From: Chloroflexota bacterium
GTDB taxonomy: Bacteria; Chloroflexota; Anaerolineae; Anaerolineales; Villigracilaceae
NCBI GenBank assembly: GCA_016219545.1
Contig: JACRMH010000003.1
Span: 62,001-126,000, forward strand
Length of the DNA: 64,000 bases
Direction of reading: 5' to 3'
Shown here: piece after piece, positions 1 to 64,000 of the stretch
Layout of the letters: each line of letters opens with the position of its first letter
Position numbering within the stretch: position 1 is the first letter of the stretch
Position numbers and translations under genes: made by a program
Notes under the pieces: model-generated
The model's database searches: none
Told to the model about the DNA's origin: nothing
Seen by the model: only the letters and a program-made list of their open reading frames with translations

Positions 1-598
1 GCATTTCCAGCGAAGTATTGATGGCCGCCGCCCCTTCAGCCAAAGCGGACATCACCCGCGCAGTCCGCTGGCTTTCAGTGTAGAGACGGGCATTCAAAAC
101 CGCCACACTGGCCTGGTCGGCGATGGTTTGCATCAATTCCAAGTGTTCTTCATTGAAAGTATTGGGGATAGAATGAACGAGGGTGAGCACCCCCACCAAC
201 CGGTCACGTGCCATAAGCGGCACGCAGATCGCCGACTTCGCGCCGCTCTTTTCGGAGGAGTCATCCGCACGCCGCAACCAACGATCATCCTGGCTGGTAT
301 CCGCCACAAGTGCAGCTTTGCCATGCTGCACTACCCATCCCGCAAGTCCATGTTCCACTGTATCCCGCAATTGCTGGGTGGTGTGGTCCTGGAATTTCGT
401 ACCATACACAATGGTCGCATCCACGGGCTTGCCAAGATCATCCATCACCACGATACTGCCGCGCTCGCCGCCTACATGTTGAAGAGCCGCATAAAGCAAA
501 CGCTGCAACACTGTGCGAAGGTCGAGCGCAGTGGCAACCTCGCGGCTGATATTAATTAATAGTTCCAGCAGGGATCGGGAGCGGTCTTCAATGATCAT
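1..598 (-). CDS. GAF-domain protein, partial (runs off the left edge)
   Basis: Minus-strand open frame with no stop to the edge; translates MIIEDRSRSLLELLINISREVATALDLRTVLQRLLYAALQHVGGERGSIVVMDD...NTFNEEHLELMQTIADQASVAVLNARLYTESQR, typical GAF. Possible GTG start about 12 nt upstream. Confidence 0.8.
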   Translation of the reverse strand, partial: MIIEDRSRSLLELLINISREVATALDLRTVLQRLLYAALQHVGGERGSIVVMDDLGKPVDATIVYGTKFQDHTTQQLRDTVEHGLAGWVVQHGKAALVADTSQDDRWLRRADDSSEKSGAKSAICVPLMARDRLVGVLTLVHSIPNTFNEEHLELMQTIADQASVAVLNARLYTESQRTARVMSALAEGAAAINTSLEM

Positions 599-661
599 CT
601 TTTCAATCACAAATTTAGGACAGATTTATTCAAAGTATAGCCCCTTTGGTACAATTGCGCC

Positions 662-1324
662 ATGTCCCTTGACTTGGCACGTATACAAGCCCTTTGTTTC
701 GATGTAGATGGCACGCTCAGCGACACTGATAACGTCTACACGGAAAAAGTTGCCCGATTTTTACCTCCCTTCCTGTTCAAAAACCCCGATTATTTTGCGC
801 GCCGCTTTGTGATGTGGATGGAAGCGCCCGGCAATGCCTTGCTTGGCATGGCAGATACGCTCAGTCTTGACGATGAAATGGTTGCTGTGATCAACTGGCT
901 GGAACGCCGCCGCAGGAGAGCCTCGAAGGAATTCCTGCTCATCCCCGCGGTGGATGAAATGCTCAGGCAATTGCATGGCCGCTACCCAATGTCCGTTGTC
1001 AGCGCGCGCGATGAACATGGCACAATGGTTTTTCTTGAACGGTTCGACCTTGTGAAATATTTTGATGTGATCGTCACCGGTTTATCGGCAGAACATACCA
1101 AGCCCTATCCCGACCCGGTGTTGCTGGCTGCACAAAAGATGAAAGTCGCACCTGAAAACTGTCTGATGATCGGAGATACGACTGTGGATATGCGTGCAGG
1201 AAAGACCGCCGGTACACAGGTTGTTGGTGTGCTGTGCGGGTTTGGCGAAGAGGCGGAATTAAAAAAATTCGGCGCAGATCTAATATTGTCGGATACGCCA
1301 AAGCTAATTGAAGTATTGAAATAA
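662..1324 (+). CDS. HAD-superfamily hydrolase
   Basis: FDVDGTLSDTDN motif I, MIGDTTVDMRAGKTAG motif; 220 aa. Confidence 0.9.
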   Translation: MSLDLARIQALCFDVDGTLSDTDNVYTEKVARFLPPFLFKNPDYFARRFVMWMEAPGNALLGMADTLSLDDEMVAVINWLERRRRRASKEFLLIPAVDEMLRQLHGRYPMSVVSARDEHGTMVFLERFDLVKYFDVIVTGLSAEHTKPYPDPVLLAAQKMKVAPENCLMIGDTTVDMRAGKTAGTQVVGVLCGFGEEAELKKFGADLILSDTPKLIEVLK

Positions 1325-1346
1325 ACGAGGGACATTGGCAGAATCA

Positions 1347-1377
1347 AAACAGGAGTTGCGAGAACTCCTGTTTTTTT
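1347..1377. terminator. Bidirectional intrinsic terminator between convergent genes
   Basis: AAAACAGGAGTT-gcga-GAACTCCTGTTTTTTT. Confidence 0.85.
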
Positions 1378-1408
1378 GAATCGGCTATAAGCCAAGATAG
1401 AGGCGATG

Positions 1409-2935
1409 TTACGCCGTTTGTACGTGCGCGCCGGCCATCCATAATCCAAGTTGTTCGCGGGAGGCCTTTTTCGCATCCACGATTGCCACGATCTGCCCGC
1501 GGTACATGACTGCGATGCGGTCTGAAAGCGCCATGATCTCATCCAACTCCGCCGAGATGAGCAGGACTGCCACCCCGCGGTCGCGCATTTTGATGATCTC
1601 GCTGTGGATATATTCGATGGAACCGACATCCAGTCCGCGCGTGGGTTGGTTTGCGATGACAAGTTTTACATTGCGGCTGAGTTCGCGCGCAACGATCACT
1701 TTTTGCTGGTTACCGCCGGAAAGTTTGCCGGCATTCACAAAAGCTGAAGGCGTACGCACATCAAAGGCGCTGATCAACTTGCGCGCATTTTCGTCGAGCG
1801 CCTTCGGTTGAATAACACCGCGCTGACTGAATGGCGGATGGTAATAATCGCAAAGAGCCATGTTGTCTGCGACCGTGTAGGAGAGCACAAGTCCGTGGCG
1901 CTGACGATCTTCAGGGATGTGGGCAAGCCCGGCTTCAGTAACGACACGCGGTGGTTTGCCTGTCAGGTCTTTTCCATCAAATATCACTTTGCCACTGGTG
2001 GGTGAACGAAGTCCGGTGAGCGCTTCTGAAAGTTCGGTCTGTCCATTGCCTTGCACACCCGCGATACCCAACACTTCACCGCCACGCACCGAGAAGGAAA
2101 CATTGTGAACCGTTTCAAGGTCACGCTGATCTCGCACAGAAAAGCCTTCCACTTTGAGAACTTCATCCGACGCTTGATGGTCCTTCTTATCCACAGTGAG
2201 GATGACCTGACGACCGACCATCATGTTGGCGAGTTGGGCTGAATCTATTTCTGACGGTATGACCGTATTGACAACCCGCCCCGCACGCATGACCGTGATA
2301 CGGTCTGCAACAGCAAGGACTTCCTTTAATTTGTGAGTAATGAAGATGATGGATACGCCGCGTGCGGTCAGGTCACGCATGATGCGGAAGAGGTCTTCGG
2401 CTTCCTGCGGTGTGAGGACTGCGGTCGGCTCATCGAGGATCACGATCTCTGCATTGCGGTACAAGGTTTTAACAATTTCAACGCGTTGCTGAATACCCAC
2501 AGGGAGAGTACCCACCAATGCGTTCGGGTCTACATCAAGACCGTATTGTTTGGAGATTTCTGTTATTTTTGCTGCAACAGTGGCACGGTCCAATGACCCG
2601 TTTTTGACGGTTTCGTCACCAAGCATGACGTTTTCCGCAACTGTAAAGACGGGGATGAGCATGAAGTGCTGGTGTACCATGCCAATGCCGACTGCAATGG
2701 AGTCTTTTGGCGAGTGAATGGCAACAGGTTTTCCATTGACACTGACCTCACCTTTATCTGGTTTATGCAGCCCGTAGAGAAGATTCATCAAAGTGCTTTT
2801 GCCAGCGCCGTTCTCTCCAAGCAAAGCGTGGATCTCACCTTTGCGAAGGTCGAAGTTGACGTTGTCATTTGCGAGCACGCCGGGGAATTGTTTGGTAATG
2901 CCTTTGGCTTCAAGAACGATTTGAGGTTCAGACAT
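1409..2935 (-). CDS. ABC transporter ATP-binding protein, tandem ATPase, BMP/nucleoside (or sugar) import family
   Basis: Two ABC modules (GENGAGKSTLMNLL, LDEPTAVLTPQEAEDLF; second LSGGNQQKVIVAREL); adjacent permeases and BMP lipoprotein. Confidence 0.92.
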   Translation of the reverse strand: MSEPQIVLEAKGITKQFPGVLANDNVNFDLRKGEIHALLGENGAGKSTLMNLLYGLHKPDKGEVSVNGKPVAIHSPKDSIAVGIGMVHQHFMLIPVFTVAENVMLGDETVKNGSLDRATVAAKITEISKQYGLDVDPNALVGTLPVGIQQRVEIVKTLYRNAEIVILDEPTAVLTPQEAEDLFRIMRDLTARGVSIIFITHKLKEVLAVADRITVMRAGRVVNTVIPSEIDSAQLANMMVGRQVILTVDKKDHQASDEVLKVEGFSVRDQRDLETVHNVSFSVRGGEVLGIAGVQGNGQTELSEALTGLRSPTSGKVIFDGKDLTGKPPRVVTEAGLAHIPEDRQRHGLVLSYTVADNMALCDYYHPPFSQRGVIQPKALDENARKLISAFDVRTPSAFVNAGKLSGGNQQKVIVARELSRNVKLVIANQPTRGLDVGSIEYIHSEIIKMRDRGVAVLLISAELDEIMALSDRIAVMYRGQIVAIVDAKKASREQLGLWMAGAHVQTA

Positions 2936-2944
2936 GGCGGTCTC

Positions 2945-4057
2945 CTATTTCTCGTATGGGATGCCGTCTGCGGCGGGCGGAGTGGTCTTGCCGATGATAC
3001 CGGTCAGAATGATCATGGTGAGAATATATGGGGTGAGTCCCACGATATAGGATTCCTGGAGGAAGGACCATGCCGGGGGAATGACATCACGATAGATCTG
3101 CATATTGATCAACAAGGCTTGTGACGCGCCGAAGACCAACGCGGCGGCCCATGCCCCGATGGGTGTCCAATTGCCGAAGATCATCGCAGCCAGTGAAATG
3201 AAGCCGCGTCCGTTCGTAAGCAAAGGTTCAAAGGATGGAACGGATTCAATGGTGAAGTACGCGCCGGCAAGCCCGGCAAACATTCCACCGATAATGACAT
3301 TGGCATAACGCATCTTGACTACATTGATGCCAACTGTATCTGCGGCTTTGGGGTGCTCACCCACAGCGCGGGTACGCAAGCCCCAACGTGTATTGAACAA
3401 AACATAATGAGAGATAAACACCAATAGAATAGCACTGATGGCAATCGGTTTTTGGTCAAATACGCGATTGATGGCCTGTATATTTTGCAGGCAGGTTTCA
3501 GATGCGCCGCAGATCGAAGTAAATATTTCTGTAATGGGAACATGAATGGTGGGCAAAACACCTGGCGAGGCCGGCACGGACCCTCCAAACACACTGCCCT
3601 TGCCAAAGAATAATTGGCGGTTCAAAAAGCCAGTCAGTCCAACGGCAAGAATGTTGATAACCGTGCCGCCTATGATCTGGTCAACTTTGAAGGTGATCGA
3701 AAGCACTGCAAGAAGCAGGGACATGACTGCACCCGTAAGGATCGCGAAGAATACACCGAATATAATACTAAGCCAGGGGTCAAGCCCAAAGATATGGAGC
3801 ATGTAAATTCCACCCAGCCAGCCGAAGAATGCGGAAGTGAGCATCATGCCTTCAATACCGATGTTAACCACGCCTGAACGTTCACAGAATACACCTGAAA
3901 GCGCACCCAGCGTGAGCGGAGTCGCGACCGCGATGGTGGTGGCCAACATGCTGGTAATGATCAAAAGCGGCGGTTGTTTTACCTGTCCAACCATTACGAC
4001 CACACTGAAGAGAACAGCGATAATCAGAGCGATGAAGCTAAAACGTTTCCAGTCCAT
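2945..4057 (-). CDS. ABC transporter permease (BMP/nucleoside type)
   Basis: 370 aa multi-TM protein with NIGIEGMMLTSAFFGW motif; within operon. Confidence 0.9.
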   Translation of the reverse strand: MDWKRFSFIALIIAVLFSVVVMVGQVKQPPLLIITSMLATTIAVATPLTLGALSGVFCERSGVVNIGIEGMMLTSAFFGWLGGIYMLHIFGLDPWLSIIFGVFFAILTGAVMSLLLAVLSITFKVDQIIGGTVINILAVGLTGFLNRQLFFGKGSVFGGSVPASPGVLPTIHVPITEIFTSICGASETCLQNIQAINRVFDQKPIAISAILLVFISHYVLFNTRWGLRTRAVGEHPKAADTVGINVVKMRYANVIIGGMFAGLAGAYFTIESVPSFEPLLTNGRGFISLAAMIFGNWTPIGAWAAALVFGASQALLINMQIYRDVIPPAWSFLQESYIVGLTPYILTMIILTGIIGKTTPPAADGIPYEK

Positions 4058-4066
4058 AATTCTCTC

Positions 4067-5206
4067 CTAGCCTCCCCAGCCCCTAGTAAGCACGACGCGT
4101 TCCCCTTTGGATTTGATGCGATAGATATAACGTATGATCGCATCTGCCGCAACGAAGAGCAGGATCAATGCTTGTATCATGGAGATCAAGTCCACTGGTA
4201 ATTGTGTGAGGAATTGCATACGCGTTGCGCCATTGCGCATTGCCGCAAAAAGGAATGCCGCCAGCACTATTCCCAAAGGATGGGATTTCCCAAGCAGGGC
4301 AATTGCAATGGCATCATATCCGTAACCGATCGAGAAGCCAAGTTCATGGCGGTAATTCAGGCCGGTGACTTCAATTGCCCCTGCCAAACCTGCCAATGCG
4401 CCTGAAAACATCATCGTGAGGATAATTGTACGCTTCACATTGATACCCGCATATTGGGCGGCATCCGGGTTTAGCCCTACTGTGCGGATCTCAAAGCCGA
4501 GTGTTGTTTTGTTGAGCAGCCACCAGATAAAGAATGCAACGAGTAATGCGAGTACGAAACCCCAATGCACGCGAAGCCCCTCGAAGATGGCAGGCATACG
4601 GGCGCTTTCCGCAATAAGGGGAGTGCGCGCGATCACATTCGTGGGACTTCTATCTTTCATTATTCCATTCAAAAGATACGAGGTTGTGTTCAAGGCAATG
4701 TAGTTCATCATGATGGTATTGATGACTTCATGTCCGCCCGTGTAAGCTTTCAATGCGCCAACGATGCCCGCCCATACGCCGCCCATTAACATGCCTACGA
4801 TAATAGCCAGGGGCAGGTGAATGTAAATCGGCAGGTCGAAACCCAGCCATTCAGGCAGAGCATAACCGATCAGTGCGGAAAACACGGCGCCAACAGCCAA
4901 CTGTCCTTCCGCCCCGATGTTGAACAAACCACCTTTAAAACCCAGCGCTACTGCCAGTCCGGCAAATATATAAGGTGTTGCCCAAACAGCCGTTTCACTC
5001 AAGGCCTTCTTTGAACCAAATGAGCCTTCGATCAAACCCTTGTATGCCAGTAATGGATCCCCGCCCACCCATTTGATGATAATGCCGCCAATAATCACTG
5101 CGGTCAGAATGGCAAGAAATGGGACCAGGCTGGCATCTGAAACAGATTGCAGTATTCTTTTTATTGGCGAATTTGATTGCTTCTCTGATTGCATCCTTCG
5201 CTCCAA
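4067..5206 (-). CDS. ABC transporter permease (BMP/nucleoside type)
   Basis: 379 aa multi-TM protein, FNIGAEGQLAVGAVF motif. Confidence 0.9.
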   Translation of the reverse strand: MERRMQSEKQSNSPIKRILQSVSDASLVPFLAILTAVIIGGIIIKWVGGDPLLAYKGLIEGSFGSKKALSETAVWATPYIFAGLAVALGFKGGLFNIGAEGQLAVGAVFSALIGYALPEWLGFDLPIYIHLPLAIIVGMLMGGVWAGIVGALKAYTGGHEVINTIMMNYIALNTTSYLLNGIMKDRSPTNVIARTPLIAESARMPAIFEGLRVHWGFVLALLVAFFIWWLLNKTTLGFEIRTVGLNPDAAQYAGINVKRTIILTMMFSGALAGLAGAIEVTGLNYRHELGFSIGYGYDAIAIALLGKSHPLGIVLAAFLFAAMRNGATRMQFLTQLPVDLISMIQALILLFVAADAIIRYIYRIKSKGERVVLTRGWGG

Positions 5207-5297
5207 TGGAACATGTGAATTATGGGACGATTATATCAAACAAGTGCTTTATTCCTTATGGAATTTTTCATGCCAAAACATTACAAATAATTAAAAC

Positions 5298-5333
5298 AAA
5301 AAGTGGAAAGAGGGTTACCTCTTTCCACTTTTA
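5298..5333 (-). terminator. Intrinsic terminator-like hairpin between lipoprotein gene and permease genes
   Basis: AAAAGTGGAAAGAGG-gtta-CCTCTTTCCACTTTT, 15-bp perfect stem just after the lipoprotein stop codon (minus strand). Confidence 0.75.
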
Positions 5334-5352
5334 TTACATCAAAAACTGAATC

Positions 5353-6531
5353 TTACTGGGCGGGTTTGGCAGGAGCAACACCGGTTGTGATGGAGCCGTC
5401 GAGCAAGCCAGCGTTGATCGCTTCCATGGCAGCCTTGACTTCAGCGGGAACTTCAGCGTCAAGATCGTGGTAGGGAGCATAACCAGCTTTGCCAGTGAAG
5501 TTACCAGCTGCGATCGAACCATCTTTGGCAGCGGCAACCAATTCGGCAACACCGGGTACGATGAGTTTCATCGCACTGGTGAGCATGCGGGAAGCAGCTT
5601 CGGGCAGGGTCAGGTATTGGTCAGCATCAACGCCAATGGCGAAAGCGCCGGCCTGAGCCGCACCTGTGATGGCACCGTTACCGGTAAGACCACCGCAACC
5701 GAAGATCGCATCCGCGTCCTGATCCATCATGGATTTGGCGGTTTGGGCGCCCCATTCAGGATCGGTGAATGTCTTATCGAAACCCACATCGCTGTGGTAC
5801 ACAACGAATACTTCGGTGGTTGTGCCGCTCAGCGGTGCGTAGTTCGCATCTGCATAGGCAGCGCCAGCTTTGTAGCCTTCACCATAGCGCCAGACTGGAG
5901 GAACAACATCGGTACCGCAAACGGCGCCGATCTTGTGGCTGGTGGACATCATCGCGCCGAGGGCGCCGACGAGGAAGCCAGCTTGATCTTCAGGGAAGTT
6001 CAAACCAGTTACGTTGGCGGAATCATCAGCGGTGTCTTCGGTGTACTGCCAGGCCTGGAACTGATCCACACCAATGAACTTAATATTGGGGTAGGCAGTA
6101 CCGGCGGCAAAGGTAGCTTCGCCGAGACCAAAACCAACGGTTACGATCACATCGAAGCCGGCATCAGCAAAGGTGGCGATGTTCTTGGCATAGTCTTTGG
6201 CATCAGCGGTCTCGATGAATTGAACCAAGTCAGCGGAGCCATCGGTCTGAGCCTGTTGAACGCCTTCCCAAGCGGACTGGTTGAAGGACTTGTCATTGAC
6301 CTTGCCCACATCGGTAACGAGACCAACGCAGAAAACTTCAGGTTTGACACAATCAGCTTGTGTGATCTCAACCACAGGCGCTTCGGTCGGGGCCGCAGTG
6401 GGGGCTTCGGTAGCAACGACAGGGGGTTCCGTCGGAGCAACAGTGGGAGCCGCAGTTGGGTTCCCGCCGCAGGCTGTGAGGATCATCGAGGCGATGAGCA
6501 CCAAAGCCATAGTAAAGTAAAGCTTTTTCAT
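5353..6531 (-). CDS. BMP-family ABC transporter substrate-binding lipoprotein
   Basis: Lipobox MILTACGG, Thr/Pro-rich linker, VGLVTDVGKVNDKSFNQSAWEGVQ motif typical of the BMP (PnrA-like) family. Confidence 0.93.
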   Translation of the reverse strand: MKKLYFTMALVLIASMILTACGGNPTAAPTVAPTEPPVVATEAPTAAPTEAPVVEITQADCVKPEVFCVGLVTDVGKVNDKSFNQSAWEGVQQAQTDGSADLVQFIETADAKDYAKNIATFADAGFDVIVTVGFGLGEATFAAGTAYPNIKFIGVDQFQAWQYTEDTADDSANVTGLNFPEDQAGFLVGALGAMMSTSHKIGAVCGTDVVPPVWRYGEGYKAGAAYADANYAPLSGTTTEVFVVYHSDVGFDKTFTDPEWGAQTAKSMMDQDADAIFGCGGLTGNGAITGAAQAGAFAIGVDADQYLTLPEAASRMLTSAMKLIVPGVAELVAAAKDGSIAAGNFTGKAGYAPYHDLDAEVPAEVKAAMEAINAGLLDGSITTGVAPAKPAQ

Positions 6532-6647
6532 TTTTCTTCTCCTAGAAGAGTAGGTTTTAATGGCCTGCCTATATTTTTAGCATAGCCTTACGACTGGGCA
6601 AGTATAAATCCTTATTTTTTATTGTGCAAGCCTGAACAAACTGAGAG

Positions 6648-7628
6648 TCATGGATTTTGCATAGTCTGCACTTGCATCGAATCGGCGATGGATCGTTCAA
6701 GGGAAAAAGTAGGTTCCCAACCCATTTCACGTTTTATTTTTTCATACGAGCAAGGCTTGTCAATATTCATCTGCGAAGGACGGCGCACGCCGGGGTTTAG
6801 ATTCAGCAGATCCAGCAGAGCCACAAATTTATCCATGAGACTCAGCCCAAATGGTGAAAGCGCCACAACGGGCATGTCTTTTTTTATGTGTTGGACAATT
6901 GCGCGGGTAAACTCGACCGTGCGCGCATTATATGAAGAGACGATGTATCTTTCGCCGCTGCGCCCCCTCGTCAGCGCAAGGATGACCGCGCGCGCCACAT
7001 CGCGCACGTCCACAAACGGGTTGACATAATCCATCATCGGCATGAATGGCATTTTACGAATCGTTTTTGCCACGATGTCCACACGCTCGGAACCGGGACC
7101 GAGGATCACGCTTGGATTCAAAATAATAACGCGCATATCGCCGGACATTTCCTTTAATTCGATCTCACTCAACAATTTGGTATATCCGTAAATATCATCC
7201 TTGCGCTTGAATTCAAGATCGGGGATCATCGTCTCATCCGTAATTTGCGGCGGACGAAAATCAAGGGATGATATTGAACTGATGAAGATAAAGTTTTTGC
7301 ACCCCGCTTCACGCGCCGCCCGGGCCAGATTACGCGTGCCGATCACATTCGAGTCGAAGATCATTTGCGCGTCGGCTTTTTTGAATGAGACCATGGCCGC
7401 GTTATGAATGACGGTATCCACTCCCCTAAGCTGATCGGCAAAGGATTCGGGCCGGGTCAGATCACCATGCACCCAACAGATGCGGTCCAATTTCTCGATC
7501 TCCAGCATGGTTTTGCGCTGACTGCGCACCAACACCCTCAACTCTCCCTGCGGATCATGAGCATGGATGGCCTGCACAATGTATTGTCCGAGGAAACCAA
7601 GCCCACCGGTGATGAAGGTTATCGCCAT
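6648..7628 (-). CDS. NAD-dependent epimerase/dehydratase family protein
   Basis: ITFITGGLGFLGQYIV Rossmann motif, YGYTKLLSE (YxxxK). Start set at MAITF. Confidence 0.88.
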   Translation of the reverse strand: MAITFITGGLGFLGQYIVQAIHAHDPQGELRVLVRSQRKTMLEIEKLDRICWVHGDLTRPESFADQLRGVDTVIHNAAMVSFKKADAQMIFDSNVIGTRNLARAAREAGCKNFIFISSISSLDFRPPQITDETMIPDLEFKRKDDIYGYTKLLSEIELKEMSGDMRVIILNPSVILGPGSERVDIVAKTIRKMPFMPMMDYVNPFVDVRDVARAVILALTRGRSGERYIVSSYNARTVEFTRAIVQHIKKDMPVVALSPFGLSLMDKFVALLDLLNLNPGVRRPSQMNIDKPCSYEKIKREMGWEPTFSLERSIADSMQVQTMQNP

Positions 7629-7677
7629 GATCTCTCTTCCAGGAGGGGAATGATCACCCAACTTTACTTCTTGACTA

Positions 7678-8328
7678 CTATGATTTCGCTAATAGCCTGT
7701 CCAACTCTTCTTCCAATTGGACTCGCATTCGGATCGCAATGGGCGAGCTGAGGTGACGGCGGATCGTTTCTTCGCTTCGGTCTTTGACGTAATAATCACG
7801 GTAGACCTGGATCAATGAGACAGTTTTCTCCGGGGATACTTTTTCAATGCGGACATCATCGCCCGCCTTGACACTACCCTCTTGGATCACGCGGCAATAC
7901 AAGCCGGGACGTTCCGCTTCCTTGAATTTTTTTACGAACAGCGGATCGCCCATGCGCGCGGCGAAGGTACTGCACGGAATCCGCGGCGCAGTGACTTCGA
8001 GGATGATACCGCCAATGTATAAACGATCCCCGATGTTGAATTGCGCGCATTCCAACTCGCTGATAGTCAAGTTATCACCAAACATGCCAGGTGTGATCTC
8101 ACGCTTCAATTCCTGCGACCACCAATCATAGTCCGCGCCGCCATAAACATAGACAGCCTGATCTGGTCCGCCGTGATGTTTTTTGCTGGCGATGAAATCA
8201 TTACTGATTCCAAGCGAATTGATCTCAACAGACTCGCTGGTTGGGATCTTGTAAATACCTGTCGTTTCAACTTTATTTCCGTTTTGCAGGGTTCGTTCCT
8301 GCCCGATGTTGATGCTGATTAATTTCAT
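7678..8328 (-). CDS. MOSC-domain protein
   Basis: KHHGGPDQAVYVYG...PGMFGDNLTISEL...IGDRLYIGG...PCSTFAARMGDPLFVKKF: YiiM-like MOSC pattern. Confidence 0.9.
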   Translation of the reverse strand: MKLISINIGQERTLQNGNKVETTGIYKIPTSESVEINSLGISNDFIASKKHHGGPDQAVYVYGGADYDWWSQELKREITPGMFGDNLTISELECAQFNIGDRLYIGGIILEVTAPRIPCSTFAARMGDPLFVKKFKEAERPGLYCRVIQEGSVKAGDDVRIEKVSPEKTVSLIQVYRDYYVKDRSEETIRRHLSSPIAIRMRVQLEEELDRLLAKS

Positions 8329-8336
8329 GATTCTCC

Positions 8337-9650
8337 TTAAACCATTAAAGCCAAGAATTGTTCGATATCATTTGTCGCCACTTGCGCGGCGGGAGCGATG
8401 CGGCGCGATACGCCAAAGTACTGGTCAAAGCCGTGAACTGTATCCGGCAGTTCAACATATACCGAAGGGACGTTTGCAATTTGCAAAACGTGATGCAGTT
8501 TCCTGCCCTGGGATGCATCGATCACAAAATCATTATCGCCGCAAATCTGCAGGGTCGGCGGACAATGCGCGCCGACATGTGTCAGCGGCGAATAGAGCTT
8601 ATATTTTTCCGGCACTTCGTTCAAAGTTCCGCCCAACAAGCCGATCAACAACAGGGCGCCACCGGGCATATTCGAATAACGATAAGCAGGGAATGCGCGT
8701 GAGCTGGTCATGAATTTATCCAGCCAGGTTTCATCAAACACACGCGGGAGCATATCTTCTGTGATCTGCGAACTAAATTCAGGCTGGTTCGGATTCGACT
8801 CACCATATTCATCGAAGTATGAAACCAAATCCGTGACGCCCACGAGTGAGATCACGCCGCGAACAGATGTATCCGCTTTCGTTCGCTTTGGCTGGAGCGA
8901 CGGGAAATTTGGTGTGTATGCCGCGAGCAATGCAAGATGCGCGCCGCCGGCCGAGCCCATCAACACAATTCGTTCGGGGTCAATGCCAAGTTCTTCGGCA
9001 TTCTTCTTCATCCAAATGATCGAACGCTTTACATCATCCAGCATTTTTTTCATATCGGCTTCGGGCGCAAGCGAGTAAGCCACATCCATGACCACGTGAC
9101 CCTGGTTCACCAGCCGTGCAAATAATGGACGTGAGAGAAAGTCTTTGTCCACGGCCTGCCAGAGGCCGCCATGTAGGTAGATCACGCCCAAACGTGTGCG
9201 CTTCACTTCGGACGGTGGCAGCCACAGGTCACAGTAAAGAGGCGACGCGCTTCCAATGTCAATATCCTTTTGATAGAGTCCGAGCGGACTGGATGGCTGG
9301 ATCAGTTGATAAGGACGCGACAAGCGAGTCCACAGATCAGGATGAATCTTCTGTTCCCAATCTTTGCCGAACGCGAGATCGAATGCGTCATGCCGCTTCG
9401 TCACACGGACCGTGTGCCTGATCCCGGCAAATGCGCCGAATAACCCGCTGACAGTTGATGCGCGGTCTCCAGAGATGAAGCCGATCAACGCGCCGAGCGC
9501 GCCTGCGATGGCAAGGAAGGGCGCCCACGCGCCCGCCCATAATTTGGGAAGCCACATCGCTCCGCCTGCGCGGCCCTTCGGCGAACGGATAAGAGTCAGT
9601 AGCCCGAAGAATGCAGAGATAAAACCAAGGATGCGGGAAAGTTTTTTCAT
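8337..9650 (-). CDS. Alpha/beta hydrolase (esterase/lipase, HSL-like) with N-terminal TM segments
   Basis: VIYLHGGLWQ and GSAGGAHLALLAAY motifs. Start set at MKKLSRILGF; the longer ORF N-terminus overlaps a repeat and the divergent gene. Confidence 0.85.
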   Translation of the reverse strand: MKKLSRILGFISAFFGLLTLIRSPKGRAGGAMWLPKLWAGAWAPFLAIAGALGALIGFISGDRASTVSGLFGAFAGIRHTVRVTKRHDAFDLAFGKDWEQKIHPDLWTRLSRPYQLIQPSSPLGLYQKDIDIGSASPLYCDLWLPPSEVKRTRLGVIYLHGGLWQAVDKDFLSRPLFARLVNQGHVVMDVAYSLAPEADMKKMLDDVKRSIIWMKKNAEELGIDPERIVLMGSAGGAHLALLAAYTPNFPSLQPKRTKADTSVRGVISLVGVTDLVSYFDEYGESNPNQPEFSSQITEDMLPRVFDETWLDKFMTSSRAFPAYRYSNMPGGALLLIGLLGGTLNEVPEKYKLYSPLTHVGAHCPPTLQICGDNDFVIDASQGRKLHHVLQIANVPSVYVELPDTVHGFDQYFGVSRRIAPAAQVATNDIEQFLALMV

Positions 9651-9712
9651 TGACGGCATTATATCCCCATGCGCGTAATTCGCAGGGCGTATAATCAGCG
9701 GGCTCTCAATCA

Positions 9713-9755
9713 TGGAATGCTTCGTCGAGGAAAACGCTCTCCTCGCAACGACATC
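9713..9755. repeat. Dispersed repeat, family A (GTCGTTGCGAGGA...GAAGCAATC-like)
   Basis: rc: TGTCGTTGCGAGGAGAGCGTTTTCCTCGACGAAGCATTCC; matches other family A copies in the window. Confidence 0.65.
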
Positions 9756-9771
9756 AATATTTGGAAAACTC

Positions 9772-10548
9772 ATGGACATACTTGTACTTAAATTAATTCT
9801 CGCCCCTATCATTATCGGCTCTGCCAGTCTTGCGGGCCGCCGCTGGGGGCCGGCCGTCAGCGGCTGGATCGTTGGGATGCCGCTCACGTCGGGTCCGGTC
9901 ATTTTTTTTGTTGCGCTGAGTCACACGAAAGCATTTGCGGCGAATGCGGCGCTGGGCGTGTTGAGTGGTGGACTCTCCCTCGTGGCTTATGCCCTCACCT
10001 ATTCATGGCTGGCAGTGAAGTTTCGCTGGCAGGTTGCCATCACGGGCAGCTTGCTTGTATTCGCAACCAGCACCACCATTCTGCAAAATGTCACTTTTCC
10101 GCTTTTGCAGATCTTTGGGATTCTCTGCATCGTCATCGTGCTTGGATTACGTCTGATGCCGAAGGATGCGGACATCATAGAAAGTGAAGAAAAGCCGGGC
10201 AAATGGGACATCCCATTTCGCATCTTGATCGGGACAAGTTTCATCCTGCTATTGACAGGCATCGCCCCGCTGATCGGTTCACGCCTGACCGGATTGCTGA
10301 CCACGATCCCCTTGTATGTCACCATTCTGACGATCTTCGCGCACCGGCATCAGGGTCCGGCCGCGGCCGCCCACGTGTTGCGCGGACTCCTTTACGGCAT
10401 GTTCGCATTCACCGGATTTTTTATTGTGTTAAGTTTGTTGATAGAAAAGACAAGCCTGGCAGTTTCTTTTGGCACGGCAGTAATGACTGCGTTGGTTGTG
10501 CAGGGTTCATCGTTGTTGATCTTGAATCTGTTACATAGAAAATCATAG
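9772..10548 (+). CDS. Multi-TM membrane protein, function unknown
   Basis: Hydrophobic 258 aa from MDILVLKLILAPIIIGSASLAGRRWG; upstream part of the ORF is repeat DNA. Confidence 0.75.
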   Translation: MDILVLKLILAPIIIGSASLAGRRWGPAVSGWIVGMPLTSGPVIFFVALSHTKAFAANAALGVLSGGLSLVAYALTYSWLAVKFRWQVAITGSLLVFATSTTILQNVTFPLLQIFGILCIVIVLGLRLMPKDADIIESEEKPGKWDIPFRILIGTSFILLLTGIAPLIGSRLTGLLTTIPLYVTILTIFAHRHQGPAAAAHVLRGLLYGMFAFTGFFIVLSLLIEKTSLAVSFGTAVMTALVVQGSSLLILNLLHRKS

Positions 10549-10573
10549 GGGCGAGGTGACCTCGCCCCTACAT
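10547..10573. repeat. Family C palindrome (TAGGGGCGAGGTGACCTCGCCCCTA), likely also acting as convergent terminator
   Basis: Perfect inverted repeat between convergent genes; similar to copies at 29121, 46431 and 54797. Confidence 0.75.
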
Positions 10574-10577
10574 GTCC

Positions 10578-11795
10578 TTATGTGTTTTCTTCCGGCGGTT
10601 TGACGGCGCGAAACTCCCTGAACAATAAAAGGTCATAGACGATCTTGAGTCCGCCCGCAAGGAAAAGCGGAGCGTTGAACAGGAATGGAATACTAAAGAA
10701 GAAACCTGTCAACATGGGGGAAACGGCCGCGCCAACGGAACGCGCAATGGCGGTCACACCCGAAGCGGCAGACCTTTCGTCGGGGGCGACAACAGCCATC
10801 GTATACGATTGACGCGTGGGCACATCCATTTGCGAGATGCTAAACCGCAGAAGCAAAAGTCCAATGGCCAACGGCAGGCTCGGCATCAACGGCACGAGCA
10901 TCAATAGAATATTTGACGGGATATGGGTGAAGACCATCGTGTTGATCAGCCCGATCTTTGCGGCAAGCGGCACTGCCAACAATGCCGAAATTCCCGCGAG
11001 GACATTTGCCCCGAAGAAGATACTGCCCAGCACGCCCGAGTCCACTCCGAACTTAACATGGAACCAATACGCGATCATGCTCTGCACAACCAACCCGCCC
11101 GCAAAGGCATCTAACGCAAAGAGAGCACTCAATTTAAAAACTACATTCCGTGATTTATGAAGGCCAAGGGTTTTCTTAACTTCTGTCTTGATTTCCGTCA
11201 CTTCAATGGCAGGCGACACACCCAGGAATAAGATCACGAGAAGAATTCCGCCAAGCCCGTAACCCATCAACACAAGGCGGTATGCTTCCAGTTGACTCCA
11301 GCCATTGTTTTGCAAAATTTTCGCAAGCCACCCACCCGCGAGTGCTCCCGTTGCAGTCGCGAAGGAACCGACCATGTTATACCAGGCAAAAAACTTTGTC
11401 CGCTTTTCATTGGGAATCAACTGAGTCAAGCCGGCTTGTTCCACTGAAAGGAAGGGACCGATCTCATTTCCGCTGGGGCTGATGACGCCGATGATGGCCG
11501 CGGCCATGAGCAGATAGATGTTGTGCGTGATGACGAACACGGCTCCCGCTCCGACCATGAGCAGGGCTCCGACTAAAAGAGTCTTCTTCCGTCCGAATTG
11601 GTCCGCATGCGTCGTGAGCCACAGGGATATTCCGGCATCGCCGGCCAGAGTCAGCGTAAAGAGCAGACCAATTAACTTTTCGTTAAAGCCTGTTTCGGCG
11701 AGATAAAGAGCGAGCACCACCGAAAGGAATCCGTAACAAAAGAGTCGGATGATGCGCGTGGAGAAAAGCAGGTTGATGTCGCGTTGATGCGCCAT
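10578..11795 (-). CDS. MFS transporter
   Basis: About 400 aa, 12-TM style, DQFGRKKTLLVG motif. Start set at MAHQRDINLL. Confidence 0.88.
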   Translation of the reverse strand: MAHQRDINLLFSTRIIRLFCYGFLSVVLALYLAETGFNEKLIGLLFTLTLAGDAGISLWLTTHADQFGRKKTLLVGALLMVGAGAVFVITHNIYLLMAAAIIGVISPSGNEIGPFLSVEQAGLTQLIPNEKRTKFFAWYNMVGSFATATGALAGGWLAKILQNNGWSQLEAYRLVLMGYGLGGILLVILFLGVSPAIEVTEIKTEVKKTLGLHKSRNVVFKLSALFALDAFAGGLVVQSMIAYWFHVKFGVDSGVLGSIFFGANVLAGISALLAVPLAAKIGLINTMVFTHIPSNILLMLVPLMPSLPLAIGLLLLRFSISQMDVPTRQSYTMAVVAPDERSAASGVTAIARSVGAAVSPMLTGFFFSIPFLFNAPLFLAGGLKIVYDLLLFREFRAVKPPEENT

Positions 11796-11808
11796 GACGG
11801 ATACAGGG

Positions 11809-12684
11809 TTATTGAGCAAACCATCGAATTGCGCTTTGTAAATTCATAACGTTTTGCAATTCAGAATAAGGCACGGTCACAATTTGCGGACCGGCCGCAT
11901 AAGGCGCGACCTGATACTCATCAAAGGTGATCATCAGCCCGTCATTGGTCAGGTTCCAGCGTTGATAATTTCCGGCAAGCGCGTCGGCACCGCCTGAGGA
12001 CACGTCAAAGCCAAGATCGCGCGCGGAGAGTTGAGCCTTGCAATAATCCGAGACCACTTGCAGGTAACTCGAACCGGCGAGGAAAAGCTCGTTCAGGGTA
12101 AGTTCCCTGCTATTTTGAAGATCATAGTTCAACGTGCGGCTGGAGTGACCGGGATGCGCGGCGCCATCGGCGTAATAAGAGATGTCAAACTTGAAGCTCC
12201 AAATATCCCCGCGCTGACCAAGGAGTGTATATTGCAGGTCAAAGCTGCTGCCTGCCGCAATGGGAGGATTGGAAGCAAAGGCCAACACGTCCGCTTTAAA
12301 TCGGTTGATCTCATCGTGAACGATTTGATTGAGGAGTGTATTAACGTTCGATACACGCGGGTCACCCGAACCTTCCAGGCTGGGGATCTGCGCCGTGATC
12401 GTATACACCGGCGCATTGCCGGATTCGTTAAAGGGAATCGAAACTACATGAAGAAGTTGACTCAACATGGGTGTTGCCGGTGGATTTGTGGGTGGAGCAG
12501 GCGTTAAAGTGGCAATGGGCGTAAAGGTGGGAATCGGCGTGGAAGTTGAATCGATAATCCCCGTTGGCGCTGTCGCGGATATTGGCAGGTCAGTAATTGG
12601 GGGATTTGTTGGGACACCGATCAAACCACAAGCCAGCGTACTTAATAAAAGAACAGACAACAAGAAAAAGCTTTTTGTTTTCAT
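11809..12684 (-). CDS. Lipoprotein with DUF3298/RsiV-like C-terminal domain
   Basis: Signal/lipobox MKTKSFFLLSVLLLSTLACG; ...HPGHSSRTLNYDLQNSRELTLNELF...LMITFDEYQVAPYAAGPQIVTVPYSEL. Confidence 0.8.
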   Translation of the reverse strand: MKTKSFFLLSVLLLSTLACGLIGVPTNPPITDLPISATAPTGIIDSTSTPIPTFTPIATLTPAPPTNPPATPMLSQLLHVVSIPFNESGNAPVYTITAQIPSLEGSGDPRVSNVNTLLNQIVHDEINRFKADVLAFASNPPIAAGSSFDLQYTLLGQRGDIWSFKFDISYYADGAAHPGHSSRTLNYDLQNSRELTLNELFLAGSSYLQVVSDYCKAQLSARDLGFDVSSGGADALAGNYQRWNLTNDGLMITFDEYQVAPYAAGPQIVTVPYSELQNVMNLQSAIRWFAQ

Positions 12685-12691
12685 AACAACT

Positions 12692-12744
12692 CCTTCGCGA
12701 TGAGATTGCTTCGGACGGGAGAACACCGTCCTCGCAACGACATG
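12692..12744. repeat. Dispersed repeat, family A
   Basis: rc: ATGTCGTTGCGAGGACGGTGTTCTCCCGTCCGAAGCAATCTCATCGCG. Confidence 0.75.
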
Positions 12745-12750
12745 ATAATG

Positions 12751-13185
12751 TTACTTCTTCGCAACATCCAAACGGCACCAGGCATATAACGCGTCATAAA
12801 CTTCAAATTGATTTTCGATATTTTCAACATCTTCAGGGAAGCGCAGGCTGTATCCGCTGGCGATGGCTTCGAGTCCGCGTGCGATGGGGTCGGTGTCAAT
12901 ATCGGCATCCACATCCGCTGCATGGACTATCTTTGCCAGCCGCAAAAGCCCCGGCTCCTTGAGCCCATACTTGAGAATGATGGACTCGAATGAACAACGT
13001 CCATCCACGTGACCCAGCTCAACGCCCGGCGCATCATAGGGAATCGCGCCAGTCTCTTTGGCGACCTTTTCAATTTGATTAGCTGGTACGAATAAAAATT
13101 CTGCCTCGCTGTCTATAAAGCGGGTGATGAGCCAGGGGCATGCCACCCGGTCAACATGAACATGCGAACGTGTGATCCATTTCAT
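12751..13185 (-). CDS. Chromate resistance protein ChrB-like domain
   Basis: WITRSHVHVDRVACPWLITRFID...VELGHVDGRCSFESII...: ChrB C-terminal family pattern. Confidence 0.85.
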   Translation of the reverse strand: MKWITRSHVHVDRVACPWLITRFIDSEAEFLFVPANQIEKVAKETGAIPYDAPGVELGHVDGRCSFESIILKYGLKEPGLLRLAKIVHAADVDADIDTDPIARGLEAIASGYSLRFPEDVENIENQFEVYDALYAWCRLDVAKK

Positions 13186-13196
13186 GAGAGTCTCCT

Positions 13197-15230
13197 TTAA
13201 GTTATAAACACATGAATCTCTTTCGGTCCATGAACACCAATGGTAAGCGTCATTTCAATATCTGCGGTACGAGATGGTCCCGTGATGAAGACCGCCGCAT
13301 TTTTGTCCCTGACCAAATTCATCGCATCCGACAGGGACGGCAAAATATTGGATGCCTTCAGGACGGCAATATGAATCTCAGGCAGGAGCGAACCCTTGAG
13401 CGGACTCCCCTCCCCGTCAACGATCAAAACGGACCCGGTATCTGCCAGCCCGCAAATGGCATTCGTCACACCGACAAGGATTTCCGGATCAGGCTCATGG
13501 GTGAAGTCAATATTTTCTTTGCGCAAAAGGGATTCATCCAAAGTATTCGGCTCAAGATGGACCTTATTGATTCCGCGCGATTTCAAAAACTCGATCACAT
13601 CTTTCGTGACGTTTTGAGTTTGATAAACATGTCCACTTAGTGCGGCAAGTTCACGGATGAATTGATCAACTCTATTCATGTCGCTCTGAGGGAGCCGCTT
13701 TGCGGTGACCGAAGAGTCTCTATCAATGTGCAAGGGATTCTTCGCTTCGCTCAGAATGACATTATTTTTATTCCATGAATTTCGGAACGTTTTTCCTGCA
13801 AATTTGGGAAAATCCTTGCTGTAACCCCAGCCGGTAAACGCAGGGAGACGAATCCACTGCGAGCGCGGGGAAAGCAGGGACATTGTCAGCGCCGCGAATT
13901 TTTGAGAAGCGCCGAACAGCTTCGGGTGAGTCGCGAGGCGGGTGTACATCTGCAGACCAAGTTTGGTCATGGAAGATAATCCTGATCCTTCGGTCTGCGG
14001 TCTATGGTCTATCGTCGGGCTTTGCCCCGCCCTCACGCGCGTCAGCAACTTCGGCAGGTCAATATCCACAGGACAGGTATCTTTGCACGCGCCGCATAAC
14101 GATGAGGCTTGCGCAAGCTGGACATAATTTTCGCCAAGCAATCCCGGCGAAATGACAGAGCCGATTGGGCCGGGATACGGCGCAATGGAATTATCTTTTC
14201 CGATATAGGCATGTCCGCTCAACTCGCGGAACACAGGACAGGCATTGAGGCATGCGCCGCAGCGGATGCAATACAACGATTCTTTGAGCGGAGAGTTTCT
14301 TAAGCGCGTGCGTCCGTTGTCGAGAATAATAAGATGGCGCGTTTGATTTGCGAGCGGTTTGTGAAGCAGTTGAGTATAGACAGTTAATTTTTGTCCGGTT
14401 GCAGAACGCGGCAAAAGCGAAAGCATGAGCGAAAGATTTTCAAGGTTCGGCACAAGGCGCTCCATGCCCATCAATGCAATATGGACAGGTGGAACGGTGG
14501 TGACCATGCGTCCGTTGCCTTCGTTGGTAATGATGCAAACTGCGCCAGTTTCTGCCACACCAAAGTTGACTCCGCTGAAACCTATATCAGCCGTGAGGAA
14601 AACTTCACGCAAAACTTTCCGCGCAGTAGCTGTCAGCGTGGGGATGTCGGTAGTGTATGGAATGCCAAGCTTTTCATGGAAGAGTTCACCAACTTGTTCC
14701 TTGCGTAAATGCGCGGCCGGCGTAATGATGTGACTCGGCCTTTCATGGCGGAGCTGCACAATGTATTCGCCAAGGTCGGTCTCGACGACCTGGATGCCTT
14801 CTTTTTCAAGCTTATGATTTAATTCGATCTCTTCCGAGACCATGGATTTTGATTTGGCAATTAAAACCTTTTCACCACGAAGGTCACCAAGGGGCACTAA
14901 GGTTTTGTCTTTACTTTGTGTCCTTAGTGGCGAGGGTTTTGAAATTCCCAAAATGATCCGAATCGCTTCCGCCGCGTCCTTCGCGCGATGGACAATGACC
15001 CCATTCTCTTGATTCTTTGCGATGAACTGTGCCAGATATTCATCCAAATGTTCGATCACATCCGCGCGGATGGAGTGCGCACGTTGGCGTCTCTCGCGCC
15101 AATCGGGGATGGAGGCGAATGCCGTGTCGCGCCCTTTCAGGCGGCGTTCGGTATTGTTATCCAATGCGATCTGAAGGGTTTCATCTTCAATGGACTGGCG
15201 AATCCGGGCGCGAAAGGTTTGATTGTTCAT
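13197..15230 (-). CDS. lutB/lutC fusion: Fused LutB-LutC lactate-utilization-type protein (LUD + 2x[4Fe-4S] + LUD)
   Basis: CIRCGACLNACPVF and CGACKDTCPVDI clusters; N-terminal LUD domain (KSKSMVSEEIELN); C-terminal LutC-like domain (ADTGSVLIVDGEG...GPSRTADIEMTLTIGVHGPKEIHVFI). Confidence 0.9.
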   Translation of the reverse strand: MNNQTFRARIRQSIEDETLQIALDNNTERRLKGRDTAFASIPDWRERRQRAHSIRADVIEHLDEYLAQFIAKNQENGVIVHRAKDAAEAIRIILGISKPSPLRTQSKDKTLVPLGDLRGEKVLIAKSKSMVSEEIELNHKLEKEGIQVVETDLGEYIVQLRHERPSHIITPAAHLRKEQVGELFHEKLGIPYTTDIPTLTATARKVLREVFLTADIGFSGVNFGVAETGAVCIITNEGNGRMVTTVPPVHIALMGMERLVPNLENLSLMLSLLPRSATGQKLTVYTQLLHKPLANQTRHLIILDNGRTRLRNSPLKESLYCIRCGACLNACPVFRELSGHAYIGKDNSIAPYPGPIGSVISPGLLGENYVQLAQASSLCGACKDTCPVDIDLPKLLTRVRAGQSPTIDHRPQTEGSGLSSMTKLGLQMYTRLATHPKLFGASQKFAALTMSLLSPRSQWIRLPAFTGWGYSKDFPKFAGKTFRNSWNKNNVILSEAKNPLHIDRDSSVTAKRLPQSDMNRVDQFIRELAALSGHVYQTQNVTKDVIEFLKSRGINKVHLEPNTLDESLLRKENIDFTHEPDPEILVGVTNAICGLADTGSVLIVDGEGSPLKGSLLPEIHIAVLKASNILPSLSDAMNLVRDKNAAVFITGPSRTADIEMTLTIGVHGPKEIHVFIT
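13680..13772. repeat. Family B repeat inside the lutBC coding frame
   Basis: rc contains AATGTCATTCTGAGCGAAGCGAAGAATCCCTTGCACATTG, translated NVILSEAKNPLHIDRDSSVTAKRLPQSD. Confidence 0.75.
14865..14940. repeat. Dispersed inverted repeat inside the lutBC coding frame
   Basis: ACCACGAAGGTCACCAAGGGGCACTAAGG...CTTTGTGTCCTTAGTGGCGAGGGTTTT, imperfect inverted repeat read as SPLRTQSKDKTLVPLGDLRGEK. Confidence 0.65.
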
Positions 15231-15934
15231 GGTTTGACCCCAATGTAAAGTCCGCGCCCATCCAAACCTTTGATGTCGTGGGTCGTTTTCAATCCGGCAG
15301 ATTCAAATGCGTTGATATGATCCTGGGCGGAGAACAAGCCTAATTTATGGATTTCGCTTCGGTGTTCGATTCTCTTTGATGTCCCGATCAAATATTGGAA
15401 TTCAATAATGGAGACGTTCCCCTTGCGCGAACTGCGACTCATGCGGACGATCTTTAGATCATCGCGGTTCACAACGGTCATGTGGACGTGCCCCACGTTC
15501 CATTCTTCGAATGAAAACCAGGGTTCAACCAGCAAGACTCCCCCGGGCAAAAGATGCCCGGCCATGTTTCGGATCGCTTTGGCAAGGTTGGGTTTTGTCC
15601 TGACGTAACCGATGGAACTGAACAGGCAGGTAATGACATCGAAATTGCGATTCAAATTGAAATCAAGCATGTCGCCATGATGAAATTTAATACCCGGGTA
15701 TTTTTTGCGGGCGATAGACAGCATTTTTGAATCAAGGTCAAGTCCCTCAACGTGATAATACTGGTTGAGGAGGTTCGCATGTGTGCCCGTTCCGCAGGCT
15801 ACATCCAAAAGTTTATGCCCGCCCGACTTATTGTGCTTCTGGATAAATTTCTGCAACCGTTTGGTTTCCACAGAATAATCCTTGTCAATGGAAGCATAAA
15901 TCTCATCGTAGTAATTGGCTGATTTGGAAAACAT
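15227..15934 (-). CDS. Class I SAM-dependent methyltransferase
   Basis: LLDVACGTGTHANLL motif I. Start set at MFSKSANYYDEIY. Confidence 0.88.
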   Translation of the reverse strand: MFSKSANYYDEIYASIDKDYSVETKRLQKFIQKHNKSGGHKLLDVACGTGTHANLLNQYYHVEGLDLDSKMLSIARKKYPGIKFHHGDMLDFNLNRNFDVITCLFSSIGYVRTKPNLAKAIRNMAGHLLPGGVLLVEPWFSFEEWNVGHVHMTVVNRDDLKIVRMSRSSRKGNVSIIEFQYLIGTSKRIEHRSEIHKLGLFSAQDHINAFESAGLKTTHDIKGLDGRGLYIGVKP

Positions 15935-15936
15935 AG

Positions 15937-16665
15937 CTACCTCTGATTCAAAACTTCTGCAATATGAACTACGCGTTGACTTTTCTTTTGTCGATTCAAT
16001 CCGCCCGCAATGTGCATAAGACAACCCGCATCGGTCACGACTAAAGCGGGAGATTGAGTCGCTTCCAAGTTGCTGATCTTGCGCTTCATCCACTCCGCTG
16101 ACAGTTCGGGATGCTCCACAGACATGATGCCGCCGAAACCGCAACATTCTTCAGCATGCGGCAGTTCGACCAGGGTCGCGCCGTACACATTTGCCAGCAA
16201 GGCCCGCGGCTGTGCATCCACATTGATCCCGCGCAAGGTGTGGCAGGACGGATGATAGGTCAACATCCCATCCCATTTCGCACCGACGTCTTCCACGCCA
16301 AGAATATCCACAAGGTATTCTGTAAATTCATAAGTTCGGGAAGCTAGTGACTTTGCGCGCGGATACCAGGTTGAATCCCCTTCAAATAATTCCAGATAAT
16401 TGTGCCTGAACATGTGCGCGCACGAGCCGGAGGGTGTGACAATATCGCCGGTAGTGTTCTCGAATACTTTTATCGTGTGTTCCGCAATGGCGCGCGCATC
16501 CTTGCGGAGACCGGCGTTGAATTGCGGCTGTCCGCAGCAGGTTTGTTCGGGCGCGAAGTCCACGTTAATGCCGAGGCGGTGGAGAATGTCCACGACGGAT
16601 TCACCAGTTTTCGGGAAGAAAGAGTCGATGAGGCAGGTGATGAAGAGTTGTACAGTGCGGGTCAT
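15937..16665 (-). CDS. lutA: LutA-like (Fe-S)-binding protein with CCG domains
   Basis: VQLFITCLIDSFFPKTGESVVDILHRLG...TCCGQPQFNAG; CHTLRG...AEECCGFGG. Confidence 0.9.
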   Translation of the reverse strand: MTRTVQLFITCLIDSFFPKTGESVVDILHRLGINVDFAPEQTCCGQPQFNAGLRKDARAIAEHTIKVFENTTGDIVTPSGSCAHMFRHNYLELFEGDSTWYPRAKSLASRTYEFTEYLVDILGVEDVGAKWDGMLTYHPSCHTLRGINVDAQPRALLANVYGATLVELPHAEECCGFGGIMSVEHPELSAEWMKRKISNLEATQSPALVVTDAGCLMHIAGGLNRQKKSQRVVHIAEVLNQR

Positions 16666-16751
16666 CCGCCGATTGTAATCCCGATTTTGACGTGGAATTT
16701 CTGCTTGACCCTCGTATGATAGTACAGTAAAATACCGTCCGCACAAAAAAT

Positions 16752-16825
16752 GCTCTCGTAGCTCAGTGGATTAGAGCGCTTGCTTGCGGAGCAATAGGTC
16801 GCAGGTTCGAGTCCTGCCGGGAGCA
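16752..16825 (+). tRNA. tRNA-Arg, anticodon GCG
   Basis: Cloverleaf: GCTCTCG/CGGGAGC acceptor, GCTC/GAGC D-stem, anticodon loop TTGCGGA, GCAGG-TTCGAGT-CCTGC T-arm; 3' CCA not encoded. Confidence 0.92.
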
Positions 16826-16827
16826 CT

Positions 16828-16858
16828 AAAAGAAGCGGAGAGTTCCGCTTCTTTTTAT
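16828..16858 (+). terminator. Intrinsic terminator after tRNA-Arg
   Basis: AGAAGCGGA-gagt-TCCGCTTCTTTTT. Confidence 0.8.
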
Positions 16859-16871
16859 TTACAAGGACAGT

Positions 16872-17681
16872 ATGAAAAACTCAAAACCCCACATTCTCCT
16901 AACGAACGATGACGGCATCCGCTCCCCCGGTTTATGGGCGGCGGCAAGCGAACTCTCCAAGATCGGGTATGTCACCGTTGCCGCACCGCGCGAGCAGTCC
17001 TCGGGCATGGGGCGCAGCTTGCCCAGCACATCAGACGGGAAAATTTTCAAAGAGCAGGTGCAGGTCAACGGTCAGGAGTGGACCGTTTATGCGGTCGGCG
17101 GCTCGCCCGCACAGGCCGTCCTGCACGGCGTTTTGGAGATCGCCCCGCACAAACCTGACCTGATCGTTTCGGGAATCAATTACGGCGAGAATGTCGGAAC
17201 GGGAATTACCATCTCGGGAACTGTCGGCGCGGCCATGCAGGGAGCGGCTATGGGAATCCTTTCCCTTGCGGTTTCATTGGAAACCGAAACACAATATCAC
17301 CTGACCCATTCTGAAGAAATTGATTTTTCCACCGCCGGATATTTCGCCGCATATTTCGCGCGACTCATCCTTGAAAAGAATTTTTCAGCGGGAGTGGATT
17401 TTATGAAAGTGGAAGTGCCGCGTCATGCCACGCCGACGACTGAGTGGCGAACGACGAAGCTCTCGCATCTTCGATATTATGAACCTGTCCCCGCGAAACG
17501 AGACTCATGGGAAGAGCCTGGCGCAATAACCTATAAAGAGTCTGCCACGCTTGAACATGAAGACGAAGACTCGGATGTATATGTTTTGCGGAAAAAGAAA
17601 ATGGTGGCTGTCACGCCGTTGAATTTGGATATGACGGCCCGTGTGCCATTAAGCGATTTTGAAAGGTTTCTGCGCAGTTAA
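16872..17681 (+). CDS. surE: 5'/3'-nucleotidase SurE
   Basis: ILLTNDDGIRSPGL, APREQSSGMGRS, SGINYGENVGTGITISGTVGAAMQG. Confidence 0.93.
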   Translation: MKNSKPHILLTNDDGIRSPGLWAAASELSKIGYVTVAAPREQSSGMGRSLPSTSDGKIFKEQVQVNGQEWTVYAVGGSPAQAVLHGVLEIAPHKPDLIVSGINYGENVGTGITISGTVGAAMQGAAMGILSLAVSLETETQYHLTHSEEIDFSTAGYFAAYFARLILEKNFSAGVDFMKVEVPRHATPTTEWRTTKLSHLRYYEPVPAKRDSWEEPGAITYKESATLEHEDEDSDVYVLRKKKMVAVTPLNLDMTARVPLSDFERFLRS

Positions 17682-17688
17682 AAATAGT

Positions 17689-17726
17689 CAGCCCCAAGTT
17701 TTCTTCAAAACCTGGGGCTGACTATT
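17689..17726. terminator. Bidirectional terminator/inverted repeat between surE and dnaK
   Basis: GTCAGCCCCAAGTTTTcttcAAAACCTGGGGCTGAC. Confidence 0.75.
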
Positions 17727-17757
17727 TAACTACGGGACTACCTAACTAATTGACTAC

Positions 17758-19656
17758 TTATTCTTTTACTTCGCCATCGATCACATCGCCATCTTGCGGA
17801 GCGGATTGTCCGCCAGTTCCCTGCGGGGGCTGTCCCTGTGCTTGCGGGTCACCTTGAGAATAGAGCTGCTGACTCAAAGCATGGAAAGCGTTCTGCAAAG
17901 ACTCTGTGTGCTTCTTGATGTTGGCAATATCATCGCCTTGCGCGGCTTGCTTCAGATCGTTGATCTGAGTTTCAATGGAACTGCGTTCTGCTGCCGGAAC
18001 TTTATCACCGAGTTCACGCAATGCCTTTTCGGTTTGATAAATAAGATTATCGGCATCGTTCTTAACCTGGATAGCTTCACGGCGTGCCTTATCCGCGCTT
18101 TCATTCTGACGGGCTTCCTGTACCATACGCTCGATATCATTCTTGTTCAGGTTGGTCGAAGCGGTGATCGTGATCTTCTGTTCCTTGCCTGACGCTTTAT
18201 CTTTGGCAGTAACGTGCAAAATACCGTTCGCATCAATGTCAAAGGTCACTTCCACTTGCGGGATGCCGCGCGGAGCCGGCGGGATTCCATCGAGGCGGAA
18301 TCTTCCGAGGCTCATGTTGTCATTTGCCAGCGGACGTTCACCTTGCAGGATGTGAATATCTACAGCAGTCTGGTTATCCGCGGCGGTTGAGTATGTCTCC
18401 GTCTTGCGGACAGGGATCGTGGTATTGCGTTCGATCATGACCGTCATGACACTGCCCATCGTTTCAACGCCAAGTGAAAGCGGAGTCACATCCAACAATA
18501 AAATATCCTTGACTTCGCCGCCGAGTACGCCGCCTTGAATGGCCGCGCCAATCGCTACGACTTCATCGGGGTTGACACCCTTGTTTGGTTCTTTGCCATT
18601 CGTCAGCTTGCGTACCAGGTCCTGCACCATCGGCATACGCGAGGAACCACCGACTAATACCACTTCGTCGAGTTTGTCCGCTGAGAGTCCTGCATCTTTG
18701 AGCGCGGATTCAAACGGCTTGCGGCAACGAGCAAGCAGATCATCAGTCATCTGCTCGAATTTGGCGCGGGAAAGTTTTAGTTGTAAATGTTTCGGTCCAC
18801 TTGCATCGGCTGTGATGTAAGGCAGGTTGATCTCAGTTTCCATGACTGTGGAAAGTTCGATCTTTGCTTTTTCTGCGGCTTCGCGTAAACGTTGTAAGGC
18901 TTGCTTGTCAGCGCGCAGATCAATGCCTTGATCCTTCTTGAATTCATCCGCGGCCCAGTTGGTGATCTTCTGATCCCAGTCATCGCCGCCGAGGTGGGTA
19001 TCGCCATTCGTGGATTTGACTTCAATCACGCCTTCGCCCACTTCAAGCACGGATACATCGAACGTACCACCGCCGAGGTCGAAGACCAAAATGGTTTCAT
19101 TCTTTTTCTTATCGAGTCCATAAGCCAGCGCGGACGCTGTCGGCTCGTTGATGATGCGCAGAACTTCGAGACCTGCGATCTTGCCCGCATCCTTGGTCGC
19201 CTGACGCTGACTATCGTTGAAATACGCCGGGACAGTGATGACCGCCTGTGTGACAGCTTCGCCAAGATACGCTTCCGCATCAGACTTAAGCTTGCCCAGG
19301 ATCATCGCACTGATCTCCTGCGGAGAATATTCCTTGCCTGTCATCGGAAGTTTAACGCGCACATCATTGGAAGGTCCTTCAATAACTTGATAAGGAACCA
19401 TGCCGCGCTCGACAGTGGTCTCGCCGAAGTGCCGTCCAATGAAACGCTTGATGGAATAAACTGTATTATCCGAATTGATCACAGCCTGCCGCTTCGCGGT
19501 CTGACCGACCATACGTTCGCCGTTCTTGTTGAACGCCACCACTGACGGGCAGAGTCGTCCGCCTTCCGCAGTTGTGATGACAGTTGGTGTGCCGCCCTCC
19601 ATGACAGCGACAACGCTGTTTGTAGTACCTAGATCAATGCCTATGATTTTTCCCAT
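17758..19656 (-). CDS. dnaK: Chaperone DnaK (Hsp70)
   Basis: [22 protein letters not shown]; full-length 632 aa. Confidence 0.99.
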
Positions 19657-19743
19657 AACGAAACTCCTTGCTTATAGTTTTCAATGGATGTAATGTTAAA
19701 CGAATTATGCAAGAATTCTGTTAACAGGATGTAGGATGTGCAT

Positions 19744-19780
19744 AAAAAAAAGCCGCCCCATAAAAACGAGGCGGCTTCAT
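19744..19780 (-). terminator. Intrinsic terminator of lipoprotein array
   Basis: AAAAAAAGCCGCCccataaaaacgaGGCGGCTT, U-tract on minus strand. Confidence 0.8.
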
Positions 19781-19796
19781 ACTCAAAAAAATCAGT

Positions 19797-20615
19797 CTAC
19801 GGCTCAGAAACTTCAAACGACTTTACGTTTACTGTGATCGGCAAAACATTCAAAGAGGAGATATTAAAACCAACCTGCCCTTCATAGAAAAAGTATTTCT
19901 TATCTGTAAATGTTTTAAGTTTTGTCCCATTGATATACATTGTGATCGTGTTGTCTTTGCACGTCATGGCGTATTCATTTGTCGCAAGTCCCATATGAAG
20001 GTCATTGGACCCGCCGTTGTCCATGGTACGATATTTGCCATCCTGAACGGCATATAAATACCACAAACCGCCGCTTTCAAAACTATATTCATACCAATTT
20101 GATTTATCGTAATCCAACCGGCAGACCAGGCTTACGTTGTTATTATTGGCACCACGGTTTTCAGCCACAAGGGTTACTGTCGTATCTTTGTAAACCAGTT
20201 GACCCTCATAAAGATAGTAAACATACAAGTCCAATGTTCCAAGATCAAAAAGCAAGCCATCATTCCTTGCCTCTACGGTCATGGCGGAAGAATCGTCACT
20301 GCCCGGTCCCATTGTGAAGTATGACCAATAATCCGCAAGATTCGAATTCGAGTTAAATTCCTCTTTAAAGAAATCCTTTGGAGTATCAACAGGTGCGCTC
20401 GTGGGCGGTTCGGTGGGCAAAACGAGAGCTTCAGTCGGCGCAACGGTTGCGGGAGGGAGTTGGATGGAAGGTTGTTCAGTTGGCAACTGAATGGGAGGCG
20501 CTTCGGTTGCAACTTGAGGAACCGCAGTGCTTCCATTGGAAAGGGACGAACAGGCTAAACTAACAATGAGTACAATGAATAACAGAAATAGAAATGGGCG
20601 GGCAGGTGTTCGCAT
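19797..20615 (-). CDS. Secreted lipoprotein, LamG/concanavalin-like C-terminal domain (paralog 1)
   Basis: MRTPARPFLFLLFIVLIVSLACSS lipobox; Pro/Thr linker; DFFKEEFN...VGFNISSLNVLPITVNVKSFEVSEP. Confidence 0.8.
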   Translation of the reverse strand: MRTPARPFLFLLFIVLIVSLACSSLSNGSTAVPQVATEAPPIQLPTEQPSIQLPPATVAPTEALVLPTEPPTSAPVDTPKDFFKEEFNSNSNLADYWSYFTMGPGSDDSSAMTVEARNDGLLFDLGTLDLYVYYLYEGQLVYKDTTVTLVAENRGANNNNVSLVCRLDYDKSNWYEYSFESGGLWYLYAVQDGKYRTMDNGGSNDLHMGLATNEYAMTCKDNTITMYINGTKLKTFTDKKYFFYEGQVGFNISSLNVLPITVNVKSFEVSEP

Positions 20616-20773
20616 TGAATTCTCCTCTTGGTGCTGAATATGATTAGAAAAAGTATAGCAAATACACAAATCAATTACAAGGTATTATTTTTGACACCTT
20701 TGACACTTAAAAGGTGCACCATGGGAGCCGTCCCGAAGACTGGGAGAGCTCCCATGCTCAAATACAGTTCAGT

Positions 20774-21580
20774 TTATGGTTCAGCAATTTCAAATGACTT
20801 TACATTTACAGTGATCGGCAAAACATTCAAGGAGGCGATATTAAAGCCAACCTGCCCTTCTCCGAAGAAATTCGTTTTATCTGTGTAGGTCGTAAGTTTG
20901 TTACCATTGACGTAAACTGTAATGGTATTTCCCTGACAGGTCATCATATACTCATTCACCGCCATCCCTCGATGAAGATCGTCGGATCCGCCATCTGTCA
21001 TTTTTTTGTTCTTAAAATTATCCCATGCCCACAAGTTCCAGAGGCCGTTGCCTTTAAAATCAAATTCATACCATTGCCCCTTATCATAATTCAGTCTGCA
21101 GATCAGGCTTACATTGCTGTTGTTATCGGCTTCCTGGTTTTCAGCCACCAGAGTTACCGTTGTATCTCTGTAGGCGAGCTGGACCTCATAAAGGTAGTAA
21201 ACATATAAATTCGCGGTTTGAAGATCAAAAAGCAAACCGTCATCTTGTTTTTCCACAGTATATTTTGCATCGTCCTTCCCCGCTCCCTTTAGGAAGTATG
21301 TCCAGTTTCCCAGGTTGGTGTTTGTGCTGAATTCCTCTTTGAAGAAATCCTGTGGAACGTCAACAGGCGCACTCGTAGGTTGTTCCGGAGGATTTGTAGC
21401 TTGCTGAACTGGCGGTTCTGTGGGAGCAGCTGAAGGGATCACCAATGTATCGGTGGGTTCTTCCGTTGGTAAGGGCAGTTGGGGAGCGGGCGTATTTCCG
21501 CCGGACAAGGTTGAGCAAGCTAAACTAACAACAAGCACAGTAAAAACCAAAAATAAAAATGGACGGGCAGGTGTTCGCAT
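20774..21580 (-). CDS. Secreted lipoprotein, LamG/concanavalin-like C-terminal domain (paralog 2)
   Basis: Near-identical signal peptide and C-terminus to paralog 1. Confidence 0.8.
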   Translation of the reverse strand: MRTPARPFLFLVFTVLVVSLACSTLSGGNTPAPQLPLPTEEPTDTLVIPSAAPTEPPVQQATNPPEQPTSAPVDVPQDFFKEEFSTNTNLGNWTYFLKGAGKDDAKYTVEKQDDGLLFDLQTANLYVYYLYEVQLAYRDTTVTLVAENQEADNNSNVSLICRLNYDKGQWYEFDFKGNGLWNLWAWDNFKNKKMTDGGSDDLHRGMAVNEYMMTCQGNTITVYVNGNKLTTYTDKTNFFGEGQVGFNIASLNVLPITVNVKSFEIAEP

Positions 21581-21677
21581 TGAATTCTCCTCTTGGTTTT
21601 GAATTGGACTAAAAAAAGTATAGCAAAAATAACAGTCGATTACAACGCTTCAATCCTCTTTGGTGGTGAAAAGCACC

Positions 21678-22430
21678 TTATTTTTCGCTTACACTCACCC
21701 AATCTACAAATGCAGACATGGGAATTTCATCAAAGGAGGATGCGGTAATGCCGATCTTCCCTTGAGCAAGCCCATAGCGGGAAACATCCAGAGTGCGAAA
21801 AAGCCTCCCGTTAATATATAAAAATAAAGTATCTCCCTGACATGTCATGCCAATCGTATGGTTTAGGCTGCCGGCTGCTAAATGGTTTGTTGTATCAGTC
21901 GCTATGGGAGTGTATTGAGCAATGTCCTGAGCCAGCCATTGTCCATACAAAACGCTATAAGTTCCATCGCTTGCGACGCTAAATTCATACCACCCCTTTG
22001 ACTCATTGTAATCACAGACCAGCCCAATGGAGCCGCTCGGATTCCCATCTACTTTTGCGCTGATCGCTACGCTGGAATATTCATGTGCATTCTGGATCGC
22101 GTAGTACCAGGTGTCGGATGATGTAAAGTCAATACGGAGCTGACTATTTTCGGTCATGGCTTTCGGGATGGTTGATCCGCCGGTCTGGAAGAATTCCCAC
22201 GAGTTGAGATCGGCATTGAAATCCTCGGTGAAATACATGGGATAAGGCGTGGATGTAAATGTTGGGGGGGGAGTAAATGTCTGTGTCGCTGTGGCAGGCT
22301 CGGTCGGAGTCTGAGCCGGTGCTGTTGGGGAAGATAAATCCACTTGCGAAGTTGGTGTCACAGCGGAGGGGCTGCATGATACGAGGAAGAGTCCAAGAAG
22401 TGCGACAAGAGAAAATTGTTTTCGAATCAT
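21678..22430 (-). CDS. Secreted lipoprotein, same family (paralog 3, more divergent)
   Basis: MIRKQFSLVALLGLFLVSCSPS; YFTEDFNADLNSWEFFQTGG...IGITASSFDEIPMSAFVDWVSVSEK. Confidence 0.78.
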   Translation of the reverse strand: MIRKQFSLVALLGLFLVSCSPSAVTPTSQVDLSSPTAPAQTPTEPATATQTFTPPPTFTSTPYPMYFTEDFNADLNSWEFFQTGGSTIPKAMTENSQLRIDFTSSDTWYYAIQNAHEYSSVAISAKVDGNPSGSIGLVCDYNESKGWYEFSVASDGTYSVLYGQWLAQDIAQYTPIATDTTNHLAAGSLNHTIGMTCQGDTLFLYINGRLFRTLDVSRYGLAQGKIGITASSFDEIPMSAFVDWVSVSEK

Positions 22431-23218
22431 GGCTGACTGATCTTGACCCAAAAGAAATCCACAATGACAGGGACATCCCGGAAGGAGGATACGGATACGC
22501 CTATGTTACCTTCAGGCAAAAGATATTTGTTTTCATCCAATGTGCGTACTTCATTACCATTGACATACAGAGACAAACTGTTGCCCTGACAAACAATGCC
22601 GTATTCATTCTCCGCCATGCCAGAACTTATCTTGGCCGAACCACCATCCGCAATATACGAATAAGACACTGTTTGGTCGGGCTGGACCTTGGCGTAAAGG
22701 ATCTCATACAAACCGTTATTGGCAATGTCAAATTCATACCAGCCCGCGTCGCTCTTGCGGCAGATGAGACTGACGTTATTATTGTTGGAGCCGCGATTGG
22801 CGACCTTCACATCAAGACGCACATTGTTATAAGTGAAGGGTTGGTATATGGCATATATCCATGCACCTTTTCCTTGTAGGTCAAAGCTCAAGAGTCCCCC
22901 CACCTGGCGAATGGACATCAATCCGACAATGCCGTCAACGATCTGAGACCTTGCTCCATTGATGGCAATATATTTCCAGTAATCAGTATTTGCATCAAAC
23001 TCTTCTGTATAAAATTGCTGCGCGCCGGGGAAGGTTTGCTCCGGCAGAATGGTTGGAGTAGTTTCAACCACAGACTCAGGAATTACTGTAGTTTGGGTGG
23101 ATTGCGCGGATGAAGGTGCGGGCGTGGCGGTTCCATATAAGTCAACACTACACGCGAGACTGACCATAGTGATAACGGTAAACAAAAACATAAAAGGATT
23201 TTGTGGTTTGAATTTCAT
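22427..23218 (-). CDS. Secreted lipoprotein, same family (paralog 4)
   Basis: MKFKPQNPFMFLFTVITMVSLACS; FYTEEFDANTDYWKYIAINGA...NIGVSVSSFRDVPVIVDFFWVKISQP; ATGA overlap with paralog 3. Confidence 0.78.
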   Translation of the reverse strand: MKFKPQNPFMFLFTVITMVSLACSVDLYGTATPAPSSAQSTQTTVIPESVVETTPTILPEQTFPGAQQFYTEEFDANTDYWKYIAINGARSQIVDGIVGLMSIRQVGGLLSFDLQGKGAWIYAIYQPFTYNNVRLDVKVANRGSNNNNVSLICRKSDAGWYEFDIANNGLYEILYAKVQPDQTVSYSYIADGGSAKISSGMAENEYGIVCQGNSLSLYVNGNEVRTLDENKYLLPEGNIGVSVSSFRDVPVIVDFFWVKISQP

Positions 23219-23336
23219 CTTTCTCTCCATTCTAACGGCATGATTATACTTGTGAGTGCTAGTCGTTTGTTGGGGGACAAAGGTACTTTGGTTCCATAGG
23301 GATCCACCTACAGCTTTCACTAATTTCAGGATTAAA

Positions 23337-23372
23337 CCATTCAACCAGCAGTTACCCGCTGGTTGAATGGTT
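23337..23372 (-). terminator. Hairpin downstream of tmRNA
   Basis: AACCATTCAACCAGC-gggtaact-GCTGGTTGAATGGTT. Confidence 0.7.
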
Positions 23373-23373
23373 A

Positions 23374-23754
23374 TGGTGGAGATGGCGGGAATTGAACCCG
23401 CGTCCGAAAAATTCGACCCTCGAAAATCTACGAGCGTAGTCTGCCGAAGTTAGTCATCACAGAGATCTCGGCGGACAGGTAACTCTGTGACCATCTGCTG
23501 GTCTTTCGCACACTTAGCAGAATCGTGTGCGGCACTCTACCTTTGTTTCGCCCGGTCCGTCACCCGGTAAAGGACGGTGCCGGCGGACGTGACATCCTAA
23601 GATGTCAACCGTTACGTTCTCACCTTAAGCGGCGAGGGGCATAGCGGCGTATGAAGTGCGATTGGCACTTAAAGTTTGCGCTGAGTTTTCGAGATCGGCG
23701 CGCGCTCGGCTCGCATTTCGGGACCAGCCTCTCCCGTCGAAGCCTGTCATCCCC
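23374..23754 (-). ncRNA. ssrA: tmRNA
   Basis: 5' GGGGATGACAGGCTTCGACGGG pairs with 3' CATCTCCACCA; T-arm CGCGGGTTCAATTCCCGC; tag frame ends ...ENSAQTLSANRTSYAAMPLAA-TAA. Confidence 0.95.
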
Positions 23755-24843
23755 ATGAACGGGGACCTTCCCCGAAAGCGCACAAGACAGGGATTGGCAA
23801 AAGCGCTCGAAGAACGCCCGGACCTGATCCTGCTCGATGTCATGATGCCCGACCTGGACGGATACGAAGTCACCCGCCGCTTGCGCAAAAATCCCGTCAC
23901 GGTCGCCATTCCGATCATGATGTTCACCGCCAAGACACAGTTGGATGACAAGGTGGCAGGCTTTGAGGTCGGCGCAGATGATTATCTGACCAAGCCGACC
24001 CACCCCACAGAATTACAGTCACATGTAAAAGCTTTATTGGCGCGCACTGTACATAAAAGCCCTGCTGAAACGACCACGGCAATAAATGAAAAACACGGTT
24101 ATGTGATCGGCGTACTATCCGCGCGCGGCGGACTGGGTGTTTCATCGCTCGCCTCCAATTTGGCGGCGGGACTTTTTACCCGCACCCAATCGGATGTGAT
24201 CCTGGCTGAACTTACCCCCGGGCAAGGAACGCTCGGCATGGACTTGGGCGCTCCGAATCCAAAAGGACTGACAGAACTCTTGCAAGGCAGTGTTGTGGAA
24301 GTGACTCGCGAAAAGGTACAGGCTTCACTCGTTCAACATAATTCCGGATTAAAACTTTTCCTTGCTTCGGAAAATCCAAGCGACGTAACCCTGATCTCGC
24401 AAATACAAAATTATGAAGCGATCATTGCCCGCCTGGCATCCCTCGCGCGCTTCATTGTCCTGGACCTGGGAACTGGTCTGCCAGCCTTTGTGCAAAAGAT
24501 CCTCCCAATGTGCAATGAACGCATCATTGTTGTGGAAGGTGTTCCCAGCACCATTCAACACTCCAAGCTCCTGATCGACAACATAGCCAACCTGAACATT
24601 GACCGTAAAAGCATTAGTATCATTTTAAACAACCGTCAGCGGACCGAGTCGCAAATGGCATGGACTCTGGTGCAGGAAAAACTCGGACATTCCATCTCAA
24701 CCACGCTCACGCCTGCCCCGGAATTATTCCTGCAAGCCACCCGCATTCATACCCCCGCGGTGATGAGCCATCCGACGAACATGACCTCTCAACAATTCCT
24801 TAAGATCGCAGATACCATCCTTGAACGTGAAAAGGCACGATAA
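23755..24843 (+). CDS. Response-regulator receiver (N-terminally truncated) fused to CpaE/MinD-like ATPase domain
   Basis: RPDLILLDVMMPDLDGYEVTRRLR...MMFTAKTQLDDKVAGFEVGADDYLTKP, then VIGVLSARGGLGVSSLASNLAAGL. ORF continues upstream only as antisense of tmRNA. Confidence 0.82.
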   Translation: MNGDLPRKRTRQGLAKALEERPDLILLDVMMPDLDGYEVTRRLRKNPVTVAIPIMMFTAKTQLDDKVAGFEVGADDYLTKPTHPTELQSHVKALLARTVHKSPAETTTAINEKHGYVIGVLSARGGLGVSSLASNLAAGLFTRTQSDVILAELTPGQGTLGMDLGAPNPKGLTELLQGSVVEVTREKVQASLVQHNSGLKLFLASENPSDVTLISQIQNYEAIIARLASLARFIVLDLGTGLPAFVQKILPMCNERIIVVEGVPSTIQHSKLLIDNIANLNIDRKSISIILNNRQRTESQMAWTLVQEKLGHSISTTLTPAPELFLQATRIHTPAVMSHPTNMTSQQFLKIADTILEREKAR

Positions 24844-24845
24844 CC

Positions 24846-25616
24846 TTGTTTCCTCCCCAGACGCAGACCAGCATTGATTTCGCCGCAGAATTATTCCGCC
24901 AATCGAAACATGCGGTGGTGCTGACCGGGGCCGGCATATCCACTCCATCAGGCATACCCGATTTCCGTTCAACGGGAACAGGCCTATGGTCAAGTGATGA
25001 GCCGATGGAAGTGGCATCCCTCAACACATTCAGGACCTTTCCAGAAAAATTCTTTCAGTGGTTTCGTCCGCTGGCAAGTCAAATTTTCAATGCCCCGCCC
25101 AACCCTGCGCACATTGCCCTCGCCAAACTGGAAAAAGCCGGATGCATAAAATCCATCATCACACAAAACATTGATACGCTTCATCAAAAAGCGGGGTCTC
25201 AAGCGGTTATTGAAATGCACGGCACAATGCAAACCTTAACCTGCACTCATTGTTATCATAAAGTAGATGCGCAACTTTATCTGTCTGGATTTGTTGATAA
25301 AGGTGAAATACCTCATTGCCCAAAATGCTGCCAGATCCTTAAACCGGATGTGATCCTCTTCGGCGAGCAATTACCGCAAGCGGCATGGTTCAAGGCCCAA
25401 CAGGAAGCGCGTCAATGTGACCTGATGCTGGTTGCCGGTTCATCTTTGGAAGTGCTCCCTGTGGCAGGGTTGCCAATGCAAGCCCTGGATCGCGGCGCAC
25501 ACTTGATCATTATCAATAACACACCCACCTACCTGAATGTGCGTGCAGACATATCCATTTTGGACGATGTTGCACTGACCATTCCTGCAATTGCGGAGAA
25601 GGTTCTCAATGGCTGA
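24846..25616 (+). CDS. cobB: Sir2-family NAD-dependent protein deacylase
   Basis: VVLTGAGISTPSGIPDFRS, TQNIDTLHQKAG, CxxC zinc pairs. Translated from an upstream GTT/TTG region; true start could be the nearby TTG (TTGTTTCCTCCCC). Confidence 0.92.
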   Translation: MFPPQTQTSIDFAAELFRQSKHAVVLTGAGISTPSGIPDFRSTGTGLWSSDEPMEVASLNTFRTFPEKFFQWFRPLASQIFNAPPNPAHIALAKLEKAGCIKSIITQNIDTLHQKAGSQAVIEMHGTMQTLTCTHCYHKVDAQLYLSGFVDKGEIPHCPKCCQILKPDVILFGEQLPQAAWFKAQQEARQCDLMLVAGSSLEVLPVAGLPMQALDRGAHLIIINNTPTYLNVRADISILDDVALTIPAIAEKVLNG

Positions 25617-26850
25617 AATTAAAACTCAAAGACTCGACGGCTATCGCCGCTTAATTGATATTGCCCGCGACCTCGCGTCCACCCTTGACCTGGATGTGCT
25701 GCTCTCACGAATTGTATTTGCCGCCTCTGAGATCAGCGGAGCCGAAGCCGCTTCGATCTTGTTATATGACGAGGCTTCACGGCAACTGCATTTCCAGATC
25801 GCAACGAACCTGGATGCTTCCACGAGGCGGGGCATTGTCGTCCCATTGGAAGGAAGCATCGCCGGCTGGATCGTGACCAACCGCCAGACAGTCCGTATTG
25901 TCAACGCGCATGAAGATCCGCGTTTTTTTTCAAATGTCGAAACAAAGACCGGCTTCCCCACAGAATCACTTCTGGGAATCCCGCTGGTAACAAAGAATAA
26001 AGTGGTGGGGGTATTGGAAGTCATTAATAAACACAGGGGCAAATTCACAGACACCGATGAGTCCATGCTGTTGGTATTGGGCGCACAGGCTGCCGTGGCA
26101 ATTGAGAACGCACGCTTATTCCAGCAATCTGACTTGATCTCGGAGTTCGTGCATGAATTACGCACGCCGCTCTCATCATTAAGCACGGCCACGTATTTGC
26201 TGTTACGCCCCGAAATGTCGCAGGAACAACGTGACCAGATCGTCCACAACATTCACAACGAAACCATTCGTCTGAATGCGCTTGCCTCATCTTTTCTGGA
26301 TCTCGCCAGGCTTGAATCAGGCCGGGTCCAATTCCGCAAGAGTGCATTCAGCATTGCGGACCTGGTCTATGAATGCAAGGATGTCATGGCTTCCAAGGCT
26401 CTCGAAGATAATATTCAAATTCGTGTTGAGGCGGCGGAACGGCTCCCCTTGCTGGAAGCAGACCGCGACAAGATCAAGCAAGTGTTGTTGAATCTGTTGA
26501 GCAATGCCATTAAATACAACCGTCCCAACGGGACTGTGATCATGCGTCCCGAAGAGACGGAAGATGAGATTGCCATTTATGTCCAGGATACGGGGATGGG
26601 CATTCCCGAAGAAGCCGTACCGCACCTGTTCCAAAAATTCTTCCGTGTCCGTGAACATGAATCCCGCGCGGCCGGCACCGGGCTGGGACTATCCATTTGC
26701 AAACAGATCATCAGCGGGCATGGTGGACGCATTGAAGTAAAAAGCAAACTTGGGGTTGGTACAGTCTTTATTGTTTATTTACCCAGAAGTAACAAGTCCC
26801 AGCCGCGTATGGAGGATATGGATGATAACAAGCCCAGCCAAAAGAAGTAA
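25609..26850 (+). CDS. GAF-domain sensor histidine kinase
   Basis: GAF region then EFVHELRTPLSSLSTATYLLL (H-box), NLLSNAIKYN (N-box), DTGMGIPEE, GTGLGLSICKQI; ATG overlaps sir2 stop. Confidence 0.93.
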   Translation: MAEIKTQRLDGYRRLIDIARDLASTLDLDVLLSRIVFAASEISGAEAASILLYDEASRQLHFQIATNLDASTRRGIVVPLEGSIAGWIVTNRQTVRIVNAHEDPRFFSNVETKTGFPTESLLGIPLVTKNKVVGVLEVINKHRGKFTDTDESMLLVLGAQAAVAIENARLFQQSDLISEFVHELRTPLSSLSTATYLLLRPEMSQEQRDQIVHNIHNETIRLNALASSFLDLARLESGRVQFRKSAFSIADLVYECKDVMASKALEDNIQIRVEAAERLPLLEADRDKIKQVLLNLLSNAIKYNRPNGTVIMRPEETEDEIAIYVQDTGMGIPEEAVPHLFQKFFRVREHESRAAGTGLGLSICKQIISGHGGRIEVKSKLGVGTVFIVYLPRSNKSQPRMEDMDDNKPSQKK

Positions 26851-26921
26851 TTTGACTTTTTATTCCTAAAACTGTACACTAGGAAAAATTTGTATTATTT
26901 ATTTTTCGGAGGAAGAAGAAA

Positions 26922-27515
26922 ATGGCTCAATACCAATTCGTCATGCGTTCAGGCCCTACGCCGGGTGTTACCTTCCCTCTTGAAGGTGACCAACTGATCA
27001 TCGGTCGGGACTCGTCCAATAATGTCCCTATCAATGATGCTGAAATTTCCCGCAAACACTCCCGATTGTCCTTTCAAGGCGGTAAATACGTATTGGAAGA
27101 TCTCGGCTCAACCAACGGCACCTTTATAAATGGGCAGCGTTTATCAGGACCGGCTGTGCTCAAGCCTGGGGATATTGTTTCACTTGGCGAACATATCGTC
27201 TTGATGTACGACATGATCAATATCGACCCGGGCGCAACAGTGGCTGTATCACGGAAGTCTCTACAGGCAGAACCTCCGCCTTATGCAAGGCAGCAGGCAT
27301 CCACGCCTGTGTACTCCCCTCCACCCGCTGCACCGGCCAGCGCTCCGGCAAAAAAGACAAACCTGCTTCCCATCTTCATTGGCGTTGGCGTTCTCTTCTT
27401 TATTTGTCTGTGTATTGCAGTCTTCGTATATGTGGATGCAGACAAAACGGGAGCGCGCTGGTGCGCCTTCCCATTCAGCATTATTGCTCAGATGCTGGGA
27501 TCAGTTTGTCCATAG
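26922..27515 (+). CDS. FHA-domain membrane protein
   Basis: IIGRDSSNNVPINDAEISRKHSRLSFQGGKYVLEDLGSTNGTFINGQRL; C-terminal TM helix. Confidence 0.92.
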   Translation: MAQYQFVMRSGPTPGVTFPLEGDQLIIGRDSSNNVPINDAEISRKHSRLSFQGGKYVLEDLGSTNGTFINGQRLSGPAVLKPGDIVSLGEHIVLMYDMINIDPGATVAVSRKSLQAEPPPYARQQASTPVYSPPPAAPASAPAKKTNLLPIFIGVGVLFFICLCIAVFVYVDADKTGARWCAFPFSIIAQMLGSVCP

Positions 27516-27531
27516 TTTAATTCCTGATCAA

Positions 27532-27565
27532 CCAAACCCTGCGGGTAAAACTCGCAGGGTTTTTC
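27532..27565 (+). terminator. Intrinsic terminator
   Basis: AACCCTGCGggtaaaactCGCAGGGTTTTT. Confidence 0.85.
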
Positions 27566-27621
27566 GTTTAGTGTTATAAAATGGCTTATCTTTGATAGAA
27601 TAGAATCAACTCAACACTGGA

Positions 27622-28845
27622 ATGGATCCCATGGACGAACCTCACAATCAAACATCCCCGGCATGGGGCACAAACATGAAGCTCGTGGTTGCGCTCACCA
27701 TCATCGTGATCGTCGGCGCATTGCTGGTTAAATTTCAATTTATTATCACGCCTTTATTGATCGCGATTGTGCTGGCGTACCTGCTTCATCCCATTGCCAG
27801 TTTTTTCCAACGCAGACTCCGCTTCTCATGGAACGTGTCCGTTTCGGTGATCTATCTCATTATCATTATTCTTTTGCTTGGCTTGCTCACCATTGGCGGA
27901 GTGGGGCTTGCAAACCAGGTTCAAAGTATCATTACCATTGTGCAGGATGCCATTACAACCCTGCCGCAACTTATCAACCAGGTCGCCGGTCAGACCTATC
28001 ACTTCGGGCCCTTCACCATTGACTTAAGCACACTGGAGCTAAAGTCCTTTAGTAGCCAATTGCTTGGGCTGGTACAACCTCTATTAAATAAGACCGGTAC
28101 CCTGGTCAGTGTATTGGCCGGGAGTGCGGCTAACTTCCTCGGCTGGGCTTTGTTCGTTATCCTCGTTTCCTATTTTGTCCTGGCAGAAAGCGGTGGCCTG
28201 CGCGGAAGTTTTTTCAAAATAGACGTCCCTGGATACACCCTCGATATTGAACGCCTGACTCGTGAACTCGGGCGCATCTGGAACGCGTTTCTGCGCGGAC
28301 AGATCATCATCTTCTTGCTGGCAGTCGCGGTCTACTCGGTTGTTCTCAGCATATTGGGTGTGCACTACGCCCTCAGCCTGGCATTCCTTGCAGGGCTGGC
28401 ACGTTTCGTCCCGTACGTTGGTCCCGCCATCAATTGGACGGTACTTGTCCTCGTTTCCTATTTTCAGGCTTATAAACTATTCGGACTCTCGCCTTTTTAT
28501 TACACCCTTCTCGTACTGATAATTGCCCTCGTCATTGACCAGATCTTCGACAACATCATTTCCCCGCGCATTCTCTCCGCCGCACTAAAGGTGCACCCCG
28601 CCGCCGTGCTTGTTGCAGCCATCATCGCGGCAAATTTATTCGGCATCATCGGCGTCGTCGTGGCCGCTCCCATCCTTGCTACAGCAACGCTTCTATGGAA
28701 ATATATTATGAGGAAATTGCTGGATATGGATCCCTGGCCCGAAGAGGAGTTGACTCAGCCACCTCCACCACCCGCCGGAAGATTCCTGGTTGCCGCCAGA
28801 CGCATCTTTCGCAGCCTCAACCTGACTCGCAATAAAACACCTTGA
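27622..28845 (+). CDS. AI-2E family transporter
   Basis: Multi-TM protein; GVHYALSLAFLAGLARFVPYVGPAINW...IDQIFDNIISPRILSAALKVHPAAVLVAAIIAANLFGIIGVVVAAP. Confidence 0.9.
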   Translation: MDPMDEPHNQTSPAWGTNMKLVVALTIIVIVGALLVKFQFIITPLLIAIVLAYLLHPIASFFQRRLRFSWNVSVSVIYLIIIILLLGLLTIGGVGLANQVQSIITIVQDAITTLPQLINQVAGQTYHFGPFTIDLSTLELKSFSSQLLGLVQPLLNKTGTLVSVLAGSAANFLGWALFVILVSYFVLAESGGLRGSFFKIDVPGYTLDIERLTRELGRIWNAFLRGQIIIFLLAVAVYSVVLSILGVHYALSLAFLAGLARFVPYVGPAINWTVLVLVSYFQAYKLFGLSPFYYTLLVLIIALVIDQIFDNIISPRILSAALKVHPAAVLVAAIIAANLFGIIGVVVAAPILATATLLWKYIMRKLLDMDPWPEEELTQPPPPPAGRFLVAARRIFRSLNLTRNKTP

Positions 28846-28865
28846 TCGTCCCGTATCATTTTTAA

Positions 28866-28897
28866 GCCAGCAGGCTCCCTGCGCCTGCTTTAATTTA
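28866..28897 (+). terminator. Terminator-like hairpin
   Basis: CCAGCAGGCtccctgcGCCTGCTTTAATTT. Confidence 0.55.
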
Positions 28898-28928
28898 TCA
28901 ACTTCATAAGCATCTTAAGGAGAATTCC

Positions 28929-29111
28929 ATGAGCAACGATAAAAATGAACCACGCACCACCACCATCGCCGAGACCGAGAACTTCATCGCCTGGAAAGCA
29001 GAAGAACCCGATGGCGAAGTTACCTACCACGTTGAATTGAACAATGTCACCATCCACTTCTTCGAAGAAGAGTGGACAGAATTCCTCGAACTTGTCGGCA
29101 CATTGAAATAA
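28929..29111 (+). CDS. Small hypothetical protein (60 aa)
   Basis: RBS aaggagaattcc upstream of ATG; acidic soluble product MSNDKNEPRTTTIAETENFIAWKAEEPDGEVTYHVELNNVTIHFFEEEWTEFLELVGTLK. Confidence 0.7.
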   Translation: MSNDKNEPRTTTIAETENFIAWKAEEPDGEVTYHVELNNVTIHFFEEEWTEFLELVGTLK

Positions 29112-29120
29112 ACATCCATT

Positions 29121-29146
29121 ATGTAGGGGCGGGTAACCCTGCCCTT
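29121..29146. repeat. Family C palindrome
   Basis: GTAGGGGCGGGTAACCCTGCCCTTGC. Confidence 0.6.
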
Positions 29147-29324
29147 GCATAAACGAAAAAATCTTTTCATTGCGCCATCTGGTTGAGGGTGCTATAATAT
29201 CGTCACTTCCCCTGTAGATTGAAATGTACTTTATACATCCGCACGTCTTTCATCACCGCGCGCGGAGAATGTAACGAGAACCTTGACCGAAACCCCTGAT
29301 TCATCCACAACCTAAGGAAATCCG

Positions 29325-29354
29325 CCAGCCCCTTGCAAGGAACGCTGGTTTTTT
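29325..29354 (+). terminator. Hairpin plus T-tract in rho leader (candidate attenuator)
   Basis: CCAGC-cccttgcaaggaac-GCTGG-TTTTTT about 38 nt before the rho start. Confidence 0.5.
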
Positions 29355-29391
29355 CGCATTCACACTCCCATTCCCCAAGAGAAAAGACAAC

Positions 29392-30669
29392 ATGAAAATA
29401 CTCGAGCTAGAGAACGAACCCCTGTCAAAACTGCGCAGTCTTGCCAAGAACCTGAATATCCCCAATTTCAACCGCATGAAGAAAGAATCCCTCGCGATGA
29501 TGATCCGCGAGGCGGAGGCGCAGAAGGAAGGCATTGAACTGCGCGGCGGTATTCTGGAGATCATGAGCGAAGGCATCGGTTTCCTGCGGGCCACCAATTA
29601 CCGTATCAGTGACCAGGATGTGTATGTGTCGCAGGCGCAATTGAGGAAGTACGACCTGCGCGCAGGCGATCTCGTCATCGGGCAGGTGCGTCCGCCGCGT
29701 GAAAGCGAAAGGCATTTCGGATTGCTCAAGGTGGAATCAGTCAACGGGTTGGAACCAGAGATAGGCGCAAAAAGAGTTGTTTTTGAAAACCTCACCCCCA
29801 TTTTTCCAGAAGTAAGATTTGACCTTGAAATTGAGCACGACACCCTCGCACCGCGCCTCATCAACCTGATCACCCCCATCGGCAGAGGTCAGCGCGGATT
29901 GATCGTATCTCCCCCCAAGGCGGGCAAGACTACCATCCTTAAACAGATCGCAAATTCGATTTCAACGAAATACCCCGATGTGCACCTCATCATCGCATTG
30001 ATCGGTGAACGCCCCGAAGAAGTGACAGACATGGACCGTTCCGTGGATGCAGAAGTGGTTGCTTCCACCTTCGATGAACCGGTCACCTCCCATGTGCGCA
30101 CGGCGGAGCTTGCCTTAGAGCGCGCTAAGAGATTGGTTGAGATCGGTCGTCACGTGGTAATCTTAATGGACTCGATCACCCGCCTGGCCCGCGCCTATAA
30201 CCTGGTAGTCAACCCATCCGGGCGCACACTCTCCGGCGGTATGGATCCTTCCGCGCTTTACCCGCCTAAACGTTTCTTCGGCGCAGCCCGCAATGTGGAA
30301 GATGGCGGCTCATTGACCATCATCGCCACCTGCCTTGTAGATACCGGCTCCCGCCTGGATGATGTAGTTTATGAAGAATTCAAAGGCACCGGCAACATGG
30401 AATTGATCCTTTCGCGCAAATTGCAAGAACGCCGCATCTTCCCTGCCGTGGACATCGAACGCTCGTCCACCCGCCGCGAAGACCTGCTGCTCGGACCCGA
30501 TCTTCTCCAGCGTGTTTGGTTGATGCGCCGTATGTTCATCCAGATGATCTCGCCCCCGCCTCAAGGCGCAGGCATGGACAATGCAGTTGCCACCGAAGCC
30601 ATCCTCACCCGCATGGAACGCGCGAGGAACAACATAGAATTCCTTGAGAACCTGACAAGAGATGCATAA
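29392..30669 (+). CDS. rho: Transcription termination factor Rho
   Basis: [66 protein letters not shown]. Confidence 0.98.
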
Positions 30670-30710
30670 TCAAGCCGTGTTCGCGCGGCGGTTTGATCAG
30701 TAGATAAAGA

Positions 30711-31787
30711 ATGAAAAATATTTTAGAAAAACTAAAAGCAAGCCGTTTCACTATCATCAGTTGGGTTGTGACTGTTTTTGTGGTCGTCGCCTTGTTAGGG
30801 TCAACGATCTTCTACAAGAACACGCGCGCGGCATCTTTACCTGCGGCGGCACAGCCTACTGAATCAGCTTCAGGCCAGCCTCAGGTGGGCGAACCCGTTG
30901 CCGGGTCGGATGGAAGCGGGGTTTCATCCATCAACCGTGATCTGCAATTAAAGACGAACATTCCCGAACGTCCGCGCTATGAAGCTGTCACCTATCGCGT
31001 TACGCGCGGAGATGCCATGCTTTCGATTGCAGATGAATACAAGGTCAAATCTGAAACGATCCTTTACGTCAACAAACAATTGGAAGATAACCCGCATAAT
31101 TTAAAACCCGGCATGGAGTTGACCATTCCGCCGGTGGATGGGTTGTACTATGAGTGGGAAGACGGCGATACTTTCGAGTCTGTTGCGGAAAAATTCTCAA
31201 TTACCACGGAAGTGAAGGTTGATGACATCGTCAACTTTCCCGGAAATGGGATTGACCTAACCGATCCAAAAGTGGAACCCGGCACGTTGGTGATGATCCC
31301 CGGCGGTTCGCGCGCATTACGAAATTGGGAAGCTGACGTGCAAGCCGATGTGCGTGTCAACAATGGCAGCACAGGTACTTCCGATTTTGGCGGCAATACT
31401 TGCAACGGTGGAGTTGTGGGAAGCGGACTCGGCTGGCCGGCCGATGACCATACCCTTTCTGGAAATCCTTATGGACCGGGTCATCTTGGCATTGATATTT
31501 CGGCTCCTGAAGGCTCGAATGTTTATGCGGCTGGTTCAGGTGTTGTGACAAAGGCACAGGGCGGCTACAATTATGGGTATGGCAACGTAATATTCATTGA
31601 CCACGGCAATGGCTACGTAACCGTATATGCCCACTTAAGTCAGATCAATGTCAGCCTGTGTCAGGTTGTGGGGCAAGGCTCATTGATCGGTTATTCCGGC
31701 AATACGGGCAATTCCTTCGGCGCCCACTTGCACTTTGAAATTCGCAGGAACGGCACGAATATCAATCCGTACGAAATTGTTCAATAA
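30711..31787 (+). CDS. LysM-domain M23-family metallopeptidase
   Basis: YRVTRGDAMLSIADEYKVKSETILYVN (LysM); GHLGIDISAPEGSNVYAAGSGVV...HGNGYVTVYAHLS...GNSFGAHLHFEIR (M23). Confidence 0.93.
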   Translation: MKNILEKLKASRFTIISWVVTVFVVVALLGSTIFYKNTRAASLPAAAQPTESASGQPQVGEPVAGSDGSGVSSINRDLQLKTNIPERPRYEAVTYRVTRGDAMLSIADEYKVKSETILYVNKQLEDNPHNLKPGMELTIPPVDGLYYEWEDGDTFESVAEKFSITTEVKVDDIVNFPGNGIDLTDPKVEPGTLVMIPGGSRALRNWEADVQADVRVNNGSTGTSDFGGNTCNGGVVGSGLGWPADDHTLSGNPYGPGHLGIDISAPEGSNVYAAGSGVVTKAQGGYNYGYGNVIFIDHGNGYVTVYAHLSQINVSLCQVVGQGSLIGYSGNTGNSFGAHLHFEIRRNGTNINPYEIVQ

Positions 31788-31796
31788 TAAATTAAA

Positions 31797-31829
31797 CCCT
31801 AAAGGTCTTTGAGACCTTTAGGGTTTTTA
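31797..31829. terminator. Terminator hairpin (repeat family D)
   Basis: CCCTAAAGGTCTTTGAGACCTTTAGGGTTTTT; related copy near 55170. Confidence 0.8.
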
Positions 31830-31835
31830 TTTCCA

Positions 31836-32624
31836 ATGAACGAACATTCCCTCAAAAAGACTCTTTCAAAATTCAACATCGGCGGCTTGAGATATTTCGA
31901 TTCGCTCGGCTCCACCAACGATGAAGCGCTGGCCTGGGCAACAGAAAATGCGCGTGACCTTTCAATCGTCATTGCGGATGAACAGACACAGGGACGCGGC
32001 AGACTCAACCGGAAATGGTTCACACCAAAAGGGAGCGCCCTTGCTTTTAGTTTGATCCTGCGCCCTGCAGCGCACACCGCAATGAGTCCGCATCTCTCGC
32101 GGACCGTTGGGCTGGCCGCGCTTTCAATTGCAGAATCCTGCCGCAAGCTCGGGCTCGCTCCGCGCATCAAATGGCCGAATGACATCTTGTTGAACGGCAA
32201 AAAAATGGCGGGCATCCTGACCGAAACCGTCTGGTCCGGAGATCGTGTTGATTCGGTTGTAGTCGGCATGGGCATCAACGTTCACTCCGCATCCGTCCCA
32301 CCCGAAGAGTTTTTACAATTCCCCGCGACCAGCATCGAGAATGAACTGGGGAAAGAAGCTCCGGCACGCGAACAGATCTTATATAATATCATCGAGTCTT
32401 TCATCCACTGGCGCGAACGCATGGGCACAGATGAGTTGATCAAAGCATGGGAGGAGAGTCTCTCCTTTCGCGGCGAGCAGGTCCAAGTTAAAGCAGGAAG
32501 CGAAAATCCAATAATCGGCGAACTGCTTGGGCTTGAGTCAGATGGCAGCCTGCGCCTGCGTGATGCGAATGACAAATCCATAATAGTCCGCTTTGGGGAT
32601 GTCAGCCTTAGACCCACAGCGTGA
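31836..32624 (+). CDS. birA: Biotin--[acetyl-CoA-carboxylase] ligase
   Basis: LGSTNDEALAWA, DEQTQGRGRLNRKWFTP, KWPNDILLNGKKMAGILTE. Confidence 0.93.
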   Translation: MNEHSLKKTLSKFNIGGLRYFDSLGSTNDEALAWATENARDLSIVIADEQTQGRGRLNRKWFTPKGSALAFSLILRPAAHTAMSPHLSRTVGLAALSIAESCRKLGLAPRIKWPNDILLNGKKMAGILTETVWSGDRVDSVVVGMGINVHSASVPPEEFLQFPATSIENELGKEAPAREQILYNIIESFIHWRERMGTDELIKAWEESLSFRGEQVQVKAGSENPIIGELLGLESDGSLRLRDANDKSIIVRFGDVSLRPTA

Positions 32625-32659
32625 TAAAATAAGAAAAGTCACCTATCAAAGAGGTCGCC

Positions 32660-32875
32660 ATGTTTGATAACCTGCGTGAAGAAGCATCCAAAGAATTTGA
32701 AGAAGAAGCTAAATTCCAACCCGGCTTTGGCGCATCATCAAGTGAGCCTGCCAGACCCAGCAATCTGTTTGGCATGACACCCTTTCAAAGATTTGTCATT
32801 GCCTTCATGCTTATGATCGCAGTGGCTGTGATCGGCGTGATGTTCCTGCTGGTGATGGGGAAGATCGGATTCTAA
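32660..32875 (+). CDS. Small single-TM hypothetical protein
   Basis: RBS aagaggtc; 71 aa, C-terminal TM segment. Confidence 0.65.
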   Translation: MFDNLREEASKEFEEEAKFQPGFGASSSEPARPSNLFGMTPFQRFVIAFMLMIAVAVIGVMFLLVMGKIGF

Positions 32876-32895
32876 TTTTCAGTACTTATAAATAA

Positions 32896-32931
32896 AAAAC
32901 TGGCACTGACAAAAGTCAGCGCCAGTTTTGC
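32896..32931. terminator. Bidirectional terminator
   Basis: AAAAACTGGCACTGACaaaaGTCAGCGCCAGTTTT. Confidence 0.8.
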
Positions 32932-32932
32932 T

Positions 32933-35467
32933 TTAGATCATCTTTTGTTGTGTTTCTTCCTTCTCGGCTGTGTCGCTAACCTGCGCCCCAACTTTCTTCA
33001 GGTCTTCGGCGGAGGTGCGTGCAACAGAAGCTACGCTATCGCCTTCCTGCGGCTTGATGAGATGCACGCCGCGTGTGGCACGTCCCGCCTGTTTTACATC
33101 TTTCACCTTCAATCTTAATGTCACACCGTTGGCCGTCATAATGGTCAGATCATCAGCTTTTTGCACTACGCGTGCGGCGGCGATCTTGCCAATATCGTTC
33201 AAAGCTTTTGGGTCCACCGTGAAATTACCACCTGTGGCGCGTCCTTTGGCGGTGTAATTTTCAAGCGGAGTTTGCTTGCCGAAGCCTTTGGTGGTCACGA
33301 TCAATAAAGCGCCGTCTTTTTCGACAACATCCATGCTGGTGACCAAGTCTTCCTTCTTAAGTTTGATACCTTGCACGCCTGCGGCCTGACGGCCCATTGA
33401 GCGGACCTTGGTCTCGCTAAAGCGCAAAGCCTGTCCGTTTTCAGTGACGATGATAATTTCATCCTTGCCGGAGGTTAATCGCGCCCAGCCTAATTGGTCG
33501 CCTTCTTCCAAGGACATGGCGATCAAGCCTGAAGGACGCACCGATGCGAATTCTTCCATCACCACACGTTTGACCTTGCCTCGCGCAGTCATCATCATAC
33601 AGAAACTATTCGAGGAGAATTCCCCAACCGCCATGGCTGCGGTCACTTTTTCATTGGGTTCCAGCGACAGCACGTTGACCAATGGAATGCCTTTTGTGGC
33701 GCGGTCTGAATCGGGGATCTGGTATATCTTCTCGGAATAAACTTTGCCTTTATCTGTGAAAAACAACATGGTATTCAAGCTGCGCGCCGGAATGAGCATG
33801 ACCACTTCATCTTCATCCTTGGTGGTGTGACCCATCACGCCGCGTCCGCCGCGGCTTTGCGAACGGAAGGCTGTCGCGGCAACGCGTTTGATATATCCGC
33901 GGGCGGTGAGGCTGATCAACACGGCTTCATCGGCGACCAGGTCTTCATCGTGGATGTCTTCCTTGGCCTCGGCGGAGATCTGCGTGCGGCGGTCATCGCC
34001 ATATTTTTCAGCAAGCTCATTCAGGTCAGATTGGATCAGCGCCAAAATCTTTTTCGGATGTGCGAGCAGGTCTTCGAGACCTTCAATGACAGCGCGGACT
34101 TGTTTGTGTTCCTCTTCGATCTTCCAACGTTCCAGCGCGGCAAGTCTGCGTAACTGCATGTCGAGGATGGCTTGAGCCTGCAATTCGCTCAACTTGAAAC
34201 GCTTCATCAAATTGGTCTTGGCAACATCGGCATCTTCGGCTTCGCGGATGGTCTTGATGACGGCTTCAATGTTATTTAGCGCGATCAAATATCCATCGAG
34301 GATGTGCAAACGCGCCTGCGCTTTGGCAAGCTCGAACTTTGAGCGGCGTGTAATGACCGTTTGACGATGTTCGATAAAGATATGCAGCATGCGTTTGAGC
34401 GTCAACGTACGCGGTTCGCCATCCACCAGGGAGAGCATTATCACCCCGAAAGTAGATTGCAATGCCGTATATTTATAAAGCTGGTTCAACACTTTCTTGG
34501 GTTGCGCGCCGCGTTTCAACTCAATGATGATGCTCATGCCGCGTTGGTCAGACTCATCCCTCAGGTCCGAGATCTGATCGATCTTGCCGTCGCGCACCAG
34601 TTCTGCGATCCGTTCGATCAAAGTGGACTTATTGACCTGATAGGGAATCTCGGTAATGTTAATATGATAACGCCCGGCCTTGGTCTCTTCGATGTGGGCA
34701 ATGCCGCGCATCACGATCCGTCCGCGGCCTGTTCCATAGGCTGAGTGAATTCCCTCGGTTCCAATGATCATGCCACCCGTGGGAAAGTCCGGACCGAGCA
34801 CGAACTTCATCAGATCATCCACAGTGACATCGTCAATCTCATCGTAATTATCGATCAGATAATTGATCGCACCAACCAGTTCGCGCAAATTCTGCGGCGG
34901 GATGTTGGTCGCCATACCCACTGCAATACCGGATGAACCGTTCAATAATAGATTGGGCAAACGGGCGGGAAGGACAAGCGGCTCTTGAAGAGAGTCATCG
35001 AAGTTGGGACCAAAGTCAACCGTATCTTTTTCGAGGTCGGCCAGCAATTCCTCGGCCATTTTTTGCAGACGCGCTTCGGTATAACGCATGGCAGCGGGAG
35101 AGTCACCATCCACCGAACCGAAGTTCCCCTGACCATCCACGAGCAAATACCGCATGGAGAAATCCTGCGCCATGCGGGCCATGGACTCATAAACAGCCGA
35201 GTCACCGTGCGGATGATATTTACCGAGCACTTCACCGACGATACGAGCCGATTTTTTGTAGGCGGAGTTCGAGCGCATGCCCAGTTCGTGCATGGCAAAT
35301 AAAATGCGCCTGTGGACAGGTTTAAGCCCGTCGCGGGCATCCGGCAGGGCACGCGCCACGATCACGCTCATGGCGTAATCGAGATAGGCAGTGCGCATCT
35401 GCGAGTCGATGTCAACGCGGTCAATGTTTCCAGAATTATTTGCGGGGACTATATTTTCTTCAGCCAT
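32933..35467 (-). CDS. gyrA: DNA gyrase subunit A
   Basis: [56 protein letters not shown]. Confidence 0.98.
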
Positions 35468-35665
35468 AAAATATCCTTAAAATAGGTCAAAATTTCATCA
35501 AAATAGCATAAAAAGACACGAAGATGGGGGAAAACTTCGTGTCCGCATTAGATGAAGGAAGCTATATTTGTTAGTGCAATTATACCATCTCAGGTGGGTA
35601 TTCTTTTAAGATATTTTTGATGGCAACACATCCCCCTATTTCCCGTATAATGACTACGGTGAAAT

Positions 35666-36265
35666 ATGATCCATACATTTGAAATCGAAGGACTCGCAAT
35701 CCAAACAGGCGACATCATCTGCACGATGAACGGCAAACCCGACATCCTGCCGGGTGAGTTCTGGCGGCTGGTGGGACGCCTCGTGCCGGGTGACGTGGAC
35801 CATGTGGTCATGTACGTCGGTCCCGGCGGACGCTGTGTCGAAGCCGGTTCACGCGGCGTGATCACATTTGACATGCCAGACTCAAATTGGAATACGGAAC
35901 GCATGGCACGTCAACGCGGACTGTTGTTTGATACCTTCTACGGCATCGCCTCCCCACTGGAGGGACAAGGTCTCTCGGAAGAAGAGGAAGCCGAAATGCG
36001 CGCCGCGGTTGCAAAATATTGTCTTGCACAGCTCGGCAAACCATACAACTTAAACTTCCTCAACGCCGAGACCGAAGATGCTTTTTATTGCAGTCAATTG
36101 ATCTACAAAGCCTATCAGCAAATTGGGATCAATTTGAATACCGGCTTATCCATTGAACAGCTCCCCGGGACGAACGCCATTGTTTATCCGCAGGAAATTT
36201 GGGGCGAGTGTATGCACAGGCTGGCAAAATTGGCCGCTGAAAATATAAAGGGCACAGAGATATAA
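35666..36265 (+). CDS. YiiX/YebB-like NlpC/P60-superfamily cysteine hydrolase
   Basis: DVDHVVMYVGPGGRCVEAGSRGV...PYNLNFLNAETEDAFYCSQLIYKAYQ. Confidence 0.8.
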   Translation: MIHTFEIEGLAIQTGDIICTMNGKPDILPGEFWRLVGRLVPGDVDHVVMYVGPGGRCVEAGSRGVITFDMPDSNWNTERMARQRGLLFDTFYGIASPLEGQGLSEEEEAEMRAAVAKYCLAQLGKPYNLNFLNAETEDAFYCSQLIYKAYQQIGINLNTGLSIEQLPGTNAIVYPQEIWGECMHRLAKLAAENIKGTEI

Positions 36266-36305
36266 AAAATCTCCGCGCCCTTTCCGACTCTGTGACAAGA
36301 AACTC

Positions 36306-37829
36306 CTATCCTAAACTTCCTATCGCTTTTTCCACTTCTTCCAAAATTTCTCCAGACTTCACCAAATCCTTCATCTTGTTATGATCGCTGTAAAGCGGAC
36401 GGTCCACTTCGAGATGGGCCACGTGCCTGCGGATCACTTCACGCGCTTTGAGCGAACCTTTGCCCGGCGTGAACTTGCGGAAGTCCAAGGCTTGCGCGGC
36501 GGCCATGAATTCAATCCCCAGCACGCCATAGGCATTATCCAAAATTTGATGATTCTTCAAAGCTGTGTTCATGCCCATCGAAACAAAATCCTCCTGATCT
36601 GCGGCGGCAGGAATGGATTGTATGGATGCAGGTGTGGATAATATTTTTTGTTCCACAATGAGATGGTCCGCTGTATATTGCGAGAGCATCATGCCGGAAT
36701 AAAAGCCCGGTTCATGCGCGAGAAAATCCGGCAGTCCCTGTGACAAAGCGGGGTTGGTTAAACGGTTCAATCTTCGTTCAGCCAGAACGCAAACCATCGT
36801 GATGGCGATACCGGCCATATCCATTGGCAGGGAGACCGGCGAGCCTTGGAAGTTTGCACCGGTCAACGTGAGGTTCATCTCAGGCACAAAGATCGGGTTA
36901 TCGCCCACGCCGTTCAATTCAATTTCAACCTGCGACCTCGCATACGCAATCGCATCGCGCGCCGCGCCGATCACCTGCGGCGACGAACGCATCGAGTAGG
37001 CATCCTGCACTTTTGTTTTCATCTTGCCCGTTGCCAGGTCGGAGCCTTCGATCAACTTGGCAATATTTTTTGCAGAAGCAGTTGCGCCTTTGAATCCGCG
37101 CAATTCATGCAGCTTGGAATTGTACGGTTTCAAGTTTCCCAGCAAAGCTTCAATGGACATTGCCGCGGCAATCTCTGCCTGTTTGATGAATCTTTCCATG
37201 TCATAAATATGGATCGCGGATATGGCAGTCAGCAGGTTCGAGCCATTGATTGTGGCCAGACCATCCCGCGCTTGCAGACCGGGCACTTCGATCCCGGCCC
37301 GCCGCATCGCTTCCTGACCTGAGAGTCGTTCGCCGTTATAAAAGGCTTCACCTTCACCCATGAGAAGCAGGGCGGCTTGGGCCATCGGAGCCAGGTCACC
37401 ACTTGCGCCCACCGATCCCTTTTGACAAACAACTGGTGTGACGCCTTTATTCAGCATCTCCACCAGTGTTTGAGTGATCTCAGGTCGGCAACCGGAATTC
37501 CCGTGGGCATGAACGTTGATGCGTCCCGCCAATGCCGCGCGGACATGCTCGATCGGCGCCGGGTCACCGATCCCCGCTGCGTGGTTATAGACAAGATACT
37601 TTTGGAATTCCTTCACCTGTTCATCGTTAAGCATCGTTTCAGAAAACTCTCCGATGCCGGTATTCGTGCCATACATAACCTCTTTTTTGGCGAGCTTATC
37701 TTCCAGCATCGCGCGGCAGACCTTGATGCGTTCCAAGGCTTCGGGAGCTAACTCGATCTTCTCGTTATGGCGCGCAATCGCGACAAGTTTTTCAACAGTG
37801 AGTCCTGAACCGTTGAGGATGATGGGCAT
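36306..37829 (-). CDS. MIO-type aromatic amino-acid lyase (histidine ammonia-lyase family)
   Basis: GSVGASGDLAPMAQ MIO triad; YGTNTGIGEF; NHAAGIGDP; QEDFVSMG. Start set at MPIILNGSGL. Confidence 0.93.
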   Translation of the reverse strand: MPIILNGSGLTVEKLVAIARHNEKIELAPEALERIKVCRAMLEDKLAKKEVMYGTNTGIGEFSETMLNDEQVKEFQKYLVYNHAAGIGDPAPIEHVRAALAGRINVHAHGNSGCRPEITQTLVEMLNKGVTPVVCQKGSVGASGDLAPMAQAALLLMGEGEAFYNGERLSGQEAMRRAGIEVPGLQARDGLATINGSNLLTAISAIHIYDMERFIKQAEIAAAMSIEALLGNLKPYNSKLHELRGFKGATASAKNIAKLIEGSDLATGKMKTKVQDAYSMRSSPQVIGAARDAIAYARSQVEIELNGVGDNPIFVPEMNLTLTGANFQGSPVSLPMDMAGIAITMVCVLAERRLNRLTNPALSQGLPDFLAHEPGFYSGMMLSQYTADHLIVEQKILSTPASIQSIPAAADQEDFVSMGMNTALKNHQILDNAYGVLGIEFMAAAQALDFRKFTPGKGSLKAREVIRRHVAHLEVDRPLYSDHNKMKDLVKSGEILEEVEKAIGSLG

Positions 37830-37990
37830 ATGTATCTCTCCTATTGTATTTTTTAGAATTGTACCTCCATTCACAAGGCGCCTGAAACTTTGACAAAGAA
37901 CATCTTGATAATTCACAACACAATTCTTTCAACTTCCGTTACCATTACGGCACAAGCAAGCTAACCCACAAATTAATCAGGAGCAATCTT

Positions 37991-38839
37991 TTGTTATCCA
38001 TCTTATTCGGACTCGGCGCCGCGCTTGGTTGGGGCGCGGGCGATTTTACGGGCGGACTCGCATCACGAAAAACAGGCGCATATCGCGCTGTGTTTTTCGG
38101 TGAGGCAATTGGTATTGTTTTATTGCTCATTGTCGTGGAATTTTCAGGCGAGGCCTTCCCAAACTTAAAAGTGGCGATACTTGCCATACTCGCGGGTGCG
38201 CTTGGCACCACCGGCCTAATCCTTTTGTATCAAGCCATAACGCGCGGACTCATGAGCATCGCCACGCCAGTCTCGGCATTATTGGCAGCAACTCTTCCAG
38301 TCGTGGTTGGCATGTTCAGGGAAGGCCTTCCAAAATTATTGACCCTCCTTGGATTCGCCTTTGCTCTCTTCGCAGTTTGGATGATTTCTCAAAGTGAAGG
38401 TGGCGTTACAGACATCATCGCGCATCTCTCCGACTTGAAACTGCCCCTGCTGGCAGGCATTGGATTCGGCTCGTACTTTGTCCTCATGCATGAAGCCACC
38501 AGCACTGGTGCAACCATCTGGCCGATGGTCATCTCGCGCAGTGGCGGCATGACACTCATTACCGTTTATATGCTGGTGACACGCACCTCATGGAAAGTGA
38601 CAGATTCCTCCGCATGGCCATTGCTCACCATCAACGGCATTCTTGATGTTTCAGGAAATGTGTTCTTCATTCTCGCAGGTCAACTCGGACGTTTGGATGT
38701 GACTTCAGTCTTGAGTTCGCTCTTCCCCGGCGCAACCGTCATGCTCGCGTGGATCTTCCTCAAAGAACGCCTCACCCGCAACCAGTGGATCGGGATCGCT
38801 TCAGCATTAATCGCCATTGTGTTGATGACAGTTGATTAA
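37991..38839 (+). CDS. EamA/DMT-superfamily transporter
   Basis: About 10-TM 282 aa; GWGAGDFTGGLASRKTGAYRAVF...ERLTRNQWIGIASALIAIVLM. Confidence 0.85.
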   Translation: MLSILFGLGAALGWGAGDFTGGLASRKTGAYRAVFFGEAIGIVLLLIVVEFSGEAFPNLKVAILAILAGALGTTGLILLYQAITRGLMSIATPVSALLAATLPVVVGMFREGLPKLLTLLGFAFALFAVWMISQSEGGVTDIIAHLSDLKLPLLAGIGFGSYFVLMHEATSTGATIWPMVISRSGGMTLITVYMLVTRTSWKVTDSSAWPLLTINGILDVSGNVFFILAGQLGRLDVTSVLSSLFPGATVMLAWIFLKERLTRNQWIGIASALIAIVLMTVD

Positions 38840-38886
38840 TCGCTTTTTTTGTTTATTTGTATCGTGTTATTAATTTTGTCAGCTTC

Positions 38887-41388
38887 TTATCTCGCAGAGT
38901 CAACTATAGGTAAAAAGACGGTTCGATACAATGCGTCATGTTCGTCTTTATGACAAAACATCATGATCATCAATGAACCACCTTGATAATTTGCCATCGC
39001 AATATCAACCGGGCGGCCGTTGGATGTGGAAGTGTAAAGCGTCCACTTCAAGCTGTTCTCGCTGCGCTGCCCCGCGCTTATTGGGGCTGTATCCAATCCG
39101 CGATACCCATAAGCGCTTAATGAAAACCAGTCCTTCAATTCGGCAACGCCAATATCCACCTTAACGATCCCTATTTGTGTTATATCCAGGGGTGAACTTC
39201 CACGCGCCAAAAAACCATCCCCAAAGCCATACCAGTCTTCCGGGACATCTACAGAGACTCCCATTACTTTGATCGTATCCAATGAAAGCAAAGGACTGCC
39301 CGTATAAGGAGTGAGGAAGGCAACCTCTTTCTGCCCATTCAAACAATCGCGGCTTGGCTCAACGGCGGGATCTTTAAGGAACGCCAGGACTGTATCCATC
39401 GCACATCCGCCCGAAGCCGTTGGGGTATGTCCCTGGTTGGGAAACTCGAAATAATAACTTTTGCTTAACTGCCCCGCAACTTGTTTGCCATAAAACGGCG
39501 GCGTGGCTGAGTCGTACTTGCCGGCGATGACCAACGTGGGTATATCGCTGGTGACCGGGTTATTTTCCCCATACGCAGGCGGGACTGCCCCCCATGACTT
39601 GCATGTTTTGAATATATCGTCTGCGTCGCCATAAAATGGAAGCAGCGCGTATTCCTTGATATCCTCGCGGGAGGCGGCCTTTCCAAGTTCATCCACTGTT
39701 GTAGCGAGGATATGCTCATGACATATCATGGAGACGTATAAACCCGGATTAATATCTTCAAACGCAAAAGGCAGGGAATACTCCGCCGCGATCAAAGTGG
39801 AATAATCGCCGTCCCTAACGCGATAGATGGTCTGCGGGGCGGTGTTTATCAGGTATGAATTTTTTAACGACCCTAGAATAATGGAAGTAAGCGTGGAACC
39901 AGTCACTGATTCAGTCACTTCTCCGATCTCAAGCGCGGATGTGGTGACTGTAACGGGATTTGCATTCAGTTCGTTCACAAGATCGTGAAATACCGTTTCA
40001 AGATTGGGATAGGCGCCATTACATTCCGGGGATGCGGCGCAAGAATCGAACATTGCGCGAAGCGCGGATTCCATCACCAGCGGATATTCGGCAAAAAGAT
40101 TCGCATCCACTGGAACGACAGAATCCAGTATGACGGATTGCACAATCTCGGGATAGTCGCGCATGGTGACCAGCGCAAGCCGCGTTCCGTAAGATGCGCC
40201 GTATAAATTAACTTTTTGGTAACCCAAAACGGCAAGAATATCCTTCAAATCTGCTGCGCTTGCGACGGTTGTATAAGCGTTCAAGTCCACGTTTAGCGCG
40301 CTCAATAATCCACTGCAGGATAAAAAAGCATTGGAATAAACCATCTTGCGGGCGTCACTGGGAATCAATCCATGAATATCCTGCGAATACGCTTTGGTCA
40401 ATTCATCGCATTTGAGGGCAGGTACGGATAGTCCAGTTCCACGTTGGTCGAAAACAATAAAATCGCGTTCCGCGAGAAAAGGCATCACCAAATTTTCATA
40501 GGCCTGTGCGCTCAATTCAACGGCTCCGGCCCCTGGTCCGCCTTGCAGGAACATCACCGGAACCGATTCGGGACTTTCACTCGCGCTGTGATAAACCGCG
40601 AACGCCAATTTGATCGTATGAGACGAGTCGCCTGTGCGGTCTTCCGGCACGACCACGTATCCGCAATCTACATCTGCTCCTATAGGGACTTCAAAATTAC
40701 AGGATGACCTCTCGACGAGAGGGGTGTAGAACACTGTAGGGATGGGGCTTGGAACGGCGGTGGGAGGTGCAAGCGTGAACGTGGGCGTGTCAACGATTAA
40801 TGGGATAAGCGTTTCAGTAGAAGTGGTTGCAGCCAGAGGATCAGACATGGATACCATCGGCTGGGGTGAGTTCAAGAAGAAAACATACACAATTCCCACA
40901 CCGCAAACCATTAACAACATAGCTCCCACTACAGATAACACGAGAAACTGGTTTATATTTTTCTTCTTTGATTTTCCTTTTTGGGGAGCAGGGATTTGAT
41001 GCGGCTTTTTATCAGTGGCTTCCGACGGAATACTTTTTACTTTACTTTCATTCACCGGCGGGGATGTTGTAACAGGCGCTGGTGGCTTTGGAGCGTTTAT
41101 GGGAGGAACGGCTGGCGGCGCAGCTCGCGCGGCTGGCGATACCGAAACGGGCTTGGATAATCCCGCCAACTGCTTGATGGCTTCCGCGTTGTTGGGGTTG
41201 AGAGTCAAAACGCGGCGCAGACAATATTCGCGCTGGTCTGGCGCGGAACAACTCATCGCAAGGAAATACCATCCCCGCTCTGACGATGGATTTTCCTTGA
41301 CCGCTTGGGCAAACAGGGATGTTGCGCGCGCTATATCGCCTGATTTGGCTGCCGAGATTCCCGCTTTAAGAAGTTCATCTTCCGACAT
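38887..41388 (-). CDS. TPR + TM + alpha/beta hydrolase with TAP-like C-terminal domain
   Basis: N-terminal TPR-like repeats; TM LVLSVVGAMLLMVCGVGIVYVFF; FLQGGPGAGAVEL, NLYGASYGTRLAL, TLVIAGKYDSATPPFYGKQVAGQL, FPNQGHTPTASGGCA. Confidence 0.88.
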   Translation of the reverse strand: MSEDELLKAGISAAKSGDIARATSLFAQAVKENPSSERGWYFLAMSCSAPDQREYCLRRVLTLNPNNAEAIKQLAGLSKPVSVSPAARAAPPAVPPINAPKPPAPVTTSPPVNESKVKSIPSEATDKKPHQIPAPQKGKSKKKNINQFLVLSVVGAMLLMVCGVGIVYVFFLNSPQPMVSMSDPLAATTSTETLIPLIVDTPTFTLAPPTAVPSPIPTVFYTPLVERSSCNFEVPIGADVDCGYVVVPEDRTGDSSHTIKLAFAVYHSASESPESVPVMFLQGGPGAGAVELSAQAYENLVMPFLAERDFIVFDQRGTGLSVPALKCDELTKAYSQDIHGLIPSDARKMVYSNAFLSCSGLLSALNVDLNAYTTVASAADLKDILAVLGYQKVNLYGASYGTRLALVTMRDYPEIVQSVILDSVVPVDANLFAEYPLVMESALRAMFDSCAASPECNGAYPNLETVFHDLVNELNANPVTVTTSALEIGEVTESVTGSTLTSIILGSLKNSYLINTAPQTIYRVRDGDYSTLIAAEYSLPFAFEDINPGLYVSMICHEHILATTVDELGKAASREDIKEYALLPFYGDADDIFKTCKSWGAVPPAYGENNPVTSDIPTLVIAGKYDSATPPFYGKQVAGQLSKSYYFEFPNQGHTPTASGGCAMDTVLAFLKDPAVEPSRDCLNGQKEVAFLTPYTGSPLLSLDTIKVMGVSVDVPEDWYGFGDGFLARGSSPLDITQIGIVKVDIGVAELKDWFSLSAYGYRGLDTAPISAGQRSENSLKWTLYTSTSNGRPVDIAMANYQGGSLMIMMFCHKDEHDALYRTVFLPIVDSAR

Positions 41389-41539
41389 CGCTCCTCCTCC
41401 TTCTTGATGGAATATATTCTAACTCACTTTGTACAGCCATCCGGGCATTTGGATACATAAGTTCGCTCCTCACAACGACATATTGAGAATTGTTGACAAA
41501 TTTTCAAGAATCCCGAAAATCTGTGGTAAACTCTTGCCG

Positions 41540-41622
41540 CTCTCAATGGAGGGCAATTTTTTTGGGAAATTGTTTTGGTAACTCTAAACTGTAAGCCCGA
41601 TGAAAAATATCCGGGCTTTTTT
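41540..41622 (+). ncRNA. Candidate small RNA or attenuated leader upstream of DEAD-box helicase
   Basis: Extended -10 TGgTAAACT at 41524-41532, hairpin CAATTTttttgggAAATTG, terminator AAGCCCG...CGGGCTTTTTT ending about 41622. Confidence 0.45.
41593..41622 (+). terminator. Intrinsic terminator
   Basis: AAGCCCG-atgaaaaatatc-CGGGCTTTTTT. Confidence 0.8.
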
Positions 41623-41795
41623 GTTGGGCGGGTTTACTTGAAAAAGTAAACTGGGTTGGCAAGAAGGAAGTTGAACGGAGTCATCGAAACATCCCCCTAT
41701 TAGTGTCAATTGCATATAACTTTTGGTTGAGTACTCCCGCATGTTTTTTACGGGACTATCGAGACTAACATGCGTGCAATTACAAAAGGATTAAG

Positions 41796-43469
41796 ATGAC
41801 AACCGAATTTACTTCTTTAAACCTGCGCCCAGAGCTGGAGCAGGCCATCGTCGAACTCGGCTATGTAACGCCGACCCCCATTCAAGAAGGCATGATCCCC
41901 CTCATGCTCACAGGCGTGGACGTTATTGGTCAGGCCCAAACAGGCACTGGCAAAACCGCCGCCTTCGCACTCCCCATTCTTCACAACTATATCCATCAAA
42001 GACTGCCGCAAGCACTTGTGCTCGCGCCTACACGCGAACTTGCCGTTCAAGTTGCCGCCGCGATGGAACAATATGGCAAACATCTCAAAGCGCGTGTGCT
42101 CGCGGTTTATGGCGGACAACCTTACGGTCCGCAGGTCAACCAGCTCAAACGCGGTGTGGATATTGTCGTCGGCACACCCGGCCGCATCATTGACTTGATG
42201 GAACGCAAGGTGCTCGACCTGAGCATGGTCAAATCTGTTGTGCTCGATGAAGCCGATGAAATGCTCAACATGGGGTTTATCGAACCAGTCGAAGAAATTC
42301 TTTCTGCGACTCCTTCCACCCGGCAGACTGCTCTCTTTAGCGCGACCCTGCCCGTGAGAATCCGCTCCCTCGCAGACCGCTTCATGCGTGACCCTCAATC
42401 TGTCACCATTAAAAAAGCGACAATGACTCTTGCCGGGACCGAGCAACGCTATTACCTCGTCCATGAGGGAGACAAGTTATCAGCGCTGACCAATCTCTTC
42501 GAGATCGAACCAATTACCAGCGCGTTGATATTCGTCCGCACTCGCGTGGAGACCGGCCAGTTAGCCAGTCAACTCTCTGCACGTGGATTCCCCGCCGAAG
42601 CATTGAATGGCGATCTCGAACAAAATGCCCGTGAGCAGATCCTCGGCCGGTTCCGCAGTGGTCAAATTAAAGTTTTGGTCGCCACCGATGTCGCCGCACG
42701 CGGACTTGACATTGATAATATTTCGCACGTCTTCAATTACCAATTGCCCGATGACGCCGAAGTGTATGTACATCGCATTGGCCGCACCGGCCGCGCTGGA
42801 AAGACCGGCATTGCCATTTCATTATTTTCGCCGCGTGAAAAACGCCGCCTGCGCGAGATCGAACACATGACCAAACAGGCGCTGACGCTTGCGAAGCTCC
42901 CCACCTCAGCCGATATCATGCAGCACCGTGAAAATCAAGTGCTGGAGCAAATGAAGATTTGGCTCGGCCGCGGACGTTACCAGCGCGAGCGTGAATTGAT
43001 CGCGCGTTTGGTGGAAGAAGGTAATGACCCCATGGAACTTGCAGCAGCCGCTCTGAAATTGGCGCGCTCTTCCGAAAAACAACGCCCCGTTGCGAACGTC
43101 GCTGAAGTGGTGGCAGAGAGCCGCCCATCCCATCGCGGCGAACGTGAACGTGGTGAATATGGACGCGGCAAACCTCAAGGCAGGGATGCCCGACGCGGCG
43201 ACCGTGATTCAGTCAACAAGAGAGTCTCGCACGAAGCAGGCATGGTGCGCTTGAAATTGAACAAAGGCAAAGAGAACGGCGTTCGCCCGAATGACATCGT
43301 CGGCACGATCGCGCATCACGCCGATATTCCGGGTAGTTCCATCGGCAAGATCCGCATCGAAGATAAATTCACTTATGTGGATGTACCTGAAGATTTGGTC
43401 GAGAAGGTCTTGAAGCACAACGGCAATTATAGAATCGGAAAAGATAAGTTCACTTTGGTGAAATCGTAA
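41796..43469 (+). CDS. deaD: DEAD-box RNA helicase with C-terminal DbpA-like RNA-binding domain
   Basis: AQTGTGKTAAFALP, VLDEADEMLNMGF, HRIGRTGRAGKTG; C-terminal GIAHHADIPGSSIGKIRIEDKFTYVDVPE-like region. Confidence 0.95.
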   Translation: MTTEFTSLNLRPELEQAIVELGYVTPTPIQEGMIPLMLTGVDVIGQAQTGTGKTAAFALPILHNYIHQRLPQALVLAPTRELAVQVAAAMEQYGKHLKARVLAVYGGQPYGPQVNQLKRGVDIVVGTPGRIIDLMERKVLDLSMVKSVVLDEADEMLNMGFIEPVEEILSATPSTRQTALFSATLPVRIRSLADRFMRDPQSVTIKKATMTLAGTEQRYYLVHEGDKLSALTNLFEIEPITSALIFVRTRVETGQLASQLSARGFPAEALNGDLEQNAREQILGRFRSGQIKVLVATDVAARGLDIDNISHVFNYQLPDDAEVYVHRIGRTGRAGKTGIAISLFSPREKRRLREIEHMTKQALTLAKLPTSADIMQHRENQVLEQMKIWLGRGRYQRERELIARLVEEGNDPMELAAAALKLARSSEKQRPVANVAEVVAESRPSHRGERERGEYGRGKPQGRDARRGDRDSVNKRVSHEAGMVRLKLNKGKENGVRPNDIVGTIAHHADIPGSSIGKIRIEDKFTYVDVPEDLVEKVLKHNGNYRIGKDKFTLVKS

Positions 43470-43594
43470 TCTGATCTTTCGCAAGAGGAATGATGTCACC
43501 TGTAGGAAGACATCATTCCTCTCGCAATCCAATTGAGCGGGGCGCATTGACATTCCCAAATGCGTCAGGTAGAATACGCTTCGCCTTATCAAAA

Positions 43595-43667
43595 GGGCCT
43601 GTAGCGCAGTTGGGAGCGCGCCTCAATCGCACTGAGGAGGTCAGGGGTTCGAATCCCCTCAGGTCCA
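43595..43667 (+). tRNA. tRNA-Ala, anticodon CGC
   Basis: GGGCCTG/CAGGTCC acceptor, CCTCA-ATCGCAC-TGAGG anticodon arm, AGGGG-TTCGAAT-CCCCT. Confidence 0.93.
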
Positions 43668-43669
43668 CT

Positions 43670-43738
43670 GTTCAGTGATCAGTAACCGGTTATCAGTCGC
43701 TGAACAAATCTGATCGCTGGTTACTTAAAAACTGATAA
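43670..43738. repeat. Inverted/direct ATCAGT-type repeat between the two tRNA-Ala genes
   Basis: TTCAGTGATCAGTAACCGGTTATCAGTCGCTGAA palindrome followed by CTGATCGCTGGTTAC...ACTGATAAC. Confidence 0.65.
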
Positions 43739-43748
43739 CGAATAATAT

Positions 43749-43821
43749 GGGCCCATAGCGCAGTTGGGAGCGCGTCTCAATGGCATTGAGAAGGTCGAGG
43801 GTTCGAATCCCTCTGGGTCCA
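43749..43821 (+). tRNA. tRNA-Ala, anticodon GGC
   Basis: GGGCCCA/TGGGTCC acceptor, TCTCA-ATGGCAT-TGAGA anticodon arm, GAGGG-TTCGAAT-CCCTC. Confidence 0.93.
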
Positions 43822-43840
43822 CTAAATATTAAAAAGTCAT

Positions 43841-44113
43841 GGCAGGAGTAGTAGGTTAACCCGTCAGCGAGTTGGGAGAGTGAGGTGGAAGCCCAGCGTC
43901 AGTGTCAACGGGACACTAATCCCCTAAAGGGGACTTCGAAACCGAACTCGCCTGTTTCTCGAAAGAGGACTTCGCTGATGAAGAAATGTAGTCAGTGACG
44001 GGAAAGCCCGTTATAGCAAATCAAAGTGACGTTAGTATCTAACGTAATTTGGGTGGTACCGCGGAGCGCGCAGCGTCCTTCGTCCCTATTTGTGGATGAA
44101 GGATTTTTTTTAT
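43841..44113 (+). promoter_or_regulatory. T-box leader of ilvE; predicted specifier CTC (Leu)
   Basis: Conserved GGGTGGTACCGCGG at 44051-44064; stem I CAGG-AGTAGTA-GGTT...AACC-GAA-CTC-G-CCTG; terminator TCCTTCGTCC...GGATGAAGGATTTTTTTT. Confidence 0.9.
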
Positions 44114-44126
44114 CCAGGAGACTCGA

Positions 44127-45050
44127 ATGGCAATATCGAAGACGGAATGGATCTGGCATAACGGTCAATTTGTAAAATGGGATGACGCAAACGTCCACAT
44201 TACGACGCATGCCTTGCATTACGGTTCAAGTGTGTTCGAAGGAATTCGGTCATACTCAACCAAAGCTGGTCCAGCAATTCTGGGACTTGATCCTCACGTA
44301 CAGAGACTGTTCGACTCATGCCGCGTCATGCGCATGGATCTGCCATATACACAGGAACAGACTTCTTCCGCCATTATTGAAACCGTGCGCCGTAATGGAC
44401 TGGATGCCTGTTATATCCGTCCATTGGCGTACAAAGGCACAGGGACGATCACCCTGGATGCGCGCGGCGCCCAAACTGAATTTGCCATCATGGCCTTTGA
44501 CTTTGGCCGACTGCTTGGCACGGATGGAATTGAGAATGGCGTGGATGTAATGGTCAGCAGTTGGCGGCGCATGGCCCCAGACACCCACGCTGGCATGACC
44601 AAGGCCGGCGGCAACTATGTCAACTCTGGCTTTGTGACCATGGAAGCCAATGACCTGGGTTACATGGAAGGCATTACGCTGGATGTGAATGGACACGTCA
44701 GCGAAGGGAGCGGCGAGAATATCTTTGTTGTGTATCGCGGTGCGATTTACACTCCGCCTGTAGGCGCATCCATTTTATTGGGAGTAAATCGCAGTTACAT
44801 TATCACCCTCGCCCATGAGTTGGGGTATGAAGTCCGCGAAGATACTTTTCCGCGCGAGATGCTGTATGTAGCCGATGAACTCTTCTTCACAGGCACAGCC
44901 GTGGAAGTGACTCCCATCCGCTCGGTGGACAGGATCAAGATCGGGAACGGTGGGCGCGGCCCGGTCACGGAGAAAATCCAAAGTCAATTCTTTGGCATCA
45001 TCAGCGGAGACATCCCTGACAAACATGGCTGGATGACGCTGGTTAAATAA
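44127..45050 (+). CDS. ilvE: Branched-chain amino-acid aminotransferase
   Basis: HYGSSVFEGIRSY, AYKGTGTITLD, GSGENIFVV, DELFFTGTAVEVTPI. Confidence 0.96.
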   Translation: MAISKTEWIWHNGQFVKWDDANVHITTHALHYGSSVFEGIRSYSTKAGPAILGLDPHVQRLFDSCRVMRMDLPYTQEQTSSAIIETVRRNGLDACYIRPLAYKGTGTITLDARGAQTEFAIMAFDFGRLLGTDGIENGVDVMVSSWRRMAPDTHAGMTKAGGNYVNSGFVTMEANDLGYMEGITLDVNGHVSEGSGENIFVVYRGAIYTPPVGASILLGVNRSYIITLAHELGYEVREDTFPREMLYVADELFFTGTAVEVTPIRSVDRIKIGNGGRGPVTEKIQSQFFGIISGDIPDKHGWMTLVK

Positions 45051-45058
45051 CTCACCGT

Positions 45059-45128
45059 GATTCCCTGAGCGGTAGCGAAGGGTCTCTCCACCAACCTGAG
45101 AGGTTCTTCGCTATCGCTCAGAACGACA
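45059..45128. repeat. Family B inverted repeat
   Basis: CTGAGCGGTAGCGAAGGGTCTCTC...GAGAGGTTCTTCGCTATCGCTCAG. Confidence 0.75.
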
Positions 45129-45205
45129 CTATGGAAAGTAAGTAAATAATTTTAGAGTCTGGCAGCAAACTGTCAGACTCCAGAGAATCTAAAAAGGAGG
45201 CACGA

Positions 45206-45289
45206 ATGAAACCTAATATCCGCATCAACTTTATCTTCTGGAAACGGGGGCCTCTTCTTCCACGCCTCCTTACCACCAGACCCGCCTGA
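45206..45289 (+). CDS. Candidate leader peptide upstream of leuS (27 aa, MKPNIRINFIFWKRGPLLPRLLTTRPA)
   Basis: Strong RBS AAAAAGGAGG 5 nt before ATG; two Leu-Leu codon pairs (CTT CTT, CTC CTT); AAGGAGGC RBS is complementary to GCCTCCTT at 45264-45271. Confidence 0.6.
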   Translation: MKPNIRINFIFWKRGPLLPRLLTTRPA

Positions 45290-45332
45290 TAATTGGCTAT
45301 TGATATCTGAAACCGACATCAACGAGGAAAGA

Positions 45333-47801
45333 ATGACTGATATATATTACAACCATAAGGAAGTAGAAGCTAAATGGCAGAAGAAATGGGAAGCGGACAA
45401 GTTGTACCGCTCTGTCATTGATACATCCAAGCCGAAGCATTATGCACTGACGATGCTGCCCTACCCCAGCGGCGACCTGCACATTGGTCACTGGTTTTCG
45501 ATGATCCCACCGGATACTCGCGCGCGTTTCATGCGGATGAAGGGCTATAACGTGTTGTTCCCGATGGGCTTCGATGCGTTTGGTCTGCCTGCGGAAAATG
45601 CCGCCATCAAAGACGGCATCCACCCAATGAAGCGGACTTTCCAAAACATCGACCGTATGCGCACACAGATGAAGACCATGGGCACGATGTTCGATTGGGA
45701 ACGTGAAGTGATCTCTGCCTCGCCCGAATACTATAAATGGACTGAATGGTTCTTCATTCAATTGTATAAGCAGGGCTTGGCCTATCGCAAAATGTCTGCG
45801 GTGGATTGGTGCCCGCATTGCAACACAACTCTGGCGCGTGAGCAGGTCTGGGGCGACGACCGTCACTGCGAACGCTGCGGCACGCCTGTCATCAAAAAGA
45901 ATTTGGATCAGTGGTTCTTCAAGGCCACCAAATATGCCGACGAATTGTTGAACTTCGAGGGCATTGATTGGCCGCAGACGGTCAAGACCTTGCAGACGAA
46001 TTGGATTGATCGCAGCGAAGGCGCATCTGTAATTTTCAAAACTGAATTTGGAAATCACGATGTAGAAATATTCACCACCCGCCCTGATACATTATGGGGT
46101 GCGACCTTCATGGTATTCTCGCCAGAACATCCATTGGTGAGTGAAATTACCACGCCTGAAAATAAAGCCGCGGTCGAAGAATACAAAGCACAGGCCGCGC
46201 GCCAGACGGAAATTCAACGCGGCGCAGTGGACAAGGAAAAGACGGGCGTATTCACTGGCGCGTATGCCGTCAACCCGGTCAATCAGGCGCGCATTCCAAT
46301 TTGGATCGCGGACTATGTCATGATGTCCTATGGCACGGGCGCGATCATGGCTGTGCCTGCGCATGACGAACGCGATTTTGCTTTTGCCAAAAAGTATGAA
46401 CTGCCCATCGTCGAAGTGATCAGCCCTGAGGTAGGGGCGACTCGCGAGTCGCCCTTGGAATCCGCATATATCGGCGCAGGTGTCATGGTCAACTCAGGCA
46501 TATTCAACGGCACAAAAGTCAATACAGAAAAAGGCAGAAAGAATCCTGGCATTGCAAAAGTGTTGGATTGGATCGCCGAAAAGAAAATCGGCAAGGAGTC
46601 GGTTAACTATCGTTACCGCGATTGGTTGATCAGCCGTCAGCGCTATTGGGGCGCTCCGATCCCGATGGTCAATTGCGAGATTCACGGTTGGAATCCCGTG
46701 CCTGATGACCAACTGCCAGTGACATTACCCGAAGATGTGGAGTGGCGACCAACTGGCGAAAGCCCGTTGAAACTGCACCCGACCTGGAAGAATACCACCT
46801 GCCCCGTCTGTAACGGACCTGCCACGCGCGAGACTGATACGATGGACACATTCATGTGCTCGTCATGGTATCACTTGCGCTATCTGTCGCCGCATTACGA
46901 TCAAGGCCCATTCGACGAAGCCGAGTACAACTATTGGATGCCTGTTGACACGTACACGGGCGGCATCGAACACGCCACCATGCATTTGCTGTACACGCGC
47001 TTTTTCCATAAGGCGCTGCGCGATGCGGGCATCGTGGAAGGTCACGAGCCGATGCTGCAATTGCGCAATCAGGGCATGGTGCTGGGCGAAGACGGCGATA
47101 AGATGTCCAAGAGCAAGGGCAATGTGATCGCACCTGATGTGCTGGTGGATAAATACGGCGCGGATAGCGTGCGCGCCTATATCATGTTCTTTGCGCGTTG
47201 GGAAATGGGTGCGCCGTGGGACTCGCAGGGTATTGAAGGATCGGTGCGCTGGATCAGGCGTGTGTGGACATTGTTCACCGATCCGACTCAGCCGGCAACT
47301 GCTTCAGAAGAGGTGAAGAAGAATCTGCGCCGAAAGGTTCACCAAACTTTGCGCAAAGTAACCCGTGACTTCGAGAACTTTGAATTCAACACGATCATTT
47401 CATCCCTGATGGAATTGATGAATGAAATGTACAAGGCGCGTGAAGCTGGCGCGGCCGGCAGTGACGAGTGGAAGGAAGCCCAGGAAATCTATTTGAAGAT
47501 GATGGCTCCCGCCACACCGCACATCGCCGAAGAATTGTGGTCATATTTGGGCAAGCCATATTCAGTCCACACACAAGCCTGGCCGCAAGTAGATGAAGCT
47601 GCCACAAAGGAAGACTCCATCGAACTGCCCGTCCAGATCAACGGTAAGGTACGTGACCGAATCACCGTCCCAGCCGAAGCAACCGATGATCAGATCAAGT
47701 CCGCAGCATTAGCGAGTGAAGTGGTGCAAAAATTCCTGGAAGGTAAAGAGCCGAAGAAAGTGATCGTGGCGAACAAGAAACTGGTCAGTGTTGTAGTTTA
47801 G
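45333..47801 (+). CDS. leuS: Leucyl-tRNA synthetase
   Basis: MLPYPSGDLHIGHW, KMSKSKGN, LeuRS insertion DQWFFKATKYADELL. Start set at MTDIYYNHKEVEAKWQKKWEAD. Confidence 0.98.
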   Translation: MTDIYYNHKEVEAKWQKKWEADKLYRSVIDTSKPKHYALTMLPYPSGDLHIGHWFSMIPPDTRARFMRMKGYNVLFPMGFDAFGLPAENAAIKDGIHPMKRTFQNIDRMRTQMKTMGTMFDWEREVISASPEYYKWTEWFFIQLYKQGLAYRKMSAVDWCPHCNTTLAREQVWGDDRHCERCGTPVIKKNLDQWFFKATKYADELLNFEGIDWPQTVKTLQTNWIDRSEGASVIFKTEFGNHDVEIFTTRPDTLWGATFMVFSPEHPLVSEITTPENKAAVEEYKAQAARQTEIQRGAVDKEKTGVFTGAYAVNPVNQARIPIWIADYVMMSYGTGAIMAVPAHDERDFAFAKKYELPIVEVISPEVGATRESPLESAYIGAGVMVNSGIFNGTKVNTEKGRKNPGIAKVLDWIAEKKIGKESVNYRYRDWLISRQRYWGAPIPMVNCEIHGWNPVPDDQLPVTLPEDVEWRPTGESPLKLHPTWKNTTCPVCNGPATRETDTMDTFMCSSWYHLRYLSPHYDQGPFDEAEYNYWMPVDTYTGGIEHATMHLLYTRFFHKALRDAGIVEGHEPMLQLRNQGMVLGEDGDKMSKSKGNVIAPDVLVDKYGADSVRAYIMFFARWEMGAPWDSQGIEGSVRWIRRVWTLFTDPTQPATASEEVKKNLRRKVHQTLRKVTRDFENFEFNTIISSLMELMNEMYKAREAGAAGSDEWKEAQEIYLKMMAPATPHIAEELWSYLGKPYSVHTQAWPQVDEAATKEDSIELPVQINGKVRDRITVPAEATDDQIKSAALASEVVQKFLEGKEPKKVIVANKKLVSVVV
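46431..46455. repeat. Family C palindrome in frame inside leuS
   Basis: GTAGGGGCGACTCGCGAGTCGCCCT, translated VGATRESPL. Confidence 0.7.
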
Positions 47802-47817
47802 ATGAAAGCTAAATAAC

Positions 47818-47856
47818 AAAAACGCGGACTTTCTGAGAAGAAGGTCCGCGTTTTTT
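47818..47856 (+). terminator. leuS terminator
   Basis: AAAACGCGGACtttctgagaagaaGGTCCGCGTTTTTT. Confidence 0.88.
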
Positions 47857-47975
47857 GTTCTCCAATTTTCTTTTCACAAATAACCAACCAGTCTGTAAAA
47901 ATATTTATGAATGGGGCATCCAATAGTCATGTTGACATTTCAGATTATGAACATATACTTCAACCGGAGAAACAA

Positions 47976-49973
47976 ATGATAAAAAACCTGCGTTCTATTT
48001 TTATATTTTTTACTGTAGTATCTTTAGCATGTGGCTTTGCAACAAACTTATTACCTTCCAGCACCGCAACTAATGAAACCCCGCCTGCTCCCAACGCTCA
48101 AGTTGATGGCTTCTCGGCTGAAACGAATACTGACGGCAGCGTATACCTAAAATGGGATCCCATAAACGGTGCGGAACAATACCTGCTCGAAGTGATGATC
48201 GGCGAAGAATATCTTCCATTAGTTACATTGCCCGCAGACAAGACCTCCTACGAAGATAAAAATGCCCCTGCTTCCACTCAATTTACTTATCGTTTGAGCA
48301 GTCTGGTGAATTCTGAAAAGGGAACCAGCAAAGAGGTCACGGTAGAAACGCCTCAAGCAGCGATCAATCCACTTCAGGTGACTCTAGAGTTGGACCAGTC
48401 CGCCGCATCCTTGTCAATTGACCCAAACACTTTCGACCCGAGTTCAATTGATCCCAATAATTTTGACCCATCAATGTTCATGCCTCAACCAATTCAGGCG
48501 AAAGCCATAATCGGCCCACAGGGCGGCGAGGTTTCAGTGACCGGAAGTAACGGGGTAACTTATACGCTGAGCGTGCCTCCAGATGCACTTATGTTTGACA
48601 TACCGATCACGCTTAAACCTGTTTCCGGAATCTCTGATCTGCCTCTCAGCGGTGGATTAATGGCCGCTGTCATTATCGAACCCGAATCGCTGGCTTTTGA
48701 TATTCCGGCCACATTGACCATGTCCCCGCCCGCAGATTTTCCCGCCCCTGCCATGCCGCTAATCATGGCTTTTGCATTCGATGCCAATGGTCAAGAGTTC
48801 CATCTTTATCCATTCGATACGACCAATGGGCAAAGTAGTGCGGGAATTCAGCTTGCCAGTTTACAGTCCGCCCCTCATTTTGATAAACCGCAGTCGCCGA
48901 TTGCACCTGTGACGAATGGCGGCGGTTATGGTAAAGGCAACGGCACAGTTGACGACGCTAATAAGATCGCCCAGAATTCACCATCCAATCCGCAAGATCG
49001 CACAGAGCAGACTCTGGCAGAGGGACAGCTTGATGAATTAGCTCCACTCGGAAATATTGCCAACCTGAAGCTTGGCGAATCCATTCGACAAAACGCGGGC
49101 AAAGCTGATGATTGGGGCAAACTTTTCGAGACATTGGATAATTTCAGCACTTACGTTAATGCTGGCAGTGATAAGGCTAATAAACTAACGGACAAGATCC
49201 TCGACCGGTTGGTGGATAAAGCGAAAAAACTTTTGGATAAAAACAAGGGCAAATGCCTGACAAAGGATGACTATCTGGCACAAGATCTGGTGGAACGATT
49301 GACCAATCCAAAAGACAAGACATCGAAGCTCCTTGCTGAAAGGTTTAAACAAAAGTACGGGCAGAAATTGCTCGATGACCTGGCTAATGGGAATAAATCA
49401 TGCTCCTTCAAACTCACCATGAAATCAAATATCATCACGGATGGATCCGGCAGTTTTGTTATGATCACTGCAAACGTAACCGAGATGAAATTATTCCTTA
49501 AATATTCCCAGGGAGATATTTATTTAACAGGCACAGGAAAGATGAACGAGAAGATCGAATTTGAACCGGAAGGACCATGTGGAGCTGTCCCTATCACTCA
49601 ATATCCTGATTTGGATTTTCAAGTCCTTCAATTAATACCTGCCTTTGAGAATGACAAACTTATTGATTTTAGATTAAGTTATGATGTCAATGGCATGGAA
49701 AAATTTGAAGCCATCAATCCCAGCGGACTGGAATGCCTGACAGGGATTGGCATCACCGGCGGTGGCGATCTCTGGTTGGGCCAATTCAATTTAGCCAGGT
49801 TTTTACGGGGAGAGAGCGGCAGGATCAGAGACTGGAGCGTACCCGGGAATGTTGCTGATGGCAATGGGTTTAAGGCAATCTGGCAATCGAACGTAACGCC
49901 ATTAAAACAATCGGAATTAACCATAATAGATGATACGAAATTCGAACTGACCGTTACCCAAATTTCCAGGTAG
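47976..49973 (+). CDS. Large lipoprotein with FN3-like and ZU5-like domains
   Basis: MIKNLRSIFIFFTVVSLACGF lipobox; FN3-like ETNTDGSVYLKWDPINGAEQYLLEV; ZU5-like IIGPQGGEVSVTGSNGVTYTLSVPPDALMFDIPITLKPV. Confidence 0.75.
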   Translation: MIKNLRSIFIFFTVVSLACGFATNLLPSSTATNETPPAPNAQVDGFSAETNTDGSVYLKWDPINGAEQYLLEVMIGEEYLPLVTLPADKTSYEDKNAPASTQFTYRLSSLVNSEKGTSKEVTVETPQAAINPLQVTLELDQSAASLSIDPNTFDPSSIDPNNFDPSMFMPQPIQAKAIIGPQGGEVSVTGSNGVTYTLSVPPDALMFDIPITLKPVSGISDLPLSGGLMAAVIIEPESLAFDIPATLTMSPPADFPAPAMPLIMAFAFDANGQEFHLYPFDTTNGQSSAGIQLASLQSAPHFDKPQSPIAPVTNGGGYGKGNGTVDDANKIAQNSPSNPQDRTEQTLAEGQLDELAPLGNIANLKLGESIRQNAGKADDWGKLFETLDNFSTYVNAGSDKANKLTDKILDRLVDKAKKLLDKNKGKCLTKDDYLAQDLVERLTNPKDKTSKLLAERFKQKYGQKLLDDLANGNKSCSFKLTMKSNIITDGSGSFVMITANVTEMKLFLKYSQGDIYLTGTGKMNEKIEFEPEGPCGAVPITQYPDLDFQVLQLIPAFENDKLIDFRLSYDVNGMEKFEAINPSGLECLTGIGITGGGDLWLGQFNLARFLRGESGRIRDWSVPGNVADGNGFKAIWQSNVTPLKQSELTIIDDTKFELTVTQISR

Positions 49974-49987
49974 CTATTCGTTCACAC

Positions 49988-50031
49988 AACACAGGGCATC
50001 CTTGTAGATACAACTGGGATACCCTGTGTTA
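49988..50031 (+). terminator. Terminator-like hairpin
   Basis: AACACAGGGCATCC...GGATACCCTGTGTT. Confidence 0.55.
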
Positions 50032-50106
50032 TATTGTCAACTTGTATGGTGCAAACACGGCTGATTTTGTGTCGAAACCAACTTATAATCCCTTCCAGAT
50101 AACCCT

Positions 50107-50595
50107 ATGAATCATCTCTGGTCACCCTGGCGTATGAAATATATTGAAAATTATGAAAAAGAATCAGGCTGTGTCTTTTGCAATGCACAGTCCAAGGCGG
50201 ACAGTGCCGAGAATCTGATCGCCTTCCGCGGGAAAAATGCGTATGTGATCCTCAACCGTTATCCCTACACCAGCGGACATTTGATGGTCATCCCTTTTGA
50301 ACATAAATCCAATTTGGAAGAGTTGAATCCCGAGACGCGCGCCGAGATGATGGAACTCGCTTCACGCTGTACCACTATTTCGCGAAAGATCTATGGGACA
50401 GAATCCTTCAACATGGGGATCAACATCGGTGAAGCGGCAGGGGCGGGCGTGCTGGGACATGTCCATATTCATATTGTGCCGCGCTGGGCTGGGGATACGA
50501 ACTTCATGTCCACAACCGGAGAGACGCGAGTCCTGCCCGAGGCTTTGGAGGATACCTACCAGCGTGTGCGGGATGGATTTGCAAATGTAAAGTAG
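50107..50595 (+). CDS. HIT-family hydrolase/AP4A phosphorylase-like
   Basis: CVFCNAQ; GAGVLGHVHIHIVPRWAGD HIT motif. Confidence 0.93.
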   Translation: MNHLWSPWRMKYIENYEKESGCVFCNAQSKADSAENLIAFRGKNAYVILNRYPYTSGHLMVIPFEHKSNLEELNPETRAEMMELASRCTTISRKIYGTESFNMGINIGEAAGAGVLGHVHIHIVPRWAGDTNFMSTTGETRVLPEALEDTYQRVRDGFANVK

Positions 50596-50602
50596 GTGGA
50601 GT

Positions 50603-51277
50603 ATGCATCCTTATGTTGATGCTCTGAAAAAGCTGTACGAACAAAACGCGAACCCGAACCAAGCAGTCCCGATGAGTCGCTACATGCGCGACCAGTTTGA
50701 ATACCTTGGGATCAAGACTCCGCAAAACGCATTGCTGATAAAAGGTTTCATTAACGAGCATGGGCTTCCTCCGCCAGATAAACTGGATGTCATTTCCCGT
50801 GAACTATGGTCGCTTCCACAGCGTGAATTCCAATATGTGGCAATAGGTTTGGTAAGAAAACTTGAAAATGAACTCGGACCGGAATTTATAATCACCCTTG
50901 AGTATTTGCTTATTACAAAATCATGGTGGGATACAGTGGACTCGATTGCGGGCGGCATCGTAGGCACACAATTCAAGCGCTTCCCCGATGTGAAGAAAAA
51001 GTATCTGAAGAAGTGGCGCAAATCCGATAACTTCTGGTTACGGCGCACTACCCTGCTTTTTCAACTCGGCTACAAAAAAGAAACGGACTTCGACCTGCTG
51101 TGTGAGATCATCAAGGAAAATCTCGGCTCGGATGAGTTCTTTATCAACAAAGCCATTGGCTGGTCATTGCGTCAGTACGCGCACACGAATCCTGCGCCTG
51201 TGAAAAAATTCGTGAAAGCCACCAAAGACTTGCATCCATTGAGTCGGCGTGAGGCGTTGAAGACTATCGGGGAGTAA
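50603..51277 (+). CDS. DNA alkylation repair protein, AlkD-like HEAT repeat
   Basis: MRDQFEYLGIKTPQNALLIKGFI...SWWDTVDSIAGGIVG...FWLRRTTLLFQLGYKKETD...KAIGWSLRQYAHTNPAPVKKFV. Confidence 0.93.
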   Translation: MHPYVDALKKLYEQNANPNQAVPMSRYMRDQFEYLGIKTPQNALLIKGFINEHGLPPPDKLDVISRELWSLPQREFQYVAIGLVRKLENELGPEFIITLEYLLITKSWWDTVDSIAGGIVGTQFKRFPDVKKKYLKKWRKSDNFWLRRTTLLFQLGYKKETDFDLLCEIIKENLGSDEFFINKAIGWSLRQYAHTNPAPVKKFVKATKDLHPLSRREALKTIGE

Positions 51278-51299
51278 TCCGCCTGCGAGTATCGAGCGC

Positions 51300-51328
51300 T
51301 TGACTCTCCCCGCTTCGGCTCGTATAAT
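51300..51328 (+). promoter_or_regulatory. Sigma70-type promoter for T-box/dinB-like/valS operon
   Basis: TTGACT - 17 nt - TATAAT. Confidence 0.8.
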
Positions 51329-51335
51329 CTCAACC

Positions 51336-51590
51336 ATTCAGAAGTAGTAGGTAATTGCCTCTCTGACAGAAAAGAAGGTCATCGGCTGTGAGCCTTCGCA
51401 GAAAAGGGTTACCGAAGTCATCTGAAACCACTGGCGAAGAAAGCCTAAACAAAGGTCATTAGACCGCCACGGGAATGCCCGTTACAGCATAGACTGATGA
51501 ATGTCGGTCACAAAGCGCAGCCGGAAGGTTGAACTGAGGTGGTACCGCGGAGCACACGCTTCGTCCTCTTGATGGACGAGGCGTTTTTGT
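51336..51590 (+). promoter_or_regulatory. T-box leader; predicted specifier GTC (Val)
   Basis: CAGA-AGTAGTA-GGTAA...TTACC-GAA-GTC-A-TCTG; GAGGTGGTACCGCGG; terminator ACGCTTCGTCCtcttgatGGACGAGGCGTTTTT. Confidence 0.93.
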
Positions 51591-51612
51591 TTAAGTTCGA
51601 CTGGAGAATGAA

Positions 51613-52080
51613 ATGGATATAAAGCAAATTCTTCAATCACAATATCTCGCAGCGCTTGCCATGTTGAAACAGGCAATCGTCCAATGTGCGCCGGAAGCAT
51701 GGGATAACCCGCAGGATAAGGACAAATTCTGGTTCGTCGCATATCACACACTTCGGTTTGCCCATCAGTACTTGAAAGCAAAAGACAAAGGCTATCCACG
51801 TTGGGAGCAGCGTCCGCATTCCCAGCCGGGCAATCCGTTTTCGAAAGAAGAAATTCTTGAAAGACTTGCCATGGTCGAGCGTGATGTCAGCGAACAGATA
51901 CCGATCATGAACCTCAACGAAAAAACCGGCGCTACTGGGAACCTCGCAAATAAGTTGGAGTTGCAAATTTATAACATCCGCCATATTCAACAGCACACTG
52001 GCGAACTTTATCAAAGATTGAGCGCGTATCCCGTCAAACTTGGATGGGCATCGCAACGATATAAGAAGGAGAAAGAATGA
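51613..52080 (+). CDS. DinB-like superfamily protein
   Basis: AYHTLRFAHQYL...LQIYNIRHIQQHTGELYQRL (DinB-type His pattern); ATGA overlap with valS. Confidence 0.75.
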   Translation: MDIKQILQSQYLAALAMLKQAIVQCAPEAWDNPQDKDKFWFVAYHTLRFAHQYLKAKDKGYPRWEQRPHSQPGNPFSKEEILERLAMVERDVSEQIPIMNLNEKTGATGNLANKLELQIYNIRHIQQHTGELYQRLSAYPVKLGWASQRYKKEKE

Positions 52081-54791
52081 CCAAACACGAATTACCAAAA
52101 GCCTATGATTTCAAATCCACGGAACAGCGCATCTATGCAATGTGGGAAACGGGTGGATATTTCAAGCCGCATAATGATCCCAACAAGCCCGATTTCGACC
52201 CGAACGTGAAGCCGTTCGTCATTTCGATCCCGCCGCCCAACGTGACGGGCGAACTGCACATCGGTCACGCCATGTTCGTCAGCGTCGAGGACCTGATGAT
52301 CCGCTATCACCGCATGAAGGGTTTCTCCACTTTATGGGTTCCCGGCTCCGATCACGCGGGTATTGCCACGCAGCTCATGGTGGAACGCGACTTGCTAAAA
52401 AATGAAGAGATCACCCGCGAGGAATTGGGACGTGAAAAATTCGTTGCGCGCACCTGGGAATGGAAGAAGAAATATGGCGGCATGATCTATAACCAGATTC
52501 GACGACTCGGCGCATCCTGTGATTGGGATCGCGAACGCTTCACACTTGACGAGGGGCTGAGCCGGGCAGTTCGAGAGGCATTCGTTCGTCTGTATGAAAA
52601 AGGACTGATCTATCGCGGCCCGCGTCTCATCAACTGGTCACCGGGACTCAAGACCGCAGTGTCTGACCTCGAAGTGGAATATAGCGAGGAACAAGCCACG
52701 CTCTATTATTTCAAATATATGATCGCGGGTTCAGATGAATTTATCCCCGTTGCAACCATCCGTCCCGAAACGATTCTTGGGGATACTGCTGTGGCAGTCC
52801 ACCCTGAGGATGAACGTTTTAAGAAATTCATCGGGAAGAAAGCCATCGTGCCAATCCTTGGGCGCGAGATTCCTATCATCGCCGATGATTATGTCAGCAT
52901 GGAATTTGGTACGGGTGCGCTGAAGATCACCCCCGGTCACGACCCGAACGACTACGCCATCGCACATCGCCATGACCTGCCGATCATCTCGATGCTTGAT
53001 AAGGAAGCAAAGGTCAATGAGAACGGTGGCAAGTATCAAGGTCAGGATCGGATCGTGGCGCGTAAAAATGTTTGGTCTGATATGAAAGATGCCGGCCTCG
53101 TCATCAAGACCGAGCCGTACACCACCACCATTCCACGCTCACAACGTGGCGGTGAAATTGTCGAACCGATGATCTCGGAGCAATGGTTCGTGAAAATGGA
53201 ATCGCTTGCGAACAAAGGCCTTGATGCTGTGCGCAATGGTCAAATAAAAATTGTGCCTGAGCGTTTTGAAAAAGTCTATTACAACTGGCTCGACAACATC
53301 AAAGATTGGTGCATCAGCCGCCAGCTTTGGTGGGGACATCGCATCCCGGTTTGGTATTGCGCCGATCACCACATGACCGTGACGCGCGAAGACCCAACTC
53401 AATGCGCGGCATGCGGCTCGAAAAATATTCATCAGGACGAGGATGTGTTGGACACATGGTTCTCTTCGGGCTTGTGGCCTTTCTCCACTTTGGGCTGGCC
53501 AGAGCAGACGCCTGACCTGAAATATTTTTACCCGACTTCCTACATGGAAACGGGCTATGACATTTTGTTCTTTTGGGTCGCGCGCATGATCATGACTGGA
53601 CTTGAATTCACGGAAGTCCCGCCATTCCACACTGTGTATCTGCACGGACTTGTCCGCGATGAGCACGGACATAAAATGTCTAAGACCAAAGGGAATGTAC
53701 TTGACCCGCTCGTTGTGATGGACGAGTTTGGCACGGACGCTTTGCGTTTCACAATGTTGGTTGGTTCCACACCCGGCAATGATACGAACGTCGGCATCAA
53801 GAAAGTGGAAGCCAATCGCAACTTTGCAAATAAGATCTGGAATGCGGGACGCTTTGTGATCAATGCGATTGATTCTTTGGACGATGGGCCGCAGACCATG
53901 GACAGTACGGTTAATAGTCAATCGTCCACCGTCTGGTCACTAGCTGATTCCTGGATCTGGGCAAAACTCCAAACCCTGATCCGCGATGTGGAAAGGCAAT
54001 TCCAGAATTTCCAGTACGGTCAGGCCGGACAGCAAATTTATGAATTCATCTGGAACGATTTCGCAGATTGGTATGTGGAGATCGCGAAGGGACAAATTCA
54101 GAACCCTGAAAGCAGAAGGCAGACTGTTGAAACACTGGTGCGCGTGTTTGATATTTCATTGCGTTTGCTGCATCCCTTCACGCCCTTCATCACCGAAGAA
54201 GTGTGGGGACACCTGCATACTGCCTTGAAAGAATCTGAGCTAAGAGATTTATGCAAGGATTGGCCGGATGCGCTCATTGTCGCCAAGTTCCCCGAGCCGC
54301 GTGACCCCGAAGGCTGGGAAGAATCCAAGATCGCGGATTTCACCCTCATTCAGGAACTGGTGCGTTCAATCCGCAATTTGCGCGCGGAGAACAATGTTGC
54401 GCCGTCCAAGAAACTAGCCGCACAATTTGCGGCAGGCGACAAAACAGGTTTGCTTATAGAACAGTCCGCGATGATCGCTGCGCTTGCCGGTTTGAATGTG
54501 GATGAGGTCAAGATCGAAACATCCATCGCCCAAAAACCGGAAGACAGCGCCGCAATTGTGGCTGGCTCTGTTGAGATCTATCTCCCGCTCACCGGCATGG
54601 TGGATCTGGCCAATGACAAGCCGCGCCTTGAAAAAGAATTGAAGGAAGCACAGTCTCATATTGAGCGGCTGGAAAAACTTCTCTCCAGCGATTTCGCCAA
54701 CAAAGCCCCCGCCGCGCTGGTCCAAAAGGAACGCGAGAAGTTGGATGGCTATAAAGATACTGCCGAGAAGATCAAGGCACAGTTGAAATGA
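52077..54791 (+). CDS. valS: Valyl-tRNA synthetase
   Basis: PPPNVTGELHIGHAM, KMSKTKGNVLDP; C-terminal coiled coil; 904 aa. Confidence 0.98.
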   Translation: MTKHELPKAYDFKSTEQRIYAMWETGGYFKPHNDPNKPDFDPNVKPFVISIPPPNVTGELHIGHAMFVSVEDLMIRYHRMKGFSTLWVPGSDHAGIATQLMVERDLLKNEEITREELGREKFVARTWEWKKKYGGMIYNQIRRLGASCDWDRERFTLDEGLSRAVREAFVRLYEKGLIYRGPRLINWSPGLKTAVSDLEVEYSEEQATLYYFKYMIAGSDEFIPVATIRPETILGDTAVAVHPEDERFKKFIGKKAIVPILGREIPIIADDYVSMEFGTGALKITPGHDPNDYAIAHRHDLPIISMLDKEAKVNENGGKYQGQDRIVARKNVWSDMKDAGLVIKTEPYTTTIPRSQRGGEIVEPMISEQWFVKMESLANKGLDAVRNGQIKIVPERFEKVYYNWLDNIKDWCISRQLWWGHRIPVWYCADHHMTVTREDPTQCAACGSKNIHQDEDVLDTWFSSGLWPFSTLGWPEQTPDLKYFYPTSYMETGYDILFFWVARMIMTGLEFTEVPPFHTVYLHGLVRDEHGHKMSKTKGNVLDPLVVMDEFGTDALRFTMLVGSTPGNDTNVGIKKVEANRNFANKIWNAGRFVINAIDSLDDGPQTMDSTVNSQSSTVWSLADSWIWAKLQTLIRDVERQFQNFQYGQAGQQIYEFIWNDFADWYVEIAKGQIQNPESRRQTVETLVRVFDISLRLLHPFTPFITEEVWGHLHTALKESELRDLCKDWPDALIVAKFPEPRDPEGWEESKIADFTLIQELVRSIRNLRAENNVAPSKKLAAQFAAGDKTGLLIEQSAMIAALAGLNVDEVKIETSIAQKPEDSAAIVAGSVEIYLPLTGMVDLANDKPRLEKELKEAQSHIERLEKLLSSDFANKAPAALVQKEREKLDGYKDTAEKIKAQLK
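53885..53942. repeat. Repeat-like insert in frame within valS
   Basis: rc CCAGACGGTGGACGATTGACTATTAACCGTACTGTCCATGGTCTGCGGCCC, read as GPQTMDSTVNSQSSTVW; shares CATGGTCTGCGG-type wording with 13990-14016. Confidence 0.55.
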
Positions 54792-54796
54792 ATTTG

Positions 54797-54831
54797 TAGT
54801 AGGGGGTGACCCATTGGGTCGCCCCCTACAA
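54797..54831. repeat. Family C palindrome
   Basis: GTAGGGGGTGACCCATTGGGTCGCCCCCTAC. Confidence 0.75.
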
Positions 54832-54857
54832 TGATATAATCACAGCACAACTTAATA

Positions 54858-55010
54858 ACCTTCGGGGCAGGGTGAAATTCCCGATCGGTGGTAAAGCCCA
54901 CGAGCCTCTTTAGGCAGTGACAAATTCCTTTTTGGGAAATGGGTACCGCAAAAAGCGGGCATGACTCGGCGTAATTCCGAGGCCGACAGTATAGTCTGGA
55001 TAGAAGAAGG
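54858..55010 (+). promoter_or_regulatory. FMN riboswitch (RFN element)
   Basis: TTCGGGGCAGGGTGAAATTCCCGATCGGTGGTAAAGCCCACGAGCC...CCGAGGCCGACAGTATAGTCTGGATAGAAGAAGG. Confidence 0.97.
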
Positions 55011-55049
55011 TAAACGACAGGACCGTGTGGTCTCTGTGTGGATTCATGC

Positions 55050-55082
55050 CCCGAAAACGATTCTTGTTTTCGGGATTTTTAT
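55050..55082 (+). terminator. Expression-platform terminator of FMN riboswitch
   Basis: CCCGAAAACgattcttGTTTTCGGGATTTTT. Confidence 0.85.
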
Positions 55083-55168
55083 TAGGATGAAGCCGCGTCA
55101 GACTCCGCCTTGGCCTGTGTCCGCGCCCCGCAGGTTATTCCGCGAGGCGTGTTTTTTTATAACAAAAG

Positions 55169-55198
55169 ACCCTAAAGGTTTTCAAAACCTTTAGGGGC
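55169..55198. repeat. Family D palindrome
   Basis: ACCCTAAAGGTTTTCAAAACCTTTAGGGG. Confidence 0.75.
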
Positions 55199-55211
55199 TC
55201 AGGACAACGCA

Positions 55212-56003
55212 ATGGACATCAATCCTTTACAAGTATTTCATCCCTCTGCAAAGAGAAACCGGCTTTGGCTTAATCTGCTTTCACTTGGGCTGGGACTGCT
55301 CTGCTGGCAGGTCACTTCCGTTTTTTCAGGCGTGGAAGTTTTCATTTTGCCGTCGCCTTTGGCAGTATGGTCGCGCTTCATGGTGGCAGTGCAGGATGGA
55401 AGTCTATTCCGCGACATTGGCGTCACCTTCTCGGAAGTAGTGCTGGGATTGGTCGTTGGCGTCATTGTTGCCACGGTGCTTGGATACTCGGTGGCAAAAT
55501 CCCGCCCGTTGGAACAAGTCCTTTCGCCGTATTTGGTGGCGAGCCAGGCAATCCCTGTGGTGGCGATCGCTCCGCTGCTGGTGTTGTGGTTTGGATATGG
55601 CATGTTGTCCAAAGTGTTGATCTGTGCGCTGATTGTTTTCTTCCCGGTGTTGATCAACACCATAGTCGGAATCCGCGCCGTGCCGCAGGCATTCTATGAC
55701 CTGATGAAATCCCTGCGTGCTTCGCGCAAACAGATCCTGACGAAAGTGGAGATCCCGGCTGCATTACCGATCTTTCTCGGCGGGTTGCGGATCGGCGCGA
55801 CCCTGTCCGTGATTGGCGCGGTGGTTGGAGAATTGATCGGCTCAAAGTATGGGCTGGGGAATCTCATCAACCGCGCGCGTGTGGGCTATGACATGCCGAT
55901 GGTCTATGTGGCTGTCTTCATGCTGGTCTTTCTTGCGCTGGGTCTATATGGCATTGTGGCGCAAGTGGAAAAAAGGTTATTAGCCTGGCAGGAACAAAAA
56001 TAA
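55212..56003 (+). CDS. ribX: ABC transporter permease, predicted riboflavin uptake (RibX-like)
   Basis: TauC/SsuC-type permease (VVAIAPLLVLWFGYGMLSKVLICALIVFFPVLINTIVG) directly downstream of FMN riboswitch. Confidence 0.82.
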   Translation: MDINPLQVFHPSAKRNRLWLNLLSLGLGLLCWQVTSVFSGVEVFILPSPLAVWSRFMVAVQDGSLFRDIGVTFSEVVLGLVVGVIVATVLGYSVAKSRPLEQVLSPYLVASQAIPVVAIAPLLVLWFGYGMLSKVLICALIVFFPVLINTIVGIRAVPQAFYDLMKSLRASRKQILTKVEIPAALPIFLGGLRIGATLSVIGAVVGELIGSKYGLGNLINRARVGYDMPMVYVAVFMLVFLALGLYGIVAQVEKRLLAWQEQK

Positions 56004-56010
56004 AAAAATC

Positions 56011-56127
56011 ATGTCGTTGCGAAGGCGATGCTTTTCGCCTGACACTTGCGCCGCGCGCCAGTGCGGTGAGCAACCTCCCTGTAATTTGGGATTGCTTCGT
56101 CAGGCTGAAGCCTTCCTCGCAACGACA
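56011..56127. repeat. Composite family A element with terminal inverted repeats (MITE-like)
   Basis: ATGTCGTTGCGAAGGC...GCCTTCCTCGCAACGACAT, about 117 bp, no ORF. Confidence 0.7.
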
Positions 56128-56148
56128 TAACATAAAAGGAGAAACATA

Positions 56149-57129
56149 ATGTTAAAGAAATTAGTTTTACTCATGCTCGGGCTGGCGGTCATGCTTTCGG
56201 CGTGTACCAGTTCCGGGTCCACGAATGATGGGAAGACGATCCGCAAGATCAAACTTCCAATGGGGTACATCCCCAATATCCAGTATGCGCCTTTTTATGT
56301 CGCAGTCGAAAAAGGATATTTTGCCAAAGAGGGGATCGAGATCGAATTTGACTATTCTTTCGAGACCGATGGCGTGTCACTGGTGGGCGCAGGTGAACTG
56401 CCTTTCGCGGTGGCATCGGGTGAACAGGTCCTGCTGGCGCGCGCGCAGGGACTGCCTGTGGTGTACACGTTCGCGTGGTATCAGCAATTCCCGATCTCGA
56501 TTGTTTCTGAACCTGATTTGAATATCACAAAACCCGCCGATCTAAGCGGACATACGATTGGGCTGCCCGGTTTATTCGGCGCGAATTATATAGGTTTGCA
56601 GGCCATCCTTTTTTCTGCGGGGCTGACCCTTGCTGATGTACAGGTGGATGCGATCGGCTTCACTCAAGTGGAGGCGATGTCCAGCGGGCAGGAAAACATC
56701 GTGGTTGGCTACACAGCCAATGAGCCGATCATCTTAAATTCAAAAGCGCATCCTGTGAATGAATTGCGCGTGGCCGATTACATGCAGTTGACAGCGAATG
56801 GAATTGTCTCCAGCGAAAAGACGATCAAAGATGAACCCGAGTTCGTGCGCAGCATGGCACGTGCGCTCGCGCAGGGCATTGCAGATACGATTGCGAATCC
56901 CGATGAAGCCTATACGATCAGCACAAAATATGTGGAAGGTCTTGCGGATATGGATAAGATCGTCCAGATGGCGGTGCTCACAACTTCGATTGAATTCTGG
57001 CAAGCTGAGCGGATCGGTCTTTCCAACCCGCAAGCATGGCAGAACATGAACGACCTGCTCGTGAAAATGGAATTGATCAAAACGCCGCTGGATGTGAACA
57101 AGGCGTTCACGAACGAGTTCGTGCCGTAA
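56149..57129 (+). CDS. ribY: NMT1/THI5-like ABC substrate-binding lipoprotein, predicted riboflavin binding (RibY-like)
   Basis: MLGLAVMLSACTSSG lipobox; MGYIPNIQYAPFYVAVEKGYFAKEGIEIEFDYSFETDGVSLVGAGELPFAVASGEQ. Confidence 0.85.
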   Translation: MLKKLVLLMLGLAVMLSACTSSGSTNDGKTIRKIKLPMGYIPNIQYAPFYVAVEKGYFAKEGIEIEFDYSFETDGVSLVGAGELPFAVASGEQVLLARAQGLPVVYTFAWYQQFPISIVSEPDLNITKPADLSGHTIGLPGLFGANYIGLQAILFSAGLTLADVQVDAIGFTQVEAMSSGQENIVVGYTANEPIILNSKAHPVNELRVADYMQLTANGIVSSEKTIKDEPEFVRSMARALAQGIADTIANPDEAYTISTKYVEGLADMDKIVQMAVLTTSIEFWQAERIGLSNPQAWQNMNDLLVKMELIKTPLDVNKAFTNEFVP

Positions 57130-57190
57130 ACCGAATCACGATTCCCAACTCCCGAATCACGAGAATTGGGAATCGCGATTCGGGAATCGG
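57125..57190. repeat. CGATTCCC-type inverted/direct repeat in operon spacer
   Basis: CGATTCCCAACTCCCGAATCACGAGAATTGGGAATCGCGATTCGGGAATCGG. Confidence 0.7.
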
Positions 57191-57197
57191 AAAACCT

Positions 57198-57944
57198 ATG
57201 ACCACAGAACCCATCCTCACTGTAAAGAATCTTTCCGTTGTCTTTCCCGATAACAACGGCGGATTACGCGCGCTGGATGACCTTTCTTTTGAAGTCCACC
57301 CGCGTGACTTTATATGTTTTCTGGGTCCTTCGGGTTCGGGCAAGACCACGCTCTTGAGGATCATCGCAAGTCTTTTAAAGCCCACAACAGGTGAGGTGAA
57401 TTTCATCCACAACCAACGACCGGAGATCGGCATGGTCTTTCAGCAGTCCAACCTTATGCCGTGGCGTACCGTGATGGATAACATCAAACTTCCGCTGGAG
57501 TTGGAAAACATGGACGAATCCGCTGCGCGCATCAAGGCGCAGGAAATGATCGAGTTGGTGGGATTAAATGGATTCGAGGACTCATGGCCGCGTGATCTAT
57601 CCGGCGGGATGGCACAGCGCGTGGCGATTGCGCGCGCTCTCATCCATGACCCGGACCTGCTTCTGCTCGATGAGCCTTTCGGGTCGCTGGACGCAATCAC
57701 CCGCGAACATATGTGGGTGGAGTTGTCGCGCATCTGGCAGGCGAAACAAAAGACGGTCATCATGGTGACCCATTCGATTAACGAGTCTTTGTTTCTGGCA
57801 GACAAGGTCCTGGTCTTAACCCAGCGTCCCGGCAAAATAAAATTTGAATTGGAAGTGGACCTGCCCCGCCCCCGCAAAGATGACATCCGCTATTCGCCGC
57901 ATTTTGGAAAACTCGCAAGGAAACTGCGCGAGGCAATTGAATAA
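57198..57944 (+). CDS. ABC transporter ATP-binding protein (SsuB/TauB type)
   Basis: FLGPSGSGKTTLLRIIASLL, LSGGMAQRVAIARALIHDPDLLLLDEPFGSLD; start at MTTEPILTVK. Confidence 0.92.
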   Translation: MTTEPILTVKNLSVVFPDNNGGLRALDDLSFEVHPRDFICFLGPSGSGKTTLLRIIASLLKPTTGEVNFIHNQRPEIGMVFQQSNLMPWRTVMDNIKLPLELENMDESAARIKAQEMIELVGLNGFEDSWPRDLSGGMAQRVAIARALIHDPDLLLLDEPFGSLDAITREHMWVELSRIWQAKQKTVIMVTHSINESLFLADKVLVLTQRPGKIKFELEVDLPRPRKDDIRYSPHFGKLARKLREAIE

Positions 57945-57956
57945 ACATTTGACGTA

Positions 57957-57994
57957 AGTGTCGTTCTGAGCGCTAGCGCTCCGGGAATCACAAG
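57957..57994. repeat. Family B repeat fragment
   Basis: GTGTCGTTCTGAGCGCTAGCGCTCCGGGAATCAC. Confidence 0.6.
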
Positions 57995-58022
57995 TGAGCG
58001 CTTAAGGTAAGTGAACAAAAAC

Positions 58023-58056
58023 ATCCTTCAGATCATAAGGTCTGAAGGATATTTTT
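58023..58056 (+). terminator. Terminator of ABC operon
   Basis: ATCCTTCAGAtcataaggTCTGAAGGATATTTTTT. Confidence 0.82.
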
Positions 58057-58068
58057 TGAAAGTCAGAT

Positions 58069-58482
58069 TTAGAATGATTTTATAGCTTCATCAAAATCCA
58101 TGTATATTTTGAAAATGGTATTGAACCCAACCATATCCAAAATATGATCTACCTCAGGCTGGGGATTGAACAACTTGAAGTGTTCCTGAGTTTTGCTTCC
58201 GTCACCGCTGTGCCCCATTGATTTATAGGTGCTCCAGCCCTGCTCCAGGCTGGGAGGCGTTTCACCGCGCAACAGCAATGCGATGTTCTGAAATGCCACC
58301 ATCCCGGCACTGCTGATATAGGACAGCTTTGTCAGGTCCAGCAAAATATTACGGGTTCCTGAGTTGTACAATTCCTGTCCTTTGTCGATCAACTGTTGAA
58401 AATTCTGTCCATCCAAACGACCGTCAAGGCCGATCACGGTCACCGGCACAGATCCCTGTTTTTGCGAAATTGAAATGTTCAT
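58069..58482 (-). CDS. STAS-domain anti-sigma factor antagonist
   Basis: VTVIGLDGRLDGQNFQQLID...NILLDLTKLSYISSAGMVAFQNI. Confidence 0.9.
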   Translation of the reverse strand: MNISISQKQGSVPVTVIGLDGRLDGQNFQQLIDKGQELYNSGTRNILLDLTKLSYISSAGMVAFQNIALLLRGETPPSLEQGWSTYKSMGHSGDGSKTQEHFKLFNPQPEVDHILDMVGFNTIFKIYMDFDEAIKSF

Positions 58483-58637
58483 TTTTACCTCCTACACTAA
58501 ACCGATAGAAATAAATTGTAACTCATTTAAGTTCAATTCAGATAAGCCTTGTCGTCAAAGGGCGCGCTAAAAGTATGTAGATGAGGGAAAATATTTGCAT
58601 GACAAGGATCACGAGTACATAAGTTGTCCGCGCTGGG

Positions 58638-59150
58638 TTAGGCTGAAACTGAATGTTGCTCCTGACGGCGTCGCCACATACTGAGGGCGAGAGAGCCCGC
58701 TGCCCCAGGAATGAAGCCGCCGACCATGCCGAAGGCCACCCCAGCACCGAACCCCTCCATGAACTGGCGTATTGCAGATGCGGTATTGAGGAACTCTGCC
58801 TCCTGCACCATTACGATCATTCCGGTACGCATACCGAGGAGAGTTCGAAAGCCGATCGCAAGTCCAAGAGAGACCGCGCCCACCAAAGCACCGGACACTA
58901 CGCCATAGGGAATGGCAAACCAGATATTGACTCTGAGTCTCTTGTGCAACCGGGCAGCGAGGATAATTCCGCCCGTTGTGACAATGGTTTGTATCACACA
59001 GGTCAAAACTGCGATGGGCCACCGCCAAACATTCGGGTCCATGTAGGGGAAGAGTGTGAACAGCCAGCCTATGTCAATTGCGATGGCAATAATCAGTCCG
59101 AAAATTGCCGCCGCCCTGAGTTCGCCACGTTGCATATTTTCTGTAGCCAT
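58638..59150 (-). CDS. Multi-TM hypothetical protein
   Basis: 170 aa with about four hydrophobic segments. Confidence 0.65.
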   Translation of the reverse strand: MATENMQRGELRAAAIFGLIIAIAIDIGWLFTLFPYMDPNVWRWPIAVLTCVIQTIVTTGGIILAARLHKRLRVNIWFAIPYGVVSGALVGAVSLGLAIGFRTLLGMRTGMIVMVQEAEFLNTASAIRQFMEGFGAGVAFGMVGGFIPGAAGSLALSMWRRRQEQHSVSA

Positions 59151-59161
59151 TTAGTCTCCAT

Positions 59162-59377
59162 TCAGCCCAATATGGTTTTCACGGAGCCCAAGAGCGTCAG
59201 CATCTTCCTGGTCGCATCCGCTACTTCATCCACTGCCTTTTGGAAAGTCTCCTCGTTCACCTTTGACGGCTTTCTATACCCGCTGACCTTTCTCACATAC
59301 TGTAAAGCCGCTTCCTGAATCTCCTGCTCTGTTACAGGATGATCCATATTGCGCAAGGGTTTAATACTTCTACACAT
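59162..59377 (-). CDS. DUF2277-family protein
   Basis: MCRSIKPLRNMDHPVTEQEIQEAALQYVRKVSGYRKPSKVNEETFQKAVDEVA. Confidence 0.88.
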   Translation of the reverse strand: MCRSIKPLRNMDHPVTEQEIQEAALQYVRKVSGYRKPSKVNEETFQKAVDEVADATRKMLTLLGSVKTILG

Positions 59378-59391
59378 AATATCAACTCCAT

Positions 59392-59443
59392 AAGTGACGG
59401 TCACCTTTACCCACAGGGTGCTATGCAAAAGTGACTGTCACTT
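59392..59443. repeat. GTGAC(n)GTCAC-type short repeat pair
   Basis: AGTGACGGTCACCTTTACC...AAAAGTGACTGTCACTTT. Confidence 0.55.
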
Positions 59444-59444
59444 T

Positions 59445-60452
59445 CTATACCTTCGGCCAATCCAACAATAAAACTTCAGCCAATAATTTCGAGTTCACGT
59501 TCTTATCCATCTTCTCCAAAGTGGACTCCAAGTCAGCGACCACGCACCGAGCGGTATGCAAATCCAAATGACTGGCGAGGAATTCGATCTCCATGTTGCA
59601 GTCAATGTTGGTGAGCGGAGTCTCAGCCTGCGCTACGCGCAACAGCACATCACGCCAATATGAAAGCCAGATCAAAATGACCTGACGCATGACTTCCTTG
59701 TCCTTTGAGAGTTTATCGGCGTAGGAGAATTTTTCCACGCGCGAGGCATGGAGCAAAGTTTGCAGGTCGTTCAAACGTTCTTCGCGTTTTTCCAACAAAG
59801 TCACATCGTCCACGAGACTGCGGGCATAGCCGGGGCGTCCGCCGGAAATGTGGGCGAGCAGACGGGCGCGTTCTTCATCCACGCCGCGTTTGAGCAGATC
59901 CGATTCAATGGCAGAGATGGGAAGAGGTCGCAGCCGCAACACTTCACAGCGCGAGATGATGGTTGGCAGGAGTTGTTCGGGGGTATCGGCGGTCAATAAA
60001 AGGATGGCATGAGCGGGCGCTTCTTCGAGAGTCTTCAACAAGGCATTGGATGCGCTGTCATTGGCTTCCTGAAAACGCAGAAACAAAGCCACGCGGTATT
60101 TTGCCTGATAAGGTTTCAGCGATAGCGAGTGCTGCACTGCGCGCACGTAATCAACTTTTAGAGTCCCGTTCTCTTTGGGAGTCCCGTCTTCATCCAAAGA
60201 TTGGATCACGGTCAGGTCGGGGTGCTGCATGGACTCGATCTGTTTGCAGTTGCGGCATGTGCCGCATGGGATCCCTGCGGACACGGGTGTTTCGCAATTC
60301 AATGCCTGGGCGAGGTGCAATGCCAAAGTCCGCCGGCCCAGGCCGGGAGGTCCGCAGAAAAGATACGCGTGGCGGACTTGTCCCTGCGCCACCTGCTGTT
60401 TGAGCATATCCACTGCCCATTCGTGTCCGATTAAATTCCAGTTATCAGTCAT
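59445..60452 (-). CDS. holB: DNA polymerase III delta' subunit
   Basis: AYLFCGPPGLGRRTLALHLAQALNC, CGTCRNC zinc ligands, ALLKTLEEAPAHAILLL, ISRCEVLRLRPL. Confidence 0.93.
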   Translation of the reverse strand: MTDNWNLIGHEWAVDMLKQQVAQGQVRHAYLFCGPPGLGRRTLALHLAQALNCETPVSAGIPCGTCRNCKQIESMQHPDLTVIQSLDEDGTPKENGTLKVDYVRAVQHSLSLKPYQAKYRVALFLRFQEANDSASNALLKTLEEAPAHAILLLTADTPEQLLPTIISRCEVLRLRPLPISAIESDLLKRGVDEERARLLAHISGGRPGYARSLVDDVTLLEKREERLNDLQTLLHASRVEKFSYADKLSKDKEVMRQVILIWLSYWRDVLLRVAQAETPLTNIDCNMEIEFLASHLDLHTARCVVADLESTLEKMDKNVNSKLLAEVLLLDWPKV

Positions 60453-60490
60453 AGGGTTTCAATCGTAAATCGTCAATCGCAAATCGTCAA

Positions 60491-61399
60491 TTATTCTTGT
60501 CCCGCGCGCAAACGCAAATAGGACTCGTATCTTTCAGGATGCACCGTGCCCGCCTTCAAGGCAGCCAGCACCGCACAGCCCGGCTCATGTTTATGCGAGC
60601 AATCGCTGAACTGACATTTTGGAACAAGGTCGCGCAAATCGGGGAAGTAGGCATCGATCTCTTCGGCTTCGGTATCCCACAACGCGAGGCTCTTCCAGCC
60701 CGGCGTGTCGGCTACGTATCCACCGCCATCGAGCGCGAACATTTGGCGCGTCACAGTCGTATGCCTGCCTTTTTTCATCGCGAAACTTACTTCATTTACC
60801 GCAAGCCCAAGCCCCGCTTGAATCTCATTGAGCAAACTGGATTTGCCTACCCCGCTCGGCCCCGCCAGTGCGCTGATCTTGTTTTGCAATTGCGCTTTCA
60901 GTTCATCCAAACCAACGCGCGTTTTTGTAGATGTATAAATTACGCGATAGCCAATCGATTCGTAAACGCTGAAAATTTCTTTTGCATTTTCAACGAGGTC
61001 AATTTTATTTGCAATGATGACTGCCGGTATTTTTTGCTTTTCAGTGATGACAAGGAAACGGTCCAACATCCTTAATTTTGGATTCGGATTCGCGCACGCG
61101 AAAACAAAGACGGCCTGATCGGCATTCGCCAGCAGAACCTGCTGATAGATTCCCTGTGGGCGCGGGTCCAACCGGACGAGGGACTGCTTGCGCTCCTCGA
61201 CATTTTCTATCGCCCCGGAACCGTCTGCCAAGACCTCGATCTGGACAGTATCGCCGAGTGCGGCAATGTCACCGACGGCGCGTCCCTGTTTGAGTTTGCC
61301 GCGCAATCTGCAAATGACAAGACCCTCCCCGGTCTCTACTGTAAAGAAACCGGATTGGGCCTTGATGATCAAACCACGTTTGTATATTTCGTTCGTCAA
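60491..61399 (-). CDS. rsgA: Ribosome small-subunit-dependent GTPase A
   Basis: ANADQAVFVFACANPNPKLRMLDRFLV, IIANKIDLV, ALAGPSGVGKSSLLNEI, DTPGWKSL, zinc Cys-His cluster. Confidence 0.95.
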   Translation of the reverse strand: MTNEIYKRGLIIKAQSGFFTVETGEGLVICRLRGKLKQGRAVGDIAALGDTVQIEVLADGSGAIENVEERKQSLVRLDPRPQGIYQQVLLANADQAVFVFACANPNPKLRMLDRFLVITEKQKIPAVIIANKIDLVENAKEIFSVYESIGYRVIYTSTKTRVGLDELKAQLQNKISALAGPSGVGKSSLLNEIQAGLGLAVNEVSFAMKKGRHTTVTRQMFALDGGGYVADTPGWKSLALWDTEAEEIDAYFPDLRDLVPKCQFSDCSHKHEPGCAVLAALKAGTVHPERYESYLRLRAGQE

Positions 61400-61480
61400 A
61401 TAGTTACCTATATTTTCTCGTCACACCTGCACTTGCGTGCGGTGCAAGTGTTGCGAGCCGCCAGCTTTTGTACTTTGGCG

Positions 61481-61552
61481 GCGAAGCAATCTCCTCACAA
61501 AATGAGATTGCTTCGGGCTAAGAAAAAGAACGCCTTCGCAATGACGATGTAT
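61481..61552. repeat. Family A repeat with internal inverted repeat
   Basis: GCGAAGCAATCTCCTCACAAAATGAGATTGCTTCGGGCTAAGAAAAAGAACGCCTTCGCAATGACGA. Confidence 0.75.
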
Positions 61553-61554
61553 AG

Positions 61555-63777
61555 TTATGGAGTTGGCGTATTAGGCGGCGATCCAATGGGACCGAATGAA
61601 GGTATGCTTTGCGGACTTCCATAATAGTAAGTCTCCACGATTGCCCTGAAAATCGGTGCGGCAAATTCCGAGCCTTCGCCTTGGTTTTCCACAATGACCG
61701 CGATGGCAATATCAGGCAGTCCTGTGTTTGCTTCGTTCAAGGTGTAACCGGCAAACCAGGCATGGGGTTTGCCATTACCTGATTCAGCGGTGCCAGTCTT
61801 TCCAGCCACATCAAATTGCAGCCCGCGCATTGCAAAAGCCGCTGTTCCTCTCGAGTTTTGAGTCACCATCAAAAGCGCTTCCTGAAGCGAAGCCAGGTTT
61901 CCCGGATTTAATAGCAAAGTTCCTTGCGCCTCGGGCTTGAACACCAGCACCGGGCTCCCGTCTATCGGTTGGATCTTCTCAACGATCTGGGGCCTGTATA
62001 AGGTCCCGCCGTTTGCGACCGCAGCCATAAACCTTGCCACTTGCAGAGGCGTGACTAGTACATTTCCCTGTCCAATGGCTTGGTTGGTGGCATCCAGTTC
62101 GCTGGCAGGGTCATCGATCCGTCCGCTTTCTTCTTCCACTTCGGCAATGCCAGTCGGGGAACCAAGCCCAAAATTGCGCGCCATTTTGGCAATGTCACCA
62201 CCGCGATTCCAATTCTTATATAGATCAAGCCCAATATGATAGAAATATGGATCGCAGGAACGCATCAAACCTTCCTGTAAATTAAGCATACCCGAAGGCT
62301 TTGTGGAGGATGTGTTGCATGCTTCTCCGGCCGCGAGCGCATCCTGACAATGCTGCCAGGTCCAATCGTACAAAATAGGCTGAATTAGCTCAGTAAATTC
62401 ATATTGGCAATTGTAGGGCGTATCTTTCGTGTACAGTCCACTCTCGAGAGCCGCAGACATGGTGATGACCTTGAACACAGACCCAAGCGGATACTGTCCC
62501 TGTGTGGCACGGTTAATCAGGGCATCGTTCGGCATCAGGTTAATGCCACCTTTATTCGGGTTATTAGGTTCAAAATTATTCGGGTCAAAGCGCGGCGACG
62601 AAGCCATTGCGATAATACGGCCCGTCTTCACTTCCATCACAACCACAGCGCCCGTGAAGAATTCAATTGACTTCTGGGCGTAGGACTGCATGTTGTTATC
62701 CAGAGTGAGGGTGACAGAATCTGCCGGTACCGGATTGCTCTGCCCAAGGATGCTGATTGGCGTCCCGTCAGGAGCAACTACGTGCAGGATCCCGCCGTGC
62801 TTGCCGGCCAGGTATGGCTCCGCCCATTTTTCAATGCCCGCCTGACCGATCCTTTCGCTTCCGTTATAACCCAGCCTGCGATAAGTATTTACCTGTTCCG
62901 GAGCAATCAGTAGTGTATATCCAACGGCCTGCGAAGCAAACCCATTGTTGAAGTAATAGCGCGAGTTATATTTTTCATATTCCAAACCGCCCGGGCTGAT
63001 GGTGAGCAAACGCTCGGCTTCATCGCGTGTCCCTTCGCACATCGGTAATTTCCAACCGGGGCCGCTTTGATCGATTTGATTCTCGATCATGATGGGATCA
63101 AACCCGCATAGCTTCCCCACTTCAGAGGTCAGGGTTCCGCGCAAATCCGGGTCGATCTGACCGGTTTGAATGCTGAATGCAAAAGCATCCGACTGCGAAA
63201 CAATGGAGTGACCGTTCTTATCGTAGATATCACCGCGCGCGGGAATCTCGTAATCCATCTTAAGCACATTTCCGCCGGCAAGTTCAGGCAGGATCAGTCC
63301 ATCATTCCATTCCACCTTCCAACTGCCATCTTCATTGGTCAGGAGCATGATGATGTCCCGCTGAATGTCGCCGGCGAGAGCGGTATGATAAATGATGTTA
63401 TATGCGACTTCGGCTTCGCGGGGGGAGGGTTTCGCCGAGTTGATCGTATATTCAAAACTGGATGCGCTCATAGTATTCAGCGCATCATCATAACGAGCGG
63501 AAAAATCCTCCAATGTGATCGCATCGCGGTTGGGCTTGCTGAGCATATTGTACATGCTAGCATAATCGCTGCTCATGAAGGCATCCAGATATTTTTTACC
63601 GGCCGCCTGCGCATCCGGCGCGGGCGTGATAGCGACCTGAGCAGTAGGTAAAGGGGTTTGCGTGGCGAACAAGCCGGAGATCGGGTTACTTCCCGGAGTG
63701 CCGTTCGTACCGCCTGAACTGCATGAGGCGAGAAAAGTCAGTATCAAAATATAGTTTATCCAGCGAAAAACTTTCAT
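61555..63777 (-). CDS. Class B penicillin-binding protein (lipoprotein, NTF2-like N-domain + transpeptidase)
   Basis: LTFLASCSSGG lipobox; YPLGSVFKVITM (SxxK), VAGKTGTAES (KTG); dimerization region YDKNGHSIVSQSDAF. Confidence 0.9.
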   Translation of the reverse strand: MKVFRWINYILILTFLASCSSGGTNGTPGSNPISGLFATQTPLPTAQVAITPAPDAQAAGKKYLDAFMSSDYASMYNMLSKPNRDAITLEDFSARYDDALNTMSASSFEYTINSAKPSPREAEVAYNIIYHTALAGDIQRDIIMLLTNEDGSWKVEWNDGLILPELAGGNVLKMDYEIPARGDIYDKNGHSIVSQSDAFAFSIQTGQIDPDLRGTLTSEVGKLCGFDPIMIENQIDQSGPGWKLPMCEGTRDEAERLLTISPGGLEYEKYNSRYYFNNGFASQAVGYTLLIAPEQVNTYRRLGYNGSERIGQAGIEKWAEPYLAGKHGGILHVVAPDGTPISILGQSNPVPADSVTLTLDNNMQSYAQKSIEFFTGAVVVMEVKTGRIIAMASSPRFDPNNFEPNNPNKGGINLMPNDALINRATQGQYPLGSVFKVITMSAALESGLYTKDTPYNCQYEFTELIQPILYDWTWQHCQDALAAGEACNTSSTKPSGMLNLQEGLMRSCDPYFYHIGLDLYKNWNRGGDIAKMARNFGLGSPTGIAEVEEESGRIDDPASELDATNQAIGQGNVLVTPLQVARFMAAVANGGTLYRPQIVEKIQPIDGSPVLVFKPEAQGTLLLNPGNLASLQEALLMVTQNSRGTAAFAMRGLQFDVAGKTGTAESGNGKPHAWFAGYTLNEANTGLPDIAIAVIVENQGEGSEFAAPIFRAIVETYYYGSPQSIPSFGPIGSPPNTPTP

Positions 63778-63841
63778 TTGTATCCTTTTTTATGTTTATC
63801 TTTTTGGCGAAAGAACTCGTTTGGTTTTTGGTTCACCCGGG

Positions 63842-64000
63842 TTAGGCATCCCGTAATATCGCACTCGAAACCGGGCATTGATAGTTCAACAGTGTTTGAC
63901 ATGCAAGTGGAAGGTCCGCTTCGGGCTGGACATCCAATTTTCGCAAGGCCCGCAAAACGTGACAGAGCGGCAATCCCATCACACTGGCGTAACATCCCTG
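63842..64000 (-). CDS. Partial C-terminus of a Maf-like family protein (low-confidence family)
   Basis: Minus-strand frame to edge: QGCYASVMGLPLCHVLRALRKLDVQPEADLPLACQTLLNYQCPVSSAILRDA*; YxxVMGLPL resembles the Maf C-terminus. Confidence 0.45.
   Translation of the reverse strand, partial: QGCYASVMGLPLCHVLRALRKLDVQPEADLPLACQTLLNYQCPVSSAILRDA

Follow-up and report, generated by a model that had tools for sequence, protein, structure and literature searches.

A conserved leader ORF with a candidate self-masking helix between a leucine T-box and leuS in Villigracilaceae (Chloroflexota)

The window, a stretch of 64,000 nucleotides from a Chloroflexota bacterium of the family Villigracilaceae, carries the leucyl-tRNA synthetase gene leuS at the end of an ordered locus, in which a promoter-like site is followed by two tRNA-Ala genes, a T-box with its terminator, ilvE, a short upstream ORF (uORF) and leuS (Table 1). 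Many relatives retain the order of tRNA pair and T-box, and the T-box unit may therefore be co-transcribed with the tRNAs. In most relatives leuS lies directly downstream of this T-box, whose specifier is the Leu codon CUC, while in the window and a few related genomes ilvE stands between the T-box and the uORF, ending directly before the uORF in L002, L005, and L009. An earlier interpretation made from the letters alone (hereafter the sequence-only reading) had proposed a non-T-box control of leuS, which does not hold, as a T-box with a Leu specifier precedes leuS itself. The same reading had pointed to two T-boxes nearby, and both are real, though they score under the Rfam cut-off. The second shows an apparent Val specifier (GTC) and precedes a 155-aa ORF without a Pfam match and then valS. 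At the uORF itself we found no T-box core, specifier, or terminator, the T-box being a separate element upstream. The uORF is a second layer added to the T-box, not an alternative to it. We also observed that the LeuS of most relatives (e.g., L004 and L006) carries a Lys/Ala/Pro-rich, low-complexity N-terminal extension of ~100-200 residues, which is not found in the LeuS of the window.

Table 1. Features of the leuS locus in the window, with the leader found at thrS in the same genome.
Feature	Position	Strand	Basis or remark
Promoter-like TTGACA-17-TAGAAT	43547		start of ordered locus
Two tRNA-Ala genes	43595-43822		directly upstream of Leu T-box
T-box leader before ilvE	43829..44090	+	Rfam RF00230, 75.1 bits, E 4e-15; below 93-bit gathering cut-off
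T-box specifier codon CTC (Leu)	43947-43949	+	read from alignment and motif GAACTCGCC
T-box core GGGTGGTACCGCGG of ilvE-side T-box	from 44051	+	
T-box intrinsic terminator, 11-bp stem and U run	44075..44104	+	overlaps antiterminator region
ilvE-like class IV aminotransferase	44127..45050	+	Pfam PF01063, E 3e-40
11-bp hairpin upstream of uORF	45155..45180	+	conserved in near relatives only
Arm 1: uORF Shine-Dalgarno, spacer, start codon AAGGAGGCACGAATG	45194..45208	+	alignment of 24 species
uORF MKPNIRINFIFWKRGPLLPRLLTTRPA, including stop	45206..45289	+	conserved peptide, core pN/pS 0.055
uORF core codons F-W-K-R-G-P-Leu1 (TTC TGG AAA CGG GGG CCT CTT)	45236..45256	+	residues near-invariant, G/P/Leu1 codons free
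Arm 2: codons Leu2-x-x-Leu-Leu (CTT CCA CGC CTC CTT)	45257..45271	+	complementary to arm 1
leuS	45333..47801	+	Pfam Leu-tRNA synthetase editing domain PF13603, E 3e-66
Second T-box	51331-51571		75.6 bits, below Rfam cut-off; two genes before valS
thrS leader	L203 (own genome G000:C68), 314-507	+	also L185, L186, L189, L191, L192, L198

The uORF runs for 27 codons from the ATG at 45206 to the TGA at 45287-45289, is preceded by the Shine-Dalgarno (SD) sequence AAGGAGG, and is followed 43 nt on by the leuS ATG at 45333. Every element of the Leu-rich ORF reported in the sequence-only reading, from its strong SD to its distance from leuS, is thus in place, and the 11-bp hairpin it had described upstream is also present in the window. 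We rejected this hairpin as a conserved part of the leader: it is missing from most relatives, and a similar stretch was found only in L100 and L058.

We searched for LeuS in 60 related genomes and fetched 30 genomes of the genus, the window's own included, with the flanks of the gene. FWKQGPLL or a near variant was encoded directly before leuS in 23 of the 30, a diverged form in L022, and none in the other six. Once later loci were added, there were 36 distinct versions of the uORF, nearly all with the core FWKQGPLL, and the Leu codons were conserved with the peptide: CTT encodes Leu2 in 35 of 36, and CTT or CTC encodes the third conserved Leu (Leu+3) in 35 of 35. The sequence-only reading, which had staked itself on conservation of the peptide and of its Leu codons upstream of leuS in relatives, survives on both counts. 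Across 35 versions, the seven codons of the core gave a pS of 0.90 and a pN of 0.050 (pN/pS 0.055), while pN/pS outside the core was 0.57 for the three preceding codons and 0.79 for the tail. These substitutions show strong purifying selection on the core, and with its conserved SD the uORF has the properties expected of a translated short ORF under selection. Codons are free at fixed residues, Gly and Pro being encoded by four codons each and Leu1 by all six, and the residues Leu1 and Leu2 are invariant, which gives the uORF a conserved run of Leu codons, as expected of an attenuator of leuS. An inner hairpin, UUCUG-GAAA-CAGGG, was considered as the cause of the FWKQG conservation and rejected; the F3/Q3 pairs were C-G in 20, U-G in 7, U-A in 5, and C-A in 3 cases. 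Since there is no clear F3/Q3 covariation and the G, P, and Leu1 codons are free, what is conserved is the peptide and not the inner hairpin.

The leader belongs to leuS. The exact pattern FWK[QR]GP occurred once per genome in 20 of 37 genomes of the genus and in none of 24 genomes from other genera, and a profile search of 201 genomes of the order returned matches with E < 1e-7 in the genus only, always at the leuS locus, other matches being weak (0.02 and above). When the core and Leu-codon pattern was run against the genomes of ~85,000 species, 25 stretches were found, and leuS was just downstream on the fetched piece in 22 of them. As for the other three, L093 is the leuS-upstream contig of G018, which ends early, and L091 and L102 (from Exiguobacterium and Lentisphaerae) are without the core peptide. 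From these comparisons, a conserved, translated leader ORF specific to leuS is almost certainly present. One locus labelled Brevefilum fermentans (L103) holds a genus-type uORF with leuS, and its match is G210, a member of the window's genus; the label of this MAG may be wrong.

Conservation of the peptide and a strong, conserved SD of its own might also suit a small functional protein that is made when the T-box opens, with the helix described below merely holding its level low. We regard this as improbable, given that the conserved core spans only about eight residues and is followed by the loosely constrained tail, that total length varies from 20 to 47 aa with in-frame repeat inserts tolerated in the core, and that the uORF is often lost. 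It was not found in the genus members L003, L007, L010, L015, L018, L021, and L116, and on the LeuS tree it is scattered, with several apparent losses that include L003, the nearest relative of the window. A search of small-protein families gave no family match for the peptide, which also counts against a small protein, and plasmids gave no matches.

Other genera of the family, and one further family of the order (L123), carry a second class of peptide at the same place, between leuS and the T-box (or ilvE). It has the same SD and helix and a core (P/S/H)CLL(A/V)(R/Q) in which FWKQGP is not kept, and its Leu pair is CTT CTC in six of six cases, L022 counted in. A wider search for the CLLARL-class pattern in 396 genomes of the class gave one true match (G224), the others being chance. 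The parts shared by the two classes are the SD, the helix, and the CUY Leu pair, which speaks more for the reading of codons than for a role of the peptide sequence alone. This bears on the possibility that the uORF encodes a nascent-chain arrest leader, in which FWKQGP would halt the ribosome at Gly-Pro-Leu-Leu on some signal and the Leu codons would be arrest site and hairpin parts only. The near-invariance of F-W-K-Q-G-P-L amid free synonymous change goes beyond the need of a plain codon sensor, the GP at the stall site is like that of SecM-type arrest, and in the genus a conserved core, FWKQGPLL, lies near the putative pause site. Nevertheless, this core is replaced in the other genera, where, as in L022, FWKQGP is swapped out yet the CTT-CTC pair and the helix are kept, and an insert of eight codons separates Leu1 from Leu2 in three species (L013, L014, and L028). 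We therefore consider an arrest leader of this kind unlikely.

The eight-codon insert (PFDEALGR and the like) leaves the reading frame, the number of Leu codons, and the 3′ arm of the helix intact. At the DNA level it is a 24-nt palindromic repeat (CCCTTCGAC...GGACAGG), found at the same point in all three species; other inserts inside the uORF were observed in L106, L110, and L112. The spacing from ATG to Leu2 is never shorter than 36 nt, with a mode of 39, which may approximate the room required by a second initiating ribosome behind a stalled one.

The complementarity of 8 nt between AAGGAGGC (45194-45201) and GCCTCCTT (45264-45271), reported in the sequence-only reading, is confirmed in the letters. 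In the alignment, arm 1, which consists of the SD plus start codon (AAGGAGGCACGCATG), pairs with arm 2, made of the codons Leu2-x-x-Leu-Leu. The duplex of the two arms had a mean energy of -14.9 kcal/mol, compared with -9.45 +/- 0.53 for a synonymous null and -11.97 +/- 0.48 when Leu was held to CTT/CTC, the observed value being reached in 0 of 500 redraws. Swapped arms did as well as own arms in 50 of 10,000 permutations, and when the partner was slid by one to three columns the paired cells fell from 78% to 39-58%. Covariation, which had been named as a check on the helix, gave a mixed answer: compensatory pairs are seen at columns 14/86 (G-C to A-U, e.g., L020 and L029) and 19/81 (C-G to U-A, e.g., L030), but the column-shuffle test was modest, with 77.8% paired cells versus 76.3 +/- 0.7 (13 of 500) and a covariation count equalled in 39 of 500. 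The sequence of the window has several competing folds, the 8-bp helix being one among them; it is part of the minimum free energy structure of 45140-45345, although folding of a shorter context gave it an ensemble probability of only 0.07 per base. Leu2 is constant in part because its CUU pairs with AUG, and codon choice and pairing are not fully separable because the CUY codons overlap the anti-SD arm. All the same, the alignment makes it very probable that a functional helix masks the start of the uORF. The idea of an RBS-sequestering complement was therefore half right: a conserved helix does appear to mask an RBS, but that of the uORF and not that of leuS.

That a ribosome on the uORF would toggle leuS directly, with one arm alternating between the SD of the uORF and that of leuS, was also part of the sequence-only reading, and in principle the pyrimidines of arm 2 would allow it to pair with any SD rich in purines. 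However, arm 2 showed no preference over shuffled sequences for any stretch up to the leuS start (duplex energies, 35 species, mean z +0.29), and constrained folding with modelled stalling left the predicted accessibility of the leuS SD unchanged (from 0.43 to 0.44-0.45). The gap between uORF and leuS, 2-199 nt long, over 60 in many relatives and often filled with unrelated repeats, is conserved neither in length nor in sequence. We accordingly discarded a third arm, and such a toggle is very hard to credit. Because there is no third arm and the leuS SD is unaffected, the gate would sit on the uORF, not on leuS. The absence of a terminator noted earlier was borne out, no intrinsic terminator being found between uORF and leuS in the window, so any output at the level of transcription would have to work through Rho or by some other route. 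The alternative structures of an attenuator, one of them controlling the downstream gene, are thus not seen here, and the sequence-only reading as a whole is partly supported. At the uORF itself, stalling modelled on Leu1 or Leu2 raised the predicted accessibility of the SD from 0.23 to 0.50.

A further set of observations concerns codon use. The complete genome G025 encodes one Leu tRNA each with the anticodons CAA, TAA, CAG, TAG, and GAG, of which tRNA-Leu(GAG) should read CUU/CUC; this is presumably also the tRNA bound by the CUC-specifier T-box. A pattern search for tRNA-Leu(GAG) gave no GAG gene; the G025 copy came from a tRNA family search, and none was located in the window's own incomplete genome. 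In the window, leuS uses CTT/CTC in 0 of its 44 Leu codons, compared with 39% in the other genes (p 4e-10), among them dnaK (17761-19656) with 47% and valS with 41%. Over 30 genomes (L001-L030), the share was 4% in leuS and 38% in neighboring ORFs, pooled counts that are not independent tests since the genomes are related. The avoidance is present also in some genomes without a recognized uORF, which indicates that it predates the uORF or is more widespread.

We also considered whether the uORF might be a ribosome-loading or transcript-stabilizing element, its translation behind the T-box protecting the leuS mRNA with no sensing of leucine. Its strong SD, a start that in most relatives is close to the T-box terminator, and the short, variable gap to leuS would agree with such a role, which nevertheless leaves the conserved CUU/CUC codons, the self-masking helix, and the leuS specificity unexplained; moreover, the T-box genes pheS, ileS, valS, and serS are without such a uORF in the two genomes checked. 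We rate this explanation as rather improbable. A response of the uORF to leucine or to Leu-tRNA is, on the comparisons made here, probable.

The reading we prefer, with some reserve, is that of a self-gated leader peptide that senses charged tRNA-Leu(GAG) and raises LeuS output under leucine shortage; stalling, the leucine response, and the link from the uORF to LeuS output are the steps that we infer, while conservation, coding, the helix, codon choice, and the position in the locus are read from the sequences themselves. The leader-peptide gene between the Leu T-box and leuS would be a second, ribosome-read sensor of this charged tRNA, its start enclosed in a hairpin with its own Leu codons. 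A translating ribosome would open the hairpin and, if held at CUU/CUC by scarce Leu-tRNA(GAG), perhaps aided by the nascent FWKQGP chain, would cover the far arm and leave the uORF start open to more ribosomes. Fast run-off would let the hairpin close and end uORF translation. Occupancy of the uORF could then give more LeuS under leucine shortage, either through reinitiation or coupling across the short gap, or because the transcript is protected or continued. Weighing against this reading are the lack of a conserved structure linking the uORF to the leuS start, the missing terminator, the modest column-shuffle result, the members of the genus that have no uORF, and the codon avoidance in the leuS of genomes without a recognized one.

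Leader-peptide attenuators are well known from amino-acid operons, from pheST of E. coli (pheM), and from leuL of leuABCD, the leuL of Salmonella using a minor Leu codon family. Like these, the uORF is short, carries codons for the amino acid that would be sensed, and precedes a gene whose product makes or charges that amino acid. In contrast to them, it has no terminator or antiterminator after it, its helix masks its own start, it has strongly conserved non-Leu residues (FWKQGP), and it sits downstream of a T-box. With the T-box (RF00230) it would share the sensed tRNA-Leu, the CUC specifier being upstream of the same transcription unit, but it stands apart, beyond the T-box terminator, and would be read by ribosomes, whereas the T-box binds the tRNA directly. 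In the window, where ilvE separates it from the T-box, the uORF remains next to leuS. It also resembles translational attenuators (e.g., ermC) and arrest-peptide leaders (e.g., tnaC, secM, and speFL) in that ribosome position may alter local folding and in having a conserved peptide core, but here the RBS of the downstream gene is outside the switching structure. We found no earlier description in the open literature searched, the coverage of which was incomplete. If our reading is correct, T-box and leader-peptide control are stacked on one synthetase gene, and the start of the uORF is gated by its own sensing codons.

Finally, a parallel case was found at thrS, which we count in favor of the preferred reading of the leuS leader. 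A uORF of the form MT..T..RLGG follows the thrS T-box in seven genomes of the genus, including the window's own (L203, MTRTRERLGGL). Its Thr codons, read by eye in the seven starts, are ACT/ACC only, and its SD pairs with its own codons at -11 to -15.5 kcal/mol. The share of ACT/ACC is 13% in thrS, 48% in leuS, and 56% in the window, and thrS uses CTY at 29% (thrS loci L186-L205); the self-avoidance is thus reciprocal, as leuS shuns CUU/CUC and thrS shuns ACU/ACC, and each codon set is normal in the other gene. No such avoidance was seen in valS and serS in two genomes. A broader reading, which we put forward tentatively, is a two-tier, codon-matched control of aminoacyl-tRNA synthetases, in which a T-box (transcription) and a self-gated leader (translation) would address the same tRNA-Leu(GAG) and the synthetase gene is purged of the corresponding codons, thrS and tRNA-Thr having the same trio plus the pseudoknot described below. 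The T-box would sense uncharged tRNA-Leu(GAG), and the codon purge would let the synthetase still be made. The purging of the controlled gene would then match the sensed tRNA isoacceptor. The selective-charging idea holds that sensitive codons are used in sensor genes and avoided in rescue genes; if the reading holds, leuS and thrS would make this directly testable in one genome, with opposite avoided codon sets.

The thrS leader is possibly a new regulatory RNA, and the candidate matched the T-box and no further family in Rfam. It has a second pairing, of GCGCCTCGGAGG with a downstream CCTCTGAGACGC, with 10-12 of 12 pairs formed in the seven species and compensatory changes in L191 and L186. 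This pairing interleaves with CTGCTTC/GAAGCAG, which predicts an H-type pseudoknot.
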